A DNA stretch of 32,047 nucleotides. It comes from Candidatus Saccharimonadota bacterium. Its GTDB lineage: Bacteria; Patescibacteriota; Saccharimonadia; Saccharimonadales; Saccharimonadaceae. A program made the translations under genes and the position numbers. Of the stretch, positions 1 through 32,047 are shown piece by piece (positions within the stretch are counted from its first letter, which is position 1; each line of letters begins with the position of its first letter). The notes beneath the pieces are model-generated. The model did no database searches. It saw nothing but the letters and a program-made list of their open reading frames with translations, and was not told the origin of the DNA. Where the stretch lies: positions 1 through 32,047 of the forward strand of contig JAGCAJ010000012.1 in assembly GCA_017652765.1 (NCBI GenBank), given 5' to 3'.

Positions 1-194
1 CTGCGTTAGTGTTTCTGGCTGGAGCAAGAATAGAAGAGCATAGGAAAGTAACAAGAAACGCTACGGAAAACATAGCCGTAGCGGTAGAAAACAAATGCCA
101 ACGAGAGTTAGAACGAGAAAGACCAACGAGGCGTGCGCGCCGAGTTAGTTTCTTAGTTCTGTTATACCCCCCCCCGTGTTGACCTGATTGACAT
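1..194 (-). CDS. Putative phase-variable secreted/membrane protein, N-terminal part, currently out of frame
   Basis: Product not recognised; only the N-terminal part lies in the window. The ATG at 192-194 has a good ribosome binding site (AAGGGAAGG, six bases before it) and a promoter upstream at 265-294. The frame reads MSIRSTR, then crosses nine G (minus strand of 167-175). With nine G it stops after 11 residues (GTA TAA). With eight G it stays open to the window edge, giving a very basic N-region (NRTKKLTRRARLVGLSRSN) followed by a hydrophobic core (MFSVAFLVTFLCSSILAPA), which looks like a signal peptide or signal anchor. This is the layout of a slipped-strand contingency gene. A sequencing error in the homopolymer, or a dead gene, would look the same. 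The existence of the open frame is seen; the phase variation is inferred. Confidence 0.5.
167..175. repeat. Nine-base C/G homopolymer tract
   Basis: A run of nine C on the plus strand (G on the minus) lies 17 bases inside the minus-strand reading frame that starts at 194. Changing its length by -1 joins the start to a long open frame. It is by far the longest G/C homopolymer noticed in the window. Confidence 0.9.
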
Positions 195-264
195 TGTTGA
201 CCTTCCCTTTATTTGCGATTTATAGTCTTCTGGCAAAAAGCCAAAATGACCTTTGTATGTATTG

Positions 265-294
265 ATTATAGCACAAGCGAGTTAAAAAAGACAA
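265..294 (-). promoter_or_regulatory. Promoter of the poly-G gene
   Basis: On the minus strand, TTGTCT (289-294) and TATAAT (265-270) are 18 bases apart, with a TGC extension before the -10 box. The predicted transcript starts near 258 and runs leftward into the ATG at 194, leaving a leader of about 64 nt. Confidence 0.75.
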
Positions 295-306
295 GCATGA
301 TTTATG

Positions 307-335
307 AAAAAGAGCCACAATTCGTGGCTCTTTTT
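307..335 (-). terminator. Terminator of the BRO-type gene
   Basis: A 12-base perfect stem (AAAAAGAGCCAC / GTGGCTCTTTTT) with a five-base loop begins directly after the stop codon at 336-338. On the minus strand it ends in a T run, a typical intrinsic terminator. Confidence 0.85.
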
Positions 336-1187
336 CTACTCCTCGATTCTTTTCTGTGTGCCGGGGAGATAATTCTTGTCTGTAACTACGGGTTTGCCCG
401 TGCTTTCTTCAACGGCTTTTCTGGCAATGCCTGCCACCTTACCGCCACGTCTGGCGACGTCCTGATTTTCGGCAAAAGTTGCTGGTTTTTCTGATTTGGA
501 GATTTCTTTTGCGGTGTTTTCTGCAAGCATATTTAGAATTAGCTCGGAATCCGTCATGTTGTCGCGCAAGCTCTCCTTCTTTAATCCCTTATAATTTTTA
601 TATTCGCGCGTAGTCATTCCGGACCACTCTTTAGAGATAATATCCGTCAGCATAGCAAACTGGTTACCCTTCTTTACCCCGCGCTTATGCCATTCGTCGG
701 TTAGGCCGTTTCTAACCTTAATAGATAGCATTCGCCGATTAATCCATTCTTCGGAATAGCCTTTACGGCGGTAGGATTCTACGGCGCGAGCCACCGCGAG
801 CTCCGGGTCAAATTCCTCGTCAATCCGCTCGCTACCAACTTTTGCTAGCCACTGCTTAAATGGCTCAGCCTTGGGCGATGGAATAGACTGGATGATACGA
901 AGGACGCCTTTAGTGTTGGATGCGTCAGTTTTATACTTTTTACCATCAGATGATTCTAATTTCAGTTGTCGACAAATTGTCGACAACTTAGCTTTTTCTT
1001 CTTCATCCATACGTTTCTTGACTCGATACCAATAATCTCGTGGATTTGGACTATCCGTTAACGCTTGGACAACGTCAACGACAGAAAAATACCACTCCCC
1101 CTCCTCCTCATTCCAGACAGAACGGATTTCACTCCCCTCAAATAATTTTAGGGAATTAGATTCTTTTGGTAGTTTTTCTTTCGTCAT
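336..1187 (-). CDS. BRO-N domain (phage antirepressor/DinD-like) protein
   Basis: A 283-residue protein. The N-terminal 100 residues or so match the BRO-N pattern: a small beta/alpha domain with KLFEGSEIRSVWNEEEGEWY followed by SVVDVVQALTDSPNPRDYW and VKKRM. This domain binds DNA in phage antirepressors and baculovirus BRO proteins. The C-terminal half (FDPELAVARAVESYRRKGY, then an E-W-x-K-R-G region) resembles the extension found in DinD/antirepressor-like chromosomal proteins. ATG is preceded by AAGGAGG. No phage genes are visible around it, so it is either a lone remnant of a mobile element or a domesticated regulator. It has its own terminator. Family assignment is from remembered motifs; the regulatory target is unknown. 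Confidence 0.75.
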   Translation of the reverse strand: MTKEKLPKESNSLKLFEGSEIRSVWNEEEGEWYFSVVDVVQALTDSPNPRDYWYRVKKRMDEEEKAKLSTICRQLKLESSDGKKYKTDASNTKGVLRIIQSIPSPKAEPFKQWLAKVGSERIDEEFDPELAVARAVESYRRKGYSEEWINRRMLSIKVRNGLTDEWHKRGVKKGNQFAMLTDIISKEWSGMTTREYKNYKGLKKESLRDNMTDSELILNMLAENTAKEISKSEKPATFAENQDVARRGGKVAGIARKAVEESTGKPVVTDKNYLPGTQKRIEE

Positions 1188-1234
1188 AAGGCCTCCTTAT
1201 AATTATATTAATTATTTGGAGAGCACGGACTATG

Positions 1235-1268
1235 CCGAGAGATCATCATAGGTTTACTCGTCTCTCGG
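1235..1268 (-). other. Hairpin between leuS and the BRO-type gene
   Basis: Perfect eight-base arms (CCGAGAGA at 1235-1242, TCTCTCGG at 1261-1268) with an 18-base loop. An alternative pairing CTATG/CATAG overlaps it, so two folds exclude each other. No T run follows, so it is not a simple terminator. It lies in the 142-base gap upstream of the BRO-type gene. No tRNA is seen in this gap, and there is no clear -35 box; a TATAAT at 1202-1207 is very close to the ATG. Confidence 0.45.
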
Positions 1269-1329
1269 ACTCACCTGCGTAAACTATTGCAAGCATACCA
1301 CGGCCACAATAAATTTTCAAGACGGGAGT

Positions 1330-3843
1330 TTAGGCGACGAGGTTTAGGAGCTTGGCTTTTTTGACGTAGATGACTTTTTTGATTCCGTCCTTAGTGAAGG
1401 CTTGGACGTTTTTCTCTGCGAGGGCGAGTTTTTCTATCTTTTCTTGGTCTTCTAGGTCGTCTACGCTGACTGTTATCTTGGCGCGGAGCTTGCCGTTAAC
1501 CTGGACGACTAGTTCTACCGTATCGGCGACAAGGTATTTTTCGTCCCAGACTGGCCAGACATCGTCAGAGTCCAACTTCTCTAGCATTTCACAGGCAAGG
1601 TGCGGAGCGAAAGGTTTCAAAAGCTTGGCGAGCGTGACTAAATCTTCTTTTTCTGCGCCGGTCTTATATAACTCATTCACATATTCCATCATCGCAGAGA
1701 CGGCGGTGTTGAAATTGTGACGGTGGATATCGTCCGTAACGCGCTTGATCGTAGTATGGCGAAGACGCAATGCCTCCTTCTCGGAAACGCCACGCGCTAC
1801 CCCTGTCGTCACAGGGGTATCGCTCGCTGTGACGCTCCTCGTGGCGTCGCTTATCTTCCGCGAAGGAGCATTGCGCTCTTCGCCGAAGCAAAGGTTCCAA
1901 CAACGATTCAAGAAGCGGTAGACACCGCCGACGGATTTTGGATCCCAAGCAGCGTCCATGTCGTATGGGCCGATGAACATTTCGTAAGTTCTAAGCGTGT
2001 CGGCGCCGTAGCCCTGGTCGATAACGTCAAGTGGGTCAATAACATTGCCCTTACTCTTGCTCATTTTTTTGCCGTCTGGGGCATTAATATAGCCGTTATA
2101 AAGCAGAGTCTTAACTGGCTCGCGGAATGGGAGGAGGCCCTGGTCGGCAAAGAATTTACACCAGAAACGAATGTAAAGAAGATGCGCCACGGCGTGGTCG
2201 GCGCCAACATAGATATCGGTCGGTGCCCAATAGGAAATAGCTTCCTGATTCCAGGCGGATTTATCGTCATGTGGGGAAACGTAGCGCCAGAGGTACCAAG
2301 AAGAACAGGCGTAGCCATCTAGGGTGTCAGTTTCGCGAGTGAGGGTCTTTTTGACCTTTTTGCCAGTCTTTTTGTCTTCTACTTCCATCTCAAAGGTTAG
2401 CCAATCCGTAGCCTTAGCTAAGGCGGAGCGACCGGTGTTATCAGGCTTATAATCTTCTACTTCTGGGATAATGACTGGGAGCTGGTCTTCGGGGATAGGG
2501 TATTCGTTGCCGTCCTCGTCATAGGCGATAGGGATAGGACAACCCCAGTAGCGCTGGCGAGAAATCAGCCAGTCGCGCATACGATAGGTTACCTTTTGTT
2601 CGCCGATTCCCTGTTCGTGTAGCCAAGCAACAATCTGTTCCCTAGCGTCCTCGGTACGAGTACCGTTAAAATGGCCGGAGTTAATTAGTTCGCCTTCGCC
2701 GTGATAACATTCGTCGGAGTCGGTAGAACCTTCTGGCTTTTCTATGACCTGTTTGACTGGTAGGTCGAATTTGTTGGCGAATTCAAAGTCGCGCTCGTCG
2801 TGAGCTGGGACAGCCATAATAGCGCCCTCGCCATAGCCCATTAATACATAGTCGGAGACCCAGATAGGGATTTTTTCTCCGGTGCCGGGATTAATTGCAT
2901 AAGAACCAGTAAAGACGCCGGTTTTTTCTTTGTTCTCTTGGCGCTCGATTTCGGATTTCTTGAGAGTTTCGGTGCGATACTGATCAACTTTTTGTTTAGT
3001 ATCGTCGTTAACCAACTTAGATACGAGCGGATGTTCTGGGGCGAGGACAAGGAAAGTGGCGCCAAAAATCGTATCTGGACGAGTGGTAAAGACCTTAATA
3101 AAATCCTTGGAGTCGACTACTTCGAAGTCAATCTCGGCACCTTCGCTACGTCCAATCCAGTTTCTCTGCATAGTTTTAATCTTGTCTGGCCAATCTAGCT
3201 GGTCGATGTCGGCTAGAAGTTCGTCCGCGTAGTCGGTAATTTTGAAGAACCATTGTTTCATTTTCTTCTTTTCTACCTCTGTACCACAGCGCCAACAGTG
3301 ACCGTTTTCTACTTGTTCGTTGGCGAGGACGGTCTGGTCTACTGGACACCACCACTGGTAAGATTCTTTACGATAGGCAAGGCCTTTCTTGTATAACTGT
3401 AAGAAGCACCACTGGGTCCAGCGATAGTAATCTGGATTAGAAGTGTTGATTTCACGACTCCAGTCAATAGCGTAGCCAAGGCGTTTTAGTTGCTTACGGA
3501 AGTTATGGATATTAGTCTCTGTAGCGGACTGGGGAGAAATACCGGTCTTTATTGCGTAGTTTTCTGCGGGGAGGCCAAAGGTATCATAACCAAACGGACG
3601 GAGGACGTTCGTCTGTTGTTGGGTATAAAAGCGAGTGAGGACATCAACGATAGTGAAATTTCTAACGTGGCCAACATGAAGGCCGGCGCCAGACGGGTAT
3701 GGAAACATCTCCGCGAGGAAGACTTTTGGCGTTTTCTTGTTTTTTGGGAGGTCTTTGCCTTCTGGGGCGGCGCGAAAAGTCTGGTCCTTTTCCCAAATTT
3801 GTTGCCATTTCTTCTCGATTTCTTGCGGGTTGTATCTTTCCAT
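1330..3843 (-). CDS. leuS: Leucyl-tRNA synthetase
   Basis: Charges tRNA-Leu with leucine in the cytoplasm. At 837 residues it has normal class I LeuRS length. Visible landmarks: the HIGH box as HVGH at residues 56-59 after FPYPSGAGL, a zinc-ribbon-like CPVD...CWRC near 165-190, the CP1 editing domain (TTRPDTIFGATF), and the KMSKS loop as KKMSKSKGN near 594. The C-terminal anticodon-binding helices are intact. Residues 654-694, in the linker before the anticodon-binding domain, are encoded by a long inverted repeat (1761-1881), described separately. The gene has its own promoter and a short leader with AGAGGAC before the ATG; it faces away from the membrane-protein gene at 3949. Confidence 0.97.
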   Translation of the reverse strand: MERYNPQEIEKKWQQIWEKDQTFRAAPEGKDLPKNKKTPKVFLAEMFPYPSGAGLHVGHVRNFTIVDVLTRFYTQQQTNVLRPFGYDTFGLPAENYAIKTGISPQSATETNIHNFRKQLKRLGYAIDWSREINTSNPDYYRWTQWCFLQLYKKGLAYRKESYQWWCPVDQTVLANEQVENGHCWRCGTEVEKKKMKQWFFKITDYADELLADIDQLDWPDKIKTMQRNWIGRSEGAEIDFEVVDSKDFIKVFTTRPDTIFGATFLVLAPEHPLVSKLVNDDTKQKVDQYRTETLKKSEIERQENKEKTGVFTGSYAINPGTGEKIPIWVSDYVLMGYGEGAIMAVPAHDERDFEFANKFDLPVKQVIEKPEGSTDSDECYHGEGELINSGHFNGTRTEDAREQIVAWLHEQGIGEQKVTYRMRDWLISRQRYWGCPIPIAYDEDGNEYPIPEDQLPVIIPEVEDYKPDNTGRSALAKATDWLTFEMEVEDKKTGKKVKKTLTRETDTLDGYACSSWYLWRYVSPHDDKSAWNQEAISYWAPTDIYVGADHAVAHLLYIRFWCKFFADQGLLPFREPVKTLLYNGYINAPDGKKMSKSKGNVIDPLDVIDQGYGADTLRTYEMFIGPYDMDAAWDPKSVGGVYRFLNRCWNLCFGEERNAPSRKISDATRSVTASDTPVTTGVARGVSEKEALRLRHTTIKRVTDDIHRHNFNTAVSAMMEYVNELYKTGAEKEDLVTLAKLLKPFAPHLACEMLEKLDSDDVWPVWDEKYLVADTVELVVQVNGKLRAKITVSVDDLEDQEKIEKLALAEKNVQAFTKDGIKKVIYVKKAKLLNLVA
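1761..1881. repeat. Palindromic element inserted in frame in leuS
   Basis: Imperfect inverted-repeat arms lie at 1761-1794 and 1840-1881; both, read inward, contain GCAATG, TCCTTC, CGGAA and CGCCACG. Inside them is a second perfect hairpin (TACCCCTGT, loop CGTC, ACAGGGGTA, 1798-1820) and a competing GTCACAG/CTGTGAC pair (1808-1814, 1827-1833). The reading frame of leuS is kept, adding a linker rich in R, S, T and D. This architecture resembles palindromic elements known to insert in frame in Rickettsia genes, but no copy relationship can be shown here. Confidence 0.7.
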
Positions 3844-3866
3844 AATGTCCTCTATTTACTCTGGTA

Positions 3867-3895
3867 ATTTTAACATAAATTGACTTTTCTGACAA
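3867..3895 (-). promoter_or_regulatory. leuS promoter
   Basis: TTGTCA (3890-3895) and TAAAAT (3867-3872), 17 bases apart on the minus strand. The predicted start is about 15 bases before the leuS ATG. The element interleaves with the plus-strand promoter at 3880-3908. Confidence 0.65.
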
Positions 3896-3908
3896 TCTGT
3901 GATATAAT
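3880..3908 (+). promoter_or_regulatory. Promoter of the small membrane protein
   Basis: TTGACT (3880-3885), 17 bases, TATAAT (3903-3908) with a TGA extension. The leader is about 34 nt and holds AGGGAGGTGAT before the ATG at 3949. Confidence 0.8.
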
Positions 3909-3948
3909 AGAAAGATACGGGGGTGCACTTTACAAGGGAGGTGATAGT

Positions 3949-4515
3949 ATGGATAATCCAAAAATATCCTGTGATGGCCAGAATTTTCAGATAGATACTG
4001 GTCTTGCTTTTTCTGAATTCAAGGCGCTAATTATGGCGCAGACACGAAACAAGGCGTTTGATATTATTGTGAGAAGGCGCAGAGAAATCAACGAGACTAT
4101 TCGGCTGGCAGGATTTAATGATGCTCTATCTAATAGAAACATGAGCAAACTATCTAGAAATGAGCTAGAAGATGTCAGGATTCAAGCCACTCAGGCCTTA
4201 GAAAAGGATGAAAAGAAGCTACACAAGGATGTAGATACGATTTTTAGATCGCTAGTGATTAATAAGAGAATCTTTTTAATCGAGGTGATTCTATTTATCT
4301 TTACGTTTATCATTCATGCGCATATATTTACGAAGGTATTTCTAGGACTGATGTGTGTGTTCGTGGCGTTTGCTATTTTTGCCCAACCACTAAGACTTCT
4401 TTCTAGGGTATGTTTGTTCTATTATTATCACGGATGGAACGAAGGAATATTAAAACAATCTGATTACCGCGGATTCCAGAAGCGCGATTATGACCTGGAG
4501 ATTCCGCTCTATTAA
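3949..4515 (+). CDS. Small membrane protein of unknown function
   Basis: Not recognised. The start at 3949 is chosen because AGGGAGGTGATAG lies just before it; upstream in-frame starts overlap the promoter. The product is 188 residues. A charged, helical N-terminal two thirds (RRRREINETIRLAGF, then a Lys/Glu-rich stretch) precedes two adjacent hydrophobic segments (about residues 107-124 and 128-147) separated by HAHIFTK. A short polar tail follows that ends DYDLEIPLY. The N-terminal domain and tail probably face the cytoplasm with a membrane hairpin between. It is a single-gene unit with its own promoter and terminator, like the other orphan genes here. Confidence 0.75.
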   Translation: MDNPKISCDGQNFQIDTGLAFSEFKALIMAQTRNKAFDIIVRRRREINETIRLAGFNDALSNRNMSKLSRNELEDVRIQATQALEKDEKKLHKDVDTIFRSLVINKRIFLIEVILFIFTFIIHAHIFTKVFLGLMCVFVAFAIFAQPLRLLSRVCLFYYYHGWNEGILKQSDYRGFQKRDYDLEIPLY

Positions 4516-4520
4516 TATCA

Positions 4521-4567
4521 CCCCTGCCCCTGTTACCAAGGTTATACCGAGGCGACGGGGGATTTTT
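4521..4567 (+). terminator. GC-rich hairpin, probable terminator
   Basis: Just after the stop at 4515, CCCC-T-GTTACC pairs imperfectly with GGCGAC-GGGG, followed by GATTTTT. The stem has one bulge and one mismatch, so this is a moderately supported terminator between convergent genes. Confidence 0.5.
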
Positions 4568-4594
4568 AATGCCGTGATTAAGGCCAGGCGTGGA

Positions 4595-5104
4595 TTAAAT
4601 AGCGGTTTTTAGTGCAAAGAGGGCGATGCCGGCAGCAACAGAGACGTTAAAAGATTCTTTGACTCCGACCATTGGGATTTCAATAAAGAGGTCAATATAG
4701 TCATAGAGTTTTTGGTCTATGCCGTGGACTTCTTCGCCAAGAATGAGGACGGCTTTGTTTTTTAGGCGAGAGAGTAGAGATGGCGAGCCAAGGTCAAATT
4801 TACGGCCGTCGTTAACGTGATTTTCTAGGCCGATAATCTGGTAGCCGTCTTCTTTGAAACGCTTCAAAAGTTTAGTTGGGTCGTCCGCCCAAGAAATAGG
4901 GATGTATTTTTCGGCGCCAAGAGAGGTTTTTTCTATTTGACGACTAATCTTGTCGGCGATATGGGGCATACAGTTAGGATCTAGAGGGCTAGGAGTATAG
5001 CCAGAACAGATGACCTGCTCGACACCTAGGCCTTCGGCCGTACGAAGAATAGCACCCACATTATAAGTTGAACGGATATTGTGTAATAACAATATGATTT
5101 CCAT
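4595..5104 (-). CDS. TrmH/SpoU-family RNA 2'-O-methyltransferase
   Basis: A compact 169-residue SPOUT methylase that transfers a methyl group from S-adenosylmethionine to a ribose 2'-OH in tRNA or rRNA. All three SpoU motifs are visible: NIRSTYNVGAILRTAEGLG near residues 9-27, VLILGEEVHGI near 119-129 and IPMVGVKESFNVSVAAGIALF near 143-163. It lacks the N-terminal RNA-binding domain of larger family members, so the target nucleoside cannot be told. It lies 18 bases after dnaE and may be cotranscribed with it, but also has its own extended -10 box ending eight bases before the ATG, which suggests a leaderless message. Confidence 0.88.
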   Translation of the reverse strand: MEIILLLHNIRSTYNVGAILRTAEGLGVEQVICSGYTPSPLDPNCMPHIADKISRQIEKTSLGAEKYIPISWADDPTKLLKRFKEDGYQIIGLENHVNDGRKFDLGSPSLLSRLKNKAVLILGEEVHGIDQKLYDYIDLFIEIPMVGVKESFNVSVAAGIALFALKTAI

Positions 5105-5112
5105 TTGGTATT

Positions 5113-5121
5113 ATTATACCA
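5113..5121 (-). promoter_or_regulatory. Extended -10 box of the SpoU methylase (leaderless)
   Basis: TGGTATAAT on the minus strand, with eight bases between the box and the ATG at 5102-5104. There is no Shine-Dalgarno sequence in the gap. It sits between the dnaE stop and the next start. Confidence 0.6.
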
Positions 5122-5122
5122 C

Positions 5123-8100
5123 TTAGGCCACTTTTACGCAATCTTTGCCCAAAAGTTCGGATAGGGGCGCGGTGAGCTCATTTCCGGCATCCACTCTAAA
5201 TGGTAGGCGGAGAGGCTTTTTGCCAGATTTTTCTTCTAGGACTAGGATGATTTCTTGGAAGCCGGGGTGGAGATCACAGAGGTGCTTTATCTCTGTTAGG
5301 ATATCGGTGTTGTCTGGGTCTTTAATTAGACAAAAGAGGCGTTTACTGCGGTCATCTTCTACAGGTTTGGCGGGAATAACGGGTTCTGGGGCGGTAATTT
5401 TAGTGTTTTCGGCCCCTGTGGAGCGTTTTCTGACGTATTCGGCTGAAACCTTGCTACCACGGCGGGTAGACGGGGCTAGCACTGGAGCAGGCATCCTAGC
5501 GCCTGTAGAGACGTAATTATCTAGAGTTTCGTCGGCGATGACCTCTATGGATTCGGCTAGAACCTTAATTTCTGGAGTAACGTTACCATTCTTGTCTTTG
5601 GCGTTGACCCGACCAGTGCACTTAATAACGTTATCTTGGACGATTTTGGCGCCGTATTGTTCAAAAACAGATGGAAAAACGACGATTTCCTGTTCGGAGG
5701 TCTTGTTTTCTATCTTGACGAAGGCCATTTTGGCGTTAGATTTGGTTAAGATTGTGCGGATACCTGTAATAATTCCACCAATCGTAACGACTTTGTTGTC
5801 GTTTTCGGCGGTAATTATACTGTATGGGTGGGTCTGTTCCTCAAAATAAGTATCGTATTTGTCTAGAGGATGGGCGGAGAGATAGAGACCCATGAGGTCG
5901 CGCTCCCAGAGAAGCTGTTCTTTTTCGGAGGTTTTGACTGGAGCAGTCTTAATCTCTGGCTCTGGAATAGCGCCGGCAGAACCAAAAGCGCCAAAGAGGT
6001 CGGTCTGGCCTGTGGCGACGTCTTTTTGGCATTTGTTGCCATAGGCCTGGATAGATTCTAGATTGAATAACAAATCCGAGCGATCAGCAAAACGGTCAAA
6101 AGCGCCGGTTTTAATGGCGGCCTCCCAGGAACGTTTGTTAAACTTAGAGGAATTGACGCGTTTGGCAAAATCGCAAACGGACTTAAATGGGCCGTTTCTA
6201 TCACGCTCGGGGATAACTTCTTCTTCCACTAGGGCCTTGCCCATACTCTTAATGCCGGAGAGGCCGAAACGAATAGTTTTCTTGCCTTTAACGATGCCAA
6301 AATCGCCGTAAGACTCGTTAATATCCGGGCCGAGGACCTTCAAGCCCATATGCTTACACTCACTCATCTCGATAGCAAGGCGGTCGGTCCAGCGCATATC
6401 AGAGGTCATGAGCGCGGCCATAAAGGCGTCTGGGTAATGCGCCTTAAGATAGGCGGTCCAATAGGCGATAAGGGCATAGCAAGCGGCGTGGGATTTGTTG
6501 AAACAATAGTTAGCAAAATCTAGAAGCTGGGACCAGAAAGTTTCGGCGATTTCTTCGGTAGCGCCACCGATTTCTACGGCACCCTTAATGAACTCTGGCT
6601 TAACCTTTTTCATGAGGTCTACCTTTTTCTTACCGACGGCCTTACGCAGAGTATCAGCCTGACCACCAGTAAATCCGCACCACTCGCGCGAAATCTGCAT
6701 GAACTGCTCTTGGTAAATCATAATGCCATAGGTAGATTTTAGCGAGTTTTCTAGGCCGGGGTGAAGGTAGGTAATCGGCTCTTCGCCGTGTTTTCTTTTA
6801 ATGAAGGAGTCGATAAACTGCATCGGGCCAGGACGATAGAGCGCCACCATAGCGATGATATCCTCAAAGTGGTCGGCCTTCAGGTCTTTTAGGTAGCGTT
6901 TCATGCCAGCAGATTCAAGCTGGAAGACGCCGGTAGTTTCGGCACGCTGGAGGAGCTCATAGGTAGCTTTGTCGTCCAGCGGGAGCTGATACATGTCAAT
7001 ATCCTCGCCATAGACTTTTCTAATCATGCGGAGGGCGTTGTTAATCACGGAGAGGTTGGACAGGCCGAGAAAATCCATCTTAAGTAGGCCAAGCTCTTCT
7101 ACCTGGGACATTGGGAACTGGGCGGCGAGAACCATTTCGCCGGAGGAGCCAGTCTTTTTGGCGACTTCGAGCGGGAGGAATTTAACTAAATCATCTGGGG
7201 CGATAATCACGCCACAAGCGTGAACGCCGTGGGAACGAATAGTTCCCTCCAGCTTGCTGGCGAAATCAATGACTTCTCTAGCGGTAGGGTTGTTTTCGTA
7301 CTCGTTCTTGAGGTCGGGCACAGTCTTGATTGCGTCAGCGAGATGGACGTGATGTCCCATGACCGGGTCGGGAACCAATTTAGCGATTCTGTCGGACTCG
7401 GCGTAGGGCACTTCCATAACTCTAGCGACATCACGTACGGCGTTCTTCGCCATCATCTTGCCGAAGGTAACGATGTTGGACACGCGACCTCGGCCGTATT
7501 TATCTGTACAATATTGAATCACCTCATCACGGCGCGTATCCTGGATATCTGTATCAATATCTGGCATAGAGATACGGTCAGGATTCAAGAAACGCTCAAA
7601 GAGTAGGTCGTATTTAAGTGGGTCTAGCTCGGTAATACGGAGAGAGTACGCTAGGAGTGAACCGGCGGCGGAGCCACGGCCCGGGCCATAGACAATACGC
7701 TGGCGTTTACCCCAGTTAATAAAGTCCTGAACAATCAAGAAATAGCCGTTATAGCCCATTTTGTCAACTACGGAAAGCTCATAGTCAATGCGCTCTAAAA
7801 CGTCGTCTCGCCCCGCGTCTTTAATGGCCTTGCGACACTCCTCAACGCTAAGTTTTCCAGCTTCCTCCTCTGTTTTGCCGGCATAGCGAAAAACTAGCCC
7901 GCGAAAAACCAGTTGGTCTAGATATTGTTTCTCGTCAAGTCCATCTGGGATACCTGGGAATTTTGGAATTAAGATACGGCCAAGTTGCAAATCAACGTTG
8001 CACATTTCGGCGATTTTTCGTGTGTTCCTAATGGCGTCTGGAAAATCCTTGCCCCAACGCTTAATAATGTCAGCCGGTGGGATGACGTGGAGCTCAAAAT

Positions 8101-8857
8101 CCTTTAAGGTCATACGGTTAGGGTCGGACAGATTAGATGCCGTACCGACACAGAGTAGAATTTCGTGTGCGTCGCGATCTTCGTGTTTTAGGTAGTGGCC
8201 ATCACAAGTAACGACAAGCGGAAGACCAGTTTCTTTGGCGATTTTTTGTAGACCTTGGTTGATTTTGTTCTGGACATCCCAATGGGTAGGAGAGTCAGGG
8301 TGGCCGTGATCCTGCATTTCTAGATAAAAACGGTCCTTAAAGACATTAGAATACCAATCAACTAACTTCTTGGCGCCTTCGTAATCCCCTTCTTTTAGCC
8401 GAACAGAAATCTCGGACGAGGCACAACCAGAAAGACAGATAATGCCTTCGTTGTATTTCTCCATTAAATCGTGGTCGATACGAGGCTTGTAGTAAGTACC
8501 GTCAATCTCGGCGATAGTAAGCATACGACAAAGATTCTCGTAGCCCTTGTTATTCATGGCGAGAAGTGTAATATGAAAGCGCTCTTTGTCGTGAGCCGGA
8601 TCTTTGTCGGTGAGCTTGCGCGCAGCAACATAGGCCTCTAGGCCGAGGACGGGTTTAATCTTGGCGGCAGCAGCCTCTTTGTATAACTCAACTAGGCCAC
8701 ACATGGTGCCGTGGTCTGTAACGGCGACGGCCTCCATGCCGGTTTCTGTACAAAAATTAATCAGGTCAGGAACCTTAGTCAGCCCATCAAGAAGTGAATA
8801 GTGGGTGTGATTATGCAGATGCACAAAATCAGCGGGTGTTAGTTCCTCCTTTGTCAT
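5123..8857 (-). CDS. dnaE: DNA polymerase III alpha subunit
   Basis: The main replicative polymerase, 1,244 residues, of the DnaE type. An N-terminal PHP domain begins VHLHNHTHYSLLDG with metal-ligand histidines. The palm carries SMPDIDTDIQD near residue 430 with the catalytic Asp pair, and YGPGRGSAAGSLLAY precedes it. Later come the QFMQI and KKKVDLMKK regions and an OB-type region (VTIGGIITGIRTILTKSNAKM) near 1,030. No separate proofreading exonuclease domain is inserted in PHP, as expected for DnaE rather than PolC. The -10 box is six bases from the ATG, so the message is probably leaderless. The SpoU methylase follows after 18 bases. Confidence 0.97.
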   Translation of the reverse strand: MTKEELTPADFVHLHNHTHYSLLDGLTKVPDLINFCTETGMEAVAVTDHGTMCGLVELYKEAAAAKIKPVLGLEAYVAARKLTDKDPAHDKERFHITLLAMNNKGYENLCRMLTIAEIDGTYYKPRIDHDLMEKYNEGIICLSGCASSEISVRLKEGDYEGAKKLVDWYSNVFKDRFYLEMQDHGHPDSPTHWDVQNKINQGLQKIAKETGLPLVVTCDGHYLKHEDRDAHEILLCVGTASNLSDPNRMTLKDFELHVIPPADIIKRWGKDFPDAIRNTRKIAEMCNVDLQLGRILIPKFPGIPDGLDEKQYLDQLVFRGLVFRYAGKTEEEAGKLSVEECRKAIKDAGRDDVLERIDYELSVVDKMGYNGYFLIVQDFINWGKRQRIVYGPGRGSAAGSLLAYSLRITELDPLKYDLLFERFLNPDRISMPDIDTDIQDTRRDEVIQYCTDKYGRGRVSNIVTFGKMMAKNAVRDVARVMEVPYAESDRIAKLVPDPVMGHHVHLADAIKTVPDLKNEYENNPTAREVIDFASKLEGTIRSHGVHACGVIIAPDDLVKFLPLEVAKKTGSSGEMVLAAQFPMSQVEELGLLKMDFLGLSNLSVINNALRMIRKVYGEDIDMYQLPLDDKATYELLQRAETTGVFQLESAGMKRYLKDLKADHFEDIIAMVALYRPGPMQFIDSFIKRKHGEEPITYLHPGLENSLKSTYGIMIYQEQFMQISREWCGFTGGQADTLRKAVGKKKVDLMKKVKPEFIKGAVEIGGATEEIAETFWSQLLDFANYCFNKSHAACYALIAYWTAYLKAHYPDAFMAALMTSDMRWTDRLAIEMSECKHMGLKVLGPDINESYGDFGIVKGKKTIRFGLSGIKSMGKALVEEEVIPERDRNGPFKSVCDFAKRVNSSKFNKRSWEAAIKTGAFDRFADRSDLLFNLESIQAYGNKCQKDVATGQTDLFGAFGSAGAIPEPEIKTAPVKTSEKEQLLWERDLMGLYLSAHPLDKYDTYFEEQTHPYSIITAENDNKVVTIGGIITGIRTILTKSNAKMAFVKIENKTSEQEIVVFPSVFEQYGAKIVQDNVIKCTGRVNAKDKNGNVTPEIKVLAESIEVIADETLDNYVSTGARMPAPVLAPSTRRGSKVSAEYVRKRSTGAENTKITAPEPVIPAKPVEDDRSKRLFCLIKDPDNTDILTEIKHLCDLHPGFQEIILVLEEKSGKKPLRLPFRVDAGNELTAPLSELLGKDCVKVA

Positions 8858-8863
8858 AGGATT

Positions 8864-8872
8864 ATTATATCA
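8864..8872 (-). promoter_or_regulatory. Extended -10 box of dnaE (leaderless)
   Basis: TGATATAAT on the minus strand, then AATCCT, then the ATG at 8855-8857. Six bases between the box and the start codon put the predicted transcription start at the A of ATG. No convincing -35 box is present at 16-18 bases. Confidence 0.65.
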
Positions 8873-8911
8873 CAGGAAACTTCTCAAGATTTTTCTTTTT
8901 ATTGGCACTTA

Positions 8912-8920
8912 TGCTATAAT
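8912..8920 (+). promoter_or_regulatory. Extended -10 box of the galU-like operon
   Basis: TGCTATAAT on the plus strand, about 20 bases before the ATG at 8940; the leader contains AAGGAG. The in-frame ATG at 8919 overlaps this box, so it cannot be the real start. Confidence 0.65.
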
Positions 8921-8939
8921 GAGGTTTCAAGGAGAACTT

Positions 8940-9809
8940 ATGAACTACAAGACACCAACTAAGGCAATCATTACCGATGCAGGATTTGCTAGTAGGTACT
9001 TACCAATTACTAAAACCATTCCAAAAGCCATGTTGCCACTTGGAAATAGGCCAATTATGCAACTGGTGGTAGAAGAATGTGTAGACGCCGGAATTACGGA
9101 GATCATCATCGTCGCGACACCGGATGGCAAGGCGATTTATGAAGATTATTTCCATAATGCCGTGCCAAAAATCGAGAAACAACTCCATGCTCAGGGTAAA
9201 GATGACCGATTTGAGCCAGTAAAGAAAGTTCTAAATTTCCCGAAGGTAACCGTAATCGAACAGGACCAGAGCCTACCTTATGGAAACGGCAGCCCGGTAG
9301 CTAGCGCACGCGAGTTTATTGATGACGATGAGGCATTTATTGTAGCATATTCTGACGATGTAGTGTTTGGCCAGGGTGCCGTAAAAGACCTAATCGAGGC
9401 CCACAAAGCCCACCCAGATGCCACCGCGATTATCGCTGGCCAGCCAGTAGCACATGAAGAAATTAAAAAATACGCTTCTATCTCTATGGACGGCGAGAAG
9501 TTAGTTGGCCTAGTAGAAAAACCAGACCCAGAAGACGCACCATCGGACCTAGCATCTTACGGACGTTATCTCTTAACTCCAGAAATCTTCCAACACCTAG
9601 ACCCTAAAAACACTGGCCTAGACGGCGAGCTCTGGACGGCGGACGCCATCGCCAAACTAATTCCAACCGGTAAAGTCTATGTTAAAGAGGCCAAGGGTAC
9701 TTGGATGACGACGGGCGATCCAAAGAACTATTTCTTAGCTCACACACATTACGTCAAAGAACATGAAGATTATTATGATGATGTTAAAAAGATAATCACA
9801 GGAGAATAA
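8940..9809 (+). CDS. GalU-type sugar-phosphate nucleotidyltransferase
   Basis: A 289-residue member of the UTP-glucose-1-phosphate uridylyltransferase family, which makes UDP-sugars for envelope glycans. The start at 8940 follows AAGGAGAACTT. Family landmarks: SRYLPITKTIPKAMLPLGNRP near residues 19-39, VVEECVDAGITEIIIV, SDDVVFG near 135, GRYLLTPEIF near 202 and an LWTADAI segment. Several signature positions differ from canonical GalU: the usual GxGTR reads GFASR, KEMLP reads KAMLP and GLGHA reads GNGSP. The activity is therefore probably nucleotidyl transfer, but the exact nucleotide and sugar are uncertain. It is the first gene of a three-gene operon with two small membrane proteins. Confidence 0.8.
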   Translation: MNYKTPTKAIITDAGFASRYLPITKTIPKAMLPLGNRPIMQLVVEECVDAGITEIIIVATPDGKAIYEDYFHNAVPKIEKQLHAQGKDDRFEPVKKVLNFPKVTVIEQDQSLPYGNGSPVASAREFIDDDEAFIVAYSDDVVFGQGAVKDLIEAHKAHPDATAIIAGQPVAHEEIKKYASISMDGEKLVGLVEKPDPEDAPSDLASYGRYLLTPEIFQHLDPKNTGLDGELWTADAIAKLIPTGKVYVKEAKGTWMTTGDPKNYFLAHTHYVKEHEDYYDDVKKIITGE

Positions 9810-9810
9810 G

Positions 9811-10062
9811 ATGGACGTTGCAGAGTGGATTATTGTAGGGATACTAGCTGGAACACTGTTTGTATTCCTAATCGTGGGATTAATCCTCCTTGTTAAATTA
9901 ATTGGGATAGCTAACCAGGCCAAGAAAATCATGGAAACTGGCCAGTCTATTGCAGACAAGACTAATGACGTGGTAGAAAACGTCAAGGGGATGACCTCGG
10001 TTGGCGGTCTTGTCAAAACTTTTGTGAACAAATATAATAAAGATAACGCTAAAAAACACTAA
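9811..10062 (+). CDS. Small single-pass membrane protein
   Basis: An 83-residue protein starting one base after the stop of the preceding gene, with GGAG in the end of that gene. Residues about 7-31 form one strongly hydrophobic helix (WIIVGILAGTLFVFLIVGLI), followed by a polar, probably helical cytoplasmic region (AKKIMETGQSIADKTNDVVENV) and a basic tail. The arrangement resembles the small YtxG/DUF948-like proteins that often sit beside YtxH. The family link is tentative; the function is unknown. Confidence 0.75.
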   Translation: MDVAEWIIVGILAGTLFVFLIVGLILLVKLIGIANQAKKIMETGQSIADKTNDVVENVKGMTSVGGLVKTFVNKYNKDNAKKH

Positions 10063-10075
10063 GAAAGGTGGGAAA

Positions 10076-10363
10076 ATGGCAAAGAAAAAGAAAACTCATC
10101 GCGGTGGAGCGTTTTTGCTTGGCGCGGTGTTAGGCGCTGCAGCGGGAGCCGTGGCTGGAATATTAACCGCACCGGCGTCTGGCGTAGAAACTAGAAAGAA
10201 GCTAGAGAAAAAAGGCAAAGCTACGCTAAAGGCCGCCAAAACTGAAGGCAAGAAACTCCAACGCCAAGGTAAGCAAGCTGCCAAAAACATTTCTCGCGAA
10301 GGTAAGCGCGTAGCAAAGTCAGTAAAACGCGCAACTAAGTCCAAAGCTTCCAAGAAAAAATAA
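10076..10363 (+). CDS. YtxH-like small membrane protein with basic tail
   Basis: A 95-residue protein preceded by AAAGGTGGG. The N-terminal third is the YtxH pattern: a Gly/Ala-rich helix (GGAFLLGAVLGAAAGAVAGI) then LTAPASGVETRKKL. The last 50 residues are almost only K, R, A, S, G and Q, similar to histone H1-like tails, so binding to nucleic acid or acidic polymer near the membrane is possible. YtxH proteins are linked to envelope stress in Firmicutes, but no biochemical role is established. It is the last gene of the operon; a terminator follows. Confidence 0.8.
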   Translation: MAKKKKTHRGGAFLLGAVLGAAAGAVAGILTAPASGVETRKKLEKKGKATLKAAKTEGKKLQRQGKQAAKNISREGKRVAKSVKRATKSKASKKK

Positions 10364-10373
10364 TTAAAATATC

Positions 10374-10401
10374 AAAAAACGCTCCTCGTGGAGCGCTTTT
10401 T
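10374..10401. terminator. Shared terminator between convergent genes
   Basis: CGCTCC-TCGT-GGAGCG with A run before and T run after it, so it can work on both strands. It separates the YtxH-like gene from the HdeD-like gene. Confidence 0.85.
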
Positions 10402-10403
10402 GT

Positions 10404-11054
10404 TTATTTTCGTTTTCTGGCTTTTCTTTTCTCTTGGCGTTTTTGTTTTCGCTGATTCTTGTTAGCTAGCGCAGCCGCGCGGGCAATCTTGCGGGCCTCC
10501 TTCTGCTCTGCTAGCTCGTTACGATTGTGAATACCGTAAAAGAGATTCGTCACGCCATAGATCATCATGTACGCGCTGAAGAATTTGGTAAAGGCGGTCT
10601 GATCCAAAAACCCACCCGAGTTTAGAATAACAATACCAATAACTGCACCACAAATGCCACAGGTGCCCCACATAAAGCGGTCGGTCTTATCTGTGACGGC
10701 GGTAAAGGCTAGGAACAATTCCAAAACGCCGCGACCAATGGTATAGATAGCTAGAAGCGTGAGTGCCCAAGCCATGTTGTAATCTTGGGTGAAGAGGAGC
10801 ATCATAGCAATAGCGATTTCTGAGGCGGAAAGAATTAGGGATAATAGAAGCGAATTGCCGTAATGCTTACGATAAATCATACTAAAGATTTCTATTACAC
10901 CAAGCAGGAGTAAAGATACGCCAATAATGCCAGTTAATGAAGAAATGGTGGTGATATTTGTAAACAGAATAAATGCCCCAAAAAGAATACTAACGATACC
11001 TTGAAAAGCAAAGAATAACCAATGCGTTTCAATAAATTTACGGGCTCTTGCCAT
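10404..11054 (-). CDS. HdeD/DUF308-like membrane protein
   Basis: A 216-residue integral membrane protein. Six hydrophobic helices occur between residues about 10 and 180 in the pairwise pattern of the HdeD/DUF308 family (for example WLFFAFQGIVSILFGAFILF and FMWGTCGICGAVIGIVIL). HdeD is linked to acid resistance in enteric bacteria, but most family members have no known role. A Lys/Arg-rich tail of about 35 residues (from ARKIARAAALANKNQRKQ) faces the cytoplasm by the positive-inside rule. It has its own extended -10 promoter and a weak AGAGG site. It lies downstream of the FemAB operon, which has no clear terminator, so readthrough is possible. Confidence 0.8.
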   Translation of the reverse strand: MARARKFIETHWLFFAFQGIVSILFGAFILFTNITTISSLTGIIGVSLLLLGVIEIFSMIYRKHYGNSLLLSLILSASEIAIAMMLLFTQDYNMAWALTLLAIYTIGRGVLELFLAFTAVTDKTDRFMWGTCGICGAVIGIVILNSGGFLDQTAFTKFFSAYMMIYGVTNLFYGIHNRNELAEQKEARKIARAAALANKNQRKQKRQEKRKARKRK

Positions 11055-11085
11055 ATAAAATATACCTCTAACTTAGCTTATATCT

Positions 11086-11094
11086 ATTATAGCA
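11086..11094 (-). promoter_or_regulatory. Extended -10 box of the HdeD-like gene
   Basis: TGCTATAAT on the minus strand; predicted start near 11079, about 25 bases before the ATG at 11054. Confidence 0.6.
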
Positions 11095-11102
11095 TAAGCG
11101 CT

Positions 11103-12122
11103 TTAAACGTGGCGAATTTTTTTGCGGATTTTTTCAATAATTTTGGTTTTTTGGTATTTAACAGGATTGATTACTAAATCGTGGGCTGGGAGGTATTTTA
11201 GCTCGTCGCCACCAAAGCCACGCTTAAAGAAAGATACGCCATAAAAACGGTGATCTTTTTCGTCTTCGCCGACGATACCCCAGAGGTTATAACGATAAAT
11301 CTTGCGAGCGCGAGCATCACGCATGGCTTCTACATGGAGAATCGGAGAGCCAGACATTTTAGTACCGAGTTCTGTCGAGACGGCATAGTGATAAGACGCT
11401 TCATTACCATAAAAAATCATAAAATTCTGAGCTAGGATTTCGTCGTTGTATTTAGCGGTATAGAGGACGGCTTCGTTATTCTTGGCAAAGGCAGTAAATT
11501 GTTTAGTAAGATAGTCCTCAGAAAAACTCACAAAATTCTGACGGCGTGCAGTAGAAAGTTGAATCTGATAAAATTCGTGAATGTCCTTAGGATCCTGAGA
11601 CTTCTCAATAGTAAAGCCTTTGTTTCTAGCATTATTAACCGCGTAACGAATACGGCGATGCATGCCTTTAATGATTTCTTCTTCGCTCTTGTGGAGGTCT
11701 AGAACGGCAGCATACTCTACGGAAAGATAAGTTGGGGCGGGTTTCAAACCGTGGGATTTAAAAATCTGATAGGCTTTGTCGGTTCTCTCTAACTGTGGAC
11801 GGACGCGGACAAAAACACAAGAATGAGATTTTCCTTGCTCTTTAATATCTTCAAAAATCTGATCTACTAGTTTTTTATTGTTCCAATCTAGAATTGGGCC
11901 GCCAGCGATAGCTAGGTGACGGCCACGCTTAGCATTCTCTACGACACCAGCATAGGCGCCGATGATTTTACCGTCTTTTTCGGCGATGCGACGGACGATT
12001 TGATTGCCACGGGAAGCATGAAATTCATAAAAATCCCAAGATTGGAGAAAATTTGCTTCTGGATGAGACGTGACGAATTTATCCCACTTTGACCTAGAAT
12101 TAGCATCTTTAATTTCTATCAT
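11103..12122 (-). CDS. FemAB-type peptidoglycan aminoacyl transferase, copy 1
   Basis: A 339-residue protein of the FemABX family (two GNAT-like domains). Characterised members transfer amino acids from aminoacyl-tRNA to lipid II to build the interpeptide bridge. Landmarks: NFLQSWDFYEFHASRG near residue 24, AKRGRHLAIAGGPILDW near 64-80, FVRVRPQLERT near 104-114, the RRIRYAVNNARNKGF helix near 155-170, and YRYNLWGIVGEDEKDH near 285. It overlaps the next gene upstream by one base (TAATG) and is the last gene of the six-gene operon. A second FemAB copy lies directly upstream and clearly shares these motifs, so this is a tandem duplication. The acceptor and amino acid are unknown. Confidence 0.85.
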   Translation of the reverse strand: MIEIKDANSRSKWDKFVTSHPEANFLQSWDFYEFHASRGNQIVRRIAEKDGKIIGAYAGVVENAKRGRHLAIAGGPILDWNNKKLVDQIFEDIKEQGKSHSCVFVRVRPQLERTDKAYQIFKSHGLKPAPTYLSVEYAAVLDLHKSEEEIIKGMHRRIRYAVNNARNKGFTIEKSQDPKDIHEFYQIQLSTARRQNFVSFSEDYLTKQFTAFAKNNEAVLYTAKYNDEILAQNFMIFYGNEASYHYAVSTELGTKMSGSPILHVEAMRDARARKIYRYNLWGIVGEDEKDHRFYGVSFFKRGFGGDELKYLPAHDLVINPVKYQKTKIIEKIRKKIRHV

Positions 12123-13069
12123 TATAAATGTCTCCTATGCTTTCGTAGTGTTTCGATAAGGTAATCTGGGGCGTATTTAAGTTTGGAAATTATAAAATCG
12201 TGCGCCGGGATAAACGCCACTATTTCTCCGCCAAAGCCAGTTTTAAAGGTAGTAACGCCGGCGTAACGGTGGTTGGGCTGGCCCGGTGGAGCGATACCCC
12301 AGAGATTATAATATTTAATACCAAGGTTTTTAAGGTCGCGGATAACTTGCCACTGGAGAGCATAAGCACCGGGGAGTTTACGGTTAAGATCAGTACTGGC
12401 AGCTTCGTAGTATTCTGCTTCGTTGTTGCCTATTAAGATTAAGCCATAGGCAATCGGCTCGCCGTTCGCCGTCTTGGCGACATAAATTCTAGCATTATCA
12501 CCAAAGGCTTCTCTCTCTGCGAGCAAAGTCTTTAGGTTTGGCGGTACAAAATGCTGACGCTCAGCGGTCTTACTCTGGACATGGTGAAACTCCCTAAACA
12601 ATTCTTCGGAGTTGCCGGATTCGACTACGATACCCAGCTTGCCAGCCCGGCGAACTTCGTAGCGAGTCTGACGACGCATGCCAGCTAGGAGCTCTTCTTC
12701 GGATTTTTTGAGGCTTAAAATAACGGTATGCTCGGCGGCGAGGTGCATAGGGGCGACTTTACCACCTAGAGATTTTAACAGAGCACGATTCTCCGCTGTA
12801 TCGAGGAGCTGCGGACGGACGCGGACAAAAGCACACCGGTGTTTCTTGGCAATAGCGGACATTTTGCTAATGGCGGAAGCTAGCGTTTCCCTGTTATCCC
12901 AGTCAAGTACTGGCCCACCAGGGATTTCTAGATAGCGACCACGTTTAGCATTCTTAACAATCATATAGGTCGGAGATTTGTCGTCTAGCTTTTCGACGAT
13001 AACTTTGTGGCCGATAAGTTCGTTGGTATTTTGCCAGGCGGGGGATTGGAGGAAATTAGTCTTTAACAT
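12122..13069 (-). CDS. FemAB-type peptidoglycan aminoacyl transferase, copy 2
   Basis: A 315-residue FemABX-family protein paralogous to the one immediately downstream: shared segments include NAKRGRYLEIPGGPVLDWDN, FVRVRPQLLDT, MRRQTRYEVRRAGKLG and YYNLWGIAPPGQPNHRY. Its start overlaps the stop of the DegT gene by seven bases and its stop overlaps the next start by one. Two successive FemAB enzymes would fit a bridge of two or more amino acids, as in FemA/FemB of Staphylococcus, but this is inference. It begins LKTNFLQSPAWQNTNELIGH, a shorter N-terminus than copy 1. Confidence 0.85.
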   Translation of the reverse strand: MLKTNFLQSPAWQNTNELIGHKVIVEKLDDKSPTYMIVKNAKRGRYLEIPGGPVLDWDNRETLASAISKMSAIAKKHRCAFVRVRPQLLDTAENRALLKSLGGKVAPMHLAAEHTVILSLKKSEEELLAGMRRQTRYEVRRAGKLGIVVESGNSEELFREFHHVQSKTAERQHFVPPNLKTLLAEREAFGDNARIYVAKTANGEPIAYGLILIGNNEAEYYEAASTDLNRKLPGAYALQWQVIRDLKNLGIKYYNLWGIAPPGQPNHRYAGVTTFKTGFGGEIVAFIPAHDFIISKLKYAPDYLIETLRKHRRHL

Positions 13070-14172
13070 TCGTCCTCCTCAATGATTTTTATGGCACGGT
13101 TTAGCTTTTCTGGCGGGTAATAAGTCGGAAGGTTAATAATATGCTTTGCGACTTCGGTGGCGACCGGACAAGCAGATTCGTCAAAATGTATCCTATTGTA
13201 ATAGCGGACCGGAGAAATCGGTACATCATACCAGACTTCGCGGAAATTATAGCCAGCGCGCTCTAGCCCGCTTAGCACTTTGGCGCGGTCATTTACAAAA
13301 CGGTGGGTACGGATAGGCAAGGCGCCTGAGCGCTCAATATTTTTTAGTTGGCGCAAAATTAGTTTAGACTGCCAATGCGCAGGGCGACGCGTAAGACTTA
13401 GCTTGGCGTCGACGGCACGTTCAATAAAGTGCATCCGGATAAGCGGACCATACCAATATTTTTGTAAGCGAATCCTAGAAAATCCGCGACCGATGCTAGC
13501 AAGAAGCGGATAGAACCTAGCGCGGAGAGTGTCGGATAGTTTTGGACGTTTGGCCGGGAAACGGAGTAGTCTTTCTGGGGCGTCATTTATAATGAGCGCG
13601 CCACCAGTAATCGCATCTAGTGATTTACCCTTGCCAAAAGAAAGTGCAGAAGCAGAGCCAACAGAGCCAACTCTGCGACCGTCTGGATAAGTAAACCCAG
13701 CACAATGGGCAAGATCTTCAATAATAACGAGGTGATGCTCGCGTGCGAATTTTTCAATAGACTTAATATCTACACAGATGCCTAGGGTATTTTGAATAAT
13801 TAGAGCCTTGGCCTTAGGATGTTTTTCTAGGGTCTTTTTTAGGGTCTTTTCGTCGAAATTAAGCGTGCGTTTGTTAATGTCTGCGTAGACTGGTTTCATG
13901 CCGGCTTTTTCTACGGCTTGGAGTACGGCATAACAGGTAAATCCATTAATAATTACCTCGGAACCGGACGAAATAAAGCATTTCAGCGCTCCAGCTAGCG
14001 CGGAGCGACCGTTATTCATCAGGTAAACACGTTCTGGTTTAGTGCCTAGAGAATCTGCCAGATGTTGCCTTAACATATTAGACCATTTCTTTGACCCGAA
14101 GGCAAATGTATGGCGTACTATATCTTTGGCACGGTAGTTTGAGGCTTGGCCGAGGAATAATCTAGAGGACAC
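13063..14172 (-). CDS. DegT/DnrJ-type PLP aminotransferase, copy 1
   Basis: A 369-residue fold-type I PLP enzyme of the DegT/DnrJ/EryC1 family, which usually aminates keto-sugars or related compounds. The cofactor-binding Asp is in IEDLAHCAG (D153) and the Schiff-base Lys in SFGKGKSLDAITGG (K183); the NNGRSALAG segment near 53-61 is also typical. The C-terminal part has WYDVPISPVRYYNRIHFDES and VATEVAKHIINLPTYY. It overlaps both neighbours (11 bases upstream, 7 downstream). It is a paralogue of the larger copy upstream, close to it over the catalytic half. The substrate is unknown; placement between a Mur ligase and FemAB genes suggests a cell-wall precursor. Confidence 0.85.
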   Translation of the reverse strand: MSSRLFLGQASNYRAKDIVRHTFAFGSKKWSNMLRQHLADSLGTKPERVYLMNNGRSALAGALKCFISSGSEVIINGFTCYAVLQAVEKAGMKPVYADINKRTLNFDEKTLKKTLEKHPKAKALIIQNTLGICVDIKSIEKFAREHHLVIIEDLAHCAGFTYPDGRRVGSVGSASALSFGKGKSLDAITGGALIINDAPERLLRFPAKRPKLSDTLRARFYPLLASIGRGFSRIRLQKYWYGPLIRMHFIERAVDAKLSLTRRPAHWQSKLILRQLKNIERSGALPIRTHRFVNDRAKVLSGLERAGYNFREVWYDVPISPVRYYNRIHFDESACPVATEVAKHIINLPTYYPPEKLNRAIKIIEEDEC

Positions 14173-15994
14173 TTGGCTTCTCCTTCTTGCCCGCCTCTAA
14201 TTCTTGTTTAAGTTTCTCGCGATCGGATAGCTTACGCGGAGCAACACGCATGCCGGATGGGCTTGGGCGGTTGATAACCGTGATAGCTGGCTCGGCCTTA
14301 GGAACAAAGGCCTTACGGTAAGTTGGCTCGGATTTTCTGGCCGGCTCTGGCTTCTTGGTTGGTTCTGGTTTTTTGGCCGGAGTTCTGGTCGGCTCTGGAG
14401 CTTTAACTGGGGCGGGCTTTTCTTTTGGCTCTTCTGGTTCTTCGGCAACAAAGATGTCGGCGTCTTCGTCAATTTCGGTTTCTTCCTGTTCGCGGTCGTC
14501 CGTAGCACTCAAGATGTCGGAGGTATCTTCTAGCGAAGAAAGATTAGCTTTTTCCCTCTTTCTTTTTAGCTTTTCTTTCTTTTCCTTCTCAATACGTTTT
14601 TTCTTCTCGTCTGCAGTTTCGACAACTTTTTTGGAGGCGTTTTCTAGGATAGTGGCTAGTTTTTTCTTGGCTCTATCTTTGGCTTTTTCTTTTTCTTCGG
14701 TTTCAATTTCTTCGTCTGGAGCGCCATCAGCCTTTAGTTTCTTGGCTTTGTCTTTTTTGGCTTTTTTGTCAGCTTTTAGTTGTTTGGTGCGCTCGGCTTT
14801 TTCAGCTTTAATCTTGGCACGCTTTTCGTCTTCGGTCATTTCATCTTCTGGGACTTCGGCGTTTTCGGCATCTTTGTCTGGGTTTTCTACTAGATGAGCC
14901 ATGATTAGACGCTTAGCAGAGCGGAGCTCGGCTGGGTCGTACCAAGTAGGGAGATTAACAATCTGTTCGGCAATTTCTGTGGCAACTGGACATTGGTCTG
15001 GATGGAAGTCCGCCTTCCTAAAATAGCGCTTTGGGGCGACAGGCATATCGTACCAGATGTCGCTAAAATAGTAGCCTTTTCTTTCTAGGCCAGCTAGAAC
15101 TTCGTCGCGATCACTAACTAGATAAAAATCGCGCAAAGGTTTACGCCCGCGGTGAGGCATGGCGCGAAGCTGGCGCAAGGCCATTTTGCATTGCCAGAAA
15201 GATAATCTAGTCTTGGGATCTACGGCGCCGTCGGCGGAACGTTTGATTTGTTTAGTCTTCAAAAGAAAGGCAGTAAAAGCTTTGCCAACCTTGGGATGGA
15301 CATAATAGAGACGACGGATAATCAAGGAGAATAGCGGATAAAACCTAGCACGGAAATTCTCGGAATGTTTTGGGGCGACGGTAGGTTGTTTGACTGGCGG
15401 ATCCAGAGGGTTAGTAAAGACCACGGCGCCGCCTGTAACAGCGTCAATGGACTTACCCTTACCAAAAGATAGTGCCGCTACACGTCCAACCGTACCAACT
15501 TCTCTACCGTCTGGGTATTTAACGCCGGCACAGTGAGCAAGATCCTCGATAATTGCGAGCTTGTTTAGTTTGGCGACGGTTTCTATCTCTTCAATGTTGA
15601 CTGGAATGCCTAAGTTGTTTTGGATAATGATAGCCTTGACATTAGTCTCGCCTTCTAGGGCCTTTTTTAGCTCTTTGGCGCCATAGTGCAAGGTGTCTTT
15701 ATTGACGTCGGCAAAAATCGGAACACAGCCAGCGGATTTAACGGCCTGGATGACAGCATAACAGGTAAGGCTAGTTACGACGATTTTGCTTCCACGAGGA
15801 GCGACGCCACGGATAGCAACGTTAAGTGCGGTGCGGCCATTACTGTAAACTGCTACATGGTCAAAGGTAGCGCCATAATGTGCAGCTAGGAAGGCGCGAA
15901 GCTCTGGGAGCTGGTATTCGTCACCAAAAGCAAAAGTATGGCGCAAGATATCGCTCAGTGAATACTGAGAAGACAGGCCTAGGAAATATTTCAT
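14162..15994 (-). CDS. DegT/DnrJ-type aminotransferase with long charged tail, copy 2
   Basis: Residues 1-367 are a complete DegT-type PLP enzyme (IEDLAHCAG with D151, SFGKGKSIDAVTGG with K181, WYDMPVAPKRYF near 315-326). Residues 368-610 are an added tail: first a Lys/Glu/Ala-rich stretch likely to form a coiled coil or single alpha helix, then an acidic segment (EEETEIDEDADIFVAEEPEE pattern), then Pro-Lys-Glu repeats (KKPEPTKKPEPARKSEP) and a basic end. Typical family members are about 370-400 residues, so the tail is unusual. It overlaps the hydrolase upstream (ATGA) and the second aminotransferase downstream by 11 bases. The tail may tether the enzyme to partners or to the envelope; that is inference. 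Confidence 0.82.
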   Translation of the reverse strand: MKYFLGLSSQYSLSDILRHTFAFGDEYQLPELRAFLAAHYGATFDHVAVYSNGRTALNVAIRGVAPRGSKIVVTSLTCYAVIQAVKSAGCVPIFADVNKDTLHYGAKELKKALEGETNVKAIIIQNNLGIPVNIEEIETVAKLNKLAIIEDLAHCAGVKYPDGREVGTVGRVAALSFGKGKSIDAVTGGAVVFTNPLDPPVKQPTVAPKHSENFRARFYPLFSLIIRRLYYVHPKVGKAFTAFLLKTKQIKRSADGAVDPKTRLSFWQCKMALRQLRAMPHRGRKPLRDFYLVSDRDEVLAGLERKGYYFSDIWYDMPVAPKRYFRKADFHPDQCPVATEIAEQIVNLPTWYDPAELRSAKRLIMAHLVENPDKDAENAEVPEDEMTEDEKRAKIKAEKAERTKQLKADKKAKKDKAKKLKADGAPDEEIETEEKEKAKDRAKKKLATILENASKKVVETADEKKKRIEKEKKEKLKRKREKANLSSLEDTSDILSATDDREQEETEIDEDADIFVAEEPEEPKEKPAPVKAPEPTRTPAKKPEPTKKPEPARKSEPTYRKAFVPKAEPAITVINRPSPSGMRVAPRKLSDREKLKQELEAGKKEKPSVL

Positions 15995-16668
15995 GCGTAT
16001 TTCTCCATAGTGGCATAAATTGCCTTGGCTAGGCCCTCTGGGTCGCAGATATATGGAGCATGAGTCCAGTCTTCAAAATACTTAATTTCGCTGTTTTTGA
16101 GTCGGCGGTGCATAGTGGCGGCTTGGCGCGGAGGAGTAACGTTGTCCATCTTGCCCCATAGAATCGTGGCTGGGGTAGAAACCGCTGTCATGTCGAGTTT
16201 TTTGTCACTTTCTAGCATGTTGGCTAGAGTTTTTTTCATGTTTTCTGGAGCGCGGTCATAATCCGAGGCGCCTAGGACTTTGTGATAGACTTTTCTGAGG
16301 GGCTTAATTCCCTTTAGTGGAGCCATAAGTTTAGAGACTTTGCGTGCGATGTCGCGTTTTTTAGACTCTTCATAAACACCAGCAGAATCTAGCAAAATGA
16401 CGTGTTTTAGTTTTTCTGGTTTTTTAGAAAGTAGATTTAAGAGGATACGTCCGCCGTTACTATGACCCAGGGCAACTGCGCCGTCTGGGATGTTTTCGTC
16501 GGCCCACTTGACATAGTCGGAAATTTTCCAGACTTTGTTTGAGGGGCTAGTTAGACCAGGAACATTTAGCATCTTAATTTCGATGCCATGTTGCTTTAAT
16601 AAATCAATTGTGGTTTTCCAGGGTTCGACCGTATATGTCCACCCGTGAATTACATATAGGGTTTTCAT
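15991..16668 (-). CDS. Alpha/beta hydrolase
   Basis: A 225-residue serine hydrolase. The nucleophile elbow is GHSNGG (S70), the acid is in WGKMDNVTPP (D175) and the base in EDWTHAPY (H203); the oxyanion region HGW is at residues 8-10. There is no signal peptide, so it acts in the cytoplasm. Its start overlaps the stop of the Mur ligase (TAATG) and its stop overlaps the next start (ATGA), which implies translational coupling. The substrate is not evident; an ester or thioester intermediate of the same pathway, or editing of a misacylated product, would fit the context. Confidence 0.85.
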   Translation of the reverse strand: MKTLYVIHGWTYTVEPWKTTIDLLKQHGIEIKMLNVPGLTSPSNKVWKISDYVKWADENIPDGAVALGHSNGGRILLNLLSKKPEKLKHVILLDSAGVYEESKKRDIARKVSKLMAPLKGIKPLRKVYHKVLGASDYDRAPENMKKTLANMLESDKKLDMTAVSTPATILWGKMDNVTPPRQAATMHRRLKNSEIKYFEDWTHAPYICDPEGLAKAIYATMEKYA

Positions 16669-17960
16669 TAATATAATCCTCTCTTTTCGCGACGTTTAAC
16701 ATAAATCGGATCACGGCGTGGCAATTTAGACGCGTCTTCTGGGTTTTTTAGTAGTTTTTCTACGAGCCACTCTAGATATTGGCTACCTTTAAATACAAGG
16801 ACCTCTTTTCCGGTAGTGTTTTCTTCTATAAATTTACGGGCGCCTTTGACATCAGAAAAAACCTCGGTTTTAATTTTTCTCTTTTCTAGTTCTGGATAGG
16901 CATATTTCTTGAGGCGACGGCCGACTAGGATAACTTGTTCTGGGTGGGCATTCTCGATAGCGTCGGCCAGTTTTCTGTGCTCTTCGCCCTCAATCTTGCC
17001 CTGCTCTATCATGTCACCAAGGACAATCCAGAGGTGGCGCTCCTTCATGTTGGCGACCATCTCTAGGACGGAATTAATACTAATAAGGTGAGCATTATAG
17101 CTACTATCAATCAATGTGAGGCCGTTTTTGCCTGGGAAATAGGAGCTCCGGCCCGGAGGAAGTACCATATTAGAGAAGTCAGTCTTTGGCTTTAATCTTA
17201 GGTATTTACATAATTTTTGTAGCATATCGAGCTGAATGGCGAGGTCTCTAGGCTGTGGAGCAGAAAAATGAAAGACATTATCCTCGAACACAAAATCCGT
17301 AGATTTTGGCGAAATAACATAACCCTTCAAATTGGACTTAAAACATTCTACGACGTCCGCCTTAATGTGGTGGTGCTCCTTAATTTTTTGAAGAGCCTTC
17401 TTCATTAAGTAGATGTCGCCATCAATATAAATCTTTTTCTGGGTATATTGTGGGAGCATAGCAAATTCATGCGTAATGGCACGGTCTAAGTCCTCAAACT
17501 CGCCACTATCTACCTGGTGCTCGAACTGAATAGCATGAGAACGGCCCAGCGCAATCCAAAGCGTAACTTCTGGGCGAAGCCATTTAGCGAGGAATTCTGT
17601 CTCGTGTGGGCGCTCGCCGTCAATTTCTACAACATAAAACTCATCAGTATAGTGGAAGAAAAGCGAGCGAATAGGCACGGCGACAAAGAGATAAAGCCAG
17701 CGGAGCTTAGTGCCGACTACGCCTTTGTGGATGCCAACAAGGTCAAAAGCAATACCAAAAGCGGAGTTAGCGTTATGAGAATAGTGGGCCCGGTCGCCTA
17801 ACTGACATTCCAAAATATGAAGCATTGTAGTCTTGCCAACGGAGCCAGTAATCGCGATTACGCGAGGGTGCCATTTTTTGAAAGCGTGATTTGCAAAGAA
17901 TCGAAAATAACCAGCCACCACAAAGTAAAAACGTTTCTTAAAACGCGCCGTAAAACTCAT
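16668..17960 (-). CDS. MurF-like Mur ligase lacking the N-terminal substrate domain
   Basis: A 430-residue ATP-dependent Mur ligase. The P-loop ITGSVGKTT is at residues 37-45, instead of around 110 as in MurF, so the usual N-terminal UDP-substrate domain is missing. In its place is a basic, aromatic, amphipathic stretch (KKRFYFVVAGYFRFFANHAF) that could lie on the membrane. MurF-like features follow: VVEIDGERPHETEFLAKWL, LRPEVTLWIALGRSHAIQFE, PPGRSSYF, LIDSSYNAHLISINSVLEM and WIVLGDMIEQGKIEGEEHRK. It is the first gene of the six-gene operon. It may be the MurF of this organism or ligate another carboxylate to an amine, as CapB-type ligases do. Confidence 0.82.
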   Translation of the reverse strand: MSFTARFKKRFYFVVAGYFRFFANHAFKKWHPRVIAITGSVGKTTMLHILECQLGDRAHYSHNANSAFGIAFDLVGIHKGVVGTKLRWLYLFVAVPIRSLFFHYTDEFYVVEIDGERPHETEFLAKWLRPEVTLWIALGRSHAIQFEHQVDSGEFEDLDRAITHEFAMLPQYTQKKIYIDGDIYLMKKALQKIKEHHHIKADVVECFKSNLKGYVISPKSTDFVFEDNVFHFSAPQPRDLAIQLDMLQKLCKYLRLKPKTDFSNMVLPPGRSSYFPGKNGLTLIDSSYNAHLISINSVLEMVANMKERHLWIVLGDMIEQGKIEGEEHRKLADAIENAHPEQVILVGRRLKKYAYPELEKRKIKTEVFSDVKGARKFIEENTTGKEVLVFKGSQYLEWLVEKLLKNPEDASKLPRRDPIYVKRREKRGLY

Positions 17961-17966
17961 GTATAT

Positions 17967-17975
17967 ATTATACCA
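17967..17975 (-). promoter_or_regulatory. Extended -10 box of the Mur/FemAB operon (leaderless)
   Basis: TGGTATAAT on the minus strand, six bases (ATATAC), then the ATG at 17958-17960. There is no Shine-Dalgarno sequence and no -35 match. The predicted message starts at the start codon. Confidence 0.65.
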
Positions 17976-18017
17976 AAAAGCCTGGATTTGTGGGAGTTTT
18001 GTAAAGTCATAAGTTTG

Positions 18018-18085
18018 TGTTATAATATACGGGTTACCCTGGGCCAGAAACCTGACCTAATGTTGTTCTTTGAAAGGAGGAAGGT
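18018..18085 (+). promoter_or_regulatory. Conserved promoter-leader block, copy A
   Basis: TGTTATAAT (18018-18026) begins a block that is nearly identical to 19603-19669 on the other strand: four substitutions and one indel up to the ATG. It contains GTTACCCT, the arms GGGCCAG / CTGACCT around AAAC, TAATGTTGTTCTTTG and the site AAAGGAGGAAGG. In this copy the hairpin has one mismatch and one G-T pair. Confidence 0.8.
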
Positions 18086-18721
18086 ATGAAAAGTGAAGTC
18101 TCTTTTGACAAACTTCTAAATGAGACAAGGGAGGTCTTTGAAGATATGGAAGAATTTGAACGCTTTAAGTGCATGCGGACAGCGCTTGGCAATAAGCGTT
18201 TTGAGTTCTTCAAATCCATCTGCGATCCGGACTGGGACGTTCCTCTGGGTGGATACGGAGATTATTATCCGGTAGCTCTTCTCTGGCATATGATTGATAG
18301 GCACGCACCCGGCGTTGATATGGATATCGTGAAGTTTATTTTTGACAACTACGGTGCCAAAGTTGAGCCAAAAAATACCGTCGAAGAAGACGGCGACGAT
18401 ACCTTGTTTGGCGATATACTTTATCATTGTTCGGCAGAAATCATAAAGTTTGTGGCGGAACAAAAAATCGCCCTAGAGTGTGGCGACGACGCGTCTCCAT
18501 ATTGGAACGCGATGCGTAATCCGCATAGGGATCAGATGATAGATATTTTTGAGATTCTATATAATCACAATATCTATCCAAACCTAGATGATGATAACGA
18601 CGTTTGCTATGTGATGGGCGAAGAATCCGACGAGGCCGTTTGGATTGTTGAGCATATGGAGGATGACGAATCCGACGACTCTGACGAGTCAAACGCACTC
18701 ACTGAATTTATCAATAACTAA
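18086..18721 (+). CDS. Ankyrin-like acidic protein A, unknown function
   Basis: A 211-residue acidic protein, paralogous to the convergent gene at 18772-19602. Matching segments include RFKCMRTALGNKRFEFFKSI against RFGLMESALMAKQFDFVKTF, then a P-A-L-L-W motif and MDIVKFIFDNYGAKV against LQTVQFLCENYQFDI. The helix-pair spacing is that of degenerate ankyrin repeats (AEIIKFVAEQKIALE, DIFEILYNHNIYPNL, VWIVEHM). The end is very acidic (EDDESDDSDESN). No signal peptide or membrane helix is seen. The shared leader suggests common regulation of both copies. Ankyrin repeats bind proteins; the partner is unknown. Confidence 0.7.
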   Translation: MKSEVSFDKLLNETREVFEDMEEFERFKCMRTALGNKRFEFFKSICDPDWDVPLGGYGDYYPVALLWHMIDRHAPGVDMDIVKFIFDNYGAKVEPKNTVEEDGDDTLFGDILYHCSAEIIKFVAEQKIALECGDDASPYWNAMRNPHRDQMIDIFEILYNHNIYPNLDDDNDVCYVMGEESDEAVWIVEHMEDDESDDSDESNALTEFINN

Positions 18722-18735
18722 ATCATACCAAATCC

Positions 18736-18763
18736 AAAATCCCCCGATGTTCGGGGGATTTTT
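18736..18763. terminator. Shared terminator of the two ankyrin-like genes
   Basis: AAAATCCCCCGA / TCGGGGGATTTT around a three-base loop between the convergent genes; A and T runs make it work on both strands. Confidence 0.88.
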
Positions 18764-18771
18764 GAAGGAAG

Positions 18772-19602
18772 TTATTTTTCTGAGTACTCTTTTAAGAGAT
18801 TCTCGACTTTTTCGGCGCGCTTACAACCGTTTCTTTTGTGTAGTGCAACATGATTAAGCAGGCTTATCTCGCTATGATTATAGTCCCGACCGATGATCGG
18901 ATTGGGGCTAAAACCGCTGTCGAGCAAGGCTTTAATCTTTTCAAGCCAAATATCCGTAGAAAAGATTTCTTCTCTCATGATTGCCTGAACAATGTCTTCT
19001 AGAATGTCGCCCTCTTTATCAGAAGAACCCGCAAAACCACCGTGCGTCACCAGCCATTTTATGACCTCTGCGGAATCTTTTTCCATGTTGTAGATTGCGT
19101 ACGTTAAAGCACTGCGATCGATTGGAATATCCAGATTATGCATAAACTCAAAACGCTCAATTAGCGACGTCGTCTTGGGTGCATGCGTTAAAACGTCAAA
19201 ATAGCAGCGATTCTGCATGCCGGCTTTAGGATCTGCGCCACGACTTATTAGATATGTAGCCATGTCTAAATCGCCGTATTGTAGAGATGCCTGGAGCAGA
19301 GACATTTGTTTACGCCCGGTAAGGATATTAATGTCGAACTGATAATTTTCGCAGAGAAATTGCACCGTCTGAAGGTCGCACTCATGGTTGCAAATTAGAG
19401 AGAACAATAGCGCCGGCACAAATTCATTTGTGTATTCTGGGTGAATCTGGCTCAAGTTCCAAGACTGGTCTGGGTTACAGAATGTTTTTACAAAGTCAAA
19501 CTGTTTTGCCATCAGTGCGGATTCCATTAGTCCGAATCTAGTGCTAGAATCGGTCCTTTCCAGGATTGTTTTTAGGCTCTCACAGAGCTTTTCTTCTTTC
19601 AT
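18772..19602 (-). CDS. Ankyrin-repeat protein B
   Basis: A 276-residue protein from the ATG at 19602, which follows AAAGGAGGAAG; an in-frame TTG five codons upstream lies inside that site and is not a likely start. Ankyrin repeats are clear in the middle: SLLQASLQYGDLDMATYLIS then RGADPKAG, and later SALTYAIYNMEKDSAEVIKW then LVTHGG, and IKALLDSGFSPNP. The N-terminal 80 residues match paralogue A. There is no secretion signal. Both genes share the leader, converge on one terminator and have diverged strongly in protein sequence. It is a protein-binding scaffold of unknown partner. Confidence 0.8.
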   Translation of the reverse strand: MKEEKLCESLKTILERTDSSTRFGLMESALMAKQFDFVKTFCNPDQSWNLSQIHPEYTNEFVPALLFSLICNHECDLQTVQFLCENYQFDINILTGRKQMSLLQASLQYGDLDMATYLISRGADPKAGMQNRCYFDVLTHAPKTTSLIERFEFMHNLDIPIDRSALTYAIYNMEKDSAEVIKWLVTHGGFAGSSDKEGDILEDIVQAIMREEIFSTDIWLEKIKALLDSGFSPNPIIGRDYNHSEISLLNHVALHKRNGCKRAEKVENLLKEYSEK

Positions 19603-19669
19603 ACTTCCTCCTTTCAAAGAACAACATTAGGCCAGGTTTCTGGCCTAGGGTAACTTGTATATTATAACA
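19603..19669 (-). promoter_or_regulatory. Conserved promoter-leader block, copy B
   Basis: Minus-strand copy of the block at 18018-18085. TGTTATAAT lies at 19661-19669. Here the hairpin is perfect: AGGCCAG, loop AAAC, CTGGCCT (19632-19649), with the site AAAGGAGGAAG ahead of the ATG at 19602. Confidence 0.8.
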
Positions 19670-19671
19670 TA

Positions 19672-19700
19672 AAAATAGAGCCTAGAGAAGGCTCTATTTT
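19672..19700 (-). terminator. rpsJ terminator
   Basis: AAAATAGAGCCT / AGGCTCTATTTT around five bases, 12 bases after the rpsJ stop, with a T run on the minus strand. Confidence 0.85.
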
Positions 19701-19711
19701 GGATGTTTTGA

Positions 19712-20056
19712 TTACATCTTGATTTCTGCGTCGACGCCAGCAGGAAGAGAGAGATTCTGGAGAGAATCAATCGTCTTTGGGGTAGCACCGAGGATATCAA
19801 TGAGACGCTTGTGGACTTTCATCTCGAAAGCTTCGCCACCAGTCTTGTAGACGTGCGGGGATTTGACTACGGTGAAAGTGCTACGCTTGGTAGGTAGAGG
19901 CACTGGGCCAGAAACGCGGGCGCCGGTACGAATAGCGGTGTCAACGATTTGCTTGGCGCTCTGATCAATCACGCGGTGATCATAAGCCTTCAAACGGATG
20001 CGAATTTTGAGACCTTCATCCTTGGCGGTCTTGGTGGTTTTAGCAGTCTCTGCCAT
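19712..20056 (-). CDS. rpsJ: Ribosomal protein S10
   Basis: Small-subunit ribosomal protein S10, also a partner of NusB in antitermination. At 114 residues it carries a short extra N-terminus ([14 protein letters not shown]) ahead of the conserved [39 protein letters not shown] and [11 protein letters not shown] are canonical. It has AAGGAA before the ATG, a consensus promoter about 85 bases upstream and its own terminator. It is therefore a single-gene unit, not the head of an S10 operon: rplC and its usual followers are absent, and the next minus-strand gene is the ankyrin-like protein. Confidence 0.96.
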
Positions 20057-20145
20057 GATTTCCTTTTCTTCTCCACAATCTCAGATTGCGACTAGACGTG
20101 CAGTCCATGAGTGTCTGGAGACAATTATTATTAATTTATTCTGTC

Positions 20146-20174
20146 AGTATACACCAAAATTGCAATTTTGTCAA
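20146..20174 (-). promoter_or_regulatory. rpsJ promoter
   Basis: TTGACA (20169-20174), 17 bases, TATACT (20146-20151) on the minus strand. The leader is about 83 nt long. Confidence 0.85.
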
Positions 20175-20176
20175 AG

Positions 20177-20201
20177 AAAAGGACCGGCGAGTGGCCGGTC
20201 C
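20177..20201 (-). terminator. Terminator of the secreted protein gene at 20209
   Basis: Perfect GGACCGGC / GCCGGTCC stem with a five-base loop, followed on the minus strand by TTTTCTTT, seven bases after the stop codon. Confidence 0.85.
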
Positions 20202-20208
20202 AGGTATT

Positions 20209-21252
20209 TTATTTGATGAGCTTTTTGAATTCTTTGAAACAATCCCAGTTAATAGTCAATCTAGAGCTAGAGTCCAAGATTGTCTCAAAATAGTTGGAAT
20301 AAGCCATGCTTGTACTGAGGCTACTGAGATAGTCACTATAGAGAATGACGCGATCTTTTTCTGTGTCTAATGCCTGAACAGCGCTAAACTGCTCTGGGTC
20401 GTCCATATTGTCGCCCAGGCTATAAGTATAACAGATACAACGCTCGTCGGTGCTTGCAAGCACAACTACGATGTCTTTACAAACAAAGTAGCGTTTAACG
20501 GCATATCCACCGCTAAGGTCACGCTCAAACGTAGTCTGGATAGACTTAACTCCACAATGCTTGGCATAAGTCTCGAAGTCTAGCGCGATACCTTCGGCGT
20601 CGCAATAATCTTCGGCGCCCTCTAGGATCTTTTTCTTGTCAGAATTGTATGCGTTGTATTCTTTTACTTCACACAAAAGGTCTTCCGTACCGGTACCATC
20701 CATCGTAAATTCCGTTTCTGTAAAGTTACCGGAAACCTCTGCACCACCTGATGTATAAAAATAATCAGAGATACTACCGAATGACATAGTATAGACGCCG
20801 CCATTCGGACGAGCATTAGCATAAGCATTAACTACGGCCACGCGAGCGCTATCTAGCCTAATGTAGCCATTTCTAGCATAGATAACAACATCCCCGTCTA
20901 GCCTATTTGGGTCATAAATAAAAAGATCAACGTGGACACTATCATCACTAGCCTCTGAGCCCTTAATCTTAAGAACGCCCATAAAGTAGCCAAGCTTATT
21001 AGTGGTCAAGTCCTTTTTGAGCGAATCCGAGATTTTTGGTACAGAAAAAGTGATTGTCGTATTATCAGAGAGCGCAACGTCTTTTATAAAAACCCCTTCT
21101 TTTTTGGGGATAGAGCTAAGTTTTATGCATTGCTCATCTTCTGATAGTTCCATGACTTCGACCTCTGACATAGCTTTTGCCCTATTCGTCGGAAATAGCC
21201 CAACGGTCAAGCAAATAATCAATAAAATACCTAAAAATTTAAAGTTCTTCAT
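20209..21252 (-). CDS. Secreted protein of unknown function, copy 1
   Basis: A 347-residue exported protein. The signal peptide MKNFKFLGILLIICLTVGLF is followed by a likely cleavage site after AKA (residues 25-27). The mature part is acidic, with no recognised domain; eight cysteines (for example in DLLCEVK, EDYCDAE, KHCGV, RCICYTY) could form disulfides outside the cell. Sections such as TFSVPKISDSLKK, VHVDLFIYDPN and the final LTINWDCFKEF weakly resemble parts of the secreted protein at 23251 in the same order, so the two may be distant paralogues on either side of tuf. AAAGGGGTG precedes the start, and it has an own promoter and terminator. Confidence 0.75.
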   Translation of the reverse strand: MKNFKFLGILLIICLTVGLFPTNRAKAMSEVEVMELSEDEQCIKLSSIPKKEGVFIKDVALSDNTTITFSVPKISDSLKKDLTTNKLGYFMGVLKIKGSEASDDSVHVDLFIYDPNRLDGDVVIYARNGYIRLDSARVAVVNAYANARPNGGVYTMSFGSISDYFYTSGGAEVSGNFTETEFTMDGTGTEDLLCEVKEYNAYNSDKKKILEGAEDYCDAEGIALDFETYAKHCGVKSIQTTFERDLSGGYAVKRYFVCKDIVVVLASTDERCICYTYSLGDNMDDPEQFSAVQALDTEKDRVILYSDYLSSLSTSMAYSNYFETILDSSSRLTINWDCFKEFKKLIK

Positions 21253-21292
21253 TTTTCAACACCCCTTTCTATGAAAAACAACGTATCTCTAT

Positions 21293-21301
21293 ATTATAGC
21301 A
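21293..21301 (-). promoter_or_regulatory. Extended -10 box of secreted protein copy 1
   Basis: TGCTATAAT on the minus strand, with TTGAAT (21316-21321) 17 bases upstream. It faces the promoter of the gene at 21392; the two -35 regions overlap. Confidence 0.65.
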
Positions 21302-21319
21302 CAAAATAGCTAAAAATTC

Positions 21320-21348
21320 AAGACAAACTTAAGAAAGTGTGTTATAAT
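21320..21348 (+). promoter_or_regulatory. Promoter of the 121-residue orphan gene
   Basis: AAGACA (21320-21325), 17 bases, TATAAT (21343-21348) with a TGT extension. The leader of about 37 nt contains AAAGGGGGTGTGG. Confidence 0.65.
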
Positions 21349-21391
21349 AGTAAGGTTGCAGTAAATTACTACACAAAGGGGGTGTGGATGC

Positions 21392-21757
21392 ATGAACATT
21401 ACTAGAATTAGACAGGCAGAAAAAGCAAACAGAATGGGGGTGTTGATTGACGAACTTGCTAGGAAAGATGATGTGCCAGGGCCACTGGCCGCACTAAGGT
21501 TACAATATGCACTAAAAACATTACAGAGGTGCGACTATGCCGGATATACGGCCTACGACATCCTACGGGATTATCTAGGGCTAGGCGACGAGGCCCCGTA
21601 TATGCTGTCAGCAATGGAATATTATTATCCAGGCTTGGCAAACAAACCCGGCGAACGGCTTTCTTATGACGAGTTAAACAAGACCTGCACAGAGCTTCTA
21701 GAAATGCTAAGAACTAGTGTTTTTGAGAACGCCGATTCGGAACAATCTGCCGTCTAA
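21392..21757 (+). CDS. Small orphan cytoplasmic protein
   Basis: A 121-residue protein not recognised by eye. It is predicted to be mostly helical, without signal peptide or membrane segment; blocks such as GPLAALRLQYALKTLQRCDY and SYDELNKTCTELLEMLRTSV look like amphipathic helices. The ATG at 21392 follows AAAGGGGGTG; an ATG four bases upstream opens only a five-codon frame. It sits between tuf and a secreted-protein gene, on the opposite strand to both, with its own promoter and terminator. Confidence 0.65.
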   Translation: MNITRIRQAEKANRMGVLIDELARKDDVPGPLAALRLQYALKTLQRCDYAGYTAYDILRDYLGLGDEAPYMLSAMEYYYPGLANKPGERLSYDELNKTCTELLEMLRTSVFENADSEQSAV

Positions 21758-21778
21758 GGGCTTTGCCCAACAAACAAC

Positions 21779-21805
21779 AAAAAACTCCCCTTTCGGGGAG
21801 TTTTT
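21779..21805 (+). terminator. Terminator of the 121-residue gene
   Basis: AAAAACTCCCC / GGGGAGTTTTT around TTTC, 21 bases after the stop codon. Confidence 0.9.
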
Positions 21806-21811
21806 CTCAAA

Positions 21812-21838
21812 TGGGACTTTTTTGGAAAGAAAGTCCCA
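21812..21838. other. Extra hairpin between two terminators
   Basis: Perfect nine-base arms TGGGACTTT / AAAGTCCCA with a nine-base loop. It lies between the terminators of the two convergent genes, so the gap holds three stem-loops in a row. It may be a backup transcription stop or an RNA end protector. Confidence 0.5.
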
Positions 21839-21857
21839 ACGAAAGAAACCTAGCATA

Positions 21858-21892
21858 AAAACAAAGTCAGGCACGTGTCCTGACTTTGTTTT
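21858..21892 (-). terminator. tuf terminator
   Basis: Perfect 14-base arms AAAACAAAGTCAGG / CCTGACTTTGTTTT with a seven-base loop, followed by T on the minus strand. The central 25 bases resemble the hairpin in the fusA leader at 27618-27642. Confidence 0.88.
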
Positions 21893-21911
21893 GGTTTACG
21901 ATAGATTACTA

Positions 21912-23096
21912 CTATTTAATAATCTTAGTAATAACACCAGAACCGACGGTCTTGCCACCTTCGCGGATAGCAAAGCGGTCGTTGTTGTTCATAGCGATTG
22001 GAGCTAGAAGCTTAACCTTAAAGGTAACGGTATCGCCAGGCATGACGATTTCCTTGTCAGCTGGAAGCTCAACTTCACCGGTAACGTCAGTAGTACGGAA
22101 GTAGAACTGTGGCTTGTAACCCTTGGAGAATGGAGTGTGGCGTCCGCCTTCCTCTTTCTTAAGGATGTAAACCTCACCTTCAAACTCAGTGTGTGGGGTG
22201 ATAGTACCAGGTTTAGCGATGACCTGACCACGCTCAATCTGCTCACGCTCAATACCGCGGAGAAGAAGACCGGCGTTATCGCCTGCTTGACCCTGGTCTA
22301 GAGTCTTGTGGAAGGCCTCAATACCGGTAACAACAGATTTCTGAGTGTCACGGAGACCAACGATTTCAACTTCGTCGTTAAGTTTAATAACACCCTGCTC
22401 GATACGACCAGTAGCAACAGTACCACGGCCTTTGATAGAAAAGACGTCCTCGATAGGCATGAGGAATGGCTTGTCTAGATCGTGCTCTGGGATGTCGAAG
22501 TATTCGTCCATAGCCTTGACGAGGTCCATAATAGCCTGTTCGTTTTCGGCGTCGCCTTCAAGAGCCTTAGTAGCGGAACCCTTGATGATAGGAGCGTTGT
22601 CGCCATCAAAGCCGTACTTGTTGAGAAGTTCGCGGACATCCATCTCGACGAGCTCAACTAGTTCTGGGTCAGCAAGGTCCATTTTGTTCAAGAAGACGAT
22701 AATCTTTGGAACGTTAACCTGGTGAGCCAAGAGAACGTGCTCACGGGTCTGTGGAAGAGGACCGTCGTTAGCGGCAACAACGAGGATAGCACCATCAATC
22801 TGAGCAGCACCGGTAATCATGTTCTTGATGTAGTCGGCGTGGCCTGGCATATCAACGTGTGCGTAGTGACGCTTCTCGGATTCGTATTCCTGGTGAGAGG
22901 TAGCAATGGTAATACCACGAGCCTTTTCCTCAGGAGCGTTATCGATTTGATCATAAGCAACTGGCTTGTTAACTTCGGAAGGAAGCTTCTTTGCCAAAAC
23001 TGCGGTAATAGCAGCAGTAAGAGTAGTTTTACCGTGGTCGACGTGACCCATGGTACCTACGTTAATGTGAGGTTTGGAACGGTCAAAATCTGCCAT
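21912..23096 (-). CDS. tuf: Elongation factor Tu
   Basis: Delivers aminoacyl-tRNA to the ribosome as a GTP complex; 394 residues, normal length. The GTPase motifs are intact: GHVDHGKTT (18-26), DMPGHADY near 81-88 (most bacteria have DCPGHADY), and NKMD near 136. Switch I reads [16 protein letters not shown]. It has a consensus promoter, a leader with a stem-loop, AAAGGAG before the ATG and a strong terminator, so it is transcribed alone. Upstream of it on the same strand lies a secreted-protein gene instead of fusA directly. Confidence 0.97.
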
Positions 23097-23124
23097 TCTT
23101 TATTATCTCCTTTATTATTAATTT

Positions 23125-23156
23125 GTTTGGAGCACTAATAAAAACCAGCTCCAAAC
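23125..23156 (-). promoter_or_regulatory. Stem-loop at the 5' end of the tuf leader
   Basis: GTTTGGAGC / GCTCCAAAC, nine perfect pairs with a 14-base loop, beginning a few bases after the predicted start near 23160 and ending before AAAGGAG. It could stabilise the message or be a regulatory site. Confidence 0.55.
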
Positions 23157-23166
23157 ACTTAAGAAT

Positions 23167-23195
23167 ATTGTATACGATTTTTTATAAGATGTAAA
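23167..23195 (-). promoter_or_regulatory. tuf promoter
   Basis: TTTACA (23190-23195), 17 bases, TACAAT (23167-23172) on the minus strand, just downstream of the preceding gene's terminator. Confidence 0.65.
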
Positions 23196-23220
23196 GAGGT
23201 AATTTTTAAATTATATCTAG

Positions 23221-23244
23221 AAAAAGCCCCCGAAATTCGGGGGC
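23221..23244 (-). terminator. Terminator of secreted protein copy 2
   Basis: GCCCCCGAA / TTCGGGGGC stem followed by five T on the minus strand, directly after the stop codon at 23251. Confidence 0.88.
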
Positions 23245-23250
23245 GCCTCC

Positions 23251-24390
23251 TTAATCTTTCAGGTCTAAAGCATTTAGGCCTGCCCAGTTGATACCGGAGT
23301 CGGTTAGGAGGTATAAAATCTCATCCAGAGTGCCACGCGTGAGAGAGTCATATTTATTAATGTTGACCATCTCTGGATTTTCTGTTTTGTCTTCATAGAC
23401 CAAGGCAGTATAGAGAATATCATTCTCAACGTTCGCGTCTATGTCGTCCACCCATCTAGCAGAGATACCTAGATAAACTTTGTTCTCTGTAAAAGCGATG
23501 ACGGCAGAGGGGTTATTTGAGGGAATAATATAACTAAAACCGTTATACCCGCCCCTTCTAGTAAACTGCCCGGAAAGTGGGCCACTATAAGCGTTAAACA
23601 GTCTATCATAGTCAAAACTGTCGCCATGATCGAAGCTCTCGAGCTCGTCTCTACAAAGCAGATTACATAGCTGAGTGCGCCAGATAATCTGGTCTAGGTC
23701 CTTTTTAGATAAGTCAATAGAGCGGTCTGTAAAGCTAACGTTTTTTGGGTCTTCTTCCCACCAACTTTCTTCGTCAAACCAAGAGCTATAATAGCTAGCT
23801 TCATAGGTAGACATCTGTTCTACTTCCTCTGGAGTCTCATAATCTTTGGTATAGAGACTAACCAAAAGATGCGGAACTGTGGTGTTAATATAGGGGCCAA
23901 CACCGCTAAAACCTATCTCTATAGGATGCTTAGTCGCAAAATCCTTGTCAAAGAGAAGTAGGTCTAGATTAGCATAATAATTGTCGTACTGACCCATAGA
24001 TATGCCATAAGAAAAGATAGCAATCATACCGTAGTCGTTTAGCTTACTGGTCGTCTTTCCGTCCTGTTTAATAGTCGGAACAGAGATAACATAGCGACAA
24101 CGCTCTAAGTTGTCGTCACTCTCGTTCCCTTCTATAATGACGGTACCGGGCTTACTTTTTAGTTGCTCGGACGTTAAAACGTATGATATAGACGGATTTT
24201 CTTTGAAATCATGTTCGTAATCAAAGATATAATCTTCGTTTGGCGCGGTAAACTTCTCGTCTAGATTACGGTAGTCAAACAGCTCCTCCGTAACGCGCAT
24301 ATCTTTAGCTAGTGCTACCTGGCTAGATTGAGCTAGCATAACAGTAGCAATCGCTAGGCTAAAAAACCTTTTTACTCTAAAATTAAACAT
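23251..24390 (-). CDS. Secreted protein of unknown function, copy 2
   Basis: A 379-residue exported protein from the ATG at 24390, seven bases after AGGAGG; the in-frame TTG just upstream is less likely. The signal peptide (MFNFRVKRFFSLAIATVML) ends with a probable cleavage after ALA. The mature protein is acidic and rich in Asp, Glu and Tyr, and no domain is recognised. Parts such as RYVISVPTIKQDGK, ANLDLLLFDKD, AVIAFTENKVYLGIS and the final SGINWAGLNALD follow the same order as similar parts in the secreted protein at 20209, suggesting distant paralogy. It shares a symmetric divergent promoter region with the gene at 24554. Confidence 0.75.
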   Translation of the reverse strand: MFNFRVKRFFSLAIATVMLAQSSQVALAKDMRVTEELFDYRNLDEKFTAPNEDYIFDYEHDFKENPSISYVLTSEQLKSKPGTVIIEGNESDDNLERCRYVISVPTIKQDGKTTSKLNDYGMIAIFSYGISMGQYDNYYANLDLLLFDKDFATKHPIEIGFSGVGPYINTTVPHLLVSLYTKDYETPEEVEQMSTYEASYYSSWFDEESWWEEDPKNVSFTDRSIDLSKKDLDQIIWRTQLCNLLCRDELESFDHGDSFDYDRLFNAYSGPLSGQFTRRGGYNGFSYIIPSNNPSAVIAFTENKVYLGISARWVDDIDANVENDILYTALVYEDKTENPEMVNINKYDSLTRGTLDEILYLLTDSGINWAGLNALDLKD

Positions 24391-24434
24391 CAATACACCT
24401 CCTAATTTTTAAAAAACTCTCACCCTAACCGTAG

Positions 24435-24463
24435 ATTATAGCACTTTATAGAGAAAAAGTCAA
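24435..24463 (-). promoter_or_regulatory. Promoter of secreted protein copy 2
   Basis: TTGACT (24458-24463), 17 bases, TATAAT (24435-24440) with TGC extension, minus strand. It forms the left half of a symmetric divergent pair. Confidence 0.85.
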
Positions 24464-24471
24464 TAGCATGA

Positions 24472-24500
24472 TTGACTTTTCGCCTGATTTGTGCTATAAT
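24472..24500 (+). promoter_or_regulatory. Promoter of the 109-residue gene
   Basis: TTGACT (24472-24477), 17 bases, TATAAT (24495-24500) with TGC extension. It is an exact mirror of the divergent promoter at 24435-24463. Confidence 0.85.
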
Positions 24501-24553
24501 GGGAAGGTAGACTTTGGTCTAGGACTTTAGGCTGACAGAACGGAGGTGGGAGT

Positions 24554-24883
24554 ATGTCAAGAGCAAGAAAAAAGGTAAACCTAAAAAAGCCGAAGAGGTA
24601 TACAACCAACAATGAGGTTACAGAGGTAAAAGTAGCCGTAATTAAGCGCTATACTCGACGTTTTGTGAGGGATTGTGACGGGCTAATAGCCTGCGCAAAG
24701 AACGATCAACGTAAGATTATGGAGCTAGAGGCTGAAGACGGCACAATCTATGAAACTTTTAACCCTGTAATCTATAAGAGTTACCGTGTAGGCGAGACGT
24801 TCACCGCAAGGATTGAGTTCTTCCCGTTACCGGGAGGTGAAAAATTACCCTATGTACGTAGCGCCAAAGGTATAACTGAATAA
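24554..24883 (+). CDS. Small basic orphan protein
   Basis: A 109-residue protein not recognised. The first 20 residues are basic (SRARKKVNLKKPKRYT), followed by a probably beta-rich domain (TEVKVAVIKRYTRRFVRDCD, then FTARIEFFPLPGG). That architecture suits nucleic acid or ribosome binding, but nothing proves it. CGGAGGTGGG lies before the ATG. It has its own promoter and terminator and lies between tuf and fusA on the opposite strand. Confidence 0.65.
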   Translation: MSRARKKVNLKKPKRYTTNNEVTEVKVAVIKRYTRRFVRDCDGLIACAKNDQRKIMELEAEDGTIYETFNPVIYKSYRVGETFTARIEFFPLPGGEKLPYVRSAKGITE

Positions 24884-24887
24884 CCTT

Positions 24888-24917
24888 AAAAAGGCCCGCG
24901 AAATTCGCGGGCTTTTT
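24888..24917. terminator. Shared terminator between convergent orphan genes
   Basis: GCCCGCGAA / TTCGCGGGC with A run before and T run after; acts on both strands. Confidence 0.9.
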
Positions 24918-24918
24918 C

Positions 24919-25353
24919 TTATGAAACTCTAATTAAGCGAGCATGATCTACGAACATCCAGAGGCCTTTAGTACAGAGGCAAACGTCTTTCATGCCATGT
25001 TCTACGAGCTGAACTTCTTTTATGAAAGTCTCTCCGGCGATTTTAAACCAAATCCAAACGTGGCTATTTCTACCGTATAAGTAGATTTTGGCTTCGTTTT
25101 CGTCGGTTATATTGACCGGGACTGCTAGCTCTGTATCGTCGCCCTTGCGGATGATAATGCCACTTTTTGTGACAGTTATCATACTGGTTCTGTCTTCGGG
25201 GAGACCGAGGTCTCCAGCGCCATATATTAGTGGCTGATTCTGAGTTTTGACCTCTACAACGATACTGGAAGTGGTTCTTTTGTCTTCGTCCAAGACGAAG
25301 ACAAGTCCGTGCTCGGTTTCTACTACGCTCATTTTTTCATCTGTTCTAGACAT
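24919..25353 (-). CDS. Small orphan protein, probably beta-rich
   Basis: A 144-residue protein, not recognised. There is no signal peptide or membrane segment. Alternating patterns (GLVFVLDEDKRTTSSIVVEV, KIYLYGRNSHVWIWFKIAGE) suggest a beta sandwich or barrel; a Cys pair (CLC) lies near residue 126. The ATG follows AAAGGGGTGATTAT. Its promoter is covered by a perfect 13-base inverted repeat, so it may be controlled by a repressor. It sits directly downstream of fusA on the same strand but has a separate promoter. Confidence 0.65.
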   Translation of the reverse strand: MSRTDEKMSVVETEHGLVFVLDEDKRTTSSIVVEVKTQNQPLIYGAGDLGLPEDRTSMITVTKSGIIIRKGDDTELAVPVNITDENEAKIYLYGRNSHVWIWFKIAGETFIKEVQLVEHGMKDVCLCTKGLWMFVDHARLIRVS

Positions 25354-25393
25354 ATAATCACCCCTTTCTAAGTCTAGATGTATTAAGGTACAA

Positions 25394-25427
25394 AATAAGA
25401 TAAGGTATATTACAACCTTATCTTATT
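25394..25427. promoter_or_regulatory. Perfect inverted repeat over promoter start, possible operator
   Basis: AATAAGATAAGGT (25394-25406) and ACCTTATCTTATT (25415-25427) are perfect 13-base arms around eight bases. They overlap part of the -10 box (25425-25430) and the predicted start near 25418 of the gene at 25353. The repeat may be an operator; the RNA would also form a shorter stem at its 5' end. Confidence 0.6.
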
Positions 25428-25453
25428 ATACCATACTCGCCCTAAAAAGTCAA
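25425..25453 (-). promoter_or_regulatory. Promoter of the 144-residue gene
   Basis: TTGACT (25448-25453), 17 bases, TATAAT (25425-25430) with TGG extension, minus strand. It lies just after the fusA stop; no separate fusA terminator was found, but the stem at 25394-25427 could serve. Confidence 0.8.
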
Positions 25454-25456
25454 TGC

Positions 25457-27556
25457 TTATTTAGAGGCGCGAGATTCAATAATCTCTTGAGCTACGTTAG
25501 GTGGAACTTCCTCGTAAGCGTAGAGCTCCATAGAGGAGGCGGCACGACCTTGGCTCATAGAACGGAGGTCACCAGTGTAACCAAAGAGGTTAGCAAGTGG
25601 ACAGAAGGCCTTGATGAGCTTAGCGCCACCGTTTAAGTCTTCCATTTCATCAATGCGACCACGACGAGCGTTGATATCGCCAATCACGTCGCCCATGAAT
25701 TCTTCTGGGGTGGTGATTTCTAGCTTCATGACAGGCTCAAGAAGAACTGGGTTAGCTTTCTTGATACCTTCGCGAGTAGCGAGTGCACCTGCTAGAGAGA
25801 AGGCGAGCTCGGAGGAGTCGACATCGTGGTAAGAACCATCATAGAGAGTAGCCTTAACGTCAACTACTGGATAGCCAGCGATAACACCGCCAGCAAGGGT
25901 TTCTTCAACACCTTTCTGGACAGGTTTACGATATTCTTGAGGAACAACACCACCTTTAATCTGGTCGATAAATTCAAAGCCTTTGCCTGGCTCGTTTGGC
26001 TCAAATTTAATCCAAACGTCACCATACTGACCACGACCACCAGATTGTTTGATGTGTTTACCCTGGGCCTCGGCAGTACCGCGAATAGTCTCACGGTAGG
26101 CAACCTGTGGGGCGCCAGTGTTAGCTTCTACACCGTGCTCTTTGTTGAGGCGGTCGATAATAATCTCGAGGTGAAGCTCACCCATACCAGAGATGATGGT
26201 CTGGCCGGTTTCTTCGTCGGTGTGGACGCGGAAAGTAGGGTCTTCTTCGGCGAGTTTAGAGAGGCCGAGGGCCATTTTTTCTTGGTCGGACTTGGTCTTT
26301 GGTTCGACGGCAATAGAGACAGGTGGGTCTGGGAATTCGATAGACTCAAGGTGGATTGGATGAGCTGGGTCACAAAGAGTAGTACCAGTAGTAGTGTCTT
26401 TTAGACCAACTACAGCGGCGATATCACCAGCGGTAACCTCGGAGATTTCTTCGCGTTTGTCGGCGAACATACGGACGATACGACCAACACGTTCCTTATT
26501 ACCGGTAGTAGCGTTTAAGATATAAGAGCCGGAGGTAAGCTTACCAGCATAGACTCGGATAAAGATGAGTTTACCTACGAATGGGTCGGTCGCAATCTTA
26601 AAGGCAAGAGCGGTAAGAGGCTCGTTATTGTCGGCCTTTCTGATGATTTCGTCGCCGGTTTTTGGATCGGTACCGACGGTTTGGCCCTGATCACGGTCTA
26701 GAGGGGATGGAAGGTAATCGGTCATAAGGTCTAGGACCTTCTCAACGATAACACCACGGCCATCGCCACCAGTAACTAGGAAGAAGTCGCCGTCTAGGAC
26801 GCGCTTTCTTAGGGCAGTCTTTAGCTCTTCTTGGGAGATAGCTTCTTCGCCTTCGTTGAAGAATTTCTCCATTAGCTTTTCGTCGGCGGCAACAGCTTCT
26901 TCTACTAGCATAGAACTAGCGTTTTTAGCCTTTTCTACCATATCAGCTGGGATTTCTCCAACGGTAAGCTCGTGGTCGGCGTAATCTTTGTAGGTGTAAG
27001 CCTTCATATCAACAAGGTCAACAACGCCACAGATATCTTTTTCAAAACCAATCGGGAGATGAATAGCGACGGCGTTCTTAGAGAGGCGCTTGTGGATAGA
27101 CTCTAGAGACTTATAAAAGTCACCACCGATTTGGTTAATTTTATTAACAAAACAGATACGAGGAATGCCGTATTTAGTAGCCTGGCGCCAAACGGTCTCG
27201 GACTGAGCCTCAACGCCCATCTTGCCATCAAAAACTACGACAGCACCGTCAAGCACGCGAAGAGAGCGCTCTACCTCGGCGGTAAAGTCAATGTGGCCTG
27301 GGGTATCAATAATGTTAATCTGGTGGCCCTTCCAGTGGGCAGTAACGGCCGCGGAGGTAATAGTAATACCGCGGTCTTTTTCCTGCTCCATCCAGTCGGT
27401 AGTAGCACCACCGGTGTCGCCTTTTACGAGGTCAATTTTGTGTTTTAAGCCAGTACGATAAAGAATTGCCTCACTAGTTGTAGTTTTTCCTGCGTCAATG
27501 TGCGCGATAATACCAATGTTGCGCAACTTGGACAGGTCTGTAAGCTTCTCAGCCAT
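25457..27556 (-). CDS. fusA: Elongation factor G
   Basis: Drives ribosomal translocation with GTP; 699 residues from the ATG at 27556, chosen because TTGGAG lies five bases before it and because family members begin close to this point (MAEKLTDLSKLRNIGIIAHI). GTPase motifs: AHIDAGKTTT (18-27), DRGITITSAA (61-70), DTPGHIDF (84-91). The fourth motif, normally NKMD, reads NKIN (138-141), replacing the Asp that reads the guanine base; this is described as a finding. Domains II-V look complete to the end. The leader holds two hairpins. The gene stands apart from tuf, with orphan genes between. Confidence 0.96.
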   Translation of the reverse strand: MAEKLTDLSKLRNIGIIAHIDAGKTTTSEAILYRTGLKHKIDLVKGDTGGATTDWMEQEKDRGITITSAAVTAHWKGHQINIIDTPGHIDFTAEVERSLRVLDGAVVVFDGKMGVEAQSETVWRQATKYGIPRICFVNKINQIGGDFYKSLESIHKRLSKNAVAIHLPIGFEKDICGVVDLVDMKAYTYKDYADHELTVGEIPADMVEKAKNASSMLVEEAVAADEKLMEKFFNEGEEAISQEELKTALRKRVLDGDFFLVTGGDGRGVIVEKVLDLMTDYLPSPLDRDQGQTVGTDPKTGDEIIRKADNNEPLTALAFKIATDPFVGKLIFIRVYAGKLTSGSYILNATTGNKERVGRIVRMFADKREEISEVTAGDIAAVVGLKDTTTGTTLCDPAHPIHLESIEFPDPPVSIAVEPKTKSDQEKMALGLSKLAEEDPTFRVHTDEETGQTIISGMGELHLEIIIDRLNKEHGVEANTGAPQVAYRETIRGTAEAQGKHIKQSGGRGQYGDVWIKFEPNEPGKGFEFIDQIKGGVVPQEYRKPVQKGVEETLAGGVIAGYPVVDVKATLYDGSYHDVDSSELAFSLAGALATREGIKKANPVLLEPVMKLEITTPEEFMGDVIGDINARRGRIDEMEDLNGGAKLIKAFCPLANLFGYTGDLRSMSQGRAASSMELYAYEEVPPNVAQEIIESRASK

Positions 27557-27568
27557 ATACTCCAATCT

Positions 27569-27593
27569 GGAAAGGAAACACATTTTCCTTTCC
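27569..27593 (-). promoter_or_regulatory. Perfect hairpin just before the fusA ribosome binding site
   Basis: GGAAAGGAAA / TTTCCTTTCC, ten pairs with a five-base loop. On the RNA the 5' arm holds a Shine-Dalgarno-like AAAGGAAA and the loop holds an in-frame AUG, so the stem hides an upstream start and exposes the one at 27556. Confidence 0.6.
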
Positions 27594-27612
27594 ACCTTTC
27601 TTTTTGATTACG

Positions 27613-27647
27613 ATTTTAAAGTTAGGCGCATGTCCTAACTTTAAAAT
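27613..27647 (-). promoter_or_regulatory. Second hairpin in the fusA leader
   Basis: Perfect 14-base arms ATTTTAAAGTTAGG / CCTAACTTTAAAAT with a seven-base loop, located about 15 nt after the predicted start. No T run follows. Its core resembles the tuf terminator hairpin. Confidence 0.6.
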
Positions 27648-27668
27648 GATTTAATGATAATTTTTTAT

Positions 27669-27677
27669 ATTATAGCA
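27669..27677 (-). promoter_or_regulatory. Extended -10 box of fusA
   Basis: TGCTATAAT on the minus strand; predicted start near 27662, giving a leader of about 105 nt with two hairpins. Confidence 0.65.
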
Positions 27678-27699
27678 CAATAAGTGGCTGGGTGTAAAG

Positions 27700-27972
27700 A
27701 GAAAACCCCGAGCTTTTGCTCGGGGTTGATTATTTGGGTTACGTTATTTTGGTTGTGTTTTGTTCTTAACAATTCGTTAGTTAATAGTTACTTTGCCTAA
27801 AGCCGTTTGGCTGTGTTACCTCAAAATGAGATTAGCTAAGGCGGCAGGCCTGTCGGTCCTGACATAAAATAACACAAATATGACAAGCTTTCAAACCCCC
27901 TTTCTTTAAAAGCTGTATGAAGTTTACCCAAAAATACTAGACCGTGAAAAGGTAGAGTTCCTTTTGGCCTAT
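27700..27972 (-). ncRNA. Candidate structured RNA or attenuator upstream of fusA
   Basis: This gap between gatB and fusA holds a complete transcription unit: a consensus promoter (27979-28007), about 270 nt without a gene of usual size, and an intrinsic terminator (27704-27727). Several stems can be drawn: TAGGCC / GGTCTA enclosing AAAAGG / CCTTTT near the 5' end, ACAGCTTT / AAAGCTTGT, a closing TGTGTTA / TAACACA (27812-27818 with 27870-27876), CTCA / TGAG, AGCC / GGCT and TTAAC / GTTAA. It does not show the marks of tmRNA, RNase P RNA, 5S or the SRP core by eye. It could act in trans, or be a fusA leader ending at a conditional terminator. Confidence 0.55.
27704..27727 (-). terminator. Terminator of the candidate RNA
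   Basis: AACCCCGAGC / GCTCGGGGTT around TTTT. The minus strand continues TTCTCTTT, so it fits transcription from 27972 toward fusA. Confidence 0.85.
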
Positions 27973-27978
27973 TTTGCG

Positions 27979-28007
27979 ATTATAGCACACCTAGTGAGTT
28001 TTGTCAA
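27979..28007 (-). promoter_or_regulatory. Consensus promoter of the candidate RNA
   Basis: TTGACA (28002-28007), exactly 17 bases, TATAAT (27979-27984), with TGC before the -10 box. It is the strongest promoter match in the window and starts four bases after the gatB stop. Confidence 0.88.
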
Positions 28008-28010
28008 TGC

Positions 28011-29423
28011 TTATGCTAGCTTTTTTCGTAAAATCTGTTGGGCGGAGCCTGGATTGGCCTTACCGCCTGACTTCTTCATGACCTGGCCGACAAGAAAACC
28101 AATTACCTTTTCTGAGCCAGCCTTAAAGTCGGCCACGGCCTGAGCACAAGCAGGGTCGGCGATGACTTCGTCTATGATTTTTTCTAGGGCACCGGTGTCG
28201 TTCTCTTGGATGACGTTGAGCTCCTTGGCGATAGCGCGGGCGTCTTTTTTGCCCATTTGAGGATCAAAGAATTTGAGAAAGACTTCTTTTACTGCGGTAG
28301 AAGAGAGCTCGCCCTTTTCTTTCATCTCGACAAGGTCAGAAAGTTGTGTAGCAGAAGGAAGATGGGATAGCATTTCGACGGATTTTTCTTCGGCTAGGAG
28401 AACGCTTGCAAATAGGTTAGCAACAGGCTTGATAGATTTAACGTCTAGTTCCCCTAGTTTTTTCATTAAATCTGGATAGTCTAGGAGTACCTCCAAAGTG
28501 TCGGCCGGTAGGATTTCGCCGAATTTCTTCCTATAATCATTCGGTAGAAGTGGAACCTTTTTAATCTCTGCGTCAATAAACTCCTCGGTTAGGTGAACTG
28601 GCGGGAGATCTGGTTCTGGCATATAGCGATAATCCTTGGCTTCTTCCTTGCTACGCTGGCCGGTAGTCTTGCCGGTAGCGTCGTTCCAGCCGAGGGTCTC
28701 TTGGATGACCTTTTCCCCGTTCTCTAGGAGCTTCTTTTGGCGGGAAATTTCGTATTCGATAGCGCGCTCAACAGAGCGGAAAGAGTTTAGATTCTTGACC
28801 TCGGTACGAGTGCCGAGTTTGTCGCTACCCTCCGGAGCAATAGAAGTGTTGACATCAAAACGCATATTACCGTTATAGAGGTCGCCGTTAGTAACGCCAG
28901 CATAGCACATAGTGCGCCAAAGCTCTTTACAATAATCGTGAGCATCCTTAGCACTGTGGATATCTGGCATACTAACAATCTCAATCAGTGGGGTATCGAC
29001 GCGGTTCAAATCAACTAAAGAATAGGTGTCAAAGTGGGTGAGTTTACCGGCGTCGCCTTCTAGGTGAGCATGCTCAATGCGGACCTTGGTACCACTAGGT
29101 AGCTCTATGTAGCCCTCGCCAATAATCGGGTGATAGAACTGGGTAATCTGGTAGCCCTTAGGGGAATCTGGATAAAAATAGTGTTTTCTATCAAAGCGAG
29201 AAATCGGGTTAATCTTGGCGTTCATAGCAAACCCTGCGCGAATAGCAAAGCGGATAGCCTCGCCATTAAGACGTGGGAGCATACCTGGAAGTGCGTAATC
29301 TACGGGCGAGACACAAGAATTTGGCTCTTTGCCACGAGCGTCGTTATCGACCTCGGAAAATAGCTTAGTTTTAGTACAGAGCTGGACGTGACATTCTATG
29401 CCGATTGTTGGGATGTATTTCAT
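28011..29423 (-). CDS. gatB: Aspartyl/glutamyl-tRNA amidotransferase subunit B
   Basis: Binds misacylated Glu-tRNA-Gln or Asp-tRNA-Asn and phosphorylates the acid so that GatA-derived ammonia can amidate it. It has 470 residues, normal length. GIECHVQLCTKTKLFSEVDN, PVDYALPGMLPRLN, FDRKHYFYPDSPKGYQITQF and GDLYNGNMRFDVN are canonical; the C-terminal YqeY-like helical domain is present (ADFKAGSEKVIGFLVGQVMK). It starts directly after the HEPN-like gene and closes the gatC-gatA-x-gatB operon. Confidence 0.96.
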   Translation of the reverse strand: MKYIPTIGIECHVQLCTKTKLFSEVDNDARGKEPNSCVSPVDYALPGMLPRLNGEAIRFAIRAGFAMNAKINPISRFDRKHYFYPDSPKGYQITQFYHPIIGEGYIELPSGTKVRIEHAHLEGDAGKLTHFDTYSLVDLNRVDTPLIEIVSMPDIHSAKDAHDYCKELWRTMCYAGVTNGDLYNGNMRFDVNTSIAPEGSDKLGTRTEVKNLNSFRSVERAIEYEISRQKKLLENGEKVIQETLGWNDATGKTTGQRSKEEAKDYRYMPEPDLPPVHLTEEFIDAEIKKVPLLPNDYRKKFGEILPADTLEVLLDYPDLMKKLGELDVKSIKPVANLFASVLLAEEKSVEMLSHLPSATQLSDLVEMKEKGELSSTAVKEVFLKFFDPQMGKKDARAIAKELNVIQENDTGALEKIIDEVIADPACAQAVADFKAGSEKVIGFLVGQVMKKSGGKANPGSAQQILRKKLA

Positions 29424-29843
29424 CTAAATAGCCTCCAAATCTTTTAGAGCTTGTTTGAAACTGGCAAGGGCGCGCTTGGCCTGGAGATATTCCGGCTTAA
29501 ACCCATGTTCGTGAGCGATTTGATTTCTAATCTTGTGAGCATGCCAGACGGAATTAATCTGGGAAAAATAACCTTCGGATTTTTTGAGGCGTTCGCCCAT
29601 GTTCTTGCCTGGGGCACTCATTTCTAGGAGGGCCTTGTCTAGGAGCTTGTCTGCCTCTATGATAGCGGTAGAAAAAGTGGCTGGATTGTTTTTATCAAAG
29701 GAATTCTCAATATGGAGCCAGGCGGTCTGATATTCTTCTTTTTCAAAAGAATAGCGTTTTTTAGAGGTGAGAGAAATAGCAATAAACACCATCACGCCGA
29801 CTAAGGCAATTGCGATTAATAAAAAGATAATAGATGAGTTCAT
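29424..29843 (-). CDS. Membrane-anchored protein with HEPN-like RxxxxH motif
   Basis: A 139-residue protein with one N-terminal membrane helix (about residues 4-26) and a cytoplasmic helical domain. The domain contains ADKLLDKALLEMSAPGKNMG near 64-83 and, near the end, KIRNQIAHE with R106 and H111, which fits the R-x4-H motif of HEPN-fold proteins (often RNases in toxin or stress systems). It overlaps the gatA stop by one base, and gatB follows immediately, so it is translated with the tRNA amidotransferase. Either it has a role linked to tRNA or it is a passenger gene. Family link by motif only. Confidence 0.65.
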   Translation of the reverse strand: MNSSIIFLLIAIALVGVMVFIAISLTSKKRYSFEKEEYQTAWLHIENSFDKNNPATFSTAIIEADKLLDKALLEMSAPGKNMGERLKKSEGYFSQINSVWHAHKIRNQIAHEHGFKPEYLQAKRALASFKQALKDLEAI

Positions 29844-31243
29844 TACTCCACCTCCTCATTTATTTTTGCTTCCCCCGCGATTTTTCCTGCAAATTCTAGA
29901 AGAGCTTTATCACTACGGCGCGGACCAACAATCTGAAGCCCCACAGGAAGACCGCTCTCTGTTTCTCCGGCCGGGATAGCAAGACCAGGCACGCCAGCTA
30001 GGTTTAAAGGTACGCTCATAACGTCCTCTAGGTACATAGAAACAGGGTCGCCCACCTTCTCCCCAAGCTTAAAGGCAGGGTTAGGGGAAACAGGAGTGAG
30101 GATAAAGTCGCATTTCTCAAAAGCCTTCTTGTACTCGTCGATAATTAGGGTGCGGGCTTTCTGGGCCTTGAGATAATAGGCGTCATAAAAACCGCTTGAC
30201 AAAACAAAGTTACCGATCATGATACGGCGTTTGTTTTCTGGCATAAAACCGGCACCACGAGACATGCTAAAGACGTCGTCTAGGGATTTGGCATCCTCGC
30301 TACGATAACCGTAGCGGATACCGTCGTGACGAGAAAGATTAGAGGTAATCTCGGCGGGGACGACGATGTAATAGACTGCAAGGGCGTATTTAAGGGCGGG
30401 CATGGAAAGCTCGACAACCTCGTGGCCGTCCTTCTTTAGCTCGGCTACCTTGTTATCAAAGGCGGTCTTGATGGCCGGGTCGACCTTCGAGAGATCAAAG
30501 TCCTTAATAATTCCTATTTTTTTAATTTCTTTATCATTTTTTTCATTATAGTAGTCAGGCAAAGTCGTTAAATCTTTGGGGTCTTGGCCAGCACAGACGG
30601 ACATCAGCAAGTCAATATCAGAGGCGGAGCGAGCGAAGAAGCCGATACAATCAGTGGAACTTGCCATGGCGACGACGCCATATCTAGAAATGGTACCATA
30701 AGTTGGCTTAAAGCCGTAAACGCCATTAAATGAAGCAGGCTGGCGGATAGAGCCACCTGTATCTGTACCGGTAGCAAACTGGACAATACCCTTAGCTACT
30801 GCTACGGCGGAGCCACCAGAGGAGCCACCGGCAACGCGCTCTTTATCATAAGCGTTCAAAGTTGGGCCAAAGTAGGAGTTCTCTGTAGAGGAGCCATGCG
30901 CAAAAGAGTCCATATTAGTACGGCCAATCATAATCGCACCCTCGGCCTCTAGCTTCTCGACCGTGGTGGAATCTAGCGGGGCGCGGAGAGGTTCTAGAAT
31001 CTTAGACGAGGCGGTAGTGTTTCCTTCTTTGCTTAAGAAATTATCCTTCAGGGCATAAGGCACGCCGGCAAGACGGCCGGCATCCTCGCCACGGGCGATT
31101 TTTTCGTCGATTTCTTTGGCGCGGTGCAAAGCGGACTCTTCGTTGAGAGAGGTGAAAATGTTGTAATTTTTACAACGTTTAGCTTTTTCCAAAGCTTCTT
31201 TGACCATGCTGACGGCGCTGACGTCTTTACTCGCAATCTTCAC
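29843..31243 (-). CDS. gatA: Aspartyl/glutamyl-tRNA amidotransferase subunit A
   Basis: Glutamine amidase of the GatCAB complex, supplying ammonia. The likely start is the GTG at 31243, which has AAAGGAG five bases before it, giving 466 residues; a TTG start 15 codons upstream lacks such a site. The Ser-cisSer-Lys triad is visible: GVPYALKDNF (Lys), AGGSSGGSAVA (cis-Ser) and GTDTGGSIRQPASF (nucleophile Ser). It follows gatC after a short gap that holds an acidic mini-frame, and its stop overlaps the next start. Confidence 0.95.
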   Translation of the reverse strand: MKIASKDVSAVSMVKEALEKAKRCKNYNIFTSLNEESALHRAKEIDEKIARGEDAGRLAGVPYALKDNFLSKEGNTTASSKILEPLRAPLDSTTVEKLEAEGAIMIGRTNMDSFAHGSSTENSYFGPTLNAYDKERVAGGSSGGSAVAVAKGIVQFATGTDTGGSIRQPASFNGVYGFKPTYGTISRYGVVAMASSTDCIGFFARSASDIDLLMSVCAGQDPKDLTTLPDYYNEKNDKEIKKIGIIKDFDLSKVDPAIKTAFDNKVAELKKDGHEVVELSMPALKYALAVYYIVVPAEITSNLSRHDGIRYGYRSEDAKSLDDVFSMSRGAGFMPENKRRIMIGNFVLSSGFYDAYYLKAQKARTLIIDEYKKAFEKCDFILTPVSPNPAFKLGEKVGDPVSMYLEDVMSVPLNLAGVPGLAIPAGETESGLPVGLQIVGPRRSDKALLEFAGKIAGEAKINEEVE

Positions 31244-31319
31244 ACTCGCTCCTTTCTTGGTTTTCGGAATCTTTTTCTTCTTGCTCAAGGATTTTTAGAT
31301 CTTTTTCGTCTTCTTCCAT
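31227..31319 (-). CDS. Possible acidic microprotein between gatC and gatA
   Basis: A 30-codon frame starting MEEDEKDLKILEQEEKD and ending CEDCE. It begins two bases after the gatC stop, with AAAGGTG in the end of gatC at a suitable distance, and overlaps the gatA start by 17 bases. About half of its residues are Asp or Glu, and there is a C-x2-C pair. It could be a coupling peptide that passes ribosomes to the gatA site, or chance. Confidence 0.35.
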   Translation of the reverse strand: MEEDEKDLKILEQEEKDSENQERSECEDCE

Positions 31320-31321
31320 AA

Positions 31322-31627
31322 CTATAACACCTTTGGAACTTTAATTTGGTTGTCCTGGACGCCGGAAGCACCAAGGTAAGCCGGGGCAAGATTCAACAGT
31401 GCCTCACGGTCGGCTTCTTGAGGCAGAATCTCGTCCTCGCGCCAGATATTTTCCATTTCAAAAACTTGATAAGTAGGCTCTATTCCCTCTGTATTTAGCT
31501 CGTTTAGCTGGGAGATATAGCCAATAATATTCTTAAGATCAGTTGTCAGGCCATCTTTTTCTTCATCACTTAATGAAAAATCAGAAAGTTTGGCAAGGTG
31601 ATCAATTTCCTCGCGTGTAATTTCCAT
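31322..31627 (-). CDS. gatC: Aspartyl/glutamyl-tRNA amidotransferase subunit C
   Basis: Small stabilising subunit that wraps between GatA and GatB; 101 residues. MEITREEIDHLAKLSDFSLS is the usual N-terminus and YISQLNELNTEGIEPTYQVF the conserved core. It is the first gene of the operon. The ATG is only seven bases from an extended -10 box and there is no Shine-Dalgarno site, so the message is probably leaderless. Confidence 0.93.
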   Translation of the reverse strand: MEITREEIDHLAKLSDFSLSDEEKDGLTTDLKNIIGYISQLNELNTEGIEPTYQVFEMENIWREDEILPQEADREALLNLAPAYLGASGVQDNQIKVPKVL

Positions 31628-31634
31628 CCCTTTA

Positions 31635-31643
31635 ATTATACCA
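31635..31643 (-). promoter_or_regulatory. Extended -10 box of the gatCAB operon (leaderless)
   Basis: TGGTATAAT on the minus strand, seven bases, then the ATG at 31625-31627. It lies just downstream of the terminator at 31666-31691. Confidence 0.65.
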
Positions 31644-31665
31644 CAAAAATTTAAGGGGAGAAATG

Positions 31666-31691
31666 AAAAAGCGACCCAAGAACGGGTCGCT
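31666..31691 (-). terminator. Terminator of the gene at the right edge
   Basis: AGCGACCC / GGGTCGCT stem with a six-base loop, followed by TTTTTC on the minus strand, 11 bases after the stop at 31703. Confidence 0.85.
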
Positions 31692-31702
31692 AATGCTGAA
31701 CA

Positions 31703-32047
31703 TTATTCTAAGTCTTCTGGACTGGCGGGCTTTTTCCACTTTTTTAGGTAGAGAAAATCTTTGTCGAGCTCAATAAATTGTTCCCTAACAGTATCCAAAA
31801 TCCCCAGCGCAAAACTCTTTACATTAGGGAAGGCTTTCTGGCCTTCGCGCTCAAACTCGGCCCTAGATTTTTCCTCGATGGTACGCGTGAGCGCTATCCA
31901 AGGATACATAAAATCTCTTAAATCTTCGCCAGTGGCGCCGTTTTTTATTTCCATTCTACGGAAAAAGCTGGCAGACTTAAAAGTCGATTCCATCGCTTCG
32001 GCGGTTTCTCCTATCTGCTCGTAGACGAACTTATTCCTGGACTCGTC
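31703..32047 (-). CDS. Unrecognised protein, C-terminal 114 residues
   Basis: The frame is open to the right edge, so the N-terminus is outside the window; the internal Met at 31993 is not necessarily the start. The visible part is helical and charged (EDLRDFMYPWIALTRTIEEK, SRAEFEREGQKAFPN, DTVREQFIELDKDFLYLKKW) with no membrane segment. No family was recognised. It ends in a terminator and is separate from the gat operon. Confidence 0.7.
   Translation of the reverse strand, partial: DESRNKFVYEQIGETAEAMESTFKSASFFRRMEIKNGATGEDLRDFMYPWIALTRTIEEKSRAEFEREGQKAFPNVKSFALGILDTVREQFIELDKDFLYLKKWKKPASPEDLE

Follow-up and report, generated by a model that had tools for sequence, protein, structure and literature searches.

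A poly-G tract near the start codon of an exported FISUMP-family gene is a probable phase-variation switch in a Saccharibacteria genus

In a gut Saccharibacterium we find a run of nine G in a gene for an exported FISUMP-family protein, beginning 19 nt past the A of its ATG, and consider it very likely, judging from sequence, that this tract acts as a translational phase-variation (contingency) switch whose assembled copy is OFF. In the proposed mechanism, polymerase slippage on the G run would change the tract length: 8 or 11 G would join the ATG to the reading frame of a FISUMP-family surface protein, secreted or membrane-bound, and with 9 or 10 G translation would end within 10–16 codons. 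The mechanism itself is already known from Neisseria and Campylobacter, where poly-G/poly-C translational phase variation acts on surface genes such as Neisseria hmbR and lgtG and the Campylobacter contingency genes. For phase variation in Saccharibacteria, a literature search that covered few subscription papers returned no report.

Results

Tract length sets the reading frame

The window, i.e., the whole stretch of DNA analysed here, is the entire contig C9 of genome G000 (32,047 nt). The switched gene is truncated by the contig end, beyond which a further stop may lie, and because the window is the whole contig, leftward extension of the gene is impossible. Its features are as follows, all on the minus strand.

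1–194, minus: 5′ end of an exported FISUMP-family gene in the 8- or 11-G frame, from the match to the protein encoded on contig C19
23–79, minus: hydrophobic signal-peptide core, TAMFSVAFLVTFLCSSILA, Kyte-Doolittle mean 2.04 over 19 aa
162–164, minus: TAA closing the 9-G frame (GTA TAA), from translation
167–175, minus: G9 tract (C9 on the plus strand), read directly
192–194, minus: ATG of the switched gene, in a block from the −10 to the tract common to the paralogous C19 copy
201–210, minus: Shine-Dalgarno-like AAAGGGAAGG, identical in the C19 copy
265–294, minus: sigma-70-type promoter, TTGTCT-18 nt-TATAAT, 10/12 in a consensus scan
306–336, minus: hairpin and T-run, the likely terminator of the upstream Bro-N gene, from a self-complementary match

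The initial annotation had placed a promoter, a ribosome-binding site and an ATG (194) ahead of nine G, and each is confirmed directly in the sequence; a TG also precedes the −10 of the promoter at 294–265. The hairpin likely sets the Bro-N gene apart from the switched gene. Translation of tract lengths from 6 to 13 G shows that 8 and 11 alone keep the frame open to the window edge, in agreement with the earlier claim that nine G close the frame and eight open it. The assembled 9 G gives MSIRSTRGGV*, with a stop after 10 codons, while 7 or 10 G lead to a stop after 15–16 codons, 6 and 12 to one after 9–11, and 13 is closed. The basic stretch and signal-peptide-like segment described for the 8-G frame likewise hold up: the n-region ahead of the hydrophobic core carries a net charge of about +10, in a long-signal-peptide layout that is the same in paralogs. 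At nine residues the tract reaches the length used as hypermutable, the published cut-off being a poly-G/C of 9 or more (PMC5953494).

From composition, ≈0.3–2 tracts of at least 9 G are expected by chance in a 748-kb genome of 46% GC, so that the three present in G000 are not decisive as a count, and we rejected the bare count as evidence; placement is the argument, and each of the three falls within either a promoter spacer or a start region. In a 68-kb sample picked so as to include the tracts of 9, 11 and 15, the run-length spectrum falls to 2 runs of length 6 and then holds only those of 9, 11 and 15. The longest G runs in 19 neighbouring genes are 3–5 per gene, with a maximum of 5, and GGG is otherwise avoided, serving as 30 of 544 Gly codons (5.5%) in the window genes.

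A second copy of the 5′ region

G000 holds a second copy of the 5′ region at C19:4813–4939. The match begins at the −10, ends shortly after the tract and covers 127 bp at 93% identity, with the same −10 and the same 36 nt from CTCGCTTGTGC onwards; a DNA search of relatives with this 5′ block matched only the two G000 copies. Past the C19 tract we find an intact ORF of ≈640 codons, whose product has a matching signal peptide and ends in a PF09603 (Fib_succ_major) domain (2.5e-11), and C9:2–154 aligns with this surface protein at 57% identity over 51 N-terminal aa (E 6.4e-10). The C19 tract, GGGGAGGGG, also has nine bases and is out of frame by one like that of C9, and both G000 copies are thus assembled OFF; interrupted by an A, it should slip little, though the ORF behind it runs unbroken for 640 codons. 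The C19 gene (L005:4800–6963) has its own promoter and is flanked by the sortase gene and infA within the ribosomal operon. No orthologue is present at this junction in G019, G033, G021 or G032, the closest relatives with a readable junction (that of G030 is cut by its contig end); there the two genes are adjacent, and the C19 gene is therefore a recent insertion.

The FISUMP (PF09603) family is multicopy in G000, where the other copies have an ordinary in-frame start and no tract; it is present in 35 of the 36 genus genomes searched and absent from every sampled genome outside the genus. No contig end matched the window gene when we attempted to extend it leftward, and FISUMP fragments at the ends of C2 and C10 were rejected as the missing part, as they join each other.

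With two OFF copies and an interrupted tract in C19, the main rival explanation is a pseudogene, in which one frameshift in the common ancestor of the C9 and C19 genes abolished expression and left the tract as a relic. The +1 frame error common to the two genes is consistent with this, as is the A within the C19 tract, and the recently inserted C19 gene could be dying. Decay is, however, difficult to reconcile with ORFs that stay open past the tract, with a −10, Shine-Dalgarno sequence and start conserved to the base between the copies, and with in-frame tracts of G9–G13 at the same kind of place in relatives, and we regard it as unlikely.

The same pair of sequences could also be read as programmed +1 ribosomal frameshifting at CGG GGG GGG GTA TAA, with the tract fixed at 9. 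The 10-codon frame and its stop are common to C9 and C19, the sole tract difference, a G-to-A change, is silent in this frame, and frameshifting would explain why the C19 ORF frame has no other canonical start. On the other hand, the slip codon would face the sense codon GTA rather than a stop, some relatives' tracts are already in frame, and the one-G differences between copies in the same genome would be intolerable under constitutive frameshifting, which makes this explanation quite improbable.

Coding tracts occur in both phases in relatives

The check for other poly-G genes that accompanied the initial annotation was run across the genus, and tracts at the starts or signal peptides of exported proteins do recur. 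The survey covers 60 genomes and 140 tracts of at least 9 G, in sets of 36 genomes (90 distinct tracts, with a few at contig ends left out) and 24 genomes (50 tracts). Where a tract falls in the start region or signal peptide of an exported protein, about 6 are in frame and 9 out of frame, in a list drawn from draft MAGs by scripted candidate selection followed by inspection.

In frame, in other species of the genus: L110 (G10), L112 (G9), L115 (G9), L146 (G9), L147 (G13), L329 (G9)
Out of frame: the window, L104, L106, L107, L319, L324, L341, L349, L404

L146 and L147 encode FISUMP proteins. The out-of-frame copies are mostly one G too long, an excess due in part to the screen's demand for at least 9 G. 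Ordinary coding constraint would hold all coding tracts in frame. The strongest ON/OFF pair is in G032, where the coding sequences of two copies agree from the start codon as far as the edge of contig C6 but the DNA upstream differs, and one has G9 and is ON (open, MSKNSYGGGYLLKRF...) whereas the other has G10 and is OFF (MSKNSYGGGVLIKEV, stop). In G445, too, a G9 and a G10 copy that do not differ past the tract form an ON/OFF pair. Tract length and phase thus vary at homologous or analogous loci of relatives, a strict orthologue of the window gene not being among them.

The Bro-N domain gene (PF02498) at window 336–1187 lies between leuS and the switched gene and is syntenic, among the relatives checked, only in G021. 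At this G021 locus near leuS, sought as the orthologous locus, neither a surface gene nor a tract follows.

A second class of tracts lies in promoter spacers

We assigned a tract to a promoter class when, with the tract taken as spacer, the flanking elements agreed with a sigma-70 promoter at 9 or more of 12 bases, using the complementary strand as control. By this measure 42 of the 140 tracts lie between a −35 and a −10, compared with 1/140 in the control. The 36-genome set gives 32/90, 29 of them abutting the −10, vs 1/90 (Fisher p 3e-10), and the 24-genome set 10/50 vs 0/50 (p 0.001). Signal-peptide or membrane-like N-termini are found in 17/30 ORFs behind promoter-class tracts vs 2/21 window genes (p 0.0009). 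Length varies here as well: three species hold orthologous promoters with tracts of G11, G11 and G9, and G028 has two near-identical promoters with G15 and G10. Poly-G spacer promoters are rare in the sampled phylum but not unique to the genus, a notion we rejected, as 7 of 380 phylum genomes have them (G000 included); they are also found in many gut Bacilli, Clostridia, Treponema and Helicobacter.

Two tracts of G000 belong to this class. At C7:50248–50258 (L087), TTGACA-N9-G11-TATTAT, with a spacer of 20, precedes a gene for a secreted protein that is conserved, together with its tract, in G030 and G019; at C21:34054–34068 (L088), TTGACT-C-G15-TAAAAT has a spacer of 16, and the contig ends 68 bases past the tract. 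The window tract fails the same test. In principle the G9 could serve as spacer to an internal promoter whose −10 is TATAAC, like the promoter class of the genus, and TATAAC does abut the tract in the manner of the −10 elements at promoter-class loci. However, no TTGACA-like −35 is found at 15–20 nt on the minus strand and the promoter scan does not call the locus, on which grounds we rejected the assignment; moreover, a normal promoter lies upstream, and a start at TATAAC would remove the start codon from the transcript. This reading is scarcely credible.

The recurrence of the two placements also bears on whether the G9 is an assembly or sequencing artefact, with a true tract of 8 G miscalled near the contig end or confused with the C19 copy. 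Homopolymers are error-prone, the repeat common to C9 and C19 is close to a read length, and the contig ends L411 (G006:C6) and L413 (G024:C6), with multiple long poly-G runs typical of sequencing artefacts, are clearly such artefacts and a caution for automated tract counts. Nonetheless, 166 nt of homologous coding sequence continue beyond the window tract, an 8-G coding tract of this type would remain even if one base had been miscalled, and the two-class placement recurs in many assemblies, where miscalls could touch the exact length of a tract but not the pattern. We thus judge an artefact very improbable.

MutS was not found in the genus

A search for MutS (PF00488), the repair protein that ordinarily stabilises runs of this kind, found it in 0 of 36 genus genomes, G000 included, and the same search was positive in 11 of 14 control genomes; judged by MutS, the genus would be a mismatch-repair-deficient lineage. 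Mononucleotide phase variation in N. meningitidis rises 100- to 1000-fold on loss of mismatch repair (PMC3639595). From these two observations we infer that replication slippage would alter the tract and switch the gene, presumably at useful rates in the source strain. Overall, the reading of the tract as a contingency switch, as first proposed in the initial annotation, is supported by a real exported-family ORF, by the presence of both phases in relatives, by one-G differences between copies and by the failure to find MutS. Two features went unmentioned in that annotation, the promoter-spacer tracts of the genus and the second copy of the 5′ region in G000.

Discussion

The switched gene resembles those of Neisseria and Campylobacter in having at least 9 G in the 5′ coding part, ON and OFF states set by frame, surface-exposed products and membership in multi-copy families. 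It differs in that the Saccharibacteria tract falls in the basic n-region or at the end of a long FISUMP signal peptide, in a genus where MutS was not found, and in that switching is deduced from sequence. The promoter class finds its counterpart in Neisseria porA, which undergoes phase variation through a poly-G promoter spacer (PMC3639595): in C7, C21 and relatives the poly-G likewise lies between −35 and −10, with the number of G setting spacer length, but the C7 and C21 genes are unrelated to porA and their −35 is near-consensus, while the window tract falls outside the porA type. In another Patescibacterium, a hypervariable repeat gene of Gracilibacterium also varies in repeat length, a change attributed to recombination or slipped-strand mispairing (PMC6851277); unlike the homopolymer ON/OFF switch of the window, that gene has 9-mer coding repeats that alter the protein.

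The signal peptide and the family suggest a cell-surface role for the switched protein, and our guess is that it takes part in contact with, or binding to, the bacterial host. More broadly, we lean slightly towards the proposal that this MutS-less Saccharibacteria genus has a large, largely undescribed phasome, in which promoter-spacer and signal-peptide poly-G tracts would randomise the surface proteins of each cell, and a population would thereby hedge its encounters with bacterial hosts, with the phages of those hosts or with the animal. This touches the open question of how ultrasmall epibionts, with their reduced genomes, adjust to hosts that vary; if true, a MutS-less, phase-variable surface repertoire would provide cell-to-cell diversity at little genomic cost.

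Several further observations were made along the way. Poly-G-spacer promoters occur on at least two contigs each in several uncultured gut Bacilli MAGs (L191–L270; Lapin-012__bin22, Lapin-001__bin81, Lapin-017__bin4), which suggests that these hold further large phasomes. The 5′ UTRs of the C9 and C19 copies (window 195–283; L005:4813–4905) consist of perfectly conserved blocks around a diverged, hairpin-like GGC...GCC middle, and may be a regulatory element common to both. Finally, two FemAB-like ligases, two DegT/DnrJ-type aminotransferases, a hydrolase and a Mur-ligase-domain protein are clustered at window 11103–17960, likely for the synthesis of cell-wall peptide or surface sugar.
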